Positions 1-64,000 of a stretch of 64,000 nucleotides of DNA are shown here, one piece after another. Origin of the DNA: an uncultured Pelagimonas sp. (lineage in GTDB: Bacteria > Pseudomonadota > Alphaproteobacteria > Rhodobacterales > Rhodobacteraceae). The position numbers were made by a program, and so were the translations under genes. Positions within the stretch are counted from its first letter, which is position 1; every line of letters starts with the position of its first letter. The stretch covers positions 124,001 through 188,000 of the forward strand of contig NZ_CANMKO010000006.1 in the NCBI RefSeq assembly GCF_947498515.1, written 5' to 3'. Below the pieces are notes generated by a model. That model was not told the DNA's origin and ran no database searches. It saw nothing but the letters and a program-made list of their open reading frames with translations.

Positions 1-315
1 CGTCGGCTGCCCCGTCGTGCCCGAAGACGCATGCACGCGGATCACCTGTTCGCGCGGCACGGCAAACATCCCAAATGGGTAATTCGCCCGCAGATCGCCT
101 TTTACGGTGAACGGAAACTTGGCCAAATCCGAAAGCGTTTTGAGATCATCCGGATGCACACCGGCATCGTCAAACGCCTTCTTATAATGCGGTACATTCT
201 CATAGGCGTGCCGCACCGACCATTTCATCCGCTCCAACTGCAGCGCAGAAATTTCATCGCGCGAAGCGATTTCAATCGGGTCCAGATCCTCTTTGCGAGG
301 GGTGAGATCCTCCAT
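1..315 (-). CDS. paaK: Phenylacetate-CoA ligase, N-terminal part (cut by window edge)
   Basis: The protein would activate phenylacetate to phenylacetyl-CoA with ATP and CoA, the first step of aerobic phenylacetate breakdown. Only the first 105 codons are inside the window; the gene continues past base 1. The visible part starts MEDLTPRKEDLDP and reaches the AMP-binding phosphate loop SSGTTGQPT at residues 97-105, which is diagnostic of the adenylate-forming superfamily in its PaaK branch. The ATG at 315 has a GGAGGA ribosome site about 7 bases upstream. It is the third gene of a minus-strand paaI-paaJ-paaK unit, 43 bases after paaJ. Assignment is firm from both motif and neighbours. Confidence 0.93.
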   Translation of the reverse strand, partial: MEDLTPRKEDLDPIEIASRDEISALQLERMKWSVRHAYENVPHYKKAFDDAGVHPDDLKTLSDLAKFPFTVKGDLRANYPFGMFAVPREQVIRVHASSGTTGQPT

Positions 316-358
316 GGCGCGTCCTCCTCCGACTTGCCGATATGTCTTTAGCTCAGGT

Positions 359-1549
359 TTAACTCAGGCGTTCCATCACCAAAGCAATCCCCTGCCCCAC
401 ACCAATACACATGGTGCAGAGCGCATATTTCCCGCCGGTTTCTTGCAACGTATGGCCCGCCGTCAGCGCCAAGCGCGCACCCGACATCCCCAAGGGATGG
501 CCCAGCGCAATCGCGCCGCCGTTCGGATTCACATGCGCCGCGTCATCCGCCAGCCCAAGGTCTCGCATGACGGCCAGGCCCTGCGATGCAAAGGCTTCGT
601 TGAGCTCAATTGTGTCCATCTGGCCGATATTCAAACCCAAGCGATCCAACAGCTTTTTCGAGGCTGGTGCCGGGCCAAAGCCCATGATCCGTGGCGCCAA
701 CCCCGCCGTCGCACCGCCCAGAATCCGGGCAACCGGCGTTAGCCCATGTTTCTCTGCCGCTTCTGGCGAGGCGATAATCAAGGCGGCCGCGCCATCATTC
801 ACACCCGAGGCATTGCCCGCCGTCACACTACCGCCGTCGCGAAACGGGGCGCGCAAGCTGGCCAGTTTTTCCAAAGATGTCAGGCGCGGATGCTCATCCG
901 TATCCACAACAATAGGGTCACCTTTGCGCTGGGGAATGCTCACCGGAGTGATTTCCCGCGCCAAACGCCCCGAGTCTATTGCCGCCGCTGCTTTTTCTTG
1001 CGAGCGATAGGCAAATGCGTCCTGATCAGCCCGTGAAATGTTGAAGTCTTCGGCGACATTCTCGGCGGTTTCCGGCATGGAATCGACGCCGTATTGCGCC
1101 TTCATCTGCCTGTTGACGAACCGCCATCCGATAGTTGTGTCATAGATTTCAGCCTGACGGGAGAAGGCGCTGGTGGCTTTGCCTTGGACAAAAGGCGCGC
1201 GCGACATGCTTTCGACGCCCCCCGCCAAAACCACCTCGGCCTCGCCGCATTTGACCGCCCGTGCCGCCATCATCACCGCATCAAGGCCCGATCCACAGAG
1301 CCGATTGACGGTGACACCCGGAACATCTTCGCCCAATCCGGCCAGCAATGCCGACATACGCGCCACGTTGCGGTTGTCTTCGCCCGCTTGGTTGGCGCAG
1401 CCCATGATGACCTCATCAATCGGCAGACCTTCGGGCACCACGGCGCGCATCACACCAGCCAATAAATCATCCGGACGCACCGAAGACAAAGCCCCACCAT
1501 AGCGGCCAATTGGTGTTCTGCTGCCCTGACAAAGCCATGCTTCACGCAT
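359..1549 (-). CDS. paaJ: 3-oxoadipyl-CoA / 3-oxo-5,6-dehydrosuberyl-CoA thiolase
   Basis: A 396-residue degradative thiolase that would cleave beta-ketoacyl-CoA intermediates at the end of the phenylacetate pathway, giving acetyl-CoA and succinyl-CoA. The N-terminal active-site Cys lies in VNRLCGSGLDAV (near residue 85). The C-terminal half has NEAFA, the His motif GGAIALGHPLGMSGAR and the second Cys motif CTMCIGVGQG, so all catalytic elements are present and the length is normal. Its start overlaps the 3' end of paaI by 8 bases, indicating translational coupling. A PcaF-type beta-ketoadipate role cannot be excluded by sequence alone, but the paaI/paaK/paaZ neighbours favour PaaJ. Confidence 0.93.
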   Translation of the reverse strand: MREAWLCQGSRTPIGRYGGALSSVRPDDLLAGVMRAVVPEGLPIDEVIMGCANQAGEDNRNVARMSALLAGLGEDVPGVTVNRLCGSGLDAVMMAARAVKCGEAEVVLAGGVESMSRAPFVQGKATSAFSRQAEIYDTTIGWRFVNRQMKAQYGVDSMPETAENVAEDFNISRADQDAFAYRSQEKAAAAIDSGRLAREITPVSIPQRKGDPIVVDTDEHPRLTSLEKLASLRAPFRDGGSVTAGNASGVNDGAAALIIASPEAAEKHGLTPVARILGGATAGLAPRIMGFGPAPASKKLLDRLGLNIGQMDTIELNEAFASQGLAVMRDLGLADDAAHVNPNGGAIALGHPLGMSGARLALTAGHTLQETGGKYALCTMCIGVGQGIALVMERLS

Positions 1550-1979
1550 CTAAATTCTCCTGAAAGTGATTTCCTTTGACGGTGCGGGACAAACCCCGCA
1601 TCAATGCCACCTTGCGACCATCCTCGCCCGTGACCGCGACATCGTAAACGCCCGAACGACCCGGTTTGGCCTGTTCGATCGCCGTCGCGGTCAGCCTCTC
1701 ACCGGCCTTGCCCGGCAAGAGATAGGTCACCTGACATTCCTGCCCGACCGTGACTTCATTGTAGCTATTGCAGGCAAAAGCAAAGGCGCTATCGGCCAGC
1801 GTAAAGATGAACCCGCCATGGCACGAACCATGACCGTTCAAAAATTCGGGTCGAACAATCATCGACAACACCGCCCGTCCCGGGCCGACCTCGTCGATCC
1901 GCATCCCAAGGTTTTGACTGGCCGTATCCGTGGCCCACATGGCCTCGGCGGACCGCTCGGCGCGCTCTTGTGGTGTCAT
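1542..1979 (-). CDS. paaI: Hotdog-fold phenylacetyl-CoA pathway thioesterase
   Basis: A 145-residue single hotdog-domain acyl-CoA thioesterase. PaaI enzymes are thought to release CoA trapped in dead-end ring-hydroxylated intermediates. The family signature is visible: FLNGHGSCHGGFIFTLADSA, containing the HGG turn and the catalytic Asp on the central helix. Length matches the family. It is the first gene of the minus-strand unit and overlaps paaJ by 8 bases. The ATG follows an AGGAGGACATC-type ribosome site. The divergent paaZ gene begins 126 bases away, so both units probably share regulation. Confidence 0.92.
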   Translation of the reverse strand: MTPQERAERSAEAMWATDTASQNLGMRIDEVGPGRAVLSMIVRPEFLNGHGSCHGGFIFTLADSAFAFACNSYNEVTVGQECQVTYLLPGKAGERLTATAIEQAKPGRSGVYDVAVTGEDGRKVALMRGLSRTVKGNHFQENLDA

Positions 1980-2011
1980 GATGTCCTCCTGTCGCCACGA
2001 TGCACAAAGCC

Positions 2012-2023
2012 GACCGCGCGGTC
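2012..2023. promoter_or_regulatory. Perfect 12-bp palindrome in the divergent paa promoter region
   Basis: GACCGCGCGGTC is a perfect palindrome in the 126-base intergenic region between paaI and paaZ, 33 bases upstream of the paaI start. It is a plausible dimer-binding operator for the local regulator (PaaX, encoded at 4159-4947) or for a regulator encoded elsewhere. In a GC-rich genome such a palindrome can arise by chance, so function is inferred from position only. Confidence 0.35.
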
Positions 2024-2105
2024 AAGTATGTTGATTTCTGTTTTTGTTTGGACCATGGTGCACCGCAACACGGCCCCGGATAAGGCCAATTGCGGAGGAC
2101 ACAGA

Positions 2106-4118
2106 ATGCTGGAACCAAATAGCTATGCCTATGGGCGCTGGATCACCCCCGGCGCATCGGCCAAAAACATCATCAGCCCAGTCAACGGTGCGGCAATAGC
2201 CCGCGCCGGCGGCAGCGACTTGGATTTTGGAGCGATGATCACCCACGCCACGCAGGTTGGCGGCCCAGCATTGCGTGCAATGACCTTCCATCAGCGCGCC
2301 AAAATGCTCAAAGCTCTGGCGGTCTACCTCGATGGTCGCAAAGAAGAGCTCTATGCGATCAACCCGCTGACTGGAGCGACGCGCAAGGATGGCGGCATCG
2401 ACATTGATGGCGGTATCATCACCATGATGGTTATCGCCTCAAAAGGTCGACGCGAAATGCCAGATGGGCATGTCTATGTTGATGGCGATATCGAACAGAT
2501 TTCGCGTAAAGGCACCTTTTTGGCCCAGCATATTGCAACGCCATTACAAGGGGTTGCGGTACATATCAACGCCTTCAATTTTCCGGTATGGGGGATGTTG
2601 GAAAAGCTGGCACCGACTCTGTTGGCTGGCGTGCCCGCTATCGTGAAACCCGCGACCCAGACCTGTTTTCTAACCGAGGCCTGTGTGCGGATGATCGTCG
2701 ATTCGGGCATTTTGCCAGACGGCGCGTTGCAGCTCATCGTTGGTGGCACCGGCGATCTTCTGGATCGTCTTGGCCCACAGGACGTGGTGGCCTTTACCGG
2801 TTCGGCTGATACAGCGCTCAAACTGCGCAGCAATCCCAACATCATGCGCAATTCTACCCGCTTTACGGCGGAACAAGACAGCCTTAACGCCTCGATTCTT
2901 GGCCCTGATGCCGTTGCCGGAACACCCGAGTTTGACTTGTTCATCAAGCAAGCCGCATCGGAGATGACCACCAAGGCCGGGCAAAAATGTACCGCTATTC
3001 GTCGGATGATTGTTCCCGAAGGTCAGATGGATGCCGTCACCGAAGCCCTGTCTGAACGGCTCAAGAAAATCACCATTGGTGACCCGGCGGGTGATGCGCG
3101 TATGGGTGCATTGGTTTCCGGCGGGCAACGGGCAGATGTGCTTGAAAAAGCGGCGATGATTGGCACCGAGGCCGAGCAAGTACTTGACCAAAACGCCTTT
3201 GACGTACCCGATGGCCCCGGCTTCCTTGCCCCGATGTTATTCCGTTGCGCCGATCCGGACGGTGCGCAAAATATCCATGCGATCGAGGCCTTTGGCCCGG
3301 TGTCGACGCTGCTGCCTTATCGTGACACAGCCCATGCAGCGGAACTCGCCAATCGTGGCCAAGGCTCTCTTGTTGCGTCGCTCATCACGCATGACCCACA
3401 GGTTGCACGCGACGTGACCCTATGCAGCGCCGCATGGCATGGCCGCTTGTACATCAGTGACCGCGACAGCATGGGCGAAGGCACCGGCCACGGCTCTCCG
3501 CTTCCCCATCTTGTCCATGGTGGCCCCGGCCGTGCCGGAGGCGGCGAAGAGCTTGGCGGGGTACGCGGCGTTTTGCATTATATGCAGCGCACCGCGATCC
3601 AAGGTGGCCCGGATGTTTTGACCGCGATCACCGGCCAATGGGTGCCGGGGTCCAAGCAGAAAACTGGCCCCGATCATCCGTTCCAACGCACCTTTCGCGA
3701 GATTGAGATTGGTGAAACCATTGTCACCGATCCACGCGAAGTCACCTTGTCCGATATCGAAAAATTCGCCCATTTCACCGGTGATACGTTCTACGCGCAT
3801 ATGGATGACGATGCGGCCAAGGCCAACCCGTTCTTTCCCGGTCGCGTTGCGCATGGATACCTGCTGCTTAGCTTTGCCGCCGGTCTATTTGTACAACCCG
3901 ACCCCGGCCCAGTTTTGGCTAATACTGGGCTCAACAGCCTGAGTTTCCAAAAACCGGTAAGCCCCGGAGACACGGTTCATGTGCGCCTAACTGCCAAGCG
4001 CAAGACCCAACGCACCGACGACTATGGCGAAGTGGCGTGGAATGTCACCCTGTTCAATCAGGACACGGAGCAGGTGGCGCAGTATGAATTGCTCACCATG
4101 GTCTCATACGAGCGCTAA
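2106..4118 (+). CDS. paaZ: Bifunctional oxepin-CoA hydrolase / semialdehyde dehydrogenase
   Basis: A 670-residue fusion that would open the oxepin-CoA ring and oxidise the resulting reactive aldehyde. Residues 1 to about 520 form an aldehyde dehydrogenase domain with Glu256 (FTAEQDSLN) and the catalytic Cys295 (GQKCTAIRR), the same numbering as in E. coli PaaZ. Residues about 530-670 form a MaoC-like hydratase domain with HFTGDTFYAHMD followed by PFFPGRVAHGYLLLS. Both activities should be intact. The open frame extends further upstream, but ATG 2106 with the GCGGAGGA ribosome site just before it gives the family N-terminus. It is divergent from paaI and followed by paaX 40 bases later. Confidence 0.95.
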   Translation: MLEPNSYAYGRWITPGASAKNIISPVNGAAIARAGGSDLDFGAMITHATQVGGPALRAMTFHQRAKMLKALAVYLDGRKEELYAINPLTGATRKDGGIDIDGGIITMMVIASKGRREMPDGHVYVDGDIEQISRKGTFLAQHIATPLQGVAVHINAFNFPVWGMLEKLAPTLLAGVPAIVKPATQTCFLTEACVRMIVDSGILPDGALQLIVGGTGDLLDRLGPQDVVAFTGSADTALKLRSNPNIMRNSTRFTAEQDSLNASILGPDAVAGTPEFDLFIKQAASEMTTKAGQKCTAIRRMIVPEGQMDAVTEALSERLKKITIGDPAGDARMGALVSGGQRADVLEKAAMIGTEAEQVLDQNAFDVPDGPGFLAPMLFRCADPDGAQNIHAIEAFGPVSTLLPYRDTAHAAELANRGQGSLVASLITHDPQVARDVTLCSAAWHGRLYISDRDSMGEGTGHGSPLPHLVHGGPGRAGGGEELGGVRGVLHYMQRTAIQGGPDVLTAITGQWVPGSKQKTGPDHPFQRTFREIEIGETIVTDPREVTLSDIEKFAHFTGDTFYAHMDDDAAKANPFFPGRVAHGYLLLSFAAGLFVQPDPGPVLANTGLNSLSFQKPVSPGDTVHVRLTAKRKTQRTDDYGEVAWNVTLFNQDTEQVAQYELLTMVSYER

Positions 4119-4158
4119 CGCGGTTGCACATGGGCAACAAGCCTTTAGACTCAGGGGT

Positions 4159-4947
4159 ATGGATCCGCTTCAACCCCTGATCGACAACCTACATTCCGAC
4201 GGGCGACCCCGTGTTTGGTCGCTTGTCATTACCGTTTTTGGCGATAGCGTTCAGCTGCGCGGCGGGCGGGTTCCTGCGGTGCGTTTGAACCGGTTGCTAG
4301 GCCGGGTTGGCATTGAATCCGGGGCGCTACGCACGTCGCTATCGCGATTGTCGCGTGACGGCTGGGTCGAGGGCCGCAAATCCGGACGCACAAGCAGTTA
4401 CGCTCTAACCCCATCAGGCACCACGCAGTTCGGCCCCGCAACGGCCCGCATCTATGCGGCACCGCGCAATGGCCCCGTTGCGGACTGGACCTTTTCGACG
4501 CAAGAAGTTGCCGGCGCGCTCCGGGTTGCGGGCGGTTGGCTTTCACCGTCCAAAGTCACAACATCCGGTTTCCAAATCACCGGCAGCCTGTCCAAAAACA
4601 GCGCCGATGACATCTGGAACGCCTTGGCATCCGATCATGTGGCCGCGCTTGGTAAGCTTGCCGATGACCTCGCGACCCTTGCAGGACTTGACCCAGATCC
4701 GATAGACGCCGCCGCCGCGCGCACCTTGCTTATCCATCGCTGGCGACGTTTGGTTTTGCGTCATCCCGAAGTCCCCGCCGAGCTAACCCCAGCGGATTTT
4801 GCCCCCCATGACATTCACCGCGCCGTGGCCGACGCCTATGCGCGTTTGACCCCTATGGCTGAACAATGGCTCGACCTTGCCCAAGGGGATATGCCCGCCA
4901 TGCCCAATGCCACGCCCGCCCTCGCAAAACGATTTGGTCAGGCGTAA
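4159..4947 (+). CDS. paaX: Phenylacetate-responsive repressor PaaX
   Basis: A 262-residue transcriptional regulator of the PaaX family, which represses paa genes and is relieved by phenylacetyl-CoA. The N-terminal winged helix holds the family pattern SLVITVFGDSVQLRGG, then LNRLLGRVGIESGALRTSLSRLSRDGWVEGR. The middle and C-terminal parts are the PaaX effector region. ATG 4159 was chosen because it gives the expected N-terminus; the open frame itself runs further upstream into paaZ. It is co-oriented with paaZ, consistent with autoregulation of a paaZ-paaX unit. Confidence 0.92.
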   Translation: MDPLQPLIDNLHSDGRPRVWSLVITVFGDSVQLRGGRVPAVRLNRLLGRVGIESGALRTSLSRLSRDGWVEGRKSGRTSSYALTPSGTTQFGPATARIYAAPRNGPVADWTFSTQEVAGALRVAGGWLSPSKVTTSGFQITGSLSKNSADDIWNALASDHVAALGKLADDLATLAGLDPDPIDAAAARTLLIHRWRRLVLRHPEVPAELTPADFAPHDIHRAVADAYARLTPMAEQWLDLAQGDMPAMPNATPALAKRFGQA

Positions 4948-4986
4948 TTCACTTGATCCTAACGCAAAACAACGCAACCTTGAGGT

Positions 4987-5328
4987 ATGAACAGTCTGAC
5001 ACCTTTTCCTGGCGGCCCCAAAAGCAACGAGGTCGTCGCCTTTCAACGCCCCGAATTGGGGGTGATCATGTCCCTTTATGGTCGCATGGTCGCCGCTGGC
5101 GAATGGCGGGACTATGGCATATCGACATTGCGCGACGTCGCCGTTTTCTCTGTGTTCCAACGCACCGCCGAACATCCGCTTTATCGCATCGAAAAGCGGC
5201 CAAAGCTGCGCAACAAACAAGGTGAATATGCGATTTTCAGTGCCGACGGACAGGTGTTGAAACGTGGCCATGACCTAAAAACTGTGCTGCGCGTTCTTGA
5301 GCGCAAACTCATCCGCGCGGTGAAGTAA
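4987..5328 (+). CDS. DUF2794 family protein
   Basis: A 113-residue cytoplasmic protein of the alphaproteobacterial DUF2794 family, function unknown. The recognisable core is YGRMVAAGEWRDYGIS, then FSVFQRTAEHPLYRIEKRPKLR and a C-terminal basic helix. There is no signal peptide or membrane segment. It stands alone on the plus strand, 39 bases after paaX, and its stop codon abuts the stop of the convergent ureohydrolase gene without a visible terminator between them. Confidence 0.85.
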   Translation: MNSLTPFPGGPKSNEVVAFQRPELGVIMSLYGRMVAAGEWRDYGISTLRDVAVFSVFQRTAEHPLYRIEKRPKLRNKQGEYAIFSADGQVLKRGHDLKTVLRVLERKLIRAVK

Positions 5329-6285
5329 TCAGCGCGACAGCATCGCGCAAAGTAGTTCAAACATGACAGAAACGCCCAAGAACGCGGTTCCGCCGCCTTC
5401 ATCAAAGGGCGGCGACACCTCGACCATATCGGCCCCGACAATGTTCAAACCATAAAGCTCGCGGCACACTTGCAGCGCCTGAAAACTATTCGGGCCACCG
5501 ACTTCGGGTGTTCCCGTTCCGGGCGCAAAAGTTGGATCAACGAAATCAATATCGTAGCTAACGTAGGTCGGGTTTTGCCCAACGATGTCACGCGCTTCGG
5601 CCATCACATCGGGAATGCCACGGGCAAAAAACTCTTCGATCGTAATGATACGAATACCATTGGCGGCGGCGAAATCGCGATCTTCACTATCATACATCGT
5701 GCCACGAATGCCGATTTGTACGATACGTTTCGGGTCCAAAAGACCCTCTTCAACGGCCCGGCGAAACGGCGTGCCGTGTGTATACATCGTTCCGCCAAAA
5801 TAGGAATGGAACAGGTCGGTGTGGCTGTCAAAATGCACCATGCCCAAGGGACCATCTTTGGCCAAAGCGCGCAAAACGGGAAGCGAGGTCAGATGATCCC
5901 CACCGGCCGTCAGAGGCCGGATGCCATTGCCGACCAGTTGATCATAAAACGCTGTGATCCGCGCCATGCTATCCTGAATATCCGCCGGATTTGGCCCGAC
6001 ATCCCCAAGATCGGCGCAATTCACCATCTCGAACGGGCGCATCCCTGACACCGAGTGCTGGGCACGGATCATGGTTGAGGCATCGCGAAGTTGACGCGGG
6101 CCGTGCCGTGGACCGGGTCGATTGGTTGTGCCACTGTCCCAAGGTACGCCGACCAAGCCAACATCGACGTCACCAAAGCGTGGGTGATCGGGGGCGACAT
6201 GAGGTAGGCGCATAAATGTCGGCACCCCCGCAAAGCGCGGCAAATCAAACCCCGAGATCGGGTGGAAAAACGGATCGGATGTCAT
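5329..6285 (-). CDS. speB: Agmatinase/ureohydrolase family protein
   Basis: A 318-residue binuclear-manganese ureohydrolase that would release urea from agmatine or a related guanidino compound. All metal-binding motifs are present: GGDH (near residue 120), HFDSHTD (the usual DAHxD with Ser for Ala) and SYDIDFVDPTFAPGTGTPE. The exact substrate (agmatine, guanidinobutyrate or guanidinopropionate) cannot be decided from sequence, so the symbol is by family. ATG 6285 is preferred over an in-frame codon eight residues upstream because it gives the family start MTSDPFFHP. Two striking palindromes lie 59-102 bases upstream and may control it. Confidence 0.85.
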   Translation of the reverse strand: MTSDPFFHPISGFDLPRFAGVPTFMRLPHVAPDHPRFGDVDVGLVGVPWDSGTTNRPGPRHGPRQLRDASTMIRAQHSVSGMRPFEMVNCADLGDVGPNPADIQDSMARITAFYDQLVGNGIRPLTAGGDHLTSLPVLRALAKDGPLGMVHFDSHTDLFHSYFGGTMYTHGTPFRRAVEEGLLDPKRIVQIGIRGTMYDSEDRDFAAANGIRIITIEEFFARGIPDVMAEARDIVGQNPTYVSYDIDFVDPTFAPGTGTPEVGGPNSFQALQVCRELYGLNIVGADMVEVSPPFDEGGGTAFLGVSVMFELLCAMLSR

Positions 6286-6343
6286 GGGGCACCTTTTGTC
6301 TGAACACACCTATGATTGCAGGCTTTGACGGTGAGGCAAGCCT

Positions 6344-6364
6344 AAATCTTTTCTCAAAAGATTT
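6344..6364. promoter_or_regulatory. Inverted repeat, 9-bp arms, 3-base spacer
   Basis: AAATCTTTT and AAAAGATTT form perfect 9-bp arms around CTC. The site lies 59 bases upstream of the ureohydrolase start and one base from a second, longer palindrome. There is no run of T after it on the minus strand, so a Rho-independent terminator for the upstream NlpC/P60 gene is less likely than an operator. Confidence 0.5.
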
Positions 6365-6365
6365 G

Positions 6366-6387
6366 CAAATTCCTTGCAAGGAATTTG
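6366..6387. promoter_or_regulatory. 22-bp perfect palindrome upstream of the ureohydrolase gene
   Basis: The central 20 bases read AAATTCCTTGCAAGGAATTT and the outer C/G pair extends symmetry to 22 bp with no spacer. A palindrome without a loop suits binding by a protein dimer better than an RNA hairpin. It sits between the stop of the NlpC/P60 gene (6410) and the start of the ureohydrolase gene (6285), both on the minus strand. Confidence 0.55.
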
Positions 6388-6409
6388 GTCGCGCGTGCCG
6401 CTCTGTTGC

Positions 6410-7267
6410 TTACTGATTAATCCGGGCATGACGTGTGACCGGGCCATCACCTTGCTCAGCTATGCGTGAAATTGCATCTTGGATCGGCTCATAGGCCACG
6501 GCCATATGGTGGGCATTGGCATGGATAAGCGTCTCACTGTCTACAGCTATCGCCACATGCCCCTTCCAAAAGAACAAATCCCCGCGCTTTGCGGCGGTTC
6601 CCGGTGCAACCGTTTTACCCAAAGCACTCTCCTGCAGGTCACTGTCGCCAGGACACGGGAGACCACATGCCAGTAAAGCCGCCTGAACAAGGCCCGAGCA
6701 ATCTATGCCAAAGGATGAGTTCCCGCCCCAAAGGTAGGGTGTTCCGAGAAATAGCTGAGCAACTTGGACAGGGTCGGCAAACTGGTGATCCACAACGCAC
6801 AGGTGGTTGGCCGGGACAAACGCATCTCGAGGAATGAGCCCCTGAGAAACCGCAACCTTCGCCCATCCATCCGATTGATCGGTAACGGTAAATGCCACCC
6901 CAAAAGGCAGAGGCGCAACCGCACCCATTGATTTCAAACCCGGCGTCGATTTCCCATAGCTTCGCGCAACACAGACCTTGTGTGTCGGGCAAGAATTCGG
7001 CGCAGCACTCAAATCAGCGGCTTGTAGCCAGCCGACATAGCTGTCCCGCTCTGCAAACCCAAAAACCTTGGAGCCTTCGGAATCCAGAACTGTAAACGTT
7101 TCACCACGCAATAATTGGCGGTCACGGTTGCCTTTCGCTGACAACAAATCCGCGACATCGCTTTGGACACGATGTCGCTCCCCGTCAACGAACTTGTCGG
7201 CCTCAACCTTGCCGCGCAAAGACACATGCGCGACGCGGCCGTTGCTCGGGGTTAGGCGGCGATCCAT
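6410..7267 (-). CDS. NlpC/P60 (C40) cell-wall peptidase
   Basis: A 285-residue protein of the NlpC/P60 cysteine peptidase family, which cuts peptide bonds in peptidoglycan stems. The N-terminal half contains SH3-like segments (around residues 30-150). The C-terminal catalytic domain has the Cys motif GIDCSGLVQAALLACG and the His motif RGDLFFWKGHVAIAVD. No clear signal peptide is seen, so either export is unconventional or it acts on recycled muropeptides. ATG 7267 shares one base with the stop codon of the aminopeptidase gene (TGATG), indicating coupled translation; the pair suggests stepwise turnover of peptides. Confidence 0.88.
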   Translation of the reverse strand: MDRRLTPSNGRVAHVSLRGKVEADKFVDGERHRVQSDVADLLSAKGNRDRQLLRGETFTVLDSEGSKVFGFAERDSYVGWLQAADLSAAPNSCPTHKVCVARSYGKSTPGLKSMGAVAPLPFGVAFTVTDQSDGWAKVAVSQGLIPRDAFVPANHLCVVDHQFADPVQVAQLFLGTPYLWGGNSSFGIDCSGLVQAALLACGLPCPGDSDLQESALGKTVAPGTAAKRGDLFFWKGHVAIAVDSETLIHANAHHMAVAYEPIQDAISRIAEQGDGPVTRHARINQ

Positions 7268-8652
7268 CACAGCCCCAAAGCCTTGGGCAAAGCGGCGAAA
7301 ATGGCGCGGCTGCCTTGACCAAGGCCACCTTTGCTCCGACCCGGTTCGGGTTTTGGCTGCCATCCGTAAATGTCAAAATGCACATAGTTCTGCGCCTGAT
7401 CCACGAACCGACGCAGGAAAAGAGCGGCGGTGATGCTTCCTGCGAAACCGCCCGCCGGCGCATTGTCGAGGTCGGCAATGCCGGGTTCGATCATCGCCTC
7501 ATAGGGGTCCCAAAACGGCATGCGCCACAAGGGGTCCGCCGCGCCAGTTCCCTGTCCGGCCAGCTCCAAGGCAAGCGTATCATCGTCACAATAAAACGGG
7601 GCCAAATCCGGGCCAACGGCAACACGCGCCGCGCCGGTCAGGGTTGCTATGGATATCATTAGATCGGGTTTCTCTTCGTCACCCAAAGACAAAGCGTCGG
7701 CCAACACCAAACGCCCTTCGGCATCGGTGTTGTTGATCTCAACCGTCAACCCTTTGCGCGATGTCAGAACATCACCGGGGCGAAAACTATTGCCAGCGAC
7801 GGCGTTTTCAACCGCCGGGATAAGAACACGCAATTGGACGGCCAGCCCCGATTGCATGATCATATGCGCCAGCCCAAGAACATTCGCCGCGCCGCCCATG
7901 TCTTTTTTCATTAGGCCCATCGAGGCACCGGGCTTGAGATTCAACCCACCGGTGTCAAAGCAAACCCCTTTGCCGACCAGTGTCAGAAGAGGCCCAGCAT
8001 CGCCCCAACGCATATCAATCAGGCGCGGTGCCTGTTCTGCAGCGCGCCCGACCGCATGGATCATCGGTAGGTTTTGAGCCAATAATGTGTCACCCGATGT
8101 GACTTTGATGGCTGCTCCGTGCTGCTTTGCCAAGTCTTGTGCTGCGGCCTCTAACGCGTCGGGGCCCATATCAGCGGCAGGCGTGTTTATCAGATCACGT
8201 GTCAGGGATTCGGCCTCGGCCTGTACCTCGATAGCTCTGGCATTAATCCCTTTCGGAGCCTGCAAATCTCGCGCCTTGCCGGATTGTGATTTGTATCGCT
8301 CAAACCGATAGGATTGAAGCAACCAACCAAGTGTTTCTGTTTGCAAATCATCTACTGGTAAACCGCCTTCAACGCGGTAAACCCCAGGGGCCAAGTTTGG
8401 CACAGCTGCGGCAAGTACAAACCGACGACGCTTGCGTTGCGCCGCAGAGCCATATCCAGCCAAGGCCGCAACAGGCGCGCCATTCTCGCCGGGAATCATC
8501 AAGCCCGATCCAATAGCCCCAGAAAACCCACTGGATTTCACCCAAGTTTGAACGGTGTCAGGTTGGTCAGACAGCCAATTTTCAAGGTCGTCGCTAGACA
8601 AAACATGAAGTGGCAGGGCCGCATCAGTTGCGGCTGAAAACTTGAGTGGCAT
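7267..8652 (-). CDS. M17 leucyl aminopeptidase family protein
   Basis: A 461-residue dizinc aminopeptidase removing N-terminal residues from peptides in the cytoplasm. The C-terminal catalytic domain shows the metal and active-site motifs VGKGVCFDTGGLNLKPG and the family signature NTDAEGRLVLADAL. The N-terminal part (about residues 1-160) is the poorly conserved M17 regulatory domain. It is first in a two-gene unit with the NlpC/P60 peptidase, overlapping it by one base. It is shorter than classical PepA and closer to the PepB-like branch common in alphaproteobacteria. Confidence 0.9.
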   Translation of the reverse strand: MPLKFSAATDAALPLHVLSSDDLENWLSDQPDTVQTWVKSSGFSGAIGSGLMIPGENGAPVAALAGYGSAAQRKRRRFVLAAAVPNLAPGVYRVEGGLPVDDLQTETLGWLLQSYRFERYKSQSGKARDLQAPKGINARAIEVQAEAESLTRDLINTPAADMGPDALEAAAQDLAKQHGAAIKVTSGDTLLAQNLPMIHAVGRAAEQAPRLIDMRWGDAGPLLTLVGKGVCFDTGGLNLKPGASMGLMKKDMGGAANVLGLAHMIMQSGLAVQLRVLIPAVENAVAGNSFRPGDVLTSRKGLTVEINNTDAEGRLVLADALSLGDEEKPDLMISIATLTGAARVAVGPDLAPFYCDDDTLALELAGQGTGAADPLWRMPFWDPYEAMIEPGIADLDNAPAGGFAGSITAALFLRRFVDQAQNYVHFDIYGWQPKPEPGRSKGGLGQGSRAIFAALPKALGL

Positions 8653-8750
8653 GGGGCGTCCCTAAATCAAAGCACGCCCCAGCCTAACTTTCCTATGGCC
8701 AACCGCAAGGGGCCAACCACATTGATCGTCACCAATCCGTCAAGCGCGGA

Positions 8751-9131
8751 TCAGCCTAGCAGGTCATTGTGATCCCACATGGCGGTCAAAGACCGCTCTC
8801 CAATACGGGCCAAACGCGCTAGCGTCGCGGCTTCGGCAACCAAATCACCCAGCTCTAGGCAATTGATCACGTCACGAGCAACATCAGACAGGCCCACCAT
8901 GCCAATCTGATCTGCAATGGCGCTTAGCGCGCGCAGCCCTTTGTGCAAATCCTCACGCGGACCATGCACGGCCATTTCCTGTAGAGCGCATAACCTATGC
9001 GCCAGCTCTTCCATCGCGCGACAAATGACGTCTTCGGCGGCATGTGGCCCCAAATCTGCGCAAAGCGTTTCGATTTGATCTGCATTCATGCTCGGCCGTT
9101 CCATCGGCGCGAGGTACGTTACCTCTTTCAC
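8751..9131 (-). CDS. Small conserved helical protein, function unknown
   Basis: A protein of up to 126 residues, predicted to be almost wholly alpha-helical, with no signal peptide, membrane segment or recognised catalytic motif. It ends in SLTAMWDHNDLLG. The helical layout with several conserved-looking acidic and His positions is faintly like histidine-phosphotransfer folds, but I see no canonical HxxKG site. The start is uncertain: GTG 9131 has a GGGGTGAG-like site, while ATG 9104 and ATG 9089 are in-frame alternatives. It is divergent from the carbonic anhydrase gene. Confidence 0.65.
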   Translation of the reverse strand: MKEVTYLAPMERPSMNADQIETLCADLGPHAAEDVICRAMEELAHRLCALQEMAVHGPREDLHKGLRALSAIADQIGMVGLSDVARDVINCLELGDLVAEAATLARLARIGERSLTAMWDHNDLLG

Positions 9132-9260
9132 ATCTCACCCCATTATTACTGCCCCCACGGCAGGAACAATCTTGCAGATGTGAGTTCCCAAAAGGTTATT
9201 CCTAAAACCCTATTTCTGCGTCTTTTCTCTCGAATTTCCGGCGAATCCTCTTTAGTTACG

Positions 9261-9275
9261 TCGAAACACTTTCGA
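9261..9275. promoter_or_regulatory. Small inverted repeat before the carbonic anhydrase ribosome site
   Basis: TCGAAA and TTTCGA flank CAC immediately upstream of the GGAGG ribosome site at 9279-9285. It could be an operator or a short hairpin affecting translation initiation. Only position and symmetry support it. Confidence 0.3.
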
Positions 9276-9288
9276 GATGGAGGTTCGG

Positions 9289-9933
9289 ATGGAACATGTG
9301 CACCCTTTGCCCGAGTATTTGGTCAGACGCTACAAAGGTTGGAAAGCGACGGAATACGCTGACAACAGCGCTTGGTTTCGCAAACTTGCCGAGGGGCAAC
9401 ATCCGCGCGCCATGGTGATCAGCTGCTGCGATTCTCGTGTCCATGCGACATCACTCTTTGGCGCGGATCAGGGTGAATTTTTTCTACATCGAAATATTGC
9501 CAACCTTGTCCCCCCTTACCAACCCGACGGAAAGCAACACGGGACATCGGCGGCGCTGGAGTATGCGGTCACCGCACTTAAGGTTGCCCATGTGATTGTC
9601 TTGGGCCATTCGCAATGTGGCGGTGTTCAGGGATGTCTCGACATGTGCAGCGGCAAGGCCCCGCAGCTCGAGGAAAAGACATCTTTTGTTGGGCGTTGGA
9701 TGGATATTTTGCGGCCCGGTTACGAGCAGGTCAAAGATATCGCCCCTGAAGATCAGGCTCGGGCTTTGGAAAAGGAATCCATCTTGGTGTCTTTGAACAA
9801 CCTCATGACCTTCCCCTTTGTGCAAAAGGCCGTGGCGGCCAATGACTTGTCCCTGCATGGTCTTTGGACCGACATCGGCGAAGGCGGTTTGGAAGGGTAC
9901 GACCCCAAGACAGGGGAATTCAACCCGCTGTAA
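9289..9933 (+). CDS. Beta-class carbonic anhydrase
   Basis: A 214-residue zinc enzyme interconverting CO2 and bicarbonate in the cytoplasm. The zinc ligands and active-site dyad are visible: MVISCCDSRVHAT (Cys and the Asp-Arg pair) and VLGHSQCGGVQG (His and second Cys). Length and the C-terminal helix match bacterial beta enzymes. ATG 9289 is preferred to the ATG four codons earlier because GGAGGTT lies at the right distance before it. It is monocistronic on the plus strand. Confidence 0.93.
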   Translation: MEHVHPLPEYLVRRYKGWKATEYADNSAWFRKLAEGQHPRAMVISCCDSRVHATSLFGADQGEFFLHRNIANLVPPYQPDGKQHGTSAALEYAVTALKVAHVIVLGHSQCGGVQGCLDMCSGKAPQLEEKTSFVGRWMDILRPGYEQVKDIAPEDQARALEKESILVSLNNLMTFPFVQKAVAANDLSLHGLWTDIGEGGLEGYDPKTGEFNPL

Positions 9934-9946
9934 CCTAAAGACGTTT

Positions 9947-9976
9947 CCGGGGGATGGGGTCTCCCCGTTTCCCCGG
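9947..9976 (+). terminator. GC-rich nested hairpin after the carbonic anhydrase gene
   Basis: CCGGGG and CCCCGG enclose a second pairing GGGG/CCCC. The hairpin begins 14 bases after the stop codon. No clear T-run follows, so it may be a weak terminator or a transcript-protecting structure. Confidence 0.35.
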
Positions 9977-10043
9977 TGTATGTCAGGTTTCTCCTATCGC
10001 GTCGTGCAGGCCACAGAGGCTGCTCATGATGGAGTTCTGGAAA

Positions 10044-10373
10044 TTAGCCCAACTCACCAGAATGCCCGTCAGGGTGCATTTTAATGCTTGGTCGGCCAAT
10101 GCGGTTTGCGATCTCTGCCAAAGGAATGCCAAGCCCACGGCCTGTACATATGGCTTCTCCGTTTTCGTTGAGAATAACTAGCCGCCCTTCTCGAAAACAC
10201 AGGCCGTAGCCCTTTTCGGACAACCGCGTGTCGATCTCGCTCCAATTGGGCGCTGTTTCGAGGATCGGCCCCAAAAACAAACGCAAAAGCGCCTGAGTCT
10301 CGCAGTCAATTGGTCCCGGCAAACCGTTGGTCGCCTGAGCCCAGCTTTTGGTCTTTTCACTATGATGTGTCAT
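10044..10373 (-). CDS. Small protein of unknown function, paralogue of the divergent neighbour
   Basis: A 109-residue protein without signal peptide or membrane segment. Residues about 28-97 share a domain with the divergently transcribed gene at 10496-10966: both have W-x-E-I/L-x3-RL, a central G, an (I/V)C segment, then LG and a final IGRP or FGRP motif. The ATG is preceded by AAGGAG, which supports translation. I do not recognise a function. Similar short modules occur next to relaxase domains in my memory, but no mobilisation gene is present here, so no function is assigned. Confidence 0.7.
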   Translation of the reverse strand: MTHHSEKTKSWAQATNGLPGPIDCETQALLRLFLGPILETAPNWSEIDTRLSEKGYGLCFREGRLVILNENGEAICTGRGLGIPLAEIANRIGRPSIKMHPDGHSGELG

Positions 10374-10495
10374 GGATCATGCTCCTTGCCTACAGGATCA
10401 GCCTGACAAAGGAGTTTGGCGAAATTAGGGCTGGGATGACAGATTGCCGCATCATCGATAATGGCTTCTTAACCTTCGTGAAGCATCCTTGAAGA

Positions 10496-10966
10496 ATGGA
10501 AAAGCGTTCTGTTACCCTCAAGCTGCCAAAACAGGTATGGGATGCGCTGCTCAAACGGGATCCCTCGTTGGAGCAAGCGATAGCCACGGTTTTGCAGTCC
10601 CATGTCACCCGCTCTTTGCGGGTTGTTGATACGGGGTTAGACGATGCTTTTCGACAAAGCCTAGTTAGCCATTTTGAAAAGGCCCGCAGTTGGCCCGAAC
10701 TTCAGGGCCGACTGAAACTGATCGGCTTGTCCTGTCGCGTGTCCCACGACGGGTTAGCCCTATTTGATTCCGCCACACGCCAGCGGGTTTGCGGTTTAAA
10801 AAGGTTGGGCTGGTCCGAATCAAAGCTGGTTGAACAATTCGGTCGCCCTTTCCCACAGGCGATCCGCCGCTGGCATTGTGAGTCGATGATCGACGGGACC
10901 GAGGATCAGTCCAAGACCGTGTCAGGCGGCAAACAAACTCTTGCAGCCACCGCGCACCGGCGTTGA
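10496..10966 (+). CDS. Unknown protein with the same domain as the divergent neighbour
   Basis: A 156-residue protein. The first 40 residues (SVTLKLPKQVWDALLKRDPS) resemble a short helical, possibly DNA-binding or oligomerising segment. Residues about 60-125 match the domain of the minus-strand gene at 10044-10373, with aligned W-PEL, RL, G, VC, RLGW and FGRPF. The C-terminus is basic and probably disordered. The ribosome site is weak. The two genes are separated by 122 bases and look like a divergent duplicated pair. No function is recognised. Confidence 0.65.
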   Translation: MEKRSVTLKLPKQVWDALLKRDPSLEQAIATVLQSHVTRSLRVVDTGLDDAFRQSLVSHFEKARSWPELQGRLKLIGLSCRVSHDGLALFDSATRQRVCGLKRLGWSESKLVEQFGRPFPQAIRRWHCESMIDGTEDQSKTVSGGKQTLAATAHRR

Positions 10967-11464
10967 GAATGGTGACGGTCGTAGCGGACGACCACTACGC
11001 GGACCTGCCAATGCACATAGGGCACGAAGTCGTCTTGCGCGGGCTGTTTGTGTTAAAATGCTCATCTTTTTTGCTCCTTTACTGCCTCTGCCGGTATGAT
11101 TCCGGCTGGTGATCTATTGTCACCTGTTCCCAAGTATTCTCGGAAAACCGGGCGAAAACGCGACAAAGTTTAGGATTTTGTGAGAGCAATAAGTCGAGCA
11201 TGGCGAACCAGAGCGACTGCGGTCCATGTCTGAGAGAGTGGAGAGAGTGGACCGCAGTCGTTATACCAGCACCGGGTTCGGTGCGAAAACGTAAGTGTGT
11301 CGCGCTAGGCGACGTAGGCGTTACCGGGTGAGAGACCAAAGTCACGGTCGCGCCATATTGTCCGTAAAACTGTTATAACCCGCGCCTTGATTTTGTCACA
11401 GTGCTTCTGAGCATAGGGTAAGGTCCCTTTGGAACAGGCCACCCTATCCATTTGAGTAGGCAGC
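10967..11464. other. Gene-free stretch with one strong inverted repeat
   Basis: No convincing coding region is seen between the small unknown gene ending at 10966 and the asd terminator beginning at 11465. An open frame of 88 codons at 11079-11345 on the minus strand lacks a ribosome site and family features and is not called. The stretch holds the 13-bp inverted repeat at 11214-11260. It could be the degraded remains of a mobile or duplicated segment, or it may contain an uncharacterised RNA; the sequence does not decide. Confidence 0.5.
11214..11260. repeat. 13-bp perfect inverted repeat with a tandem 9-mer in the loop
   Basis: CGACTGCGGTCCA (11214-11226) and TGGACCGCAGTCG (11248-11260) are exact inverted copies. 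The 21-base loop together with the first two bases of the right arm contains GAGAGAGTG repeated twice in tandem (11232-11249). No T-run follows on either strand, so it is not a standard terminator. Confidence 0.7.
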
Positions 11465-11494
11465 AAAAAGGCCGGCGGAAACGATCCACCGGCC
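11465..11494 (-). terminator. Rho-independent terminator of asd
   Basis: On the minus strand GGCCGGTGGA pairs with TCCGCCGGCC (10 bp including one G-U pair) around a 5-base loop and is followed by TTTTT. It begins 21 bases after the asd stop codon. Confidence 0.85.
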
Positions 11495-11515
11495 CCAGTA
11501 TTGATTGTCTACGAT

Positions 11516-12538
11516 TTAGCCCTTTTTCAAGGCTTTCTGTCCAAGAACTTCGGCAATCTGTACCGCGTTCAATGCCGCGCCTTTGCGCAGGTTATCGGAC
11601 ACGCACCACAGGTTCAGACCATTGTCGATGGTGCTGTCCTGACGGATTCGGCTGATGAATGTGGCAAAGTCACCAACGCATTCCTTGGGCGTCACATAGC
11701 CGCCATCTTCGCGCTTATCGATCACCATGATTCCAGGTGCTTCACGCAGGATGTCGCGCGCCTCATCTTCATCCAGAAACTCTTCGAACTCGATATTGAT
11801 CGATTCCGAGTGCCCTACAAAAACCGGAACACGCACACAAGTTGCCGTGACCTTGATCGCCGGATCGACAATCTTTTTGGTTTCGGCAACCATTTTCCAT
11901 TCTTCCTTGGTCGATCCATCTTCCATGAAGACGTCGATATGAGGAATGACGTTGAACGCGATCTCTTTTGGATAAACCTTGGCCGGAACCTCGTTCACCG
12001 GATTGTAAACAGCCTTGGTTTGTTCCCAAAGCTCTTCCATCGCCTCTTTGCCCGATCCGGACACCGACTGATACGTCGACACAACAACGCGTTTGATCTT
12101 GGCACGATCATGCAGCGGCTTGAGCGCCACAACCATCTGCGCAGTCGAACAGTTGGGATTCGCGATGATGTTCTTTTTGGTATAGCCCATCACAGCGTCT
12201 GCATTGCACTCTGGTACGATCAACGGAACGTCCGGATCATAACGATAGAGCGAGCTGTTATCGATTACGACACAGCCTTGCTTGGCCGCAATTGGTGCAA
12301 ATTCTTTGGTCGCCGCAGAGCCAACCGCGAAAAGCGCCATGTCCCAACCGGTAAAGTCAAAGGTGGCCAGGTCCTTGGTCTTTAACGTCGTTTCGCCAAA
12401 CGTCACCTCTGTCCCCAGTGATTTGCGCGATGCAAGCACTGCGATTTCGTCGACGGGGAATTCCCGTTCGGCGAGGATGTTCAGCATTTCGCGGCCCACA
12501 TTCCCTGTGGCACCCACGACAACGACCCTATAGCCCAT
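11516..12538 (-). CDS. asd: Aspartate-semialdehyde dehydrogenase
   Basis: A 340-residue NADP-dependent enzyme reducing aspartyl phosphate to aspartate semialdehyde, the branch point to lysine/diaminopimelate, threonine and methionine. The nucleotide-binding motif VVGATGNVGREML is at the N-terminus, the catalytic Cys is in NPNCSTAQM (near residue 131) and the substrate-side His in FVGHSESI. The open frame extends 54 codons upstream, but ATG 12538 has an ideal AAGGAGG site and the family start MGYRVVVVGATG. It is monocistronic with its own terminator. dapD and dapE of the same pathway lie at 15.8 and 20.3 kb. Confidence 0.96.
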   Translation of the reverse strand: MGYRVVVVGATGNVGREMLNILAEREFPVDEIAVLASRKSLGTEVTFGETTLKTKDLATFDFTGWDMALFAVGSAATKEFAPIAAKQGCVVIDNSSLYRYDPDVPLIVPECNADAVMGYTKKNIIANPNCSTAQMVVALKPLHDRAKIKRVVVSTYQSVSGSGKEAMEELWEQTKAVYNPVNEVPAKVYPKEIAFNVIPHIDVFMEDGSTKEEWKMVAETKKIVDPAIKVTATCVRVPVFVGHSESINIEFEEFLDEDEARDILREAPGIMVIDKREDGGYVTPKECVGDFATFISRIRQDSTIDNGLNLWCVSDNLRKGAALNAVQIAEVLGQKALKKG

Positions 12539-12873
12539 TTGGCCCTCCTTAAGGATACATACGCACGCCAAGATCACCTTGGCGCGGCTCGCGCTCAATA
12601 TCCGAGTGTGGGCTTTTGGAAAAGGCCTTAATCTGCTGCAAACGGTCACCTTTGCGGCTATGCAACAGGCATACTGCCCAAAATGGCACGTTTTGAACAA
12701 AAATCGGCGCTTTTCAGCTCTGTTAAAAGTGTCTCCTTGCCCTGTAACTGTTCCTTAACTTATTCAGGGCTTAGGAATAAGCAGAAACACCCACTGGTTG
12801 CATTTTTTCCCCATTCGGGCTAACTAGCGGGCAAAAATAACAATACTTGGGCAAAGCCCTAAGGACTGGGACG
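12539..12873. other. 335-base divergent promoter region, asd / sugar dehydratase
   Basis: This gap carries the promoters of asd (minus) and the polysaccharide-biosynthesis dehydratase (plus). A 7-bp inverted repeat, CTTATTC and GAATAAG with a 9-base spacer (12759-12781), is the only structured element I see and could be an operator. The plus-strand side is relatively AT-rich. No small gene is evident. Confidence 0.4.
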
Positions 12874-14748
12874 ATGTTTTTTGAGCTCGTGACTAGCATG
12901 TCGCGTCAGCAGAAATCGCTGGTATTTGCCTTTGTTGACGCTTTGGTTATCCCAGCTGCTCTACTGTTCGCCTATGTTCTAACCGATCCATCCGCCTTTG
13001 GATCAGCAAACGCCTCGCAAATTCTTCCGATACTGATCTGCTTGATTGCGCTTGGTGCCGCAGCTGAATGGCGGTTGGGTCTTCCTCAGACCAAGCTTAA
13101 TGCCTACGAGATGCGCGGGATCATTCGAACGGTTCCGTTGGCGATCTTCCTCGGTGTGGCGTGTTTCGCGCTTGGCGTCGTTTTCTCCGCCCCGGTTCCA
13201 CCTGCCGTTTGCTTTATTTTCAGCTTGCTCGTTCTGGTCTTCACTGCGACTTGGCGAATTGTTTTGCGCCAAATCACACTGGAAATTTACCGGCGTGGCT
13301 CTGATCGAATGCGGGTTTTGGTTTACGGTGCCGGGCAAACCGGCCAGCAATTGGTCGCCGCCCTACGCCAAGACAATTCAATCAACCCTGTTGCGTTCGT
13401 TGATGACAATCCGACTTTGCAAAGCAGTATGATCGCAGGTCTCCGTGTCATCGCCCCGTCGCATATTTCCGAGTTGACCAAAAAGAAGCCCATCGATCGC
13501 ATCGTTCTGGCCATGCCGTCTTTGAACCAACCCGCATTGGCCCGGATCGCCCAAAGCCTCCGCCATATGGGGTGTGAGATTCACGCCTTGCCTTCGTTTG
13601 CGACGCTTGTCGGTGATAGTGCCCTAAAAAAGAGTGTGACCGCAGTTTCCATTGACGACCTGCTTGGCCGCAATCAGCTCGAAAACGAACTACCAAGCGT
13701 CAGCGAAGCGTATAGCAATCGCCGTATTCTTGTCACCGGAGCTGGGGGGTCGATTGGCTCCGAACTGTGCCGCCAGTTGATTGCTTGCAAGCCCGCCTGT
13801 GTTGTTCTTCTCGATCATTCCGAACTCGCTTTGTACAATATCGACAAAGAAATTCGTGATTTGAGCTCTGGGTTTGAAGTTGTTCCGGTTTTGGGATCTG
13901 TCCAAAACGCGGCTTTGCTTCAGGACGTTCTTGACGACCACAAAATCGAAGTGGTTTTGCATGCCGCCGCTTACAAACATTTGCCACTGGTCGAAAGCAA
14001 TCCAATTGCCGGGCTTACCAACAATGTGCTGGGGACCAAAACCATTGCAGACGCCGCGCGCGAAGCCGGGGTTGAGCGGTTTATTCTCGTTTCGTCCGAC
14101 AAAGCGGTCCGCCCAACAAATGTAATGGGCGCATCAAAACGTTTGGCAGAGCTGGTCATCCAAGACCTTGCGACACGCCGATCAACCACCCAGTTTTCCA
14201 TGGTGAGGTTTGGCAATGTGTTGGGATCGAGCGGATCAGTTATCCCGTTGTTCGAGGAACAGATTGCGCGTGGCGGTCCCGTCACCCTGACAGATCCCGC
14301 TGTGACCCGTTACTTCATGACAATTTCCGAGGCTGCGCGCTTGGTTTTGTTGGCCGGGTCGTTTGCCCGCGGCGGCGACGTGTTCGTTTTGGATATGGGC
14401 AAGCCTGTGCCAATCCGCAAACTTGCCCGCCAAATGATCGAAGCGGCAGGGTACTCGGTGAGATCGCCCGAATTCCCCAATGGCGACATCGAGATCGCCA
14501 TCACAGGTCTTCGCAAAGGTGAAAAGCTCCATGAAGAGCTGTTGATTTCACCAGATATGTTGACGACGCCGCATCCGAAAATTCTGCGGGCTCAGGAAAC
14601 CCATCTTTCGGAATTTGAAATCGCAACCGCGTTGCGTGAACTGCGAAATGCTATTGAAAGCCGCGACGAAGTGGCGGCTCGCGAGGTCATTGCGCGTTGG
14701 GTTGAGCGCCGGCTTGAGACAGACCAGGTTCAGGACGGATCGGCCTGA
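12874..14748 (+). CDS. FlaA1/CapD-type UDP-sugar 4,6-dehydratase, membrane-anchored
   Basis: A 624-residue inner-membrane protein of the WbpM/CapD/FlaA1 family, which makes 4-keto-6-deoxy UDP-sugars for surface polysaccharides. About four transmembrane helices occupy residues 15-125. A first Rossmann-like domain has LVYGAGQTGQQLV, and the catalytic dehydratase domain has LVTGAGGSIGSELC. The active-site series is SSDKAVRPTNVMGASKR, with Met in place of the usual Tyr, as is typical of this family. ATG 12874 follows AAGGA by eight bases. No glycosyltransferase cluster is adjacent, so its polysaccharide is unknown. Confidence 0.9.
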   Translation: MFFELVTSMSRQQKSLVFAFVDALVIPAALLFAYVLTDPSAFGSANASQILPILICLIALGAAAEWRLGLPQTKLNAYEMRGIIRTVPLAIFLGVACFALGVVFSAPVPPAVCFIFSLLVLVFTATWRIVLRQITLEIYRRGSDRMRVLVYGAGQTGQQLVAALRQDNSINPVAFVDDNPTLQSSMIAGLRVIAPSHISELTKKKPIDRIVLAMPSLNQPALARIAQSLRHMGCEIHALPSFATLVGDSALKKSVTAVSIDDLLGRNQLENELPSVSEAYSNRRILVTGAGGSIGSELCRQLIACKPACVVLLDHSELALYNIDKEIRDLSSGFEVVPVLGSVQNAALLQDVLDDHKIEVVLHAAAYKHLPLVESNPIAGLTNNVLGTKTIADAAREAGVERFILVSSDKAVRPTNVMGASKRLAELVIQDLATRRSTTQFSMVRFGNVLGSSGSVIPLFEEQIARGGPVTLTDPAVTRYFMTISEAARLVLLAGSFARGGDVFVLDMGKPVPIRKLARQMIEAAGYSVRSPEFPNGDIEIAITGLRKGEKLHEELLISPDMLTTPHPKILRAQETHLSEFEIATALRELRNAIESRDEVAAREVIARWVERRLETDQVQDGSA

Positions 14749-14758
14749 ACCTGGTCTG
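14720..14758. terminator. 15-bp perfect stem overlapping a stop codon, probably bidirectional
   Basis: CAGACCAGGTTCAGG and its exact inverse are separated by 9 bases. The right arm contains the dehydratase stop codon (14746-14748), and the convergent LOG gene ends 7 bases further at 14765, so one hairpin could serve both transcripts. T-runs are poor on both sides, which makes intrinsic termination less certain than the stem strength suggests. Confidence 0.6.
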
Positions 14759-14764
14759 GTTGCT

Positions 14765-15607
14765 TTAGCGCCCGGGAATATCGCTCCTAGCTGGGGCTGG
14801 ATCCCAGTTTTCGATGATCTCCGCCGCTTCTTCCCCCGTCTCTACAAAACGGAATAGGTCGAGGTCCTCAGGGCTAATCGTCCCTGCATCTTGCAAAGCA
14901 TCCCAATTGACGATCTTTTCCCAAAACGCCCGACCAAAGAGCAGGAACGGCACACGCTGCATCCGCCCTGTTTGAATGAGCGTCAACGCCTCAAACATCT
15001 CATCCAACGTGCCAAAACCACCCGGAAAAACGCAGATCGCCCGCGCCCGCATCAGGAAATGCATTTTGCGTATGGCAAAGTAGTGAAAGTTGAAGGCCAG
15101 TTCCGGAGTGACATAGGGGTTCGGGGCCTGTTCATGCGGCAGGACGATATTCAACCCGATCGACACGCCACCCTCTTCTTCGGCACCGCGATTTCCGGCT
15201 TCCATCACACCGGGCCCGCCACCCGTGGTCACAACATAGTCTCGGTTCCCGGACGCAATGGACTTGCGCGTCATCAAGCGGGCAAACTTGCGCGCTTCGT
15301 CGTAAAAATGCGAAAGGTCGGCCAAGGTCTTGGTGCGGGCTGTATCCTTGTTCTCGGGAGCAGGAATACGCGCGCCACCAAAGAGGACAATGGTGGAATC
15401 AATCCCCTGTTCATCCAAAAGCAGCTCTGGTTTGAGTAGTTCTAGCTGCAACCTGACCGGCCGAAGCGCATCGCGACACAAAAAATCTTCGTCCGCAAAG
15501 GCCAACCGATAGGCCGGAGACCGCGTTTGAGGCGTATCTGGAATATGCTCAGCAGTATCCAAATCGGTATGGGCGTCGCGAAACCTACTGCGGCGGTCGT
15601 CTGTCAT
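14765..15607 (-). CDS. LOG-family protein (TIGR00730-type, Rossmann fold)
   Basis: A 280-residue protein with the lysine-decarboxylase-like LOG fold. Such proteins hydrolyse nucleoside 5'-monophosphates, releasing cytokinin-like bases or recycling nucleotides. The two diagnostic motifs are present: TTGGGPGVMEAGNRGA and CVFPGGFGTLDEMFE. The first 75 residues are an extension typical of the longer proteobacterial branch. ATG 15607 has AAGGA seven bases upstream. The gene is monocistronic; a LacI-like palindrome lies 24-37 bases upstream of its start. Confidence 0.87.
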   Translation of the reverse strand: MTDDRRSRFRDAHTDLDTAEHIPDTPQTRSPAYRLAFADEDFLCRDALRPVRLQLELLKPELLLDEQGIDSTIVLFGGARIPAPENKDTARTKTLADLSHFYDEARKFARLMTRKSIASGNRDYVVTTGGGPGVMEAGNRGAEEEGGVSIGLNIVLPHEQAPNPYVTPELAFNFHYFAIRKMHFLMRARAICVFPGGFGTLDEMFEALTLIQTGRMQRVPFLLFGRAFWEKIVNWDALQDAGTISPEDLDLFRFVETGEEAAEIIENWDPAPARSDIPGR

Positions 15608-15630
15608 GTACCAGTCCTTCTTTGTTACAG

Positions 15631-15644
15631 TGTTAGTGCTAACG
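15631..15644. promoter_or_regulatory. LacI-type operator-like palindrome upstream of the LOG gene
   Basis: TGTTAGTGCTAACG contains exact arms GTTAG/CTAAC around TG. It resembles the general TGTTAGCGCTAACA pattern of LacI-family operators. Position just upstream of the LOG gene start suits repression, but no LacI-family gene is in the window. Confidence 0.35.
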
Positions 15645-15836
15645 CGTTGATCGCAAAGTTTCCAGAGAGCGTCGCAACACCGCCCCGCTCTGTTCAATCT
15701 GGATGCGACGGATGCGATTGTCCCTGCGCGCGATCCCGCAGAGATTACGGAAAATCAGACAAGGGTGAATCTTTGGGATGACGGCAGGCCGCGCTTTGGC
15801 TATCACGCATGAAACACCAGACAACCGGAGTGCCCC

Positions 15837-16664
15837 ATGTCCAATGCACAGCTTGAAACCGCCATCGAAGCCGCGTGGGAAGCACGCGACACCATCACGC
15901 CCGCAACGACCGGCGAAACCCGCGAGGCCATCGAAGATACGTTGAACGCTTTGGATAGCGGCGAGCTGCGCGTTGCGGAAAAACAAGCGGACGGCAGCTG
16001 GCACGTCAATCAGTGGGCCAAGAAGGCCGTTCTTCTTGGCTTCCGCATCAAAGATATGGAAGAGCAATCCGGTGGCCCACAAGGCTCTGGCTGGTGGGAC
16101 AAGGTCGACAGCAAATTCAAAGGCTGGGGCGACAACCAATGGAAAGCCGCGGGGTTCCGCGCCGTGCCTAACGCGATTGTGCGCAAATCGGCCTACATCG
16201 CGCCCGGCGTTGTATTGATGCCCTCCTTTGTTAACCTCGGCGCGCATGTTGACGAAGGCACAATGGTCGACACATGGGCTACCGTCGGTAGCTGTGCCCA
16301 GATCGGTAAAAACGTTCACCTCTCGGGCGGCGTTGGTATTGGTGGCGTGTTGGAACCCATGCAGGCCGGCCCAACCATCATCGAGGATAACTGCTTTATC
16401 GGCGCGCGGTCCGAAGTGGTCGAAGGTTGTATCGTTCGCGAAGGCTCCGTTCTAGGCATGGGCGTGTTCATCGGCCAGTCGACCAAAATCGTTGACCGTG
16501 AAACCGGCGAAATCATGTACGGCGAAGTACCCCCCTATTCGGTGGTTGTCGCAGGTTCCATGCCATCGAAAAACGGCATTAACCTCTATTGCGCTGTGAT
16601 CGTGAAACGCGTGGACGAGCGGACCCGCTCGAAAACCGGCATCAACGAATTGCTGCGTGACTGA
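15837..16664 (+). CDS. dapD: Tetrahydrodipicolinate N-succinyltransferase
   Basis: A 275-residue trimeric enzyme transferring succinyl from succinyl-CoA to tetrahydrodipicolinate in the succinylase branch of lysine and diaminopimelate synthesis. The N-terminal helical domain (about residues 1-100) is followed by left-handed hexapeptide repeats in which [23 protein letters not shown] is the family hallmark, then [25 protein letters not shown]. Length is standard. Its stop overlaps the next start as TGATG, so it heads a short operon with two small unknown genes. dapE lies 3.6 kb downstream on the same strand. Confidence 0.96.
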
Positions 16665-17032
16665 TGTCAAAACGCTTCGCCTCACTCTGCACCGCGTGGC
16701 TAGCCCTTGGGTTGGCCACCACTGCCTTGGCCGGACCATATGATGGGCTCTACTTCCCCGAAGGAGGAGCCGACCATTGGGATTGCCAGCGCGTCGGTGC
16801 AGATGGCGGAGCGATTTCCGTGCGAGACAACATGTTTGAGGGGGTGGAGAACCGCTGCACCCTGACCAATCCTGTTGCCGTGCGCGGTATGGAAGCCACG
16901 CTTTATGATGCGAAATGCAATGGCGAGGGCATGGAGTACGAGTATCGCATGATGCTGATGTCCAGCCCGCCGGGCCTTACCATTATCCGCGAAGGCTATG
17001 CCTCTTATTTCGAACGGTGTGATCAGCGATGA
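16664..17032 (+). CDS. Small secreted protein with four cysteines
   Basis: A 122-residue protein with a clear signal peptide (SLCTAWLALGLATTALAG, cleavage near residue 23). The mature part has four Cys (DWDC-, NRC-, AKC-, ERC-type contexts), suggesting two disulfides in the periplasm. No enzymatic motif is recognised. Its start shares one base with the dapD stop and its end overlaps the next gene by four bases (ATGA), so translation of the three genes is coupled. Why a periplasmic protein is coupled to dapD is unknown. Confidence 0.78.
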   Translation: MSKRFASLCTAWLALGLATTALAGPYDGLYFPEGGADHWDCQRVGADGGAISVRDNMFEGVENRCTLTNPVAVRGMEATLYDAKCNGEGMEYEYRMMLMSSPPGLTIIREGYASYFERCDQR

Positions 17033-17373
17033 GCAAAGACAATAAGCCCGCAAAAAAGCGCAAGCATCAGGTGTTCACCCTGCTGGTTGAGATTGGCCGC
17101 AAGGATGGCGACGGTTTGCCCGATAAGAGCACCGGCGCGGCATTGATGTGCTATGCCTCAGGCGTCGATGAGGCCGAAGCGGTGCGCGAAACCGTTGCGA
17201 TCCTCAAGCAGGCCGATACCGCCCCGCTTGATGTAACAGGGTACGGCACGCTCGATGAACGTCGCGAACAGGGTCATGACATCCCGGATGAAGAGATCGA
17301 ATTGATGGATCGGGCCTTGGCAGAGAACGCTGTGATTGTTGCTCAGGTCACGCCGTTTTTCGACAAGCCATAA
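17029..17373 (+). CDS. Small cytoplasmic protein of unknown function
   Basis: A 114-residue protein with a basic N-terminus (KDNKPAKKRKHQ) followed by an alpha/beta fold: VFTLLVEIGRKDGD, then YASGVDEAEAVRETVAILKQ. No signal peptide or catalytic motif is seen. It overlaps the preceding secreted-protein gene by 4 bases and ends the dapD unit; the convergent Hint gene stops five bases downstream. Confidence 0.75.
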   Translation: MSKDNKPAKKRKHQVFTLLVEIGRKDGDGLPDKSTGAALMCYASGVDEAEAVRETVAILKQADTAPLDVTGYGTLDERREQGHDIPDEEIELMDRALAENAVIVAQVTPFFDKP

Positions 17374-17377
17374 GGGG

Positions 17378-18451
17378 TTAGGCGGCGCGGGCTTCGGCCA
17401 GAGTGATCGCCTCAAATGGCCCCAAGACCTTGATCCCGGTTCGGGCGTGCTCTGGCATCAAATTGCGAGGCACATCACCGAGCAGGGTTTGATTTAGCTG
17501 TTCGGTCCGGCGGCGTAAACGCCCGACATAGAGGCTTTCAAGCTCGGCACCGGCGGCAACCACCGGCTCTTGCCCCGGCAGCAAAAGTTGATGGTATTCA
17601 ACCATTTGCAGCCCCTCCTCATAGACGGCCGTGAACCCATTCACGAGGCTCAGCGCCGGGATCAAAACCGCCTCGCGGCCGAAAATATACTCAACCTCGG
17701 AGCCGCCAATAACCAGCCGTTGATGCGGCGCAACCACAAGGTCCCGCATCAAACCGAGGTAGGGCGCACGCAAACGAACCGGTTGAAACGAACCCAGCGC
17801 CGGAACAATCCGCGACACCCTGTGTAACACTGGAACAATGCCGTTCTTGCGGGTGTTAACCGTGTCGCCACAGCGCAAATCAGACACGGCGCGATATCCG
17901 GTTGGCGTCATCACCGGAACCTGTCCAACCAGTGACGGCATCGGACCAACGGCCTCGATCTCATCCGACACGGCGAAAAAAATCACGTCCGGGTCCATCT
18001 CGATCAACTGCGGACGGCGTGCCAGAGTGTAGATATCTTCGACCAAAAGCGGCGGCGGCGCGGGCGTGGTTTCAACAACAACCGTATCACTTTCGGGGCG
18101 CTCAACCGCAATCCGGCCAAAGCGCGCCTCACTGTCCCAACTAAATGTCACCCGAAGGACATCGGTGCGGGCCTCGTGTTTGTGTTGCAAGACGGTGTGG
18201 AATACCTCTTCGCCTTGGCTCATCACCAAAACGATCCCGCCCCCCGGTACGGCGCGAAATGAAATCGCCCCAAACCACGGATGCGCCCGTTCATAGGACA
18301 AAAGCGTTTGTGGTCGACCATCCGGGGACAAGCGGGTTTCGATCATGATCGACCCCTTGGACATCAACCGGTCGCGTTGTTCAGCCCCGCCTCCGAAAAT
18401 CCGGGGACAGACCCAGGATTTTCCCTGGCCCGACAACGCGATCCAACTCAT
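17378..18451 (-). CDS. Hint-domain protein with a degenerate active site
   Basis: A protein of up to 357 residues. Residues about 175-330 form a Hint (hedgehog/intein) domain recognisable from GYRAVSDLRCGDTVNTRKNG, APHQRLVIGG and VEYHQLLLPG. The nucleophilic Cys normally found at the domain start (as PCFVAGT in the upstream neighbour) is missing: here the corresponding text is GQVPVMTPTGYRA. Self-cleavage is therefore not expected. The gene overlaps the upstream Hint gene by ATGA, so the two are made together. Start codons at 18451 or a later Met are possible. Confidence 0.82.
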   Translation of the reverse strand: MSWIALSGQGKSWVCPRIFGGGAEQRDRLMSKGSIMIETRLSPDGRPQTLLSYERAHPWFGAISFRAVPGGGIVLVMSQGEEVFHTVLQHKHEARTDVLRVTFSWDSEARFGRIAVERPESDTVVVETTPAPPPLLVEDIYTLARRPQLIEMDPDVIFFAVSDEIEAVGPMPSLVGQVPVMTPTGYRAVSDLRCGDTVNTRKNGIVPVLHRVSRIVPALGSFQPVRLRAPYLGLMRDLVVAPHQRLVIGGSEVEYIFGREAVLIPALSLVNGFTAVYEEGLQMVEYHQLLLPGQEPVVAAGAELESLYVGRLRRRTEQLNQTLLGDVPRNLMPEHARTGIKVLGPFEAITLAEARAA

Positions 18452-20022
18452 GCAACCTTGCTCCTGCTCAGCAGCGTCGCTTCGTGTCTTTGCAGAATGC
18501 GACGTGCTGCCGGACCGTACCCCGATCCGGTTTCCGGGTCCAGCTCTGGAAAGACATCTACGATTTCGGCAAGCGTTTCTTCTTCGAAGAGCGATGAGGT
18601 TTGCGGCCCCGGCAAAAAGCTTTCACTCAGCAGGCCATTGGCGCGAATGATTTCGTGCTGATCAAAGAGGATATGCACATATTCGACCGTTCCACCTTCT
18701 GCGACCCGAATGGAGTGATCGTTGATCAAATGCTTGGCTGCGGCAAGAACTTCGGGTTCTTCGAATAGCAGATGTGCCATAATATCCTGCACCAAAACCC
18801 GATGCTGGGGTGATACCATAACGGCCGCATGATCCCCCAAGGCACCAGCGGAAATGCGGATTGGCGCATAATTTCCGCGTGCCGGAACACTTCGACGACC
18901 AATCCAACGCAGCGGTTGCGGACCATGATCACGCGTGTTGACCAAATCCCCGGCCACAAGTTTGTGAACCGGTTTCTGCCCGTCTGGTGTTTCGATCATT
19001 GTCCCGGCAACAAAACACGGCACCGAGTCCACCGTGACGTAACCCACGTCGGTCTCGCCGGTCGAACTTGTGGCCGTATAGGTGTAGTTTATCGTTTCTT
19101 CGTCACCATCACCCAGAACCGACATGGTACCATCGGCGTTCAGGGTGATTTCCTGACCAGTGTTCAAAACGATTGTGTCACCGGCGCTCACGGCGGTGCC
19201 GTTGATATGGGTGATCGTCAACGTGCCTGCCGTTCCGTTTTCATCGTTTGCCAAGGCATCGACGACGCTGGAACCTGTGGTGTAGACTGTGACGCTGTCT
19301 TCTAACGCAACAAGGGTGGTCTGAACGGAATCTGCCGCGATCAACAAGTTGGAATCGTAACGATTGTCCACAACGTCGGCGACACCAATTCGGATCGAAT
19401 TCACCTGACCCGCTGTCACCGGCATGGTCAGAGTCATCGTGACCGTGAACCCGTCCATCTCGGTGTTGTATTCATCGTTTGTGTTGGAAATGAACAGATT
19501 CTCATTGGTCCCCGAGTTCACGTTCCGAGGGTCAATATCTCCGTCACCGATCGCAACATCGACCTGAACGCCATTCACCCAAACGCCAACGAAATCCTGA
19601 TATTGCGACGATTGGTATTCCGGGTATTCCTCAGACGAAAACACAAACTGCATCGTCATAAGATCTTCTGTCGGGATGAAATCAACATCCAGATAAGACG
19701 CATCATAGGTGCGGGTTCCAGCGGCGGCATTGAAGTCAGAGTTGTTGTTTTGACCGCTCGTATTTGTTGAGGTGTTGGTACGCCAATTCGATTGCCCCCA
19801 CGAGTTGGTAAAGTCCGTCACCCGCCCGGTGGACAGGATCACGCCCTCGTCCGACGGTGCGACACCCGGAGATGTGCCCAATCCGTCCGAAAAAATCCCG
19901 GATGACCGGCTGTCACCGGTATAGCTGGCCGAAACAACGGTGACCCCGTCCCCAAAGATGGTTTGCGCCATCTGGGTTGCATTGGCCCCGGTGTTGATCG
20001 GCAGTTCTGATGCTGCGACCAT
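18448..20022 (-). CDS. Choice-of-anchor L and Hint domain protein
   Basis: A 524-residue protein of a Roseobacter-typical extracellular type. Residues about 10-230 carry a choice-of-anchor L domain with FSSEEYPEYQSSQYQDFVGV and Asp/Asn-rich, probably calcium-binding stretches. A short bacterial Ig-like segment follows (LANDENGTAGTLTITHINGT). Residues about 330-500 are a Hint domain starting PCFVAGTMIETPDGQ, with the nucleophile Cys, and containing VSPQHRVLVQD. No classical signal peptide is seen; secretion by a type I system is plausible. ATG 20022 (MVAASELP) is preferred over an upstream in-frame codon. Confidence 0.82.
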   Translation of the reverse strand: MVAASELPINTGANATQMAQTIFGDGVTVVSASYTGDSRSSGIFSDGLGTSPGVAPSDEGVILSTGRVTDFTNSWGQSNWRTNTSTNTSGQNNNSDFNAAAGTRTYDASYLDVDFIPTEDLMTMQFVFSSEEYPEYQSSQYQDFVGVWVNGVQVDVAIGDGDIDPRNVNSGTNENLFISNTNDEYNTEMDGFTVTMTLTMPVTAGQVNSIRIGVADVVDNRYDSNLLIAADSVQTTLVALEDSVTVYTTGSSVVDALANDENGTAGTLTITHINGTAVSAGDTIVLNTGQEITLNADGTMSVLGDGDEETINYTYTATSSTGETDVGYVTVDSVPCFVAGTMIETPDGQKPVHKLVAGDLVNTRDHGPQPLRWIGRRSVPARGNYAPIRISAGALGDHAAVMVSPQHRVLVQDIMAHLLFEEPEVLAAAKHLINDHSIRVAEGGTVEYVHILFDQHEIIRANGLLSESFLPGPQTSSLFEEETLAEIVDVFPELDPETGSGYGPAARRILQRHEATLLSRSKVA

Positions 20023-20278
20023 GCTCGTCTGTCTCAATTGCGAGGCACACGACATCTTTTCCCGGCGAACCGAGTTAGACGAAAGATATCACTGAATACT
20101 GCGCGCCTGCCTCGGCGTTATCGTTGTTTTGATAATCTGTAACACATCCAACGGGTTGACGTTAACCTTTTCTCAACCTTTACCCTGCGGAACCCTTGGG
20201 CGGCCGATGTATTTTCGCCACATTTGCGATTGCTGCCTGACTGCGGTAGCCAAGTCCCAAAGCTTGAGGAGACACCAG

Positions 20279-21424
20279 ATGACCCGCATTGATCCCGCCG
20301 AATTGACCGCTCAGCTTGTGAAATGCGCCTCTGTGACACCCGTCGAAGGTGGCGCTTTGGTGCTCCTTCAAGGATTGCTAGAAGAGGCCGGGTTTACCTG
20401 CACGCGGGTTGATCGCAATGGCACCCCAAACCTCTATGCGCGCTGGGGAGACAAGGCACACAGCCGGAGTTTTGGCTTTAATGGTCATACGGATGTTGTT
20501 CCCATCGGCGACGAAGCTGATTGGCAACACGCGCCCTTTGGCGCTGAAATCATTGACGGTTTCATGTACGGGCGCGGCACCACCGATATGAAATCGGGAG
20601 TCGCGGCCTTTGCTGCCGCTGCGATTGACTATGTTCGCGAAACGCCCCCCGATGGCGCTGTTATTCTTGCCATCACCGGCGACGAAGAAGGCGATGCCAC
20701 CGACGGCACAATTGCCTTGCTGGATTGGATGGATGCCGAAGGCGAGGCCATGTCGGTCTGCTTGGTCGGAGAACCGACCTGCCCCGATCACATGGGTCAA
20801 ATGATGAAAATCGGACGTCGCGGATCGTTATCAGCTTGGTTCGAGGTCGAGGGCAAACAGGGCCATTCCGCCTATCCGCACCGCGCCTGTAACCCCTTGC
20901 CGGCAATGGCGCGCCTGATGGACCGCCTTGCCAGTCACGAGTTGGACCAAGGAACCGCGCATTTCGATGCCTCAACCCTTGCGGTTGTGACCATTGACAC
21001 CGGAAACCCGGCAACAAACGTCATTCCGGCCAAGTCTTCGGCCTGTGTCAACATCCGGTTCAACGACGATCATACCGGTGCCGAACTTAGCGATTGGTTG
21101 CGAAACGAGGCCGCCAAGGTCGATGCCGAGTTTGGCACGACAACAGGCGTCACCATCAAGATTTCTGGCGAAAGCTTCCTCACCCCTCCCGGTCCCCTGT
21201 CTGATTTGATCGGCAAAGCCGTCGAGGCAGAGACGGGCCACGCGCCAGAGCTTTCGACCACCGGTGGCACATCAGACGCGCGTTTTGTCAAAAACCATTG
21301 CCCCGTGGTTGAATTCGGGTTGGTTGGCAAAACCATGCATGCGGTTGATGAACGTGTCGAAGTCGCGCAAATTCATCAGTTGAAAGCGATCTACACCCGG
21401 ATTTTGCAGGATTATTTTGCATGA
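20279..21424 (+). CDS. dapE: Succinyl-diaminopimelate desuccinylase
   Basis: A 381-residue M20-family dizinc hydrolase releasing succinate from N-succinyl-diaminopimelate. Metal and catalytic motifs are complete: [46 protein letters not shown] and the C-terminal [14 protein letters not shown] 20279 has a TTGAGGAGA site and the family start MTRIDPAEL. It heads a plus-strand unit with the GNAT and TIGR04282-type genes, linked by ATGA and TGATG overlaps. Confidence 0.95.
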
Positions 21425-21846
21425 TCGTTCGGGTTGCCAGCGATGCCGACATGGACGCCTGTTTCGCGCTCCGCCGCACAGTTTTCATCGATGAACAGAA
21501 CGTTCCAGAAGAGCTGGAACTTGATGAGCACGATCAAATGGCAGTGCACTTGATCGCTGAGATCGACGGCACGCCAATGGGAACTGCGCGCATGATGTTC
21601 GGCGATGACTATGCCAAGGTGGGCCGTGTGTGTGTTTTGCAGTCTGCCCGCGGAACGGGCCTTGGCAAAGCCTTGATGCTTGAAACCATCAAACAAGCCA
21701 AACTTCGCCCCGGCATCACAAAAGTCATCCTTCAAGCGCAAATATCGGCGCTTGGGTTTTACGAAGCCCTCGGGTTTGTCGCCCATGGCGGGATCGTCAT
21801 GGACGCCGGGATTGAGCATCGCGATATGGAAATGGTCCTTGCGTGA
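21421..21846 (+). CDS. GNAT family N-acetyltransferase (ElaA/YjcF-like)
   Basis: A 141-residue acetyl-CoA-dependent acetyltransferase. The acetyl-CoA pyrophosphate loop is [17 protein letters not shown]. The N-terminal [24 protein letters not shown] is the ElaA/YjcF signature, and LGFYEALGF closes the fold. The substrate is unknown. It overlaps dapE by 4 bases and the next gene by one base, suggesting one translationally coupled transcript. Confidence 0.88.
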
Positions 21847-22421
21847 TGCGCACTGTTATTGTCATGGTCAAGGAACCGCGCCCCGGTCGGGTCAAAACCC
21901 GTCTGGGGCACGACATCGGTTATACCCGGTCTGCTTGGTGGTTTCGCCATCAATCCGCCGCCCTTTTGCGCCGCATTCAAGACCCGCGCTGGCAAGTGGT
22001 TTTGGCCGTATCGCCCGACCGCGAGGGGTTGCAAAGCCGGGTCTGGCCCCATCATCTACCACGATGGCCGCAAGGTCGCGGCAACCTTGGCGATCGGATG
22101 GCGCGCATGATGTCGCTGGCCCCCAATGGCCCGGTTTGCGTTATCGGGGCCGACATTCCCGGTATCAATCGCAACACGCTGTGGACTGCTTTTCAGGGGT
22201 TGGCCGGTCATGACGCCGTTTTTGGCCCCGCTATGGACGGTGGATATTGGCTTGTTGGTTTGCGCAACGGCGGGCATGTGCCAAATGGGCTATTTGACGG
22301 GGTACGTTGGTCTTCCGAAACGACTCTAACCGACAGTATCGCAAGCCTCGGACAACGACGTGTGGCATTGGTTGATCGTCTGCGCGATGTGGATACCGTC
22401 GACGATCTCGCTAAAATCTGA
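21846..22421 (+). CDS. DUF2064 / TIGR04282-type glycosyltransferase-like protein
   Basis: A 191-residue protein with a nucleotide-sugar or nucleotidyl-transferase Rossmann-like fold. The family start VMVKEPRPGRVKTRLG and the metal-site region VIGADIPGINR followed by GPAMDGGYWLVGL are visible. Members are named in arsenosugar pathways in some bacteria, but no such genes are nearby, so the real substrate is open. ATG 21846 overlaps the GNAT stop as TGATG. Confidence 0.83.
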   Translation: MRTVIVMVKEPRPGRVKTRLGHDIGYTRSAWWFRHQSAALLRRIQDPRWQVVLAVSPDREGLQSRVWPHHLPRWPQGRGNLGDRMARMMSLAPNGPVCVIGADIPGINRNTLWTAFQGLAGHDAVFGPAMDGGYWLVGLRNGGHVPNGLFDGVRWSSETTLTDSIASLGQRRVALVDRLRDVDTVDDLAKI

Positions 22422-22506
22422 ACAACGAATTGCGGATTGCGGCCCAAAGCGCCCCGCATAATCGAATAGGCCATGACGCTGTTGGCAACCCGTGTTACGG
22501 GAAAGC

Positions 22507-24795
22507 ATGAGCAAGCTGCCAACAAAACCCGAGATCCTAGATTGGATCAGCGAAAACCCGACCCTCACCTCGAAACGCGACATTTCCAAAGCGTTTGGGA
22601 TAAAAGGGGCCGCCCGGATTGACCTCAAACGCCTATTAAAGGAGTTGGAGGCCGAAGGTCATTTGCAAAAGCGCAAAAAGACCTATCAAGACCCTGATCG
22701 CTTGCCCCCGGTGAGCGTCCTTCAGATGTTGGCGCCAAACAAAGATGGCGATCTCTTTGCACGACCGTTGGAATGGCACGGCGAAGGTGTGGAACCGATC
22801 GTACTCTATGTGCCGCGCCCCTCTGATCCGGCCTTGGGCGAAGGCGATCGTATTTTGGCACGGCTTCAGGTCGTGCATGAAGAAGACCACAATTACGAAG
22901 CCAGGCTGATCCGCAGCATTGGAACCAGCCCGCGCAAAGTTGTTGGTATCTTTCGCAAAGGGGCCGAAGGCGGGCGGATCATGCCCATCGATAAAGGCAA
23001 TGACAAAGAGTGGCTTGTTCCAAGTGATGCAACCGGCGGTGCCAAGGATGGCGAGCTGGTTGAGGCAGAGCAGGCCGGGCCCAAAGGGCGGATGGGCCTT
23101 CCCAAGGCTCGGATTGTCATGCGTTTGGGGGACCCGACCGAACCGCGCGCCGTTTCGTTGATTGCGATCCACCAACATGGCATCCCCGACGACTTTCCCC
23201 AAAATGTGCTTGAGGAAGCCGATAGCATGAAGCCTGCCGGGCTTGCCGGACGCACCGATTTGCGCGACATGCCCTTGGTTACCATCGATCCATCCGACGC
23301 CCGTGATCACGACGATGCGGTTTACGCCCAAGCCGACGAAGACCCGAACAATAAAGGCGGACATATCGTTTGGGTCGCTATCGCCGATGTGTCCCACTAT
23401 GTGCGCCCTGGATCGCGGCTCGACAATGAGGCCCGCAAACGCGGCAACTCAAGCTACTTCCCGGACCGTGTCGTTCCGATGTTGCCTGACCGCCTGTCCG
23501 GCGACCTGTGTAGCCTTCACGAAGGGGTGCCACGCGCCTGTCTGGCCGTTCGCATGGTCTTGGACGCCGACGGCAACAAGCTGTCACACGAATTTCTACG
23601 CGGTTTGATGCGGTCGCCCGCTTCCTTGAACTATCAAGAAGTCCAAGCCGCCATGGATGGCGCGCCCAACGAGCGGACTGAAGAGCTCATTCATCCGGTC
23701 ATTCGCCCGCTCTATGCGGCCTACGCGGCGCTCAAATCTGCACGCGAACGCCGCCAGCCGCTCGACCTTGATTTGCCCGAACGCAAGATCGTTTTGGGCG
23801 AGGATGGCAAAGTCACCTCGGTCGATTTCACTGAACGTCTCGACGCACACAAGATGATCGAAGAGTTCATGGTTTTGGCCAATGTCGCCGCCGCCGAGAC
23901 GTTGATTGCCAAGGACACACCGCTTTTGTTCCGCGTGCACGAAGAGCCGCCAGTGGACAAGCTCGACTCGCTTCGAGAAACTGCTCAGAGCGCCGGGTTG
24001 ATTCTGGCCAAAGGGCAGGTTTTGAAAACCCGGCACCTCAACAAATTGTTGCATGATGCCGCCGGTACAGAAGAAGCCGAGCTCATCAATCTCTCGACCC
24101 TGCGGTCGATGACACAAGCCTATTACAGTCCGAAAAACTTTGGGCATTTCGGTTTGGCGTTAATGAACTACGCACATTTCACCTCGCCGATCCGGCGCTA
24201 TTCCGATCTGATCGTGCATCGCGCTTTGATTACGGCACATGGCTGGGGCGATGACGGGTTGTCACCGGTTGATATCGAAACGCTTGAGACCACGTCGCAA
24301 CATATTTCCGACACGGAACGCCGCTCGATGATGGCCGAACGGGACACAACCGATCGCTACCTTGCCGCCTTTCTAAGCGATCGTATGGGGGCCGAATTTA
24401 CCGGGCGTATTTCCGGCATCGCCAAATTTGGCGTCTTTGTAAAACTGGACGAAACCGGTGCCGATGGGCTTGTCCCGATCTCGACCCTTGGCAACGAGTA
24501 TTTCGATTTTGACCGCGAGGCGGGCACCTTGATGGGCACGAAAACCGGTCGGATTATTGGTTTGGGTATGCGTGCCAAAGTTAAGTTGATTGAAGCCGCC
24601 CCCGTCACCGGTGGCATCGCCTTTGAAATGCTTGAGCTTGAAGGCGATGAGATGGAGCGCGGCTCTGGTGGGCGCATGCGGCGCGGCTATGGACGCGGGC
24701 GGAGTAAATCCGGACCTTCGCCACGACGCAAAGCCACCAAGTCCAAGATCAAAACCGCCAAGACCAAGCGCAAGGTGTCCCGCAAACGCAAGTGA
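22507..24795 (+). CDS. rnr: Ribonuclease R
   Basis: A 762-residue processive 3'-5' exoribonuclease of the RNB family, acting in structured-RNA decay and quality control. The order is an N-terminal winged-helix region (residues 1-70), cold-shock/OB domains, then the catalytic RNB core with VTIDPSDARDHDDAVYA and later FTSPIRRYSDLIVHR. An S1 domain follows (GRISGIAKFGVFVKLDETGADGLVP) and the protein ends in a basic RRKATKSKIKTAKTKRK-type tail. ATG 22507 is preferred over a GTG five codons upstream. It is monocistronic. Confidence 0.95.
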   Translation: MSKLPTKPEILDWISENPTLTSKRDISKAFGIKGAARIDLKRLLKELEAEGHLQKRKKTYQDPDRLPPVSVLQMLAPNKDGDLFARPLEWHGEGVEPIVLYVPRPSDPALGEGDRILARLQVVHEEDHNYEARLIRSIGTSPRKVVGIFRKGAEGGRIMPIDKGNDKEWLVPSDATGGAKDGELVEAEQAGPKGRMGLPKARIVMRLGDPTEPRAVSLIAIHQHGIPDDFPQNVLEEADSMKPAGLAGRTDLRDMPLVTIDPSDARDHDDAVYAQADEDPNNKGGHIVWVAIADVSHYVRPGSRLDNEARKRGNSSYFPDRVVPMLPDRLSGDLCSLHEGVPRACLAVRMVLDADGNKLSHEFLRGLMRSPASLNYQEVQAAMDGAPNERTEELIHPVIRPLYAAYAALKSARERRQPLDLDLPERKIVLGEDGKVTSVDFTERLDAHKMIEEFMVLANVAAAETLIAKDTPLLFRVHEEPPVDKLDSLRETAQSAGLILAKGQVLKTRHLNKLLHDAAGTEEAELINLSTLRSMTQAYYSPKNFGHFGLALMNYAHFTSPIRRYSDLIVHRALITAHGWGDDGLSPVDIETLETTSQHISDTERRSMMAERDTTDRYLAAFLSDRMGAEFTGRISGIAKFGVFVKLDETGADGLVPISTLGNEYFDFDREAGTLMGTKTGRIIGLGMRAKVKLIEAAPVTGGIAFEMLELEGDEMERGSGGRMRRGYGRGRSKSGPSPRRKATKSKIKTAKTKRKVSRKRK

Positions 24796-24837
24796 TCTTC
24801 ACAAATTTCGGGGGACGGTACTCAAACGCTCCGCCCC

Positions 24838-24854
24838 CTGTCAGTTTTTGACAG
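24838..24854. promoter_or_regulatory. CTGTCA-N5-TGACAG operator-like site
   Basis: A perfect 6-bp inverted repeat with a 5-base spacer lies 22-38 bases upstream of the WYL regulator start. This is where an autorepressor would sit. The match is direct; the link to this regulator is inferred. Confidence 0.5.
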
Positions 24855-24876
24855 CACGTGGCAGTATGTATCTCTC

Positions 24877-25575
24877 ATGTCTCGTACCGAACGCCTTTTT
24901 CAGTTGATGGATACGCTGCGCCGCCTGCCGCCCCCTGTGACGGCCGGGCAATTGGCGCAAGAAACCGGCGTGTCTGAGCGCACCCTGTACCGCGACATTG
25001 ACTCGTTGCGTGGCCTTGGTGCGGTGATCGACGGGGCCGCCGGTTTTGGGTATACCTTGATAGAAGATGCCCATCTCCCGCCACTTAGTTTCGATGACGA
25101 GGAGCTTGAGGCGCTTGTTGTTGGATTGCGAGAGGTCAGAGCCGTCGGCGACCCGGCCTTGGCTCAGGCCGCCTCACGCGCCATGGCGCGCCTCAAAGCG
25201 CGGCTGCCCGACAAACAAGCGCACCGGTTGAAACATGCGGTTCTAACGGCACACAGGTTTTTCCCAACTCCGGCCCCCGGTATTGATGCCAGCGCGTTGC
25301 GCAAGGCCTGTTGGGAAGAAAAACAAGTGGTTTTTGACTATACGGACCGCAACGGTGCCCCGACCCAGCGTGAGGTCAAACCGCTCTCGATCATCTTTTT
25401 TGAGCAGAGCCATTGTTTGGTTGCGGAATGCCAGCTGCGACAAGCATTTCGCACTTTTCGGCTTGATCGTATGTCAAACTTGGATGTCACCTCCCGGTCT
25501 TTTCGGCCACATCGGGTGGGGCTTCTGCGCGAGGCGCTAAAGCGGTTTACCGGCGAGATCGACAATCAGGGGTAA
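24877..25575 (+). CDS. YafY-type regulator, HTH plus WYL domain
   Basis: A 232-residue transcriptional regulator. The N-terminal DeoR/HTH_11 helix-turn-helix is VTAGQLAQETGVSERTLYRDIDSLRGLGAV. The C-terminal WYL domain (about residues 130-225) has VFDYTDRNGAPTQREVKPLSIIFFEQSHCLVAECQ and FRLDRMSNL. WYL domains bind ligands such as nucleotides or nucleic acids. A palindrome just upstream suggests autoregulation. It is monocistronic and convergent with the secreted-protein gene ending at 25582. Confidence 0.9.
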   Translation: MSRTERLFQLMDTLRRLPPPVTAGQLAQETGVSERTLYRDIDSLRGLGAVIDGAAGFGYTLIEDAHLPPLSFDDEELEALVVGLREVRAVGDPALAQAASRAMARLKARLPDKQAHRLKHAVLTAHRFFPTPAPGIDASALRKACWEEKQVVFDYTDRNGAPTQREVKPLSIIFFEQSHCLVAECQLRQAFRTFRLDRMSNLDVTSRSFRPHRVGLLREALKRFTGEIDNQG

Positions 25576-25581
25576 GTCGCT

Positions 25582-26067
25582 CTAATCGTCGTCTTCGGGC
25601 TGGCAATACCCACCTCGAAAACACCGCTGCAAAGCATCTAGGGTTTTGCGGCGCGGTTCGGGGAATAGCCAGCTTTCGCAAGGATCGGAAATGGCAATAT
25701 GGCGACCGTTTTCGCGTTTGATAAACACCAAATACTGCCGCCCCGAATCTGGGTGTCCGCACCAAGAGCCAAAGCACTGGATGCGTAATGTCACATGACC
25801 TTGAAACGGGTCTTCGAACCCGTCGACCCCAAGGGAGTTCCCGACAAGTTGCGCCCGCAACTCGACATCGTCATGACCACCATCTGACACCGCAGGAGGC
25901 AAACGGCTTTCGTCGAAATCCAATCGCCCGACGACCGCGCCCCAACGATCCTCTGACGCATTGGCTTCAATGTAACTTCGTACGGCATCTGGTTTCAGAC
26001 AGCTAAGCGCCAACGCTGGGTGTGCAAACCCGAGCATAACCAAAATCGCCGTACAAAGCCTTTGCAT
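25582..26067 (-). CDS. Secreted cysteine-containing protein of unknown function
   Basis: A 161-residue protein with an N-terminal signal peptide (AILVMLGFAHPALALS, cleavage near residue 20). The mature part has several Cys (SCLKPD, QCFGSWCGH, DPCESW, RCFRGGYCQ), consistent with disulfide-bonded periplasmic folding, and an acidic tail. The pattern QYLVFIKRENGRHIAISDPCESW is recognisable as a type seen in other roseobacters, but no function is known to me. The start shares one base with the rppH stop (TAATG), so it is coupled to rppH. Confidence 0.78.
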   Translation of the reverse strand: MQRLCTAILVMLGFAHPALALSCLKPDAVRSYIEANASEDRWGAVVGRLDFDESRLPPAVSDGGHDDVELRAQLVGNSLGVDGFEDPFQGHVTLRIQCFGSWCGHPDSGRQYLVFIKRENGRHIAISDPCESWLFPEPRRKTLDALQRCFRGGYCQPEDDD

Positions 26068-26549
26068 TACAAATATCCCTTAAAGGCGGTCATAACCTGC
26101 TCATAGACACCACGTTTGAAAGGAACAATTTGCTCCAACACCTCATCCGCAGCCAACCAACACCATTTTGAAAACTCGGGATGCTCAACATCAATGTTGA
26201 TGTGATCGTCGCGACCGTGAAAGCGCAAAAGGAACCATTTCTGCTCTTGCCCTTTGAACCGGCCCTTCCAGATTTTCGGGACAATATCATGGGGTAGATC
26301 ATAGGCGATCCAACCATCGGTCTGTGCCTCAATCGTCACAAGATCGGCGGACACACCGGTTTCTTCCTCAAGCTCACGCAGGGCGGCGGTTTGTGGGTCT
26401 TCGCCTTTATCGATCCCGCCTTGGGGCATTTGCCAGGCGGGCACCTCGCTATCCAAACGCTGCCCTACCCACGCATGCCCATCGGCATTCACAAGCATAA
26501 CCCCAACATTTTGACGATAGGGGAGTTTGGCAATTTCTTCGGGCGTCAT
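26067..26549 (-). CDS. rppH: RNA pyrophosphohydrolase
   Basis: A 160-residue Nudix hydrolase that removes pyrophosphate from 5'-triphosphate RNA to start mRNA decay. The full Nudix box is [22 protein letters not shown], with the family start [21 protein letters not shown] and the RppH-typical QKWFLLRF and [12 protein letters not shown]. Length is standard. It lies downstream of the ctpA terminator, so it must have its own promoter in 26550-26647, and it is followed by a coupled secreted-protein gene. Confidence 0.94.
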
Positions 26550-26647
26550 GGGCGTCTCTTTTCTACTGCGTTTGTGCGAAATACCGGCATGGCAGATGTG
26601 TCATACCGCAAAGGGCTTTCCAACAGGTTGCCATGACGCCGCCAAAC

Positions 26648-26675
26648 AAAAAAGGCGAGGTTTCCCCCGCCTTTT
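26648..26675 (-). terminator. Rho-independent terminator of the gpmI-envC-ctpA unit
   Basis: On the minus strand AAAAGGCG pairs with CGCCTTTT around a 10-base loop and runs into TTTTTT. It starts 25 bases after the ctpA stop. Confidence 0.88.
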
Positions 26676-26699
26676 GAACCGTGTCCAAAGAATGGATGA

Positions 26700-28037
26700 T
26701 TATTTCGCGTCGCCCAACGCCGACAAACCACGCAGAATGTCGATGGCATAGGCCAACTGGTAGTCATCTTCGCGTAGCTTGGCCGCGGCTTCGGCCTTTT
26801 CGCGGTCTTCTTCGATTTGGCGAATTTCATCTTCGCTCAGCGAGTCATTGTCCAAACGCCCGCGCAAATCCGCTTCGGAGCGGGAGAAGCGGTTGCTAGT
26901 TTCTTCTTCTTCCTCGGTCTCGGGCTTGCGGCGGGGCTGTTCTACCACCACGTCTGGCGACACGCCCAGCGCTTGGATCGAACGACCCGATGGGGTGTAA
27001 TAGCGCGCTGTGGTCAGGCGCATCGCGCCTTCGCCGCGCAAGGGCATAACGGTTTGAACGGAGCCCTTACCAAAGCTTTTGGTGCCCACAACAATGCCGC
27101 GACGGTGATCTTGCAAAGCACCCGCGACGATTTCCGACGCCGAGGCCGAGCCGCCATTGATCAAAACAACCAAAGGCTTGCCATCGGCGAGATCGCCGGG
27201 GGTTGCGTTGAACCGCTCTCCATCCGCCGGATTACGGCCACGCGTCGATACGATTTCACCGGCCTCAAGGAAGGCATCAGAAACGCGGATCGCTTGGGTC
27301 AAAAGACCACCGGGGTTGTTGCGTAGATCAAGAACAAAGCCGTTCACATTGTCCATGCCACCGGCTTCTTCGACCTGCTTGGCAAGGCCGTCGGACAGGT
27401 TCGGAAATGTCTGGTCGTTAAACGTTGTCACCCGCAATACGACTGTCTTGCCCTCAAGACGCGAGCGCACAGCGGTCAGTTTGATGGTGTCGCGAATGAT
27501 CGACACGTCAAAGGGCTCTTCCTCGCCTTCGCGGACAACGGTGATGATGATTTCCGAGCCAACGGGGCCACGCATCAAATCAACCGCTTCGTCCAATTTC
27601 AGACCAAGAACAGATTCACCATCAACATGGGTGATGAAATCGCCCGCTTCCATACCGGCGGCATCCGCAGGGGTGCCATCAATCGGGGAAACAACTTTGA
27701 CGAAACCGTCTTCTTGGGTAACCTCGATACCAAGCCCACCAAATTCACCACGCGTCTGAACGCGCATGTCTTCGGCATCTTGAGGCGGCAAATAGCTTGA
27801 ATGCGGGTCAAGCGAGGTCAACATGCCATTGATCGCCGCTTCGATCAGGTCCGCTTCGTCCACTTCGGACACATATTGCGCCCGGATGCGTTCAAAGATG
27901 TCACCGAAAAGATCGAGCTGTTCATAGACGCTTGCAGGGCGGTCGGCCTCTTGGGCCAGAAGTGGGCCAACAAATTGTGTGGTCGCGACCACCGAGGCCA
28001 ATGTGCCACCAAGCGCGGCCATGACGAATTTTTTCAT
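26700..28037 (-). CDS. ctpA: S41 C-terminal processing peptidase
   Basis: A 445-residue periplasmic serine protease with a signal peptide or N-terminal anchor (residues 1-28). A PDZ domain at about 95-180 (GGLGIEVTQEDGFVKVVSPIDG) precedes the S41 core with the nucleophile in GGSASASEIVAGAL and the general-base Lys in GTKSFGKGSVQ. CtpA enzymes tailor cell-wall hydrolases and other envelope proteins, which fits its place six bases after the EnvC-like gene. ATG 28037 is preferred over a TTG two codons upstream. The C-terminal tail is charged and probably disordered. Confidence 0.93.
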   Translation of the reverse strand: MKKFVMAALGGTLASVVATTQFVGPLLAQEADRPASVYEQLDLFGDIFERIRAQYVSEVDEADLIEAAINGMLTSLDPHSSYLPPQDAEDMRVQTRGEFGGLGIEVTQEDGFVKVVSPIDGTPADAAGMEAGDFITHVDGESVLGLKLDEAVDLMRGPVGSEIIITVVREGEEEPFDVSIIRDTIKLTAVRSRLEGKTVVLRVTTFNDQTFPNLSDGLAKQVEEAGGMDNVNGFVLDLRNNPGGLLTQAIRVSDAFLEAGEIVSTRGRNPADGERFNATPGDLADGKPLVVLINGGSASASEIVAGALQDHRRGIVVGTKSFGKGSVQTVMPLRGEGAMRLTTARYYTPSGRSIQALGVSPDVVVEQPRRKPETEEEEETSNRFSRSEADLRGRLDNDSLSEDEIRQIEEDREKAEAAAKLREDDYQLAYAIDILRGLSALGDAK

Positions 28038-28043
28038 TCTCAA

Positions 28044-29159
28044 TTATCCCTTGTCGGTTGCGAACCACAAAAGTGGATCGACGGGCGCATCGCCCTCTCT
28101 TACCTCTATATAGAGCGTTTCAGAGCGCTCGGCGCCACCCCCTTCACTCGAAGGTGACGAATTATTCATCTGCATCGTGCCGCCCATGGTGCCAACCGGG
28201 CTGCCTTCTGGCAAAACTTGGCCGATTTCACCATAAACCGCATCCAACCCGGCCAAAACAAGCAAAAGGTCGGCTTGTGGTTCAAGAATGGTCACCAAAC
28301 CGTAGTCAAGCAGCGGTCCGTTGTAGCGAATGGTGGCGGCAACCGGCGTAGTCACCAAGGCCTGCGGCTGGGTCGCGACGACGATACCGGGGCGCGTGAC
28401 CCCCGCCGCATCGGATTCGCCCGCCTGACGCAAAATCACGCCACGCACGGGCAATTGCAAAAGCCCCATTCGGTCATCGATCCGTGTCGTCGTTATCGGG
28501 GCATCGTCTTCGGAGATTTGAGTAAGCCCCGATGCAAACCCCTGAAGCGTTTCCGTGGCTGAAATCAGAATCGCGGTTTTGATTGGGTCTTCGGTGAAAC
28601 GACGCGGCAAATCGGTTCTATCGGCAATGGCTTTGGAAAGGGCGGTCCGGGCATCTTGCACCCCACCCAACCCCTTTTCGAGGGTCTGAGCCGCGTTTTG
28701 CTGAAGCTCTCGCAGGGCGCTGACCTCTTCAAGGTCTGCGCGCAATTCTGACGCCTGCTGCGCCAGTCCGGGTGTGACCGACGCCACCAACATACCTGAG
28801 CGCGCCATGCCCAGAGGTCCTTGGGGGTGCAAAAGAGTTTTCGGTTCCGCCACACCACCCATTGCCGTCAAAACACCTAGCAATTGCTGAATCTCTGCCT
28901 CTTGTGACTCGAGCTTGAGGCTCAGCTCGGTTTCACGAATAGCAGCGGCGCGAAGCCCTTCGCGCATGGCAGCAAGGCCATCTTCATAGGCGCGCACGGT
29001 TTCCGTCAACGCCTTGACACGATCCCGTGCACTTTCCGCCTGATCCAAGCCAATGGACGCTGCATCTAACGCATCGGCGGCGGCGCGGGCCCCGGCCCCG
29101 CCATCCTGAGCAAACAGCGGCGTGGCACAGAGGCAAAAGATCAGCGCGAGGCGTTTCAC
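28044..29159 (-). CDS. envC: EnvC-like murein hydrolase activator with degenerate LytM domain
   Basis: A 371-residue periplasmic protein: signal peptide (residues 1-18), long coiled coil (about 25-105), a helical linker and a C-terminal M23/LytM domain. The zinc-binding motif of active M23 peptidases is missing: where HxGxD is expected the sequence reads TRPGIVVATQP, and the second HxH site is also absent. This matches EnvC-type activators, which recruit and switch on amidases in division rather than cutting themselves. It overlaps gpmI by ATGA and is followed closely by ctpA. Confidence 0.85.
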   Translation of the reverse strand: MKRLALIFCLCATPLFAQDGGAGARAAADALDAASIGLDQAESARDRVKALTETVRAYEDGLAAMREGLRAAAIRETELSLKLESQEAEIQQLLGVLTAMGGVAEPKTLLHPQGPLGMARSGMLVASVTPGLAQQASELRADLEEVSALRELQQNAAQTLEKGLGGVQDARTALSKAIADRTDLPRRFTEDPIKTAILISATETLQGFASGLTQISEDDAPITTTRIDDRMGLLQLPVRGVILRQAGESDAAGVTRPGIVVATQPQALVTTPVAATIRYNGPLLDYGLVTILEPQADLLLVLAGLDAVYGEIGQVLPEGSPVGTMGGTMQMNNSSPSSEGGGAERSETLYIEVREGDAPVDPLLWFATDKG

Positions 29160-30664
29160 TTGATCAGGCTCTCCCCTGTCATTTCGTCCGGTTTCGCAAG
29201 GCCCATAACCTGCAACAGGGTCGGCGCAACATCGGCCAAACGGCCCGCTTTCAACTCCGCCCCTTCAGGACCACCAAACAACACGACGGGCACCAAATTA
29301 GTGGTGTGCGCCGTGTGCGGCCCGCCGGTTTCAGGATCGACCATGGTTTCGCAATTGCCGTGATCGGCAATAACCAGCATCGCGCCACCTTTTTCTTCAA
29401 GCTTAGCAACGACCTGCCCCAAACCGGCATCCACCGCTTCGCAAGCCTTGATCGCCGCATCAAGATCACCAGTATGGCCCACCATATCCGGGTTGGCGTA
29501 GTTCACAACAATCAGGTCATAGCCATGATCAATGGCACCAAGGAACTGCTCGGTCACTTCGCCGGCGCTCATTTCGGGCTGCATATCATAGGTCGCCACC
29601 TTGGGCGATTTGGGCATGAAGCGGTCTTCGTTGACCTCTGGCACCTCAACACCTCCGTTCAAAAAGAACGTCACATGCGGATATTTTTCAGTCTCGGCCA
29701 AACGGAATTGCGTCTTGCCTTGCTCGGCCACCCAATGGCCTAGGGTATTGGTGATTTCACGCTTTGGATAGGCGGTGGTCATATAGCCGTTGTGCGCATC
29801 GGAATATTCGACCATCCCCAAAAGTGCCGACAACTCTGGCGCTTTTCGTTCAAAGCCATCAAACTTCGACGCCCCAATGGCCGCCAAAATCTCGCGCGCG
29901 CGATCCGAGCGGAAATTTAAGCAAAAGAACCCGTCCCCAGCTTGAACACCGGCGTAATCGCCGATCACAGTTGCGGGTATGAACTCATCTGTCACGTCCT
30001 TGGCGTAGTTTTGTGTGACCGCGGTGACAGCATCATTCGCCGCCTCGCCCTGCCCCAAAACCATTGCATTATAGGCGGTTTCAACACGTTCCCAGCGGTT
30101 ATCCCGATCCATCGCATAATATCGACCGGTAACCGTGCCAATCAACGCGCCCATAGGCAGACCATCCACCAAGTCACTCATGAACACCTTGGCCGAACTT
30201 GGCGCAACGTCGCGCCCATCGGTCACCGCATGGAAAACCACCTCAACACCTTGATCTAGGATCGCTTGGATCGCGGCTTTGATATGGTTGATATGGCCGT
30301 GGACGCCGCCATCGGAGACAAGCCCCATAAGATGCGCCCGCCCGCCTGCTGCTTTGACCTTGGTCGCGAAATCGACAACTGCGGCATTGGTGAAAAACGA
30401 ACCATCTTCGATCGCCAGATCAATCTGGCCCAAATCCATCGCCACAACCCGACCCGCGCCGATGTTCGTATGCCCCACCTCAGAGTTCCCCATCTGCCCG
30501 GTCGGCAGGCCAACATCAGGCCCATGCGTGATGAGCGTGGCGTTGGGGCAGGTTGCCATCAACCGGTCCATTGTTGGCGTTTTGGCCAAATAGGGGGCGT
30601 TGGCAGCGGTGTCATCGGACAGGCCCCAACCGTCGAGGATGGTCAAGATTACGGGTTTGGTCAT
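29156..30664 (-). CDS. gpmI: 2,3-bisphosphoglycerate-independent phosphoglycerate mutase
   Basis: A 502-residue dimanganese enzyme interconverting 3- and 2-phosphoglycerate in glycolysis. The alkaline-phosphatase-fold motifs are present: ILTILDGWGLSDDTAANA, the catalytic Ser in MGNSEVGHTNIGAGR, and NYANPDMVGHTGDL with IADHGNCETM near the C-terminus. Length is normal. It leads a gpmI-envC-ctpA operon, an arrangement I know from other alphaproteobacteria, and overlaps envC by 4 bases. Confidence 0.96.
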   Translation of the reverse strand: MTKPVILTILDGWGLSDDTAANAPYLAKTPTMDRLMATCPNATLITHGPDVGLPTGQMGNSEVGHTNIGAGRVVAMDLGQIDLAIEDGSFFTNAAVVDFATKVKAAGGRAHLMGLVSDGGVHGHINHIKAAIQAILDQGVEVVFHAVTDGRDVAPSSAKVFMSDLVDGLPMGALIGTVTGRYYAMDRDNRWERVETAYNAMVLGQGEAANDAVTAVTQNYAKDVTDEFIPATVIGDYAGVQAGDGFFCLNFRSDRAREILAAIGASKFDGFERKAPELSALLGMVEYSDAHNGYMTTAYPKREITNTLGHWVAEQGKTQFRLAETEKYPHVTFFLNGGVEVPEVNEDRFMPKSPKVATYDMQPEMSAGEVTEQFLGAIDHGYDLIVVNYANPDMVGHTGDLDAAIKACEAVDAGLGQVVAKLEEKGGAMLVIADHGNCETMVDPETGGPHTAHTTNLVPVVLFGGPEGAELKAGRLADVAPTLLQVMGLAKPDEMTGESLIK

Positions 30665-30774
30665 GAAATAGGCCCTTGCATACGGGGAGTTGAGCGCTGT
30701 TTAGCAGCCCCAGCGCAAGATGCGAAGGGGGCCGCGTGCAACAACGTGATAACGGCTTGTTTTTGCTTCTAAGC

Positions 30775-31704
30775 CTACGAAAGTTCGTGCGCCCACGGTG
30801 GATTGGCACCGGCGCGCGACACGGTCACCGCGGCAACCTTGGCCCCATGGGCAAGCGCCGCTTTGGCTTGATCGCCGGTCATGCCCTTGAGCGCCGCTTT
30901 TGAAAGCAAGCCCAGCTCGGACAGCTTGGCCAAAACACCGGCGTTGAAAGTGTCGCCCGCGCCGACCGTATCAACAACCTGTACCTTTTCGACCGGAACA
31001 GAAACTTGCGAGCCATCGGCAAGATAGCCAGACGCGCCATCCCCGCCGCGCGTTACGATGATCATAGCCGCCCCACGGTTCAAAAGCGTTGCGACCTTTG
31101 CGTCCAACCCGGCGTCGCCCGGCACAATCCAATCTAGGTCTTCATCCGACACTTTGATAATGTCACATTTGGCAAGCATCTTGTCCAAACGGGTGCGATA
31201 GCGGGCCTCGTCTTGGATGAAACCGGGGCGAATGTTTGGGTCAATCATCACGGCACGCGTGTCACCATTACGCTGCAAAAGGTCCGCATAGGCATCGGCA
31301 CCCGGCTCACAAGCTAGGCTGATACCACCAAAATAAAGCGTGTCTATCTCGTCGGTCAGATCCGGCATGTCGTGCGGCTGAAGCATACGCCCTGCGGAGT
31401 TTTCGTCGTAAAAATCATAGGTTGCGTGACCATCACGCAGTTGCACAAAGGCCAAAGTGGTCGGGCGAGCGGCCTTGATCACCAGATGTGTGTCGACCTT
31501 GCTTGCCTCTAAATCCGCTTTGAGCTGTTGCCCAAACATATCCGTCGACAGCCCCGTCAGCATCGCCACCTCTGTCCCCAAGCGCCCCAGAGCCACCGCC
31601 GTATTGAAAATCGCGCCGCCAGTATGCGGGACGAAACCGTCGCGTTGTGTGTTTGTTGGCGTTGGGATCATGTCGATCAACGCTTCGCCACAGCACAAGA
31701 TCAT
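30775..31704 (-). CDS. PfkB-family carbohydrate kinase, fructokinase-like
   Basis: A 309-residue ribokinase-type sugar kinase. The N-terminal GEALIDMIPT, the glycine pair HTGGAIFNTAVALGRLG and the anion-hole/catalytic motif VDTVGAGDTFNAGVLAKL are intact. The fructokinase-like N-terminus suggests fructose as substrate, but PfkB specificity cannot be fixed by sequence reading. It stands 110 bases upstream of gpmI on the same strand. A role as KDG kinase for the alginate locus is possible in principle but unsupported by location. Confidence 0.85.
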   Translation of the reverse strand: MILCCGEALIDMIPTPTNTQRDGFVPHTGGAIFNTAVALGRLGTEVAMLTGLSTDMFGQQLKADLEASKVDTHLVIKAARPTTLAFVQLRDGHATYDFYDENSAGRMLQPHDMPDLTDEIDTLYFGGISLACEPGADAYADLLQRNGDTRAVMIDPNIRPGFIQDEARYRTRLDKMLAKCDIIKVSDEDLDWIVPGDAGLDAKVATLLNRGAAMIIVTRGGDGASGYLADGSQVSVPVEKVQVVDTVGAGDTFNAGVLAKLSELGLLSKAALKGMTGDQAKAALAHGAKVAAVTVSRAGANPPWAHELS

Positions 31705-31888
31705 GGCAAAATCCTTTCGGGAATGTTTCCGCTAACAGTGCCAATACCGACCTGCTTATCCATGCGTCAAGAGGGCGACGGCACTCGGCAATTGGTATTT
31801 ATATAAGTGATTGTTGACCACGACTTTTTTACCCGGCACACTTTTCAAGATAAATTCAGGTCTTGAGACTTGGATACGGGAGGTTCCG

Positions 31889-33817
31889 ATGCCATCAAAT
31901 CTCTCTGATTTAGAGTTCATCCAAGCGCTGTGCGAAGATGGCGGCTTACGACTGTCCGACACTTTTAGCGAGGCGGGCATTGGCCTCTTGCATCTTGACC
32001 TGGCAACTCGAGACATCAGTTTCAGCCGGAGCTTGGCGGAACGTTTGGGGTTGGATACCGGCGGGCATTCATCACAGTTGGATGTGCGCCAAATGTTTGT
32101 TCATCCCGACGACCACTGGATGCCGGAACCGGCGATGATCGCCCATATTGAACACGGCCAACCCTATGAAACTCTTATGCGTTTCAAACATGCGAATGGT
32201 CAGTATCTGTATTGCCGCACAATCGCCAAAGCTTTCTTTGATGCCGACGGCAAGCCGGACAAAATGATTGGGATTGTGCGCGAAGTTGATGCGCATGAAC
32301 GTGGAAAAGAGGCGATGCGTCGGGCTGAACGCATGGTCAAATTGGGAAATTGGCATCAAAGTTTGACCACTGGAAAGACCACATGGTCCGAAGGCATGTT
32401 TATCATCCACGGGGTTGTGCCCGGCACAATGGACGTGTCCGAAGATTGGGTGTTTGACCAGTTTTTTGCCGAAGATCGTCCGCGTGTCCGCGATGAAATC
32501 TCAAATGCAATTGCGCGGGCCTCTCCGTTTGAATTTCGCGCCCGCATTTCGACTCCGAATGACGAAGTCCTGACCCTTCACATTGTTGGCGATGTCGAAA
32601 TCGGCGCTAAGGGCGAGGTGGTGGCCTATTATGGCGTTGCCCGCGACATCACCCATGAGCTGCAGCGTGAAACCCTTTTGATTCAGTCGCAGAAAGCCGA
32701 ATCAATCGGCAACATGGCGGGCGGCGTCGCCCATGACTTCAACAATCATTTGGCCGTGATCCTTGGCAATCTGGAATTGATGCAGGAAGAAACCGACGAT
32801 CCGGTTTTGCAGCGTCACATCAAAACCTGCATCAATGCCGCCACCAACGGCGCGGAACTGACAAAAAATATGCTTAGCTTTGCGCGCAAAGCTCCGCTTG
32901 TCCCGCAGCTCCTCGACATCAATCAGGTGGTGAAAAACACCGATCAATGGGCCCGGCGCACTCTCCCTGCGACGATCTCAACAGAAGTTTCGTTGCAAGC
33001 AGGACTATGGAAAACCGAGGTCGACAGAAGCTCGGCCGAAAGCGCCCTGCTCAACCTTATTTTGAATGCACGCGACGCGATGCCGGACGGCGGCAAGCTG
33101 ACTATCGAAACCTCGAACATGCGCATCGACGATGACTTCATTCACAACCGCAACGAAGATCTTCAACCCGGCCGTTATGTGATGCTGTCTGTCAGTGACA
33201 CGGGTCACGGCATTCCGGAATCGATGCTCAACTCCATTTTCGACCCGTTTTTCACCACAAAAGAACCGGGCAAGGGCACCGGTCTTGGGCTTTCTATGGT
33301 GATGGGTTTCATGAAGCAATCCAACGGCACCCTACGTGTCTATTCCGAAGTCGGAACCGGCACCACATTCAATGCCTATTTCAAAGCTGCCTATACCGCC
33401 GAGGCGGACCAGCCGGCCCCAACCATCACCCTGGTCGGTGAGCAAACAAAAGACCGTCGCATCCTTGTTGCAGAGGATGAAACAGGTGTGGCCGACATCT
33501 TGCTGCGCACTCTGAGCAATGCCGGGTACAAGGTGACACTGGCGGAAAACGGCGACGTGGCCAAAGCGATCTTTGAAAAAGACCCGCATTTCGATCTGCT
33601 TCTGACTGACATCGTGATGCCCGGCACCCTACAGGGAAGCGCATTGGCGAAAGAGCTACGTGCGATTCGTGGCGATCTGCCCGTGGTCTTTATGTCAGGC
33701 TATGCAAATGAGGCTATGGTGCATGGTAACGGCCTGCGCCCAGAAGACATCCGGTTAATGAAACCCGTGCGACGGCGCGATTTGTTGGCGGCGCTTGAAA
33801 AGGCATTGAACAAGTGA
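31889..33817 (+). CDS. Hybrid sensor histidine kinase: PAS-PAS-kinase-receiver
   Basis: A 642-residue cytoplasmic signalling protein. Two PAS-like domains (about 25-135 and 150-260) precede a dimerisation helix with the phospho-acceptor His282 in [19 protein letters not shown]. The ATPase domain has [26 protein letters not shown] and [14 protein letters not shown]-terminal receiver domain starts [14 protein letters not shown], with the phospho-acceptor Asp near residue 574 (LLTDIVMPG). No membrane segment is present, so the signal is internal. ATG 31889 follows GGGAGG. No dedicated regulator is adjacent; the orphan receiver at 39832 is a possible partner. Confidence 0.92.
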
Positions 33818-33896
33818 CTGCACTTAAAACGGACCACCCGTTGTGGCACCAAAACAAGCATCTGATTGAAAAAGGAAATTGACCATCGGAGGATGA

Positions 33897-33983
<87 letters not shown>

Positions 33984-33993
33984 ACGGTTGGTG

Positions 33994-34028
33994 GAGCGCG
34001 GTTTAAGCGTGTCACCCTAGGGTGTCAA
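33994..34028 (-). promoter_or_regulatory. Sigma-70-type promoter of tRNA-Leu
   Basis: On the minus strand a perfect TTGACA (34023-34028) is followed by a 17-base spacer and TAAACC (34000-34005). Initiation would be about 10 bases before the mature tRNA 5' end. The spacer contains the palindrome ACCCTAGGGT. Confidence 0.65.
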
Positions 34029-34132
34029 CAATCTTTTTGAAAGAAACCTCCGCGCGGCAATCCTACACCTTGTAGGGGCGGCCCAAGGCCGGTATTCCTG
34101 CGGCCAAGCTCGCATGCATGAGGAGAGACCCA

Positions 34133-35116
34133 ATGCCAAAACTCGTCACCATTTTCGGCGGAGCGGGATTCCTGGGGCGGTATATCGCCCGACGCATGGC
34201 AAAAGAAGGGTGGCGCGTTCGCGTTGCCGTTCGCCGTCCGAACGAGGCGCTTCATGTGCGCCCTTATGGCGTTGTTGGCCAAGTGGAACCTGTTTTTTGC
34301 AACATTCGCGATGATGCCAGCGTGCGCGCCGCCATGGATGGTGCAGATGCGGTTGTGAACTGCGTCGGCACCTTCGACAAATCCGGCAAAAACAATTTTG
34401 ACGCGGTCCATGTTGATGGTGCGGGTCGCATTGCACGAATCGCCACCGAGTTGGGTGTCAGTCAGATGACCCATATTTCGGCCATCGGTGCCGATGCCGG
34501 ATCAAGCAGCCTATATGCCAAGACCAAAGCCCGCGGCGAAGAAGCGGTATTGGCGCATAAACCAGACGCCATCATCCTTCGCCCATCGGTTTTGTTTGGT
34601 ACCGAGGATCAATTCTTTAATCGGTTCAGCACCATCTGCCGGTACTCGATGATCTTGCCGCTTGTCGGTGGAAACACCAAATTCCAGCCGGTTTATGTCG
34701 ATGACGTCGCCAAAGCCGCTGCTCAAGCTTGCCTTGGCCAAGTGGACGCAGGAATTTATGAGCTTGGCGGCCCAGATGTTCGGACCTTCCGTGGCCTCAT
34801 GGAGGACATGCTCGAAATTATCCATCGTCGGCGTCTTATCGTGAACATGCCATTTTGGCTGGGTACGATCATTGCACCGATATCCGAAGTGGTTGGCAAG
34901 CTGTCACTTGGCTTGGTCCCCGCTCAGATCACCAGTGATCAGGTGCGCAGCCTAAAGACCGACAATGTCGTCTCTGAAGGAGCCCAAGGTTTTGAAGCCT
35001 TGGGAATCACTCCAACCGCCTATGAACTCATTCTGCCGGAATACCTTTGGCGCTTCCGCCCTACGGGTCAGTTTGACGCCATCAAGGATTCGGCCAAAAA
35101 CCTACGCACGCAGTAA
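34133..35116 (+). CDS. NDUFA9-like NAD-binding protein (complex I-associated family)
   Basis: A 327-residue atypical short-chain dehydrogenase fold protein resembling the NDUFA9 accessory subunit of respiratory complex I. The NAD(P) motif TIFGGAGFLGRYIARRM is at the N-terminus; DADAVVNCVGTF-like and HISAIGAD segments and the C-terminal LPEYLWRFRPTGQFD are family features. The catalytic Tyr-Lys pair is weak, consistent with a structural or NADPH-sensing role. ATG 34133 has GAGGAGAG at 34120-34127. A strong terminator follows. Confidence 0.88.
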   Translation: MPKLVTIFGGAGFLGRYIARRMAKEGWRVRVAVRRPNEALHVRPYGVVGQVEPVFCNIRDDASVRAAMDGADAVVNCVGTFDKSGKNNFDAVHVDGAGRIARIATELGVSQMTHISAIGADAGSSSLYAKTKARGEEAVLAHKPDAIILRPSVLFGTEDQFFNRFSTICRYSMILPLVGGNTKFQPVYVDDVAKAAAQACLGQVDAGIYELGGPDVRTFRGLMEDMLEIIHRRRLIVNMPFWLGTIIAPISEVVGKLSLGLVPAQITSDQVRSLKTDNVVSEGAQGFEALGITPTAYELILPEYLWRFRPTGQFDAIKDSAKNLRTQ

Positions 35117-35316
35117 GAATTGATCGGGGCAATACCCCCGCAAACGCCAATGGGCTCCATCCGCTGGATGGGGCCTTTTTCTTGCCAAAGACGCTCCAAA
35201 GCCCGGCCCATGTTACGGTAGTGAAACCGCAAATGCGGCTTGGACATCAGAAACAATTCGGGCCCCGCAATGCGAAGCCCGGTGTTTGGTTTGGTTTTGA
35301 ATGGGCCCGACGTCAA
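35068..35316 (-). CDS. Possible small protein at the end of the DUF6455 unit
   Basis: An 82-codon open frame starting with an ATGA overlap at the stop of the last DUF6455 gene. The middle reads HLRFHYRNMGRALERLWQEKG, which looks protein-like. However, its 3' part overlaps the terminator and last 49 bases of the convergent NDUFA9-like gene, so the reading frame may be fortuitous. A shorter version could start at 35247. Called with low confidence because of the coupling geometry. Confidence 0.3.
   Translation of the reverse strand: MTSGPFKTKPNTGLRIAGPELFLMSKPHLRFHYRNMGRALERLWQEKGPIQRMEPIGVCGGIAPINSYCVRRFLAESLMASN
35153..35183 (+). terminator. Rho-independent terminator of the NDUFA9-like gene
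   Basis: GGCTCCATCC pairs with GGATGGGGCC (10 bp with one G-U pair) around a 3-base loop, followed by TTTTTCTT. It starts 37 bases after the stop codon. Confidence 0.88.
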
Positions 35317-35576
35317 TGCGGGCGGCGAAGCTGTGAAAACGCTTCACCGTTGCAGCAGCCGGGTGGCGGTGTCGTCACAACCTCAACCTGTTCCGCCAGC
35401 CATTTTTCACAAGCCTCAACCAAGGCACAACCCCGGCAATGCGTGACCATGCGCGCATAAGACTCGGGTGCTAGATTGCCGGTTTGCATCTCTTCACTCA
35501 GGCTAAGCCCCATCGTGCGCGCCACGCTTCGCGTCATAAAGAAGTGACGGGCAGGATCACCCAGGTGTTGGGTCAT
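35313..35576 (-). CDS. DUF6455 family protein, copy 3
   Basis: An 87-residue small protein with the cysteine signature HCRGCALVEACEKWL, that is C-x2-C-x5-C, and a fourth Cys about 18 residues later (PPPGCCNGEAF). The pattern suggests binding of a metal or Fe-S centre. An N-terminal amphipathic stretch (residues 10-40) precedes it. It overlaps copy 2 by ATGA and is third in a tandem array of three paralogues. The family is known to me only as a domain of unknown function in Rhodobacterales. Confidence 0.82.
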   Translation of the reverse strand: MTQHLGDPARHFFMTRSVARTMGLSLSEEMQTGNLAPESYARMVTHCRGCALVEACEKWLAEQVEVVTTPPPGCCNGEAFSQLRRPH

Positions 35577-35878
35577 GGCATTAACTCCTCAAGGTCTGCC
35601 TTGATCTCAGCAAGGCGGGTACGGTTCACACAGGGCTGCGGCAAGTCGCGCAGAACCTCACGCGACTGGTCTAGCCAGCGACCACAGCCATCGGACCAGT
35701 CACAGCCACGACAATGCGTCACAATATCAGCCCAGTCTTTCTGGGACATGATGTCAGCATCAGCAGCCTTGACCAGATCTATGCCGGTTGCCTTGGCCAT
35801 GCGTTGAACCAGCCAGAAATGCTCATTCTCGGGGCCAAGAACCAATTTGGTTGGTGGCGTGTCTTGTTGCTCAACCAT
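35573..35878 (-). CDS. DUF6455 family protein, copy 2
   Basis: A 101-residue paralogue with HCRGCDWSDGCGRWL (C-x2-C-x5-C) and a fourth Cys in LPQPCVNRTRL, the same spacing as copy 3. The N-terminus FWLVQRMAKATGIDL is helical. It lies 3 bases after copy 1 and overlaps copy 3 by 4 bases, so all three should be made from one transcript. No membrane segment or signal peptide is seen. Confidence 0.82.
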   Translation of the reverse strand: MVEQQDTPPTKLVLGPENEHFWLVQRMAKATGIDLVKAADADIMSQKDWADIVTHCRGCDWSDGCGRWLDQSREVLRDLPQPCVNRTRLAEIKADLEELMP

Positions 35879-35881
35879 AAG

Positions 35882-36142
35882 TTAAATCCGTTTCAATTTT
35901 GCAAACAGCGACGCGTTGCGGCAATACTTGGGGGGCGTTTCTGCCGCGGCGGCGGTGTCGCCTTTCAACCAATCTGCACAGGCTTCTGGACGTTTGCAGC
36001 CCGTACAACGAAGCACGGCATCGTCCAAATCTGGGATCGGCAACCGCCCGGTCAAAACCTCGTCTTCAAGGTCCAGCCCAACGGCACAAGCCATGTCATC
36101 GAACAAGCTGGCATGACGTTTTAATGTCTCTCGGCTTTGCAT
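35882..36142 (-). CDS. DUF6455 family protein, copy 1
   Basis: An 86-residue paralogue with RCTGCKRPEACADWL (C-x2-C-x5-C) and a final Cys in PPKYCRNASLF, one residue further than in the other copies. The His that precedes the first Cys in copies 2 and 3 is Arg here. ATG 36142 is chosen for its GAGGGA ribosome site; an in-frame ATG ten codons upstream is possible. It is the first gene of the three-gene array. Confidence 0.8.
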   Translation of the reverse strand: MQSRETLKRHASLFDDMACAVGLDLEDEVLTGRLPIPDLDDAVLRCTGCKRPEACADWLKGDTAAAAETPPKYCRNASLFAKLKRI

Positions 36143-36255
36143 TTGCGATTCCCTCTTGATCCTGTTGGACAAGCGGGAGGTTAGCGTCGGACATGAAAAA
36201 CGCCTTGATACAGGTCAACGCGGCAAGGAACCGCCAATTGACCAAGGACAAACCG

Positions 36256-36993
36256 CTACATCGCAGCCGCCGCATCGCGGACGGTTTGACGACGAGCCGC
36301 GTTCGGCGGATGGGTTCCCAGGAACTCATTGCCAGGGTCGGGAATGCGCGTAAAGAATTCGGAACCGCGGATTGGATCGTAGCCCGACTTTGCCGCAATC
36401 ACTGTGCCCAACCGGTCCGCTTCTAGCTCAAACTCTTTTGAAAACGACCGCGCCCCAATTGCCGCGCCCAGTTGTTCCGCGTTGCGCACCGTTTCCGGAT
36501 CAGCCCCGCCAAGCGCCGCAATCCCCGACAAAACAACCGCCCCGTAAGTTGCGGTTTCCCGGGTGCGTTCGAGATGCTTAAGGATATGGTGCGCCGCCTC
36601 GTGGCCCATAATAAAGGCCAGTTCATCAGCATTTCGCACGGATGTGATCAGCGCAAGATTGAAAGCAAGGATGGGACGGCCAAACCGGTCAACGGTTTGA
36701 AAGGCGTTTGGTGCCTGATCTGGGCGATCATCAACAACGATCTGAAAATCGCAATTTCCACGTCCAACGGCCTTGCGGCATTCACGCTCTGCAACCGGTT
36801 CTACCGTTTGTACAACCTGCACAAACTGACGTGCAGCACGGGCGGCTTGCCTCTGAATCTCTGGATCAATTGGCTTTGTTTGTGGAGTTTGCGTGGTTTG
36901 TGCGGGTCCGGCCACAGGACCGGATGACGGGACGGACACCGTCGCGCAAGCCGACAGCAATATAAAAATCAAAGGCAATAGTCGCGTCATCAT
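36256..36993 (-). CDS. M48-family metallopeptidase lipoprotein
   Basis: A 245-residue zinc peptidase of the M48 (Oma1/BepA/LoiP-like) type anchored as a lipoprotein: PLIFILLSACAT is a lipobox-type signal. The catalytic motif is MGHEAAHHILKH (HExxH) and the third ligand Glu is in FELEADRLG. The substrate-side motif TRIPDPGNEFLGTHPPNAAR ends the protein. Family members degrade misassembled outer-membrane proteins. The start may be either of two adjacent Met codons (36993 or 36990). It is monocistronic, upstream of the DUF6455 array on the same strand. Confidence 0.9.
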   Translation of the reverse strand: MMTRLLPLIFILLSACATVSVPSSGPVAGPAQTTQTPQTKPIDPEIQRQAARAARQFVQVVQTVEPVAERECRKAVGRGNCDFQIVVDDRPDQAPNAFQTVDRFGRPILAFNLALITSVRNADELAFIMGHEAAHHILKHLERTRETATYGAVVLSGIAALGGADPETVRNAEQLGAAIGARSFSKEFELEADRLGTVIAAKSGYDPIRGSEFFTRIPDPGNEFLGTHPPNAARRQTVRDAAAAM

Positions 36994-37118
36994 GGGCCCC
37001 ATTTGGTTGAGGTGACCATAGGCGGCGAATGTTGCAAGGGCCACCCCTGAGCCTTCAATTGACAGTGACCGGCGGTTTTCTAGTTCCGCCCTGCTCCGAA
37101 CACGGTTACCATTCCATC

Positions 37119-37364
37119 ATGTTTAGTATTGAACACGAATTCGACGCCACGGTCGTTACGCTTGTGGATGAAGGGGCAAAGCCCTTGCAAGAGGATGTGA
37201 TTGTCTCTTCGTTTGAGGAATGCGTAACGGTTGAACAATATGATCCGCGCACCGAAGAAACGCAAAAGGTGACGTTATCGATTTCGCAAATGCGCGATCT
37301 GGTGGCGGCCGTGTCCTTGCCCGAAGGTGTTTACACACGTCCTAAGGACGAAGATAACCCTTAG
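37119..37364 (+). CDS. Small conserved acidic protein of unknown function
   Basis: An 81-residue protein starting MFSIEHEFDATVVTLVDEG, acidic, with predicted beta strands followed by SISQMRDLVAAV and a Lys/Asp-rich end. No signal peptide or known motif is seen. It overlaps the convergent DUF167 gene by four bases at their 3' ends. The ATG at 37119 is preferred because upstream in-frame sequence is not protein-like and overlaps the M48 promoter. Confidence 0.65.
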   Translation: MFSIEHEFDATVVTLVDEGAKPLQEDVIVSSFEECVTVEQYDPRTEETQKVTLSISQMRDLVAAVSLPEGVYTRPKDEDNP

Positions 37365-37615
37365 TCGATCCGAATAACCTTGTCCCGCGAGGTCTCTCCA
37401 CGGATCAGTGACAGGCGTGATTTTGGTACGCCCAGCGCCTTGGCCAAAAGCTTGATCACCGCTGCGTTGGCTTTGCCATTCTCGGGAACCGTGGTCACAT
37501 AAATGCGCATTTCACCGCCCTTGCGTTCGATTGCGTTACGCGATGCTTTGGGCGTGACACGCACCGCAATGGTGGTTTCTGAAAGGGCGAGATCGGTCAA
37601 ATCGGGCAAGCGCAT
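37361..37615 (-). CDS. DUF167 (YggU) family protein
   Basis: An 84-residue protein of the YggU/DUF167 family: IAVRVTPKASRNAIE at the N-terminus, then the signature PENGKANAAVIKLLAKALGVPKSRL and GETSRDKVIRI. Function is unknown in the family. It stands alone on the minus strand and converges with the small acidic protein gene. Confidence 0.9.
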   Translation of the reverse strand: MRLPDLTDLALSETTIAVRVTPKASRNAIERKGGEMRIYVTTVPENGKANAAVIKLLAKALGVPKSRLSLIRGETSRDKVIRID

Positions 37616-37712
37616 GGGGACTGGCTACCAACCTCGGCCGATTTGCGCAACTTTGGCGGTTGAAACCTAGCCCGTTAGCCCTGACATATGCACAGCGACA
37701 ACAGGAGAGACC

Positions 37713-38291
37713 ATGCCGAGCCCAAACCCCCAAGCCCTTGATTTCCTGCTGACCCGCCGGTCTCGCCCTGCCAAAACGCTATTGGCCCCCGCTCCGGACG
37801 ACGCGCGGTTGAAACGTTTGCTGACTGCTGCGGCACGAAGCCCGGACCACGGCAAGCTAGAACCTTGGCGGTTTGTCGTCTTGCGCGATGCGGCCTTGCA
37901 ACGGCTGGCCGGTGCCGTGCCCGCCTGTGGCGCGCGTCTTGGCAAATCGCCCGAAGACATTGCCAAAGCGCAAGCCGCCTTTGCCGATAGCCCTTTGTGC
38001 GTCGCTGTGATCGAAAGTCAAAAAGAAAGCCCCAAAGTCCCGGCCATTGAACAAAGCTACTCAGCCGGTGCCGTTTGTCTTGCCTTGCTCAATGCCGCCT
38101 TGGCGGATGGCTGGGGGGCCAATTGGCTCTCTGGTTGGGCCTCTCATGACCGAACATTCATTGAAGGTGAACTGGGCCTTTCGACCAATGAACGTATTGC
38201 CGGTTTCTTGCATATCGGCACCGAAAAATTCGCCCCACCAGAGCGGCCTCGCCCTGACCTTGATGCCATTACCACTTGGGTAGACGAATGA
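37713..38291 (+). CDS. Nitroreductase family protein (YdjA-like)
   Basis: A 192-residue FMN-dependent oxidoreductase of the compact YdjA branch. The FMN-binding start LTRRSRPAKTL, the AARSPDHGKLEPWRFVVL segment and GWGANWLSGW are visible. The physiological substrate is unknown. It overlaps the next gene by ATGA, so it is coupled to the EI24 membrane protein. Confidence 0.88.
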   Translation: MPSPNPQALDFLLTRRSRPAKTLLAPAPDDARLKRLLTAAARSPDHGKLEPWRFVVLRDAALQRLAGAVPACGARLGKSPEDIAKAQAAFADSPLCVAVIESQKESPKVPAIEQSYSAGAVCLALLNAALADGWGANWLSGWASHDRTFIEGELGLSTNERIAGFLHIGTEKFAPPERPRPDLDAITTWVDE

Positions 38292-38974
38292 TTATCAGTG
38301 CTTTTCTCTCCGCCATCGCCCAGATGAGCGACAAACGCTTCCGCTCGGTTTTGCTGCGCGGCGTGGGTTTGGCGATTGCCATCTTGTTCGCGATCTCAAG
38401 CCTGTTCATCTGGGGTGTCGGTTTCTTTGTCGGCGACGCCGTCTCCCTGCCGTGGATCGGCGAAGTTCAGTGGCTCGACAATGTGCTCAGCTGGGCCATG
38501 GTACCCTTGATGATCATCTTGTCGGTCTTCCTGATGGTGCCTGTTGCCTCGGCCATCACATCGATCTTTTTGGATGATGTTGCCCAAGCGGTCGAGGATC
38601 GCCACTATCCCGGCTTGCCACCCGCCAGCGAAGTCAGCATGTCAGACGGATTGCGCGACACGGCGAGCTTTCTTGGTGTGATGATTGCCGCCAACCTTGT
38701 GGCACTGATCTTGTATATGGTCTTTGCCCCGCTTGCGCCGTTTATCTTTTGGGCGTTGAACGGGTTCTTGCTGGGCCGCGAATACTTTACACTGGCCGCC
38801 ATTCGCCGGGTTGGCCGGGTCGAAGCCACGAAGCTTCGCAAACGTCACATGGTAACGATCTGGGCCGCCGGGGTGTTGATGGCAATGCCACTATCGATTC
38901 CGCTGGTGAACCTGTTCATTCCGGTTTTGGGTGCCGCAACCTTTACCCACATCTTTCACCGTCTGAACAAATAG
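38288..38974 (+). CDS. EI24 domain (CysZ-like) membrane protein
   Basis: A 228-residue inner-membrane protein with four main hydrophobic segments (about residues 25-55, 70-95, 130-160 and 190-220). The family loop FLLGREYFTLAAIRRVG is present. CysZ relatives import sulfate, but alphaproteobacterial members of this type are uncharacterised and there are no sulfur genes nearby. ATG 38288 overlaps the nitroreductase stop by 4 bases. A terminator follows directly. Confidence 0.86.
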   Translation: MIISAFLSAIAQMSDKRFRSVLLRGVGLAIAILFAISSLFIWGVGFFVGDAVSLPWIGEVQWLDNVLSWAMVPLMIILSVFLMVPVASAITSIFLDDVAQAVEDRHYPGLPPASEVSMSDGLRDTASFLGVMIAANLVALILYMVFAPLAPFIFWALNGFLLGREYFTLAAIRRVGRVEATKLRKRHMVTIWAAGVLMAMPLSIPLVNLFIPVLGAATFTHIFHRLNK

Positions 38975-38999
38975 GGGCGCAAATTAGCGCCCCCTTTCC
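38974..38999 (+). terminator. Rho-independent terminator of the nitroreductase/EI24 unit
   Basis: GGGGCGC pairs with GCGCCCC around AAATTA and is followed by CTTTCCT. The first stem base is the last base of the EI24 stop codon. Confidence 0.7.
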
Positions 39000-39001
39000 T
39001 C

Positions 39002-39280
39002 TTATCCGCCGCGGTTTTCGAACTTGGTCCACTGGGCAATGTCATCGACCGTAATAGTCTCGGTAAGAATGACCGTGGCCACAATCGCCCATATGACAAA
39101 GGCGATACCTGTGGTGATCCACGCCTTGCGCTTAAGGTTGTGTTCCTGTGGGCTACCGGCATGCGTGCCGGGCACAATCTCACCGGATTCACCTTGAGTT
39201 TTTAGCCGGATCGGAATCACGACGAGAAACGTCATGAACCAGAAGACAGCGTATAGAACGAGACCTGAGGTGATCCCCAT
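39002..39280 (-). CDS. DUF1467 family membrane protein
   Basis: A 92-residue protein with two transmembrane helices (about 5-25 and 55-75) and the family pattern GLVLYAVFWFMTFLVVIP followed by IRLKTQGESGEIVPGTHAGSP. Function is unknown; the family sits next to methylmalonyl-CoA epimerase in many alphaproteobacteria, as here. Its start shares one base with the epimerase stop (TGATG). Confidence 0.9.
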   Translation of the reverse strand: MGITSGLVLYAVFWFMTFLVVIPIRLKTQGESGEIVPGTHAGSPQEHNLKRKAWITTGIAFVIWAIVATVILTETITVDDIAQWTKFENRGG

Positions 39281-39684
39281 CAGACCTGCTCCAGCTCCAC
39301 GAGGCAGCCGTTAAAGTCTTTGGGGTGCAGGAACAAAACAGGCTTGCCGTGCGCACCAATTTTGGGCTCACCGGTTCCAAGAACCCGTGCACCGGTTTCG
39401 GTTAGATGATCCCGCGCGGCAATGATATCATCAACCTCATAGCAAATATGATGGATGCCGCCTGCTGGATTCTTGTCAAGGAACCCCTGAATAGGGCTGC
39501 CTTCACCCAGCGGGTAAAGCAGCTCAATCTTGGTATTGGGCAATTCGATGAAAATCACGGTCACGCCGTGGTCGGGTTCATCTTGCGGGTCGCCAACTTT
39601 GGCCCCCAAAGCATTGCGATATTGATCTGCGGCGGCCTGTAGATCCGGCACCGCGATGGCAACGTGGTTCAAACGTCCAATCAT
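39280..39684 (-). CDS. mce: Methylmalonyl-CoA epimerase
   Basis: A 134-residue glyoxalase-fold (VOC) enzyme converting (S)- to (R)-methylmalonyl-CoA in propionate metabolism. The metal ligands are seen in LNHVAIAVPDL, GGIHHICYEVDD and LVELEQ. Length matches the family. ATG 39684 has GGGAGAG upstream; the open frame runs further but does not match. It is coupled to the DUF1467 gene downstream. Confidence 0.93.
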   Translation of the reverse strand: MIGRLNHVAIAVPDLQAAADQYRNALGAKVGDPQDEPDHGVTVIFIELPNTKIELLYPLGEGSPIQGFLDKNPAGGIHHICYEVDDIIAARDHLTETGARVLGTGEPKIGAHGKPVLFLHPKDFNGCLVELEQV

Positions 39685-39831
39685 GTTTCTCTCCCAGTCC
39701 TGTCGTCGCCTTGCGTTATGGCCCGGACGCCACAAAAGGGGCAAGCAGATGTCCAAACCCTGCGGCCTTTAACCGCTTGTTCACCAGCATTGATGAATCC
39801 TGTGTAACGACTCGCACCTCAGGAGGGGATC

Positions 39832-40548
39832 ATGGACGACGATGACCTAATGCACACACACCTACGGCCAACTGCCACACGGCCGCTACTTGGATTAACG
39901 ATTCTAGTTGTAGAAGACAGCCGCTTTGCCTGTGACGCGATGCGTCTTTTGTGCCTGCGATCCGGCGCACGCATTCGCCGCGCCGATTGCTTGAAATCGG
40001 CACGGCGCCATTTGCAGGTGTATCGCCCAAGCGTGGTGATTATCGATCTTGGCCTGCCTGATGGATCAGGGGCCGAGCTGATTTCCGAACTCTCCATTGC
40101 CTGCCCACGGGTCGAAGTTATCCTTGGAACAAGCGGCGATAGCTTTGCCGAAGAGGTCGCCTTGGCCGCGGGCGCGGATGGGTTTCTTGCCAAACCGATT
40201 TCATCTGTTGTCGCGTTTCAAAACGCCATCATCTCGGCCTTGCCGCTTGAACGCCAACCCAATGGCCCACGCCTTGTAAGCGACGATCCGGTTCTACCCG
40301 ATCCTCTGGCGTACCGCGATGACATGGCCCATGCAGCCGACGTATTGGATGACCGCGAAGATGATCGATCGCTGGCCTATGTGACCCAGTTTTTGACCGG
40401 TGTCGCGCGTAGCGCCGGCGATGGCATTCTACAAAAAGCCGCAGAAGATTTGGCACAAGCGCGCCAATCTGGACGCCCTTTGCAATCGGATTTGGCCAAA
40501 GTCGCCGCTCTGGTTCAGGATCGTATGACCGATAGGATCGCTATGTAG
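39832..40548 (+). CDS. Orphan response regulator with helical C-terminus
   Basis: A 238-residue protein with an N-terminal receiver domain: ILVVEDSRFACDAM, the phospho-acceptor in VVIIDLGLPDGSG, and the conserved Lys in GFLAKPISS. The C-terminal 90 residues are helical with no recognised DNA-binding or enzymatic motif, so output is probably by protein interaction. The ATG follows GGAGGGG. No kinase is adjacent; the hybrid kinase at 31.9 kb is the only one in the window. Confidence 0.85.
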   Translation: MDDDDLMHTHLRPTATRPLLGLTILVVEDSRFACDAMRLLCLRSGARIRRADCLKSARRHLQVYRPSVVIIDLGLPDGSGAELISELSIACPRVEVILGTSGDSFAEEVALAAGADGFLAKPISSVVAFQNAIISALPLERQPNGPRLVSDDPVLPDPLAYRDDMAHAADVLDDREDDRSLAYVTQFLTGVARSAGDGILQKAAEDLAQARQSGRPLQSDLAKVAALVQDRMTDRIAM

Positions 40549-40554
40549 CACCAG

Positions 40555-41775
40555 CTAGAGAAGCAAGTTCGGGTCATCCCCCAAATCGAGCTGGGGGAAA
40601 ATATCCCGCTCAACGGCCCCTGATGGCAATCCGAACAAATCGCGGATCAACCATCCGGTATAGGCACGCAAATCACGTGTCGGCATCAAATCGCGCCGCT
40701 GAAAGAGATCTGCTTCGTTAAGGCCGGGCCAATCGGCATGAACACGGCCACCGCGAATGGCCCCCCCTGCCAACACCATGGCCCCACCGGTGCCGTGATC
40801 CGTTCCCTTAGACCCGTTGAAACGTGCTGTTCGGCCAAATTCGGTTATCGCCACGACAGCCGTGCGCTTCCACGCCGGGCCTTTGAGCTCTGACTTCAAA
40901 GTAAGGATTACATCAGACAAAGCTGATAGAGATCGGGCCAAAACACGCCCTTGGTTGGCGTGCGTGTCCCAGCCGTTCAGTGAGAAAGACGCGATGCGTG
41001 CGTCTTTGCGCAATCGTCCGGCGGCAAATTTCGCCACGCGGGTTTCATAGCTGGTTCCGCGTCCGGCTGCTGCATTGTCTTGCAACATCGACATCATGTC
41101 TTGCATGCCCCCTTCAACCGCCACCGCATCGCCATCGGAATCCGCTAACCGTAGCCCCTCGGCCAAGGCCGCTGACATGGCCGGATCATCCTTAGTCACC
41201 AATTGCGCCAAACGGATTGCTTGTGAGCTAAGGGCCAAATCAACATCGGGCGACCACCGCTGGACGGTTTGCGCACCGCCCAAAATGTTCAACGGATCGC
41301 TCCCGATGGCATAAGCCATTTCTGCATTTTGCCCCGACATATGCCCCATCATCCGGTTAAGCCACCCATCCCGGACCTTGCCATCCTGAAGCGAGAAACC
41401 GCCCGCCTCTAGCAAATCTTGACCGTCAAAATGGCTACGCTTGTCCCGGTAGGGCGTTGAAACCGCATGCACAAAGCCAAGTTGTTGATCTTGCCACAAG
41501 GGCAACAACGGGCGTAGCGCCCCATGCATGGCGAAAAAGCCGTCCAAATCTATGTAACCCTCATCACCAAGGGTGAGAGGCCCCCGCAAACCCGAAAATC
41601 CCGCATCACCATAGGGGGCCACCGCTCCCATCCCATCCATGCCGCCGCGCAGAATGATCACCACCAACCGCTTGTCGCCGGGGGCCGACGCAAAACTTAC
41701 CGGCGTTAGCAAGGGACTTGCCGCCAAAGAGCACCCCAAGGCGACCGAACGGCTTAGAAATGATCGACGATCCAT
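40555..41775 (-). CDS. DUF1501 protein exported by the Tat route
   Basis: A 406-residue protein with an N-terminal twin-arginine signal (MDRRSFLSRSVALGCSLAAS). The alkaline-phosphatase-like DUF1501 domain shows VVIILRGGMDGMGAVAP, FSLNGWDTHANQG and AVVAITEFGRTARFNGSKGTDHGTGGAMVLAG. Members may be sulfatase-like enzymes, but their substrate is unknown. It lies 3 bases downstream of the DUF1800 gene, the usual partner. Confidence 0.9.
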   Translation of the reverse strand: MDRRSFLSRSVALGCSLAASPLLTPVSFASAPGDKRLVVIILRGGMDGMGAVAPYGDAGFSGLRGPLTLGDEGYIDLDGFFAMHGALRPLLPLWQDQQLGFVHAVSTPYRDKRSHFDGQDLLEAGGFSLQDGKVRDGWLNRMMGHMSGQNAEMAYAIGSDPLNILGGAQTVQRWSPDVDLALSSQAIRLAQLVTKDDPAMSAALAEGLRLADSDGDAVAVEGGMQDMMSMLQDNAAAGRGTSYETRVAKFAAGRLRKDARIASFSLNGWDTHANQGRVLARSLSALSDVILTLKSELKGPAWKRTAVVAITEFGRTARFNGSKGTDHGTGGAMVLAGGAIRGGRVHADWPGLNEADLFQRRDLMPTRDLRAYTGWLIRDLFGLPSGAVERDIFPQLDLGDDPNLLL

Positions 41776-41778
41776 GAC

Positions 41779-43164
41779 TTATGTCCTTTGAAAGGCAGGA
41801 GAAATGAGCACAAGCCCAATGCCGTCTGCGCGGCTTTCGGCGGCACCGGCGGCGAAACGCACAGTGTCATTGGCCCGCGACCCCAAGGCCGTTTTAACGA
41901 ACTCACGCGGATCAGGTAGTTGCGGCACCAAAAGGCTTGGCACAATCACCGCCCATTGTAGCCGCGCCGCCATCCCTTGAGGCGTGATCCAAGCGCTGTC
42001 GTCTTCGTCCAATCCATCCGGGCCGCTGGGCCTTTGCCAGATATGCCCCATCAGGCGCAAAGGGTCAAAAAACCGTTGCCGCATCTTCTTTTCGGTGAGC
42101 GACTGCACCGTTCTTGGATGGACGTTCAAGGCCCTTGCAGCCGAGCTCACAAACTCAAAAGGCTGCTTAAAATTCGGATTGCGATCCGTCCAGGCCATTG
42201 GATGGCGCAGCATGGCTTCGTAAACGACGCTCAGTTCCCCATCGCTGTCGCGCCAAACCCGCTCAATCGCCGCAACCAAATCGGGATCAGGGCGATCAGA
42301 TACAAAATGCGTTGCTAGTTTGGTAGCCATATGCCGGGCCGTCGCCGGGTGCACGGCAAGGTCGCGCAACACAACATGGATGTCACGAATATGCGGTTTG
42401 TCGCCACCATAAGACGTCCCCAAAACTATTTCTTCACCCGGTTCCGCGAGGCTCTTTTGGAAATGTCGCCCTTTGTTGGCCTTAAAGGTCAGGCCAGTCA
42501 AAAGCTCTGCCAACTCACGCACGTCACCCTGAGTATAGGGACCATCAACCCCAAGCGTGTGCAGTTCCAGAATTTCTCGTGCAAGGTTTTCGTTCAGTCC
42601 AAATTTGCCCGGTTTTTTCTTGGCTTGACGCGAATTTGGCCCGGCCGAGCGATCTTGATCAAGGTAGTGAACCATCAACGGATGGGTCACACTCGCAATC
42701 AGCAAGTCACTGAAATTTCCCGACATATTTGGGCGAATGGCGCTTTCGACAAAGGGGGACACACCGCGACGGATGACCCCGGCTTTGCCCGCTGTGGTGA
42801 AATGATCCGCCCAAAACCCTTCAATTCTTTCTTTGAACGGTGTCTGAGAATGGGTGCGCCGCAAGACGTGTGACGCCATCCACGTCCAATGATCCAACCG
42901 GGCTTGCTTTTTTAGCAACCGTATCTCTTTGCGTAGGGTTTCCCCGGCATCCGTACCGCGATTTTTGCGAAACTCTTTTTGGAGCTCTTCACGTTTGACC
43001 ATGCGCAAGCGGAACTCGGGAAAGCTTTCGATCGGGAAACGATCGGCCATCTCGTCAGGGCGGTCCAATCCGGCCAAAAATTCACCTACACTCTCACTCG
43101 GTGCAATGTTTGGCGATAACCCGCACCCGAAACGAATTTCGGCAAGGATTGGATCGAAAGACAT
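41779..43164 (-). CDS. DUF1800 family protein
   Basis: A 461-residue protein of the DUF1800 family, always or nearly always paired with DUF1501. Typical segments are SFDPILAEIRFGCGLSP, FWADHFTT, GLNENLAREILELHTLGVDG and FKQPFEFVSSAARAL. No clear signal peptide is seen, so it may be carried out with its Tat-exported partner or act inside. ATG 43164 is preferred over the upstream in-frame Met because the extension covers the aspS terminator. Confidence 0.88.
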   Translation of the reverse strand: MSFDPILAEIRFGCGLSPNIAPSESVGEFLAGLDRPDEMADRFPIESFPEFRLRMVKREELQKEFRKNRGTDAGETLRKEIRLLKKQARLDHWTWMASHVLRRTHSQTPFKERIEGFWADHFTTAGKAGVIRRGVSPFVESAIRPNMSGNFSDLLIASVTHPLMVHYLDQDRSAGPNSRQAKKKPGKFGLNENLAREILELHTLGVDGPYTQGDVRELAELLTGLTFKANKGRHFQKSLAEPGEEIVLGTSYGGDKPHIRDIHVVLRDLAVHPATARHMATKLATHFVSDRPDPDLVAAIERVWRDSDGELSVVYEAMLRHPMAWTDRNPNFKQPFEFVSSAARALNVHPRTVQSLTEKKMRQRFFDPLRLMGHIWQRPSGPDGLDEDDSAWITPQGMAARLQWAVIVPSLLVPQLPDPREFVKTALGSRANDTVRFAAGAAESRADGIGLVLISPAFQRT

Positions 43165-43199
43165 AAATGGCTCGCTCGTTTTGTTCCTGAACCCGACAA

Positions 43200-43231
43200 T
43201 AAGAAAAGGCCGATGCGATTGCACCGGCCTT
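43200..43231 (-). terminator. Rho-independent terminator of aspS
   Basis: On the minus strand AAGGCCG pairs with CGGCCTT around a 12-base loop and is followed by TTCTT. It lies between aspS and the DUF1800 gene, which must therefore have its own promoter. Confidence 0.75.
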
Positions 43232-43275
43232 CTCGTGTCATGTCGAGTCATTGGCGATTGGTTGCCAAAATGAGG

Positions 43276-45135
43276 TTATTGATCCTGCGGAATGACGCGT
43301 AGGCCCAGTTCCATCAACTGATCAGATTGCGGATCGCTCGGCGCGTTCATCATGAGATCTTCGGCACGTTGGTTCATTGGGAACATCATGACTTCGCGGA
43401 TGTTTTGCTGATCCGCCAGCAACATCACGATCCGGTCGATCCCAGCGGCACAGCCACCGTGGGGCGGGGCACCGTATTGGAACGCGTTGACCAAGGCACC
43501 AAAACGGCTCTCGACCTCTTCTTTGCCATAACCGGCGATCTCGAACGCTTTGTACATGATTTCCGGTCTGTGGTTCCGGATCGCGCCCGAGACCAATTCG
43601 TACCCATTACAGGCCAAATCGTACTGATAGCCCAACACGTCGAGCGGGTTGCCCTCAAGCGCTTCGGCACCACCTTGGGGCATCGAAAACGGGTTGTGTT
43701 CGAAATCGATCTTGCCGGTGTCTTCGTCTTGTTCGTAGATCGGGAAGTCGACAATCCAGGCAAAGGCAAAGCGATCTTTGTCGAGCAGGTTCAACTCAGT
43801 GCCGATCACATCACGGGCTTTACCTGCGATTTTTTCAAAGGCTTTGGGTTTGCCGCCCAAGAAGAACGCCGCATCGCCAATGCCAAGGCCAAGCTGTTGG
43901 CGGATGGCTTCGGTGCGCTCGGGGCCGATGTTTTTGGCGAGCGGACCGGCAGCTTCCATGCCGACTTCGACTTCGCCGGATTTGATCTTGGCTTGGGCTT
44001 CTTTGACTTTGATGCCCAGTTCCTGCGCCACAGAGTCAGCGGTTTTTTCACGCCAGAAGATGTAGCCCATGCCGGGCAGACCTTCGCCTTGCGCAAATTT
44101 GTTCATCCGGTCACAGAATTTGCGCCCGCCGCCGGTTGGCGCAGGAATGGCGCGAACTTCGGTGCCCTCTTGCTCCAACAACTTGGCAAAAATCGCAAAG
44201 CCGGAGCCGCGGAAGTGTTCGGAACAATCCTGCATTTTGATCGGGTTGCGCAGGTCTGGCTTGTCGCTGCCGTACCATTTGGCGGCATCACGATAGGAAA
44301 TCTGCGGCCACTCGTGTGGCGCATCAACCTTTTTGCCTTCGCCGAACTCTTCAAACACCCCGGCCAAAACGGGCGCGATGGTGTCAAAGATGTCTTGCTG
44401 CTCAACAAAGCTCATCTCTAGGTCGAGCTGATAGAAATCGGTGGGCGAGCGATCGGCGCGTGGGTCTTCGTCGCGGAAACATGGCGCGATCTGGAAGTAT
44501 TTATCAAAGCCCGAAACCATGATCAGCTGTTTGAACTGCTGCGGGGCCTGTGGCAGCGCATAGAACTTGCCTGGCTGTTGACGCGATGGCACGAGGAAGT
44601 CGCGCGCACCTTCGGGCGAGGACGCGGTGATGATCGGCGTCTGGAATTCGCGGAAGTTCAAATCCCACATGCGTTTGCGCATCGAGGACACAACATCAGA
44701 GCGCAGGGCCATCGACTTTTGCATCACATCGCGACGCAGGTCGAGATAGCGGTACTTGAGACGGGTTTCCTCAGGGTATTCCTGATCGCCAAAGACCATG
44801 AGCGGTAGCTCAGCAGCGGAACCCAGCACTTCGAGTTCACGAACAAAGACTTCGATTTCGCCGGTTGGCAGGTTGGGGTTGATCAGGCTCTCGTCCCGCG
44901 CCAGCACGTTGCCGTCGATGCGGATACACCATTCGGAGCGGACCTTTTCCAGATCGGCAAAGGCCGGGCTGTCGCCATCGGCGATGACTTGAGTGATGCC
45001 GTAGTGGTCGCGCAAGTCGATGAAAAGAACGCCACCGTGATCTCGGACGCGATGCACCCAACCGGAAAGGCGGACGGTGTCACCGACATTGGCTTTGGTC
45101 AGGTCGGCGCAGGTATGGCTGCGATAGGCGTGCAT
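43276..45135 (-). CDS. aspS: Aspartyl-tRNA synthetase
   Basis: A 619-residue class II aminoacyl-tRNA synthetase. An OB-fold anticodon-binding domain (residues 1-110: [23 protein letters not shown]) precedes the catalytic core with motif 2 [16 protein letters not shown] and motif 3 [16 protein letters not shown], and carries the bacterial GAD insertion at about 300-430. Slightly longer than E. coli AspRS (590), as usual in alphaproteobacteria. Whether it also charges tRNA-Asn cannot be told here. It is monocistronic with its own terminator. Confidence 0.96.
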
Positions 45136-45327
45136 CTGTTCTATCCCTTCGGGCGGATGTCATTTTGTCTGGATATCGCCATAACTGGCGCTTGTTGGCC
45201 GATACACCGTTTGTGGGCGCTAAAGTCAAGGGATGCGTCGCGTTGTCGGCGGTTTATAGGGGTTTGAGTGGGCAAGGGCATCTGCAAGCAGCCTTCCCCG
45301 GGGTTTGTTTGACAAGATGAAAAGGCG

Positions 45328-45963
45328 TTAGAGCGTGGACATGATCAGCCCGCGTAGAGAATTGCCAACAAAGATAGATTGCGCGTGGCGCAGGTCCGAC
45401 AAGGTAAGCGTTCCTTCTTGATAGTCACCCTCGGCCAAGAGCGATTGGCGCAAAATACCGGGGAGGAGGCCGGACGTTAGGGGCGGGGTAAGCCGTAGGC
45501 CGTCTTGCGTGGTGACAAAAAGGTTGGTGATCGTGCCTTCGCAAAGCTCATCCCGTTCGTTGAGAAACAAAAGCTCATCTATGCCTTTTGGCAGGGCGGC
45601 GCGGGCCTTGTCATAAAGCGCACGCCGAGTTGTTTTGTGGCGCAGCCATGGGTCGGTGCTATCTAGCCGAGCACTGTTAATTTGGAGCCGCCACGCAGGC
45701 GGGTTTTCGGCCAAAGGCGCGGTTGTCAGGTCCAAGGCGCCATCACGCGCCAACGTTAGCCGACAGCGAAGGGCAGTTTCTCCCCCTTTGTCTTGGAGCA
45801 ACTCGCGTACTGATTGCGAGTCAAACAAGATGCCGAACGCATGGGCAGAGCGCGCCAAACGTGCCAGATGTAGGTCAAGACGCACAAACCCCGTGCCGGG
45901 GTGATAGCCAAAGGTCTCGATCAGGCGAAACTCGGGCTCAACTGGGCAAAGCGGGCTTTCCAT
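45328..45963 (-). CDS. pabC: PabC-like aminotransferase class IV (aminodeoxychorismate lyase)
   Basis: A 211-residue PLP enzyme likely to release 4-aminobenzoate from aminodeoxychorismate for folate synthesis. The PLP Lys lies in LRHKTTRRALYD and the family motif is ELCEGTITNLFV. It is shorter than E. coli PabC but matches the roseobacter form, which starts FRLIETFGYHPG. Its 5' end overlaps the pabB gene by 43 bases in another frame, which points to tight coupling with aminodeoxychorismate synthase. Confidence 0.85.
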   Translation of the reverse strand: MESPLCPVEPEFRLIETFGYHPGTGFVRLDLHLARLARSAHAFGILFDSQSVRELLQDKGGETALRCRLTLARDGALDLTTAPLAENPPAWRLQINSARLDSTDPWLRHKTTRRALYDKARAALPKGIDELLFLNERDELCEGTITNLFVTTQDGLRLTPPLTSGLLPGILRQSLLAEGDYQEGTLTLSDLRHAQSIFVGNSLRGLIMSTL

Positions 45964-47042
45964 AACGCTTCCTCATATTCGGCGTTGGCGGTGCTATCCC
46001 AAACCACGCCTCCCCCCACATTCAGGGTCGCGACCCCGTTTTCAACCAGCAAGGTGCGGATCGCGACGTTGAATTCACTACTGCCATCGGGGGCCATCCA
46101 ACCAATCGAGCCACAATAGATGTCACGCGGTCCGGCTTCCAATTCGGACAGAATTTCCATGGCACGAATTTTAGGCGCACCCGTTACAGAGCCACAGGGG
46201 AACAGCGCCCTTAGGATGTCGGGCAAAGTGGTCTTGGGCTTGAGCTGGGCCTGAACCAACGACACCATTTGATGAACGGTTGTATAGCTTTCGACCTTGA
46301 ACAACTCGGGCACCTTAACAGAACCGGGAAGGGAAACGCGGCTGATGTCATTGCGCAGCAAATCAACGATCATCAGGTTTTCGGCGCAGTTCTTTTCGTC
46401 TTGCGCCAGCCAGACCTTGCGCCGCGCATCCTCAATCGGATCGGGATCGCGGGCGATTGTTCCCTTCATCGGGCGTGTTTCGATCTTGCCATGCGCGTCG
46501 GTTCGGAAAAACAATTCCGGGGATCGAGACAAAATATTCGGTAGGCCCGGCACATGAACTAATGCGCCATAGGACACGGGCTGACGATCCGTCAGGGCAG
46601 AAAAAAGAGCAGGAGTGTCGCCGCCAACCTTAAGCGTCAACGGAAAGGTCAGGTTGGCCTGATATATATCCCCGGCCCCAATGGCGGCGTGCACGCGGTC
46701 AAAGCGTTTTTTGTATTCGGCTTGGGTCCAGCTCGGATCGGGACCGCCAATTTCACCAGCAGGTTTTGGTAGCGCCCAATCAGAAGGCTGGTCAAAAACA
46801 CCAAAGCACATCAACGGGACCCCGCGGCCGCTTGGCATTCGGTCGGCCAACTTCGGCTCCAACACATAGCCAAGCTCGTAACTCGCGAATCCTGCAATCC
46901 ATAGCCCGGCCTTTTGGGCATCTTCCAAGGCGGTCATCGCGGCGGCAACATCGCCGGGTGAGTCGGCGCGAATGACCTGAACCGGGTTAAAAAAACCAAG
47001 CGATGTGCCATCTGGCCCGTGATCAAATCTGATTTTCATCAT
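45921..47042 (-). CDS. pabB: Aminodeoxychorismate synthase component I
   Basis: A 373-residue chorismate-binding enzyme making 4-amino-4-deoxychorismate. The core motifs are RSPELFFRTD, RPMKGTIAR (with the PabB-specific Lys that attacks chorismate C2), CAENLMIVDLLRNDISR, PCGSVTGAPKIRAMEI and YCGSIGWMAPDG. The N-terminal subdomain is shortened compared with E. coli PabB. The start is one of two adjacent Met codons (47042 or 47039). The glutaminase subunit PabA is not in the window. Confidence 0.92.
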   Translation of the reverse strand: MMKIRFDHGPDGTSLGFFNPVQVIRADSPGDVAAAMTALEDAQKAGLWIAGFASYELGYVLEPKLADRMPSGRGVPLMCFGVFDQPSDWALPKPAGEIGGPDPSWTQAEYKKRFDRVHAAIGAGDIYQANLTFPLTLKVGGDTPALFSALTDRQPVSYGALVHVPGLPNILSRSPELFFRTDAHGKIETRPMKGTIARDPDPIEDARRKVWLAQDEKNCAENLMIVDLLRNDISRVSLPGSVKVPELFKVESYTTVHQMVSLVQAQLKPKTTLPDILRALFPCGSVTGAPKIRAMEILSELEAGPRDIYCGSIGWMAPDGSSEFNVAIRTLLVENGVATLNVGGGVVWDSTANAEYEEALWKARFAQLSPSFA

Positions 47043-47132
47043 CGCCCTCGCATTTCAAGCCAGCGATATAGGGGTTTTTGCCCAAAACGAAAGCCCGGAA
47101 AGCGGCAAATCCACCTTCGTTTCCGATACCCC

Positions 47133-47160
47133 TTGCACCTTTTCGCTCACTGCCTATAAC
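47133..47160 (+). promoter_or_regulatory. Candidate carB promoter
   Basis: TTGCAC (47133-47138), a 16-base spacer and TATAAC (47155-47160, five of six consensus bases) lie 71 bases upstream of the carB start. The leader would be about 64 bases. Confidence 0.4.
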
Positions 47161-47230
47161 CCACGACAATTTGGGCGCTTGGGGGCGCCTTTTTGCCAGA
47201 CACATCCGCCAAACAAACAAGAGGTGCACC

Positions 47231-50200
47231 ATGCCGAAGAGAACCGACATCCAGTCGATCATGATCATCGGGGCTGGGCCAATTGTGATTGGGCAGGCCT
47301 GCGAATTCGATTATTCCGGTGCCCAGGCCTGTAAAGCGTTGCGTGAAGAAGGCTACCGCGTGGTTTTGGTCAACTCGAACCCAGCGACGATCATGACCGA
47401 TCCGAACATGGCCGACGCAACCTATATCGAGCCAATCACACCCGAAGTTGTTGCCAAGATCATCGAAAAAGAACGCCCCGACGCGTTGTTGCCGACTATG
47501 GGCGGTCAGACCGGTTTGAACACCTCCTTGGCGCTCGAAGAAATGGGTGTACTTGAAGAATTTGGTGTCGAGATGATCGGCGCGACCCGCGATGCCATTG
47601 AAATGGCAGAAGATCGTAAATTGTTCCGCGAGGCGATGGACCGTTTGGGTATTGAAAACCCAAAGGCAACCATTGTAACCGCCCCGAAATCCGACGCAGG
47701 TGTGACCGATCTCGATGCCGGTGTTCAGATCGCGTTGGATGAATTGGATGGCATTGGCCTTCCTGCGATTATCCGCCCGGCCTTTACCATGGGCGGCACA
47801 GGTGGTGGCGTCGCATACAACCGCGAAGATTACATCCATTTCTGTCGCACAGGTATGGATGCCAGCCCGGTGAACCAGATTCTTGTCGACCAGAGCCTTT
47901 TGGGCTGGAAAGAATACGAGATGGAGGTTGTGCGCGACAAAGCCGACAACGCCATTATCGTTTGTGCGATTGAGAACATCGATCCGATGGGCGTGCACAC
48001 CGGCGATTCGATCACCGTGGCCCCTGCCCTGACCCTCACCGACAAAGAATACCAGATCATGCGCACGCATAGCATCAACGTTCTACGCGAAATCGGTGTT
48101 GAAACCGGTGGGTCCAACGTTCAATGGGCGGTAAACCCTGCCGATGGCCGCATGGTTGTGATCGAAATGAACCCACGGGTGTCGCGCTCTTCGGCGTTGG
48201 CCTCCAAGGCGACCGGTTTCCCGATTGCGAAAATCGCCGCCAAGCTGGCGGTTGGCTATACGCTCGACGAGCTGGACAATGACATTACTAAGGTCACCCC
48301 GGCGTCGTTTGAACCGTCGATCGACTACGTTGTCACCAAGATCCCGAAATTCGCCTTTGAGAAATTCCCTGGCTCCAAACCCTACCTGACCACCGCGATG
48401 AAATCGGTCGGCGAAGCCATGGCCATCGGCCGCACCATCCATGAATCGCTGCAAAAGGCGCTTGCCTCGATGGAATCTGGCCTGACTGGGTTTGATGAGG
48501 TCGAGATCGAAGGCGCACCAGACAAAGCCGCCGTGGTCAAAGCCATCAGCGAACAAACCCCGGATCGGATGCGCACCATCGCCCAGGCGATGCGCCATGG
48601 TCTGACCAATGACGAAATCCACAACGTCACCGCCTTTGACCCATGGTTCCTTGATCGAATCCGCGAAATCATTGAGGCCGAAGAGCAAGTCAAAGCCGAC
48701 GGGCTACCCAATGACGAAGCCGGTCTTCGTGAGCTTAAGATGCTTGGTTTTACCGATGCACGTCTGGCCAAACTGACTGGGTTTAGCGAGAAAGACATTC
48801 GTGATCGTCGTATCAAAGAAGGTGTCACCGCCGTCTTCAAACGCATCGACACCTGCGCCGCTGAATTCGAGGCGCAGACGCCTTACATGTATTCCACCTA
48901 CGAAGAGCCGATGATGGGCGAAGTGGAATGCGAAGCGCGGCCATCGGATCGCAAAAAAGTTGTCGTTCTGGGTGGCGGTCCAAACCGGATCGGCCAAGGG
49001 ATCGAGTTCGATTATTGCTGCTGTCACGCCTGTTTTGCGCTTTCGGATGCCGGTTATGAAACCATCATGATCAACTGTAACCCCGAAACCGTGTCGACTG
49101 ATTATGACACCTCGGATCGCTTGTACTTTGAGCCGCTGACCTTTGAAAACGTCATGGAAATCCTGCGCGTTGAGCAGGAAAACGGTACATTGCACGGCGT
49201 AATTGTACAGTTTGGTGGGCAAACCCCGTTGAAATTGGCCAACGCCTTGGAAGCCGAAGGCATTCCGATCCTTGGCACCACGCCCGATGCGATTGACCTT
49301 GCCGAAGACCGCGAACGTTTTCAGGCCTTGGTCAATCAATTGAATCTGAAGCAACCACATAACGGCATCGCATCTACCGACGCCCAAGCCCTTGCGATTG
49401 CAGAAGACATTGGTTTCCCGCTGGTGATCCGCCCGTCTTATGTTTTGGGTGGTCGTGCCATGGAAATCGTGCGCGATATGGCTCAGCTCGAACGCTACAT
49501 CGCCGAGGCGGTGGTTGTGTCCGGCGACAGCCCGGTTCTACTTGATAGCTACCTGTCCGGCGCGGTCGAATTGGACGTTGATGCGATTTGTGACGGCACC
49601 GATGTGCATGTCGCGGGCATCATGCAACACATCGAAGAGGCCGGTGTGCACTCGGGTGATAGCGCCTGTTCCTTGCCGCCGTACTCGCTCTCGGATGACA
49701 CTCTGGCCGAAGTGAAACGTCAAACAGTGGCCTTGGCCAAAGCGCTAAACGTGGTTGGTTTGATGAACATCCAGTTCGCGATCAAAGACGATGAGATCTA
49801 CCTGATCGAAGTGAACCCACGCGCCTCGCGGACCGTTCCCTTTGTCGCCAAAGCCACCGACAGCGCGATTGCCTCGATTGCGGCGCGTGTTATGGCCGGT
49901 GAAAAGCTTGCCGCCTTCCCGATGCGTGCGCCCTATCCGGAAAACGCCGACTATGACACCGATCTGCCGCTAGCCGATCCGATGACATTGGCCGACCCGA
50001 ACATGCCGTGGTTTAGCGTCAAAGAAGCGGTTCTGCCTTTCGCGCGTTTCCCCGGTGTTGACACCATCCTTGGGCCAGAGATGCGTTCAACCGGCGAAGT
50101 CATGGGGTGGGATCGTTCCTTCCCACGTGCCTTTCTCAAGGCGCAGATGGGGGCCGGAACCATGCTTCCCGAAAGCGGCGCTGTGTTCTTCTCGATCAAA

Positions 50201-50563
50201 GATGACGACAAGACACCGCAGCTGGTGGAAACCGCGCAGACATTGGTTGATCTTGGCTTCAAGATTGTTGCCACCTCGGGCACCGCGGCCTTCCTTGGCG
50301 ATCAGGGCATTGCCTGTGACACCACCAAAAAGGTCTATGAAGGGCGTCCGAACATTGTCGACCTGATGAAAGACGGCGGCATTCAATTGGTGATGAACAC
50401 CACCGAAGGCAACGCCTCGGTCTCAGATAGCCGCGAAATCCGCTCGGTCGCGCTTTATGACAAGATTCCATACTTCACCACAGGTGCCGGTGCCCACGCC
50501 GCTGCATTGGCGATGAAAGCCCGCGAAGAAGGTGATTTGGTGGTTAAATCGCTGCAGGCCTAA
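47231..50563 (+). CDS. carB: Carbamoyl-phosphate synthase large subunit
   Basis: A 1110-residue enzyme making carbamoyl phosphate for arginine and pyrimidines. It has two homologous ATP-grasp halves: the first starts [21 protein letters not shown] with FTMGGTGGG and [13 protein letters not shown]; the second starts [21 protein letters not shown] with [13 protein letters not shown] and [18 protein letters not shown]-terminal MGS-like allosteric domain occupies about residues 970-1110. ATG 47231 follows AGAGGTG and gives the family start. carA is not adjacent. Confidence 0.97.
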
Positions 50564-50620
50564 GTCCCGGTTGCGCTACATTGGTTAGTGGGCCTGCTTG
50601 GCCCCTAGGCAAACCAAATC

Positions 50621-50653
50621 AAAAGCCTCCGAGGGTTTCTCGGAGGCTTTTTT
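50621..50653 (+). terminator. Rho-independent terminator of carB
   Basis: AAAAGCCTCCGAG pairs perfectly with CTCGGAGGCTTTT over 13 bp around a GGTTT loop, ending in TTTTTT. It lies 58 bases after the stop codon. Confidence 0.93.
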
Positions 50654-50746
50654 GTCCATTGGCAATGTCTGTACTGCGGACGGAGCTGCCTTTGGATGTG
50701 TAACTCTAAAGGTCTGTTTAGGTGCTCAAGACCAGCGCTAGTCGAG

Positions 50747-51202
50747 TTAAGGCACACTTCTTTGAAGCACTTCCAAGACGATCCCGATGGCCAAGACTAT
50801 GGAGAAACCCGCAAGAATGGCGAACCAGTGAGCAAAGCCTATCCTTGCAAGCTTTATGTGTGGATCGCGTAAGGGATCATCGTGTTTGCGTCGGTAAGCA
50901 GATCGAAGGTTGTGCAGATTGAGGTTGAGTTTTTGCCCACTGGATCGCAATTCCCTGTATTCGTCGCGTGCGACGCAGCGCGCAAAGGAAAACATCACCA
51001 TAGGTATAACTAATACCCCGGCTGAATTTATTAGGAAGTCCAAGCGGTCTCTCCTCTGAAGCAAGGTCTTTAGTCGCGGGCTATCACATGTCGGCCTTAT
51101 CCAATATCTGGGGAAGCCGCCGTTTGTGCAAGTTGCAGCATCGGACAAGATGGGCTCAAAGTGGACCTTTTCTGCGTTTGCAAGACAGAGGCCTCTTTCC
51201 AT
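50747..51202 (-). CDS. Small two-helix membrane protein of unknown function
   Basis: Up to 151 residues with two clear hydrophobic segments, LINSAGVLVIPMVMFSFA (about residues 57-75) and FAHWFAILAGFSIVLAIGIVLEVL (about 122-146), separated by a basic stretch with YRELRSSGQKLNLNLHNLRSAYRRK. The first 50 residues are not well supported and translation could start later; Met 68, for example, would remove most of the first helix. Base composition is more AT-rich than its neighbours. It could be a recently acquired or fast-evolving gene. Confidence 0.5.
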   Translation of the reverse strand: MERGLCLANAEKVHFEPILSDAATCTNGGFPRYWIRPTCDSPRLKTLLQRRDRLDFLINSAGVLVIPMVMFSFARCVARDEYRELRSSGQKLNLNLHNLRSAYRRKHDDPLRDPHIKLARIGFAHWFAILAGFSIVLAIGIVLEVLQRSVP

Positions 51203-51234
51203 GCCTTCTAGGCTGCCAGTTTGGCTCCCCTTTG

Positions 51235-52278
51235 TTAGGCCGTGCTGCGGCCCTTGTAGGAGGACTTCAAGGCGGCACCAATCAGCACGACACCGATTAA
51301 TCCGGTGATGACTTCGGGGATATGCATCAGCGGTTGGATGAACATGATCACCGCCAGAACCAAGATCGCGTAGAAAGCGCCGTGTTCGAGAAAGCGGAAC
51401 TCGGATAGGACTTCGCGTTCGACCAAGGCGATGGTCATCGACCGCACATACATCGCGCCAATGCCAAGCCCGATGGCGATGACAAAGAGGTTTTGCGACA
51501 GGGCAAACGCCCCGATCACCCCATCAAAACTGAAACTGGCATCCAAGACCTCAAGGTACAAGAACGCCCCAAGCCCGGCTTTGCCAGAGGTAAGACCGGC
51601 CTGATTGCTATCCAACATCCGGCCCAAAAACTCGACCGCAAAGAAGGTCATCATGCCATATAGCGCCATGGTCACGAACTCGGCGCGCGCGCCATCGGGA
51701 TAGAGCGTCGCCACGATCAATATGATCACGAGGGCCAGAGCCGCCTCGACACCGCGCATTACCGAACAGCGCGTACAGCCGCGTTCAATAGGCCCAAACC
51801 AATGTTCGTCCTTGTCAGGATCAAAGAAAAACGACAGCGCCACCATCAACAAAAACGCCCCGCCAAACGCGGCGATTTTTGGATGCGCGACATGCATGAT
51901 TTCGGCGTAGCGATCCGGGTTGTTCACGGCCAGTTTCAGCGCCTCGATTGGCCCGGTGCCTGCTGCGATGCTCACAACCATCACAGGGAAAACGATCCGC
52001 ATTCCGAAGACCGCGATCAGAATACCCCATGTCAAAAACCGCTTTTGCCAAACCGGGTCCATTCGTTTCAGGATGTTGGCGTTCACCACCGCATTGTCAA
52101 AGGACAGCGAGATTTCCAATATCGACAGCACTAGGCAGATGAAAAATACCGACCACATGCCTTGCACAGTGCCGGTAAAGCTCCAACCGACCCAAAGGCT
52201 TAGAAGAAGGCCCAAGGCGGTAAAGGCAAAGGCCCAGGAGAAATAGGTGAGGATCGAACGGGAAGACGTGACAGACAT
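51235..52278 (-). CDS. DUF475 / TerC-superfamily membrane protein
   Basis: A 347-residue inner-membrane protein with about nine helices. The two acidic helix motifs of the TerC superfamily are present: LEISLSFDNAVVNANIL (about residue 55) and LEVLDASFSFDGVIGAF (about 240). Related proteins export metal ions such as manganese or take part in tellurite resistance, but DUF475 itself is uncharacterised. ATG 52278 (MSVTSSRS) is preferred over an upstream Met. It is convergent with nothing and lies just past the alginate operon terminator on the same strand. Confidence 0.87.
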   Translation of the reverse strand: MSVTSSRSILTYFSWAFAFTALGLLLSLWVGWSFTGTVQGMWSVFFICLVLSILEISLSFDNAVVNANILKRMDPVWQKRFLTWGILIAVFGMRIVFPVMVVSIAAGTGPIEALKLAVNNPDRYAEIMHVAHPKIAAFGGAFLLMVALSFFFDPDKDEHWFGPIERGCTRCSVMRGVEAALALVIILIVATLYPDGARAEFVTMALYGMMTFFAVEFLGRMLDSNQAGLTSGKAGLGAFLYLEVLDASFSFDGVIGAFALSQNLFVIAIGLGIGAMYVRSMTIALVEREVLSEFRFLEHGAFYAILVLAVIMFIQPLMHIPEVITGLIGVVLIGAALKSSYKGRSTA

Positions 52279-52300
52279 GAGCAACCCTATGGCAGTGCTA

Positions 52301-52337
52301 TATAAAAGGGCGCAAGGCAGAAGATGCACTTGCGCCC
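52301..52337 (-). terminator. Rho-independent terminator of the alginate operon
   Basis: On the minus strand GGGCGCAAG pairs perfectly with CTTGCGCCC around a 12-base loop and runs into TTTTATAT. It starts 20 bases after the SDR stop and marks the end of the gntR-to-SDR operon. Confidence 0.88.
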
Positions 52338-52356
52338 AGTGGAGGACCCTAGAAAC

Positions 52357-53103
52357 TTAGGAAAACAGCATGCCGCCGTTGATATCCACATTGGTGCCGG
52401 TGATGAAAGACGCCCCGTCCGACGCCAGATAAACCGCCAGCTTGGCGACTTCGTCGGAATTGCCTTCACGCTTTAGCGGTGTGATGTTGGCCACGTGGCT
52501 GCGCACTTCGGGCTTGGTGAACGTGTTGTGGAAGTCGGTGTTGATCATGCCAGGGCAAATACCGTTAACGCGGATTTTTGGACCGAGTTCCTTGGCCAAG
52601 CCACGTGTCAGGGTCATCACCGCGCCCTTGGAGGCACCATAGGCCGACGCACCCGGGCCACCGCCATCACGACCGGCCTGCGACGCCAGTGTCACAATCG
52701 AGCTACCTTCCCCCATATGCGGCAGGCATTCGCGCACGGCCAGCATCAAGGAGGTGGTGTTGAGATTCATGACGGTGTGCCAATGCTCAAGCGTCATTTC
52801 GGACATCGGCACACGGGCCACCAAACCACCGGTGACGTGGATCAGGCTATCGACTTTGCCAAAGGCCTCGACCGTCGCAGCAACCAATGCTTTGACGTCT
52901 GTCTCAGAGGTCATGTCACCCTGAAGGGCAATGGCACTGCCCCCGGCGGCCTTGATCTCTTCCACGGCGGAATCGGCACCGGCCGAGCTTGAGTGATAGT
53001 TGATCACAACATTCGCACCCTGAGCGGCCAATTCCATCACACAAGCACGCCCGATATCGCGGCCACCGCCTGTTACAATCGCGGTTTTACCCTGCATAGT
53101 CAT
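52357..53103 (-). CDS. SDR oxidoreductase, probable DEHU reductase of alginate breakdown
   Basis: A 248-residue short-chain dehydrogenase/reductase. The cofactor motif is TGGGRDIGRA and the catalytic Ser-Tyr-Lys set appears as TLASQAG and ASAYGASKGAV. In Sphingomonas A1 and Agrobacterium, an SDR beside the exo-alginate lyase reduces 4-deoxy-L-erythro-5-hexoseulose uronate to 2-keto-3-deoxygluconate. Its position as last gene after the PL15 lyase supports that role here; sequence alone would only say SDR. ATG 53103 has AGGAG eight bases upstream. Confidence 0.85.
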   Translation of the reverse strand: MTMQGKTAIVTGGGRDIGRACVMELAAQGANVVINYHSSSAGADSAVEEIKAAGGSAIALQGDMTSETDVKALVAATVEAFGKVDSLIHVTGGLVARVPMSEMTLEHWHTVMNLNTTSLMLAVRECLPHMGEGSSIVTLASQAGRDGGGPGASAYGASKGAVMTLTRGLAKELGPKIRVNGICPGMINTDFHNTFTKPEVRSHVANITPLKREGNSDEVAKLAVYLASDGASFITGTNVDINGGMLFS

Positions 53104-53179
53104 TTGTATTTCTCCTGTTTAGTCGGCCGCATCGGGCTCTTGTCTGTTGTGGCGAGTGGCATCCCCACCGTCCTGTGGG

Positions 53180-55492
53180 TTAGGCCTTGGCCAATTTTTG
53201 AACGACAACCTTGAAGCTGTTTTCATCCGCATCGGTGAAATACAGATCGCAGTCATAGCCCTGATCATCGAGGAAATGGAAAATCCGTTTCGGATCGGTT
53301 TTGCGGTACGGCACCAGCAGCGTCGCAATGCGGTGGCGTTTTGCGGCCGGGTAGCTGGCGGTCATGCAAGTCGAAATTGGTAGCCCCTCGACCTCGGACA
53401 TATCCACACCTGGGAAACCGGTTTCCTGCGTGATCTCGGGCTTGCCACCTTCGGACCACAACACTTCGCCATAGAACCCGGCCTTTTCGCCGGTATAGCG
53501 GAAGGACCCTTTGCCAAGCTGGAACGGTCCATTTGCGTGCAAACGGAAATCAATGGTGACAGGTTCATCGGCGTCAATCGTATCGACAAAGACAAAGTAG
53601 CTGTCGTTGACGAAATATACTTCGCGCTCGACCCGTGTCACTTCGGGCGAAAGCAGCTTGTAAGCCGCTGTGGCCTCACCCTTCATATAGACATGGCCGT
53701 CACGTTGCTCTGCCGCTAGGATTTGCCCGGTTGATTGCATCTGCTTGGCTTTGTCGCGATCCGCATATTGCCCTTTGCCATTGATCATAATGGCATTTTT
53801 TGAGATCGTCTGACGGCGCCATTTCTGGTGCATCGAACTATTAAAGGCCACGTAATGCCCGGATTGAATGGCCAGATCTTCGCCATAAGCCGCGAGGCAA
53901 AACGCGTTCTGATCACCATGGGAGTGGCTGATCGAGCCGAACGGCGAGGCTTTGAACACAAATTGAACATGCTCATCCGGCACATCCATCTTGTGTTGGA
54001 TTGCGACCCAACCGATCCCTTTGAACCAGCGCAGCTGATCCTCTTTTGACGGGGCTTGTGCCTCGATCATCGGCCATTGTTGTTGATAGGCCATTTCATC
54101 GAAATTGAAGTCCCACCAACCCCAATTATAGAACGCCATCTCGGTGCCGGGATCGTTGCGTTTGATCTCGTCATAGTACCATTGATAGGCCCCGTTGCCG
54201 GTCACACCGGCGTATTGGCGCAGGTTATAGCCGATCTTGAGACAGGGCAGATCACCCATGGTGCTATCGTCGCCAAAGGTCGCGCGGCGGGTGTCGGGCG
54301 CTTTGGTATAAAGCGGCATGTCACCGGTTTTCTGAAAGAACGGGCGCTCATAAAGATCATAGCCGGTAAAGGCTTTGAGAAGGTTCGCTGCGTCAATTAG
54401 ATAGGCCTGACCGGTCATCCAATAATGCGGCCCCTCAGCCCAACCGCCCTGCTCATCGCCCCATGGGGTATAGACGGTCGAGAGGAATTCGATTGAGTAA
54501 TCCAGCCACTCACGCGCCTCGGGTTCTTCGTCCAGCATGGCAATGCAACAGGGCACCAAAACCGCCGAAACGGCCCGCACTGCGTGGCTATCGTAGGGGA
54601 AGAGATGGATGTTGGCGTGGTCTATGATGTGTTCGGCGATCTCACGCGTGCGGACCAACAAAGCGGTGCGGACTTTGTCACGCTCTTCGGCGCTTAGCTG
54701 ATCATGCAACCAATCGTATCCCCAGCCCAAAGCCAACGTCACACGGAACGCCCATTCGTCGGTATAGGCGCGCGACGTGGTTCCATTTGGGTCCCAATCA
54801 GCAGCGGCCAGCAACCAGTCTTTGGCGCGATCCAAAAGCGCTTGATCGTCAAGAACCTTGCCGCCTACGGCGAGATGGCGGATCGCATAAAGCAATTCTT
54901 GGCAGTCGATATAGGTTTGACGCCAAACCGGTGGGGTCCGTTGATGGTTTTCGTAGCCAGCTGGCTCATCCATCACCGGACGTTCCATCCACGGTGCAAC
55001 GGATTTTTCGTAGAACGTTGACCACGTGCAGTGATCTGCATCTGCGGCAACGGCTTTTTTGAAGCTCGCCAACTCTTTGGGCCCAAGCCATAGACGCGGG
55101 TGGCTCATATCGGATTTGGCATAACGTTTGGTGCGTCCGGCCAAGGGCACTTGGGTGGCGTCCGCCGTCACAGAAAAGCGGCGATTTACGCTCCACTCGG
55201 TCGCGGCGGTTTTGGTTTCGGCGTCCCATTCCGCATAGGACCAAACATAGTCACCCGGCTCAAACACATGATCGGGTGTGAGGAAATTCAACGGTATATC
55301 GGAAAAGACCACGGCATCTTTGTAGCTGTCGTCGCTGGCAACACGCAGCACATAACGGGCTTCGTCATCGACAACAGGCAGCCATGTGAACCGTGGCGGG
55401 TTTTCGACCGGCACGGAGCCATCCACAGGGGCGTATTGGATATTCAAACGCCCGGCGCGGGGTTGGTCCAAATAGTTGGCACTGGCTGACAT
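53180..55492 (-). CDS. PL15-type exolytic alginate lyase
   Basis: A 770-residue polysaccharide lyase that by recall aligns along its whole length with Agrobacterium Atu3025: the start (LDQPRAGRLNIQY, ENPPRFTWLP), the alpha/alpha barrel (ERPVMDEPAGY, WRQTYIDCQELLYAIRHLA) and the C-terminal beta-sandwich with HSHGDQNAF. The catalytic pair appears as His303 (FPYDSHAVR) and Tyr357 (AEGPHYWMTG). It has no signal peptide, so it should act in the cytoplasm on imported oligoalginate, releasing unsaturated monouronate. It sits between the AlgQ-like gene and the DEHU-reductase-like SDR. Confidence 0.93.
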   Translation of the reverse strand: MSASANYLDQPRAGRLNIQYAPVDGSVPVENPPRFTWLPVVDDEARYVLRVASDDSYKDAVVFSDIPLNFLTPDHVFEPGDYVWSYAEWDAETKTAATEWSVNRRFSVTADATQVPLAGRTKRYAKSDMSHPRLWLGPKELASFKKAVAADADHCTWSTFYEKSVAPWMERPVMDEPAGYENHQRTPPVWRQTYIDCQELLYAIRHLAVGGKVLDDQALLDRAKDWLLAAADWDPNGTTSRAYTDEWAFRVTLALGWGYDWLHDQLSAEERDKVRTALLVRTREIAEHIIDHANIHLFPYDSHAVRAVSAVLVPCCIAMLDEEPEAREWLDYSIEFLSTVYTPWGDEQGGWAEGPHYWMTGQAYLIDAANLLKAFTGYDLYERPFFQKTGDMPLYTKAPDTRRATFGDDSTMGDLPCLKIGYNLRQYAGVTGNGAYQWYYDEIKRNDPGTEMAFYNWGWWDFNFDEMAYQQQWPMIEAQAPSKEDQLRWFKGIGWVAIQHKMDVPDEHVQFVFKASPFGSISHSHGDQNAFCLAAYGEDLAIQSGHYVAFNSSMHQKWRRQTISKNAIMINGKGQYADRDKAKQMQSTGQILAAEQRDGHVYMKGEATAAYKLLSPEVTRVEREVYFVNDSYFVFVDTIDADEPVTIDFRLHANGPFQLGKGSFRYTGEKAGFYGEVLWSEGGKPEITQETGFPGVDMSEVEGLPISTCMTASYPAAKRHRIATLLVPYRKTDPKRIFHFLDDQGYDCDLYFTDADENSFKVVVQKLAKA

Positions 55493-55523
55493 CGAAAGGT
55501 CTTCCTTTGGTAGAGTAAGAGAT

Positions 55524-55551
55524 GTGCCGCCCGCTGGGATGCGGACGGCAC
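55524..55551 (-). promoter_or_regulatory. Intercistronic stem-loop after the binding-protein gene
   Basis: On the minus-strand transcript GTGCCGTCCGC pairs with GCGGGCGGCAC over 11 positions with one G-U pair and a 6-base loop. On the plus strand the same position is a C-A mismatch, so the structure is complete only in the operon RNA. No strong T-run follows. Such hairpins after transport binding-protein genes usually stabilise the upstream message or cause partial termination. Confidence 0.65.
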
Positions 55552-55567
55552 GATATTCAAACGAGGT

Positions 55568-57112
55568 TTAGTTATACTGACGGTCGTAGGCCGCTTGCAT
55601 GACTTCCAGCACCTTGCTGTAACCGCGATTTTCAAGCTGAGCTTGATAGTCGGCCCAATCGGCTTCGACGTCACCCGTGCCCAAGATCCAGGCCTGTTGA
55701 CGCTCAAGCATATAGGTCCGCAGCTGTGCGTTGTACTTGTCGTAAACCTTCTGCTCGTCGGCGTTCAGGGACACACCCAAGAACTGATCGATCAAATAGT
55801 CACCTTCGTCATAAAGCGCGATGCCTTCGAGGGCGAACTCGTTCGACCATTGCTTTTCATACTCGTAGTCTTGGAAGTAACCGCGGGCATGAAGCTGGGC
55901 ACCGATCTGGTACAGCGAGGAGTTAACCGGACCTGCGTCCAAGAACTCTTGGGTGAACTGTGGCTCGCCATCAACCAATGTGTACTGAGCGCCTTCGACA
56001 CCAAAGTTGACCAGATCACGACCCTCGGGAGAGAACCAGAAGTCAAAGTATTTGATGGTTTCAACGGGGTGCTCGTTGGTGCCACCCATCGCCCAGCCAT
56101 CAGGCTTGAACGGGATACGGCGGTGTTCTTCGATACGCTTGCCCGAAATCGAGGCCGGCGGCGCGAAGGCTTTGAAGGAGAACCCTTCGATGTCTGCAGA
56201 CAAACGGTTGTAGCCGGAGGTCGAGGCAAACCAATCGTGGGTCATGCCACCCATGTTTTCGGACAAGAGAAATTCGCGCGACGACGACCCACGGGTAAAG
56301 ATTTCCGCGTCGATCAGACCTTCGGCATACCACTCTGCAAGGTTCTTGATACCTTCACGATAGCCTTCACCGGCATAGGGATGCGCCAGTTTGCCATCGG
56401 TCACGTAGTAGTCGTGATAGGTATCAGAACCGGAAGACCGACCGTCCCATAGCGTCACAAGACGGATCAGCTCTTCCCATTGACGGGCAAAGTAAGGCAC
56501 TTCGTCTTTTTTGCCATTGCCGTTTGGATCGCCATCACGGAACGCCTCAAGAACTGTTTTCAGCTCATCAACATTGTTGGGGATCTCAAGACCCAGCTTT
56601 TCAACCCAGTCATAGCGGATGAAATAGGCACGACCATATTTGCCGTCAGGCAGATACGGGATGTAGTACATGTTGCCATCCGACGAGGTGATCGCCGATT
56701 TCACGTCGGGATGTGAGTCAAAGTAGGCCTTCATATGCGGCGCATGCTCTTCGATCAGATCGTTGAGCGGGGTAAACGCGCCCTGTGGACCATATTGGTT
56801 CACAACATCACGGATACGCGACGTGCCGATGATGTCAGGCAATTGGCCAGAGGCCAGCAAGAGGTTGATGGCTTCGTCACTTTGTGGCGTGTTCGACCCA
56901 AAGGTCTTGTTCTTGAGATGAATATTGGTCATCTCGCGCGCGGTCTGCTCTACCGGCCAGTCTTCATCGTAGCTGGTATAGCGCTTGTGGTGCATGTGAA
57001 TCGTCAGCTCAAGCGGCTCGTCGACAATTTTGGAACCATGGCCATCGGCCAAGACCGGAGTGGTCATCATGGTCGACGCCAGCGCCAGTGCGGTTATCGT
57101 TAGTTTCTTCAT
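55568..57112 (-). CDS. algQ: Alginate-binding protein, AlgQ1/AlgQ2-like
   Basis: A 514-residue periplasmic solute-binding protein with a signal peptide (TITALALASTMMTTPVLA, cleavage near residue 22). Residues 195-204 read DPNGNGKKDE: Asp195, Asn197, Asn199, Lys201, Asp203 and Glu204 have the spacing of the calcium site of Sphingomonas AlgQ2. This large cluster of binding proteins takes polymeric or oligomeric alginate rather than monosaccharides. ATG 57112 has GGAGGACTACC before it. It follows the two permease genes, with a 47-base gap. Confidence 0.92.
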   Translation of the reverse strand: MKKLTITALALASTMMTTPVLADGHGSKIVDEPLELTIHMHHKRYTSYDEDWPVEQTAREMTNIHLKNKTFGSNTPQSDEAINLLLASGQLPDIIGTSRIRDVVNQYGPQGAFTPLNDLIEEHAPHMKAYFDSHPDVKSAITSSDGNMYYIPYLPDGKYGRAYFIRYDWVEKLGLEIPNNVDELKTVLEAFRDGDPNGNGKKDEVPYFARQWEELIRLVTLWDGRSSGSDTYHDYYVTDGKLAHPYAGEGYREGIKNLAEWYAEGLIDAEIFTRGSSSREFLLSENMGGMTHDWFASTSGYNRLSADIEGFSFKAFAPPASISGKRIEEHRRIPFKPDGWAMGGTNEHPVETIKYFDFWFSPEGRDLVNFGVEGAQYTLVDGEPQFTQEFLDAGPVNSSLYQIGAQLHARGYFQDYEYEKQWSNEFALEGIALYDEGDYLIDQFLGVSLNADEQKVYDKYNAQLRTYMLERQQAWILGTGDVEADWADYQAQLENRGYSKVLEVMQAAYDRQYN

Positions 57113-57159
57113 GGTAGTCCTCCCTAAAACTTTGATATCGTTGATTTCGCTTCCAAAGA

Positions 57160-58041
57160 TCACTCTTTTACTCCTCCCAAAAGGATGCCTTTGTTGAAGT
57201 ATTTCTGAACAAACGGGTAGATGATCAGGACCGGGATAATCGAACAAACGATGATCGCGGCGGTGACCGTCTCGACCGAATAGGGTGCCGTCAAAAGGGT
57301 CGAGGCAAACTCCTCGTCATCTGACAGGGTGGCGATGATCTGGCGCAGATATACCTGCAACGGAATCTTGCTTTCGTCCTGCAACAAGACCATTGCCCAA
57401 AAGAAGCCGTTCCACCGAGCAACGATGCAGAACAAAGTCACGGTAGCAATGGCCGGTTTCGACAATGGAACAAAAACCTTCCAAAGCACCTGGAATTCAT
57501 TTGCGCCATCCATCCGTGCCGCTTCTTCAAACGACGCTGGGATGCTTTCAAAGAAGTTGCGCAACAGGATTATGTTAAAGGCGTTACACGCAAAGCCGAT
57601 GATCAGGCCAAAGTAGCTATCCATCAGCCCCAGATCACGCATGTTCAAGAAGAACGGGATCATCCCGGCGTTGAACCACATGGTAAAGGCCACCACGAGG
57701 TTCCAGAACCGGCGACCGATCAGTTGCGGCCGCGACAGGGCATAGGCCCCCGGAATGATGATGATCAGGCTCATCAACGTTCCGCCGATCGTATAGATGA
57801 ACGTGTTCAGATAGCTGCGCCAGAATTCCGGCTCGCTTAGCACCCGTTCATAGGCGGCAAGCGTCAGGTCAACTGGTGTTAGGATGACCTTGCCCGCCGT
57901 CGCCGCAAAGCCGGAGCTAAACGAAACCGCTGCGATGTAGATGAACGGATATAGCGTAGATAGCGCGAATATCCCGATCAGAACCATGTTGGCGATTACA
58001 AAGAGCTTATCACCACGAGAATAGAGATTCATTTTTGCCAT
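57160..58041 (-). CDS. algM2: Alginate ABC transporter permease, AlgM2-like
   Basis: A 293-residue inner-membrane permease with six helices. The cytoplasmic EAA loop is EEAARMDGANEFQVLWKVFVP. C-terminal YFNKGILLGGVKE is typical of the carbohydrate ABC permease (AlgM2/LplC) group. It pairs with the AlgM1-like permease ten bases upstream. Assignment to alginate comes from the AlgQ and PL15 neighbours. Confidence 0.9.
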   Translation of the reverse strand: MAKMNLYSRGDKLFVIANMVLIGIFALSTLYPFIYIAAVSFSSGFAATAGKVILTPVDLTLAAYERVLSEPEFWRSYLNTFIYTIGGTLMSLIIIIPGAYALSRPQLIGRRFWNLVVAFTMWFNAGMIPFFLNMRDLGLMDSYFGLIIGFACNAFNIILLRNFFESIPASFEEAARMDGANEFQVLWKVFVPLSKPAIATVTLFCIVARWNGFFWAMVLLQDESKIPLQVYLRQIIATLSDDEEFASTLLTAPYSVETVTAAIIVCSIIPVLIIYPFVQKYFNKGILLGGVKE

Positions 58042-58051
58042 TGTTCAGCCC

Positions 58052-58969
58052 TCACCACAGCGATGTGCGCGATACACGGCGCGAGATTGTGTTGGCGGTC
58101 ATAACCAGAACAAAGGCGACCACAGCGTTGAATAGACCGGCCGCGGCGGCGACATCGTATTGTCCGCCCTGCAAACCCTGTCGGTAGATGAAGGTGTTGA
58201 TCACATCCGCGGTTTGATACGTCGCGGGCTGATAAAGCAGGATGACAAGTTCAAACCCGATTTCCAGAATGTTCCCGATACGAATGATCAACATGATGAT
58301 GATCGTCGGCATGATCGACGGCAGTGTGATTTTCCACATCATCTGCCAACGGCTTGCCCCATCAACCACCGCGCTTTCGTAGAGCGACGGATTAACCCCG
58401 GCGATGGCCGCAAGGAAGACGATGGAACTAAAGCCCGCCTCCTGCCAAATGCCCGACCCGATGAAGATCGGCCTAAACCATTCCGGTTTGGTGAGGAAGT
58501 AGATCGGCTCAATCCCGAACCACCCTATGATCGTGTTCACAATCCCCGCCGAGGGCGAGAACGCGGTCACCACAATCCCGGCAATAATCACGGTCGAGAT
58601 AAAGTGCGGCAGGTAGACAAGTGTCTGTGCGGTTTTCTTGTAGGTCTGGTTCAGGATTTCGTTGAACATCAGCGCGAGGATGATCGGCATTGGAAATCCG
58701 AACATCATCGACAACGCGCTGATAATCACTGTGTTTTTCAAGGCGCGAACAAAGGTGTCGCTCTCAAATAGGGTTTGGAAATGCTCAAACCCGACCCACG
58801 GGCTCCCGGCGATACCGCGGAAGATGCTGTAGTCTTTAAAGGCGATCTGCAACCCGTACATGGGTTTGTAGAGAAATAGGATAAACCAGATGATTGTCGG
58901 GGCGAGCAGCACATATATCTGCCATTCACGGCGCATATGCTGCAAAAACCAGGCGAGTTTCTTTTGCAT
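58052..58969 (-). CDS. algM1: Alginate ABC transporter permease, AlgM1-like
   Basis: A 305-residue permease with six helices and the LplB/AlgM1-type start REWQIYVLLAPTIIWFILFLYKPM-like, shown here by IAFKDYSIFRGIAGSPWVG. The EAA loop is YESAVVDGASRWQMMWKITLP. It lies 11 bases after algS and 10 bases before algM2, an uninterrupted transporter cassette. Confidence 0.9.
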   Translation of the reverse strand: MQKKLAWFLQHMRREWQIYVLLAPTIIWFILFLYKPMYGLQIAFKDYSIFRGIAGSPWVGFEHFQTLFESDTFVRALKNTVIISALSMMFGFPMPIILALMFNEILNQTYKKTAQTLVYLPHFISTVIIAGIVVTAFSPSAGIVNTIIGWFGIEPIYFLTKPEWFRPIFIGSGIWQEAGFSSIVFLAAIAGVNPSLYESAVVDGASRWQMMWKITLPSIMPTIIIMLIIRIGNILEIGFELVILLYQPATYQTADVINTFIYRQGLQGGQYDVAAAAGLFNAVVAFVLVMTANTISRRVSRTSLW

Positions 58970-58980
58970 CTCGCCCTCCC

Positions 58981-60081
58981 TTAACCTTGGGTGGGATGGG
59001 CAAAGACATCCCCCGTTTCAGCGTCGAAAACTTTGATTTTCTCGGCGTTGATATAGACCTTGTCCACGTCATAAAGGTGGTCAATATCCCCGTGGGTCTC
59101 GGTCTTGATCACAAATGGCGTGTCGCCCACATGGGTGTGTAACAACGCCTCGGAGCCCAGCGTTTCCACCAAATCCAAGTCCAATGGAATGGCGCTTGCC
59201 CCGTCAACTGGGGTGATCAGAGCGTGCTCGGGTCGAATGCCGACAACCACTTTGCGCCCGGCCTGACCTTGCAACTGGGGCAGTTTAGGAAGCTTAACTT
59301 TGGTCTCACCAAGCGTCGCAAATGGTGCGTCATCGCCGCCTTCGACCACTGCCGTCAGCTGGTTCATCGGCGGAGAACCGATAAAGCCCGCGACAAAGGT
59401 ATTCACAGGATTGTTGAACAAATCCATCGGGCGGCCGATTTGTTCGATCCGACCGTCACGCATAACAACAATCCGGTCCGCCAGTGTCATGGCTTCGACC
59501 TGATCGTGCGTCACGTAAATGCTGGTCACGCCCAAACGCTTGTGCAGGCGCTTGATCTCGGCGCGCATCTGGGTACGCAGCTTGGCGTCCAAGTTGGACA
59601 GAGGCTCGTCAAACAGAAAGACTTCGGGGTGACGAACGATGGCGCGCCCCATTGCAACGCGTTGACGTTGACCACCAGAGAGGTCCGCCGGCCGACGATC
59701 AAGGTAATCCGTCAGCCCAAGAATCTCTGCCACTTCAGACACCGATTTGGCGATCTCAGGCTTTTTGACTTTGCGAATCCGCAGACCAAAAGCGATGTTT
59801 TCAGCAACATTTAGATGCGGGTATAGCGCGTAGTTTTGGAACACCATGGCCACATCGCGATCCTTTGGCGCGACATTGTTCACGTGTCGGTCCGCGATAG
59901 TTAGATTCCCATCCGAGATCTCCTCGAGCCCGGCAATCATACGCAACGTTGTCGACTTCCCGCAGCCGGATGGGCCGACGAGCACAACAAATTCTTGCGG
60001 TTCGATCTGTAGATCGATGCCATGCACAACCTGCGCGGCTCCGTAGCGTTTGACAATCTTGTCTAGGACTACACCCGACAT
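58981..60081 (-). CDS. algS: Alginate ABC transporter ATP-binding protein, AlgS/UgpC-like
   Basis: A 366-residue ATPase of the MalK/UgpC class. Walker A is GPSGCGKSTTLR, the ABC signature LSGGQRQRVAMGRA and Walker B VFLFDEPLSNLDAK. The C-terminal regulatory TOBE domain (about 240-366) includes VVGIRPEHALI. It overlaps the upstream gntR gene by 13 bases. Full-length form and location make it the motor of AlgM1M2. Confidence 0.93.
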   Translation of the reverse strand: MSGVVLDKIVKRYGAAQVVHGIDLQIEPQEFVVLVGPSGCGKSTTLRMIAGLEEISDGNLTIADRHVNNVAPKDRDVAMVFQNYALYPHLNVAENIAFGLRIRKVKKPEIAKSVSEVAEILGLTDYLDRRPADLSGGQRQRVAMGRAIVRHPEVFLFDEPLSNLDAKLRTQMRAEIKRLHKRLGVTSIYVTHDQVEAMTLADRIVVMRDGRIEQIGRPMDLFNNPVNTFVAGFIGSPPMNQLTAVVEGGDDAPFATLGETKVKLPKLPQLQGQAGRKVVVGIRPEHALITPVDGASAIPLDLDLVETLGSEALLHTHVGDTPFVIKTETHGDIDHLYDVDKVYINAEKIKVFDAETGDVFAHPTQG

Positions 60082-60914
60082 GTTTCCTCCACTTTCACTG
60101 CCGCGGCTTTGACGGCTCTTGAGCGACGCGCGCGTGTTGGTAAATGCGCCGTCTCATTAAGTTTCTCGATGAATTCCAAAATACCGGGCTGCTCTTCGAG
60201 GATGCGAAGCTTGCCCTCTAGTGATCCAATATGCGAAACGAGTTCCGCCTGAGCCGCATCGGGATCCCCTGCCAAAACCGCAACCACGATAGACTTGTGA
60301 TCGGCAATGGCTTGCTTGGAGCGCCCTAGGTTTTGCATGCCAAGCAAATGACGAATACGAAACACGTCCACCTGAGACCGCTCGATCGCCCCCCAAACAC
60401 CGGCAACACCGGCCATCTCGACGAACAACTTGTGAAGACCGACATCGGCTTTGAAATAGGCCGGATAGTCACCAGAGCGACATGCGCGCTCTTGCTCAGT
60501 GATCATCATCATCAGTTGCGTTGCAAAACTATCCCGGTCCGGATTTTGCGCCGCCAAGCGGATGGCGGAAGCTTCCAAAGACAGCCGAACGAAACAGGCT
60601 TCTTTGTAGCGAGCAAGGTCGATTGGCATTACATAGGTGCCGCTCTTGGGAACAATTTTAACAAGTCTGGCGACTTCTAATCGGATAAGCGCCTCTCGGA
60701 CCGGTGTCTTTGAAGCGCTAAATGCTTCTGCAATTTCCTGCTCTGACAAAAGCTGCCCCGGATGCAGGTCCAGCGACACGATCAAGCCGCGTAAAACCTC
60801 ATAAAACTGCGTGGATAAAGGCCCAGCACCACTTAGCTGGCACGAATGCAAGGAATCAGCGACACTGCGCTGCTGCGCAAATCGTGCCTCTATCTCCTCC
60901 ACAGTGCTGACCAT
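60069..60914 (-). CDS. GntR-family (FCD) regulator of the alginate operon
   Basis: A 281-residue regulator. The winged helix has LHPGQLLSEQEIAEAFSASKTPVREALIRLEVARLV-type features, seen in SKTPVREALIRLE. The FCD ligand domain (about 110-240) has metal-ligand-like His residues (KADVGLHKLF, RIRHLLG, IADHKSIV). ATG 60914 with GGAGGG upstream is chosen; a GTG precedes it. As the first gene of the operon it probably senses an alginate breakdown product and controls both itself and divergent kdgF. Confidence 0.88.
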   Translation of the reverse strand: MVSTVEEIEARFAQQRSVADSLHSCQLSGAGPLSTQFYEVLRGLIVSLDLHPGQLLSEQEIAEAFSASKTPVREALIRLEVARLVKIVPKSGTYVMPIDLARYKEACFVRLSLEASAIRLAAQNPDRDSFATQLMMMITEQERACRSGDYPAYFKADVGLHKLFVEMAGVAGVWGAIERSQVDVFRIRHLLGMQNLGRSKQAIADHKSIVVAVLAGDPDAAQAELVSHIGSLEGKLRILEEQPGILEFIEKLNETAHLPTRARRSRAVKAAAVKVEETCRV

Positions 60915-60945
60915 CACACCCCTCCCAAGGCGATTGATGCAGTAA

Positions 60946-60957
60946 CTGATATATCAG
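60946..60957. promoter_or_regulatory. Palindrome CTGATATATCAG, likely core promoter/operator of the gntR-alg operon
   Basis: A perfect 12-bp palindrome 32 bases upstream of the gntR start. On the minus strand TTGTAA (60970-60975) lies upstream and GATATA inside the palindrome would serve as -10, so a bound dimer would block RNA polymerase. Confidence 0.5.
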
Positions 60958-60974
60958 AAGCCAAATTCTTACAA

Positions 60975-60991
60975 TACAAATTTTTACAAAT
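60975..60991 (+). promoter_or_regulatory. Direct repeat TACAAAT-N3-TACAAAT, copy 1
   Basis: TACAAAT occurs at 60975-60981 and 60985-60991, ten bases apart (one helical turn). It lies 61 bases upstream of the gntR start. An identical arrangement lies near kdgF (61214-61230). Confidence 0.6.
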
Positions 60992-61180
60992 GAGGAAGGT
61001 CTCGACGATCCATATTATTTATTTATTATCAGTAGATTATGGGAATCCTCCTTCGTTGAGATGGGCGTGTGCCATTATCCTCAACCACAAAACGATCCAA
61101 AAAATAACAAGTAAAGATAGAGATTCGCAAACCAATGCGATCATGAGAGACAATTTTGGAGACCAGAAAGCGGTGAACCG

Positions 61181-61209
61181 TTGACTGATTGGGTCGTGAC
61201 CCTTATTCA
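61181..61209 (+). promoter_or_regulatory. Candidate kdgF promoter
   Basis: TTGACT (61181-61186), a 17-base spacer holding GGGTC-GT-GACCC, and TATTCA (61204-61209). Transcription would start near 61216, within the direct repeat that follows, so a bound protein there would block initiation. Confidence 0.45.
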
Positions 61210-61213
61210 ATAT

Positions 61214-61230
61214 TACAAATAAATACAAAT
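61214..61230 (+). promoter_or_regulatory. Direct repeat TACAAAT-N3-TACAAAT, copy 2
   Basis: TACAAAT occurs at 61214-61220 and 61224-61230 with the same 10-base period and orientation as copy 1. It ends 26 bases before the kdgF start codon and overlaps the predicted transcription start. Confidence 0.6.
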
Positions 61231-61256
61231 CCTGCACCTAACCAAGGGAACTTGCC

Positions 61257-61604
61257 ATGATCATTCAGTCCGACAGCCCAGACGCATGGATGGAAGCTGC
61301 ACCCGGCTCTCAGCGCCGCATCCTATGCCACAACAAAGACATCATGATGGTGGAGTTTCGGTTTGAAACCGGAACCAAAGCACCCCTTCACAATCATCCA
61401 CATACGCAGACAACCTATGTCGATTCTGGTCGGTTTGAATTTACCGTAGGCGACGAAACTAAGATTTTGGAACCCGGCGACGGAATGGTCATCCCATCCA
61501 ATGTCATGCACGGCTGTGTTTGCCTCGAAGCTGGCTCGCTCAAAGACGCCTTTGCCCCACGGCGTGACGATTTCCTCGAAGCGCACGGTATTCCGGTCGA
61601 TTAA
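61257..61604 (+). CDS. kdgF: KdgF-like cupin, unsaturated uronate lineariser
   Basis: A 115-residue single cupin. KdgF speeds the opening of the cyclic 4,5-unsaturated monouronates released by alginate or pectate lyases. The metal-binding motif HNHPHTQTTYVDSGRFEF holds His45, His47 and Gln51, and the second motif has His85 in SNVMHGCVCLEAG; the end TFAPRRDDFL-type (AFAPRRDDFLEAHG) is also KdgF-like. ATG 61257 follows AAGGGAA. It is divergent from the alginate operon and its 3' end overlaps the convergent gntR gene by 4 bases. Confidence 0.9.
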   Translation: MIIQSDSPDAWMEAAPGSQRRILCHNKDIMMVEFRFETGTKAPLHNHPHTQTTYVDSGRFEFTVGDETKILEPGDGMVIPSNVMHGCVCLEAGSLKDAFAPRRDDFLEAHGIPVD

Positions 61605-62356
61605 TTGCCTATCGGGCCTTCGAAAACACGGTTGCGGGCGTTTTCAACATGCGCCCGCATCGCCAAACGAGATGCCTCTGGATCGCGCTTTTCAATCGCG
61701 TTGAAAATGGCGTGGTGTTCTTCTTGAACCAATTCCAAACGATCCTGCGGCTTGGTAAGCGACAGGTTCCGCGTCAGATTCATACCGGTCAGAATGTTGC
61801 TTTTCATCGACGTACGTGCGGCCAGGAAATACTGATTGTCAGACGCCGAACAGACCGCGACATGGAAATCCTCGTCCTCATCAACGCCAAGACGCCCTTC
61901 GAGAACACAACGGTCAAGCTCGGCCAGAGTGGCGCGCAAACGTTCCATATCAGATTCTGAACGACGCAATGCCGCCAAATAGGCCGCTTCACTTTCGATT
62001 GCGGCCCGAAACTCAAACGTTCGCTGAATATCGGCGATAGACCCAACCGGGGCAAAATCCAAAACTGCGTTTTCGGGACGCCGTTGGACAAATGAGCCAG
62101 AGCCCTGACGTGATACGATGACACCGTCTTCGCGAAGTTGCTTTAACGCCTGACGCAGAACCGGACGGGACACTTCAAGTTGTTCGCTAAGCGCATGTTC
62201 GGTCGGGAGTTTCGCCCCCACCGCGATCTCACCGCTGGCGATCATACTCAGAACGCTTTCATAGACACGATCAGACAAAGTGCGATCCCGCACTGGCCTG
62301 TCTGCACTTGCCGCCTTACTCCCCGAGGCTGCTATCTGCCGTTTTGGTGTCTCCAC
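61601..62356 (-). CDS. GntR-family (FadR-type) regulator, second of the locus
   Basis: A 251-residue regulator with winged helix LPTEHALSEQLEVSRPVLRQ and REDGVIVSRQGSGSFV, followed by an FCD domain (about 100-235: FEFRAAIESEAAYLAALR, EEHHAIFNAI, RAHVENARNRV). It is the last gene of the TRAP-rraA-gntR unit; its start overlaps the rraA end by 25 bases. Likely effector is a uronate intermediate. It differs clearly from the first GntR protein at 60069 and is not a recent duplicate. Confidence 0.88.
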   Translation of the reverse strand: METPKRQIAASGSKAASADRPVRDRTLSDRVYESVLSMIASGEIAVGAKLPTEHALSEQLEVSRPVLRQALKQLREDGVIVSRQGSGSFVQRRPENAVLDFAPVGSIADIQRTFEFRAAIESEAAYLAALRRSESDMERLRATLAELDRCVLEGRLGVDEDEDFHVAVCSASDNQYFLAARTSMKSNILTGMNLTRNLSLTKPQDRLELVQEEHHAIFNAIEKRDPEASRLAMRAHVENARNRVFEGPIGN

Positions 62357-63075
62357 GATGCGAACTTTTCTTTCGTTTTTGGGTCGGTTGGCGGGTACAA
62401 TCCAAACGTAGATGCACCGCTTTTGACCATTTCCATAACAAAGTCTTCAAAGACTGTCATTTCGATTGCTTCATTCGCCACATCTTCTGCCAAATGGGCA
62501 GGCACACATACCACACCTTCGTTGTCCCCCACGATGATATCACCGGGGAAAACCGCCACGCCGCCACAGGCGATTGGGTCGTTGACCGCCACCGCGTGGT
62601 GCTTGGTTAGATTGGTCGGCGCGCTGGGGCGGCTGTGATATGCGGCCATATCCAGCTGGGCAATTTCTGGTGTGTCGCGGAATCCGCCATCGGTTACAAC
62701 CCCTTGGCACCCGCGCTGTTGTAACCGCGTCGCGAGAATGCAGCCGGCGGAGGCAGCCGTTGCATCTTGCCGCGCGTCGATCACGAACACCGCCCCTTCG
62801 GGGCACTCCTCAACGCCTTTGCGCTGGGGGTTCTCGCGATCTTCAAACGAGTCCAACCCATCAAGGTCCTCACGGGCAGGGATGTAGCGCAGAGTGTAAG
62901 CCGGGCCGACCATATTCGGCCCGGGCCTAAGGCGTTGCGGCCCTTGCAAAAAGATGTTGCGCAATCCACGCGCAAACAACGCCGTTGTAAGGGTGGCTGT
63001 GCTCACCTGCATCAACTTGTCCCGCAACGTGTCCGACATTCCAGCGTCATGATCGAAGGTTTCACGAAAAGTCAC
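62332..63075 (-). CDS. RraA-family protein (HMG/CHA aldolase-like)
   Basis: A 247-residue protein of the RraA/dimethylmenaquinone-methyltransferase-like fold, which includes class II pyruvate aldolases. The active-site motif is GCQGVVTDGGFRDT, with the Asp-Gly and Arg-Asp pairs of active aldolases retained, plus DIIVGDNEGVVCVP. A GTG at 63075 has GGGAGAGAG before it; ATG 63039 (MSDTLRDK) is the alternative. Lying between a TRAP permease gene and gntR, it is more likely a sugar-acid aldolase or lyase than an RNase E inhibitor. Confidence 0.85.
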   Translation of the reverse strand: MTFRETFDHDAGMSDTLRDKLMQVSTATLTTALFARGLRNIFLQGPQRLRPGPNMVGPAYTLRYIPAREDLDGLDSFEDRENPQRKGVEECPEGAVFVIDARQDATAASAGCILATRLQQRGCQGVVTDGGFRDTPEIAQLDMAAYHSRPSAPTNLTKHHAVAVNDPIACGGVAVFPGDIIVGDNEGVVCVPAHLAEDVANEAIEMTVFEDFVMEMVKSGASTFGLYPPTDPKTKEKFASWRHQNGR

Positions 63076-63108
63076 AGCTCTCTCCCTTAGTATTTCAGTC
63101 GCAGTCGC

Positions 63109-63140
63109 TGCACGCCGGATTTATTAAAAAGCGGCGTGCA
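63109..63140 (-). promoter_or_regulatory. Stem-loop between the TRAP permease and rraA-like genes
   Basis: TGCACGCCG and CGGCGTGCA form a perfect 9-bp stem with a 14-base AT-rich loop, 10 bases after the permease stop. No T-run follows on the minus strand, so mRNA protection or partial termination is more likely than full termination. Confidence 0.5.
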
Positions 63141-63150
63141 CATAGAACCC

Positions 63151-64000
63151 TCATTCAAACATTGATGGCAGCCAGAGCGACACAGCAGGCACATAAGTGA
63201 TCAAGATCAACGCCGCGAGGATGGCCAGATAGAACGGCCAGATCGATTTGAGCGTTTCTTCGATCTTGATCTTACCAACGGCGCAACCCACGAACAGGCA
63301 GGTTCCAACCGGCGGCGTACATAGACCAAGCCCAAGATTGACAAGCATCATAATGCCGAACTGGATCGGATCCATGCCCAAATCTTTGGCGATCGGTAGG
63401 AAGATTGGCGTACAAATCAGGATCAGCGCCGCCATGTCCATGATCATGCCAAGAACCAGCAACATCATGTTGATCATCAGAAGCACAACGATCTTTTCTT
63501 CCGAGATGCCGAGCATAAAGCTGCTTAGTTTTGTTGGGACTTGGTACAGCGCCAGAAGGTAGGCAAAGGAGCTGGCGAAACCAATGAGAACCATCACCAT
63601 CGCCGTGGTTTTCACAGCCGACATGACCGAAATCTTGAAGCTTTCCCAATCGAGGCTTCGATAGACAAAGGCGGTCAAAAGCAGGGCGTAGATCGCGCCG
63701 AAGGCACCGGATTCAGTCACCGTAAAGACACCAGACAGAACACCGCCTACAATGATCACAGCGGTGATCAAGCCGGGGATCGCGGCGACCGAGGCGACCC
63801 AAACGGCTTTCCAACCGGGGAACGGCTCAGACGGGTAATTGTGTTTGATCGCAATGAAATAGGCGGCAACCGCAAGACAGATACACATCAACATACCCGG
63901 GATCACACCAGCCAAGAACAGCTTGGAGATCGAGATGCCGCCACCGGCCGCAACGGCAAAGATGATCATGTTGTGGCTGGGCGGAATGACGATCCCAGCG
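63151..64000 (-). CDS. TRAP transporter large permease DctM, C-terminal part (cut by window edge)
   Basis: The last 283 residues or so of a TRAP large membrane subunit; the gene continues past base 64000. About seven hydrophobic helices are visible. The conserved segment IPPSHNMIIF at the cut edge, LGMIMDMAALILICTPIFLPIA and LVNLGLGLCTPPVGTCLFVGC are TRAP-M hallmarks. TRAP systems import organic acids, including uronates, with a periplasmic binding protein that would be encoded upstream, outside the window. It shares an operon with the rraA-like and gntR genes. Confidence 0.92.
   Translation of the reverse strand, partial: AGIVIPPSHNMIIFAVAAGGGISISKLFLAGVIPGMLMCICLAVAAYFIAIKHNYPSEPFPGWKAVWVASVAAIPGLITAVIIVGGVLSGVFTVTESGAFGAIYALLLTAFVYRSLDWESFKISVMSAVKTTAMVMVLIGFASSFAYLLALYQVPTKLSSFMLGISEEKIVVLLMINMMLLVLGMIMDMAALILICTPIFLPIAKDLGMDPIQFGIMMLVNLGLGLCTPPVGTCLFVGCAVGKIKIEETLKSIWPFYLAILAALILITYVPAVSLWLPSMFE

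Follow-up and report, generated by a model that had tools for sequence, protein, structure and literature searches.

Two coupled genes, each encoding a protein with a Hint domain, occupy the minus strand of the DNA segment analysed here (the window, 64,000 nucleotides from an uncultured Pelagimonas sp.). The upstream gene (ORF1) and its partner (ORF2) are flanked by the divergently oriented dapE, and the locus comprises the following features:

18448..20022, minus strand: ORF1, choice-of-anchor L plus Hint_2 protein, 524 aa
19324..19974, minus strand: choice_anch_L domain of ORF1 (NF038133)
18607..19020, minus strand: Hint_2 domain of ORF1, carrying both Cys and SPxH (profile match; a BIL domain is matched structurally at Z 13.0)
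19015..19017, minus strand: codon of Cys336, nucleophile position of the ORF1 Hint domain
18802..18804, minus strand: codon of His407, block-B His of ORF1 (SPQH)
18448..18451, minus strand: ATGA, overlap of the ORF1 stop and the ORF2 start
17378..18451, minus strand: ORF2, partner with predicted lectin-like and pseudo-Hint parts, 357 aa
17957..18451, minus strand: predicted jelly-roll (LamG/CBM40-like) N-terminal domain of ORF2, residues 1-165 (AlphaFold and fold search)
17522..17944, minus strand: putative pseudo-Hint domain of ORF2, residues 170-310 (profile and fold)
17933..17935, minus strand: codon of Ser173, nucleophile position of ORF2 (S32 T30 G14 A4 L1 among 81 orthologues)
17720..17722, minus strand: codon of Gln244, block-B His position of ORF2
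20279..21424, plus strand: dapE, divergent neighbour marking the locus (NF009557, 472 bits)

Both ORFs were found where an earlier, sequence-only reading of this DNA had placed them, as minus-strand genes coupled through ATGA. We prefer 20022 as the likely start of ORF1 over the longer mechanical ORF start at 20055, since many orthologues have 522-530 aa, with the choice-of-anchor L domain beginning near residue 17. The 4-base overlap is present in 26 of the 57 orthologous pairs examined, and in 56 of them the two genes are spaced by -4 to +9 bases. In 75 of 80 loci dapE was found on the opposite strand; in the other five, the contig stops at or close to that end of the locus. On the other side of the pair in the window lies dapD, past two small plus-strand ORFs (16664-17032 and 17029-17373), for which no NCBIfam match was found.

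Active-site residues of the two Hint domains

ORF1 scored 174.1 bits against the Pfam Hint_2 profile (PF13403, cut-off 28.4) and 160.3 bits against the choice_anch_L model NF038133 (cut-off 27). It contains both residues of an autoprocessing Hint domain, i.e. the position-1 nucleophile (Cys336) and the block-B His (His407). The sequence-only reading had considered that this domain might also be inactive, and the ORF1 neighbours of ORF2 orthologues speak against it: Cys is kept in 56 of 58 (the exceptions being one Tyr and one sequence that is cut off), and block B reads SPLH, SPQH or SPEH in all 58. An intein-type C-terminal His-Asn, the criterion for BIL type A, is absent from ORF1, whose Hint domain ends in SESFLPG. 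The pN/pS values of this domain ranged from 0.113 to 0.272, which is a rough guide, as dS was mostly saturated. Among relatives of ORF1, the Cys is replaced by Tyr in L113:4375-5991 and by Arg in L201:3089-4153, so the active side is occasionally lost.

The Hint_2 match of ORF2 (101.9 bits, same profile and cut-off) covers the second half of the protein. In an ungapped profile alignment, Ser173 (PMPSLVGQ) stands opposite Cys336 of ORF1 (VPCFVAGT), and VPVMTPTG (residues 178-185) stands opposite TMIETPDG (341-348). The same register was obtained with VIA-align, where ORF2 173 and ORF1 336 begin the alignment at intein residue 1 in several rows, and also fall on hedgehog residue 258. The sequence-only reading was therefore right that ORF2 has no Cys at the nucleophile position, but it had located this position in VPVMTPTG, which lies five residues beyond the actual site. 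ORF2 has also lost the His of block B (APHQ versus SPQH in ORF1), a point absent from that reading.

In 81 near orthologues (the best 80 of 242 relatives plus the window protein), the nucleophile column holds Ser, Thr, Gly, Ala or Leu and never Cys, and the block-B His position is Gln in 81 of 81, so the combination of position-1 nucleophile and block-B His that marks an autoprocessing Hint is missing from ORF2, despite its Ser173, and from these orthologues. Inteins of class 1 and class 2 depend on the block-B His, and those of class 3 use a Cys in block F (F:4), as described in the relevant part of PMC4031507. No conserved Cys column that could serve a class 3 route was found in ORF2 (the most frequent one reaches 23 of 81, counting columns of the window protein). 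Since ORF2 has neither the block-B His nor the block-F Cys, it would be a pseudo-Hint on sequence grounds. The alignment, taken together with the predicted fold described below, shows a putative domain in which the Hint fold is kept while the catalytic Cys and the activating His are gone.

A column-by-column comparison with 55 ORF1 rows revealed many Gly, Pro, Leu and hydrophobic columns common to both proteins. Five ORF1 rows (L070_8881, L126_8609, L101, L113 and L116) were dropped by hand, among which L113 has the Tyr mentioned above and L101 looks damaged. Lost on the ORF2 side are Cys336, His407, His398, Arg372-Trp373 and Asp454 (ORF1 numbering); His456 is mostly retained in the partners, and the window ORF2 has Gln there. 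The Hint part of the ORF2 orthologues also contains invariant motifs specific to the partners.

Predicted folds, selection and possible export

The AlphaFold model of ORF2 (32 sequences) has a pLDDT of 92 and a pTM of 0.90. That of ORF1 is weak overall (pLDDT 65, 18 sequences), and its Hint part alone was used. The bacterial intein-like (BIL) domains 6y75 and 2lwy, tied with several inteins, are the top structural matches of both Hint parts, with Z 13.8 for ORF2 against the best of them. The hedgehog autoprocessing domain (1at0, 6tyy) has the same fold as both (Z 10.9 for ORF2 against 1at0); we know of no dead partner gene in hedgehog. ORF1 shows no block G likeness and has no C-terminal His-Asn, as described for BIL type B in the relevant part of PMC4031507; type B domains also cleave without splicing, which in ORF1 is a prediction. 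ORF2 differs from BIL domains in the loss of the active site, and from the Hint_2 family, to which both domains belong by score, in having no Cys or block-B His.

Pfam recognised nothing in the first 184 residues of ORF2. In the model, residues 1-169 match CBM40/sialidase lectin domains (Z 11.8, 3.6 A over 143-146 residues, 10% identity), and Foldseek also returned laminin G, neurexin, clostridial neurotoxin binding domains and other jelly rolls. This head thus appears to share the fold of CBM40/laminin-G jelly rolls, a common one, which does not show sugar binding. A jelly-roll head was found in none of the 112 choice-of-anchor L ORFs of the fetched loci. The C-terminal part of ORF1 is its Hint domain, and 111 of these 112 ORFs carry Hint, the loci having been chosen around these genes. 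No fusion, i.e. an ORF with two full Hint domains, was found in the loci searched.

Purifying selection was found on both domains of ORF2, and the pseudo-Hint fold is kept under it: pN/pS against seven relatives was 0.086 to 0.384 (again a rough guide, with dS mostly saturated). Family alignment, fold and selection support the proposal of the sequence-only reading that a dead partner accompanies an intact Hint protein.

A profile search detected no RTX repeats in ORF1 or ORF2, which in this respect differ from RTX type I secretion substrates; such repeats are present in five of the nine Hint_2 paralogues scanned. By eye, a similar C-terminal tail is shared by ORF1, ORF2, the partners printed and the RTX-Hint paralogues. 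The shared tail and the RTX repeats of the paralogues suggest that the two proteins belong to a class that would be exported.

Distribution and ancestry of the partner genes

A scan of GTDB species genomes with ORF2 yielded 242 relatives, of which the best 80 were taken as loci (L070-L149). By title, they comprise genera of the Rhodobacteraceae, alphaproteobacterial MAGs and one record (L080), probably mislabelled, that carries this locus under the name Enemella evansiae strain TN21-6; Enemella is an actinobacterium. Among these best 80, the ORF1 Hint gene lies directly upstream of the partner in 58 (including L116, in which ORF1 is cut), and 20 have the partner without an adjoining ORF1. A contig end truncates two loci (L123 and L142), leaving 78 informative ones, and with 58 of 78 the conservation of the pair in roseobacters, raised as a question by the sequence-only reading, is confirmed. 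In the 20 loci without ORF1 the partner is retained beside dapE; one of them (L076, Sagittula marina) has a 53-residue ORF1 remnant. Nearly all of the 80 loci have a long open partner frame, and in one MAG (L130:6001-7095) the partner is split into two ORFs.

In a survey of 248 genomes representing 247 genera (about one per genus), 98 partner genes passed a threshold of E 1e-45, spread over 97 genomes. ORF1 adjoins 65 of them, with the partner downstream in 63 and in swapped order in 2. The reversed arrangement, with the partner upstream of ORF1, was observed in L060 (G029) and on contig C8 of G108. Both genes were scored in 68 genomes, the partner only in 29, ORF1 only in 30 and neither in 121, which corresponds to an odds ratio of 9.5 (p 2e-15, kinship uncorrected, partial ORF1 rows left out). 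As 18 choice-L-only or Hint-only rows were not entered (122 were), 11 of 109 genomes leave the ORF1 count, and hence at least G147 and G185 are scored as partner only despite a partial ORF1 match. Of 29 stretches around ORF1-like genes from genomes without a close partner, 10 contain a more diverged adjoining partner, and in the other 19, several of which are cut by contig ends, no partner was found beside ORF1. Diverged partners also adjoin ORF1 in two further genomes of this kind (G013 and G028). Searching PLSDB plasmids with ORF2 (tblastn) gave 68 records, none covering 80% of the protein; the matches listed are annotated as 'Hint domain-containing protein' and cover the Hint part.

ORF1 and ORF2 co-diverge beyond dapE (partial r 0.76, 53 loci), a figure that joint horizontal transfer, or noise in the slowly evolving dapE, can also produce. 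Faster evolution of partners without ORF1 was considered as a sign of dependence and rejected, since their rate is unchanged (2.33 versus 2.31 times that of dapE, p 0.77, 20 versus 56 loci).

The partners form one clade in both phylogenies: 28 of 28 in the first (ultrafast bootstrap 100), and 48 together with one unlabelled relative in a wider FastTree analysis (support 1.0), 28 of the 48 being also in the earlier tree. This clade excludes ORF1 as well as the genome's other Hint_2 proteins; the ORF1 proteins group less firmly (70 and 0.78). The origin of ORF2 as a tandem duplicate of ORF1 was therefore rejected. The invariance of Gln noted above holds for near orthologues; among the 48 more diverse partners the block-B position is Gln in 34 and His in 4, and the nucleophile Cys is present in 3 and also in L174, which is cut. 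The Cys-keeping proteins L063, L205 and L208 constitute a nested branch, to which L174, outside the tree, is assigned by likeness, and two members of this branch also have the block-B His. Judged by these residues, the partner clade would not be dead everywhere. Because regaining both Cys and His is less likely than keeping both, the ancestor was probably catalytic, and several branches would have lost these residues, often with a His to Gln change.

The genome from which the window derives contains 15 Hint_2 places above the cut-off and one fragment below it. Cys and block-B His are both present in 11 of the 15, including ORF1, and Cys is missing from four, including ORF2. The other three are L012:1504-2004 (Ala with Gln), L017:2146-3162 (Ser with His) and L020:2181-2972 (Ala, with Ala at the His position). 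A second choice-of-anchor L plus Hint_2 protein (L014:2306-3916, contig C7) has the Cys and an SPxH-type block B, and no partner gene adjoining it was found at the thresholds used.

Possible roles of the coupled proteins

ORF1, a choice-of-anchor L protein whose Hint core is complete, is probably secreted or located at the surface. Its Cys336 would form an internal thioester at which the protein is cleaved; cleavage rather than splicing is expected because the intein-type C-terminal His-Asn is lacking. ORF2 would be a co-produced adaptor whose jelly-roll head binds a glycan or another surface ligand, and whose dead Hint domain and C-terminal tail may act as a docking or export module. This module might recognise the machinery used by ORF1, or the Hint domain of ORF1 or of other Hint_2 proteins, so that ORF2 would help ORF1 where both occur and serve a separate purpose in loci lacking ORF1. 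We tentatively favour such a secreted lectin-like adaptor, retaining Hint as a docking or export fold, as a good possibility that falls a little short of probable; it fits best because it covers both the retention of ORF1-less partners at the same evolutionary rate and the joint divergence with ORF1.

The sequence-only reading had suggested a chaperone, inhibitor or anchor for the active protein. An obligate role of this kind is weakened by the 20 of 78 loci without ORF1 and by ORF1-like genes beside which no partner was found. As a dedicated regulator, ORF2 would bind the Hint domain of ORF1 and delay, trigger or chaperone its self-cleavage. The tight gene spacing in 56 of 57 pairs, the co-occurrence and co-divergence of the two genes, and the coding of a pseudo-enzyme next to its active relative agree with this, but the ORF1-less cases, with their unchanged rate, and the ORF1-like genes just mentioned do not, and we regard it as rather unlikely. 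Since 20 loci keep the partner without ORF1 and it evolves no faster there, it is unlikely that ORF2 does no more than inhibit or chaperone the neighbouring protein; the same retention and relative rate indicate that it probably has a function independent of ORF1, perhaps together with other Hint_2 proteins. Because each gene also occurs without the other, the data do not force a physical partnership. ORF2 might then be a self-standing secreted lectin with a structural Hint remnant, linked to ORF1 through a shared transcript and a shared need and making no contact with it, as the partners standing beside dapE without ORF1, the jelly-roll head and the selection on both domains would allow. Close coupling and conserved gene order argue against such independence, and the invariant Gln and the partner-specific motifs suggest a specific use of the Hint domain; we consider it unlikely.

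Three further explanations deserve less weight. Ser/Thr173 acting together with Gln244 could provide a different Hint chemistry, in which case ORF2 would not be dead. Ser/Thr does occur in 62 of 81 orthologues beside the invariant Gln, and Ser1 can act in inteins according to the relevant part of PMC4031507, but the remaining 19 have Gly, Ala or Leu, the block-B Ser is replaced by Ala in 54 of 81, and a conserved Cys for class 3 is missing. Another residue as nucleophile, an objection anticipated by the sequence-only reading, is thus very improbable. Ongoing decay of ORF2 into a pseudogene is barely credible: catalytic residues are lost in most of the branches sampled and one partner ORF is split, but purifying selection largely refutes decay, and the long open frames, the invariance of non-catalytic residues and the persistence of partners without ORF1 also speak against it. 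Finally, ORF1 activated as a thioester, or another Hint_2 protein of the cell, could be captured by the pseudo-Hint acting as a general acceptor or docking subunit, which would then transfer the released domain either to a glycan or to itself. Live and dead Hint domains would in this way jointly assemble surface structures with covalent anchoring. We regard this as quite improbable; if true, marine roseobacters would possess a hedgehog-like system of two components for surface anchoring.

Kinases and proteases offer known examples of pseudo-enzymes encoded next to active relatives. In the open-licence PMC literature we found no paper describing a conserved pairing of pseudo-Hint and active Hint. 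Known parts (Hint_2, choice-of-anchor L and jelly roll) are combined here in a new way, and the pairing of a surface-type Hint protein with a dead-Hint protein in many roseobacters is old. It offers a direct handle on Hint function, as one coupled locus supplies an active and an inactive version, and genes for each are also found without the other. According to the relevant part of PMC12487129, Hint_2 is one of the functions enriched in those Rhodobacteraceae that responded strongly in bloom experiments.
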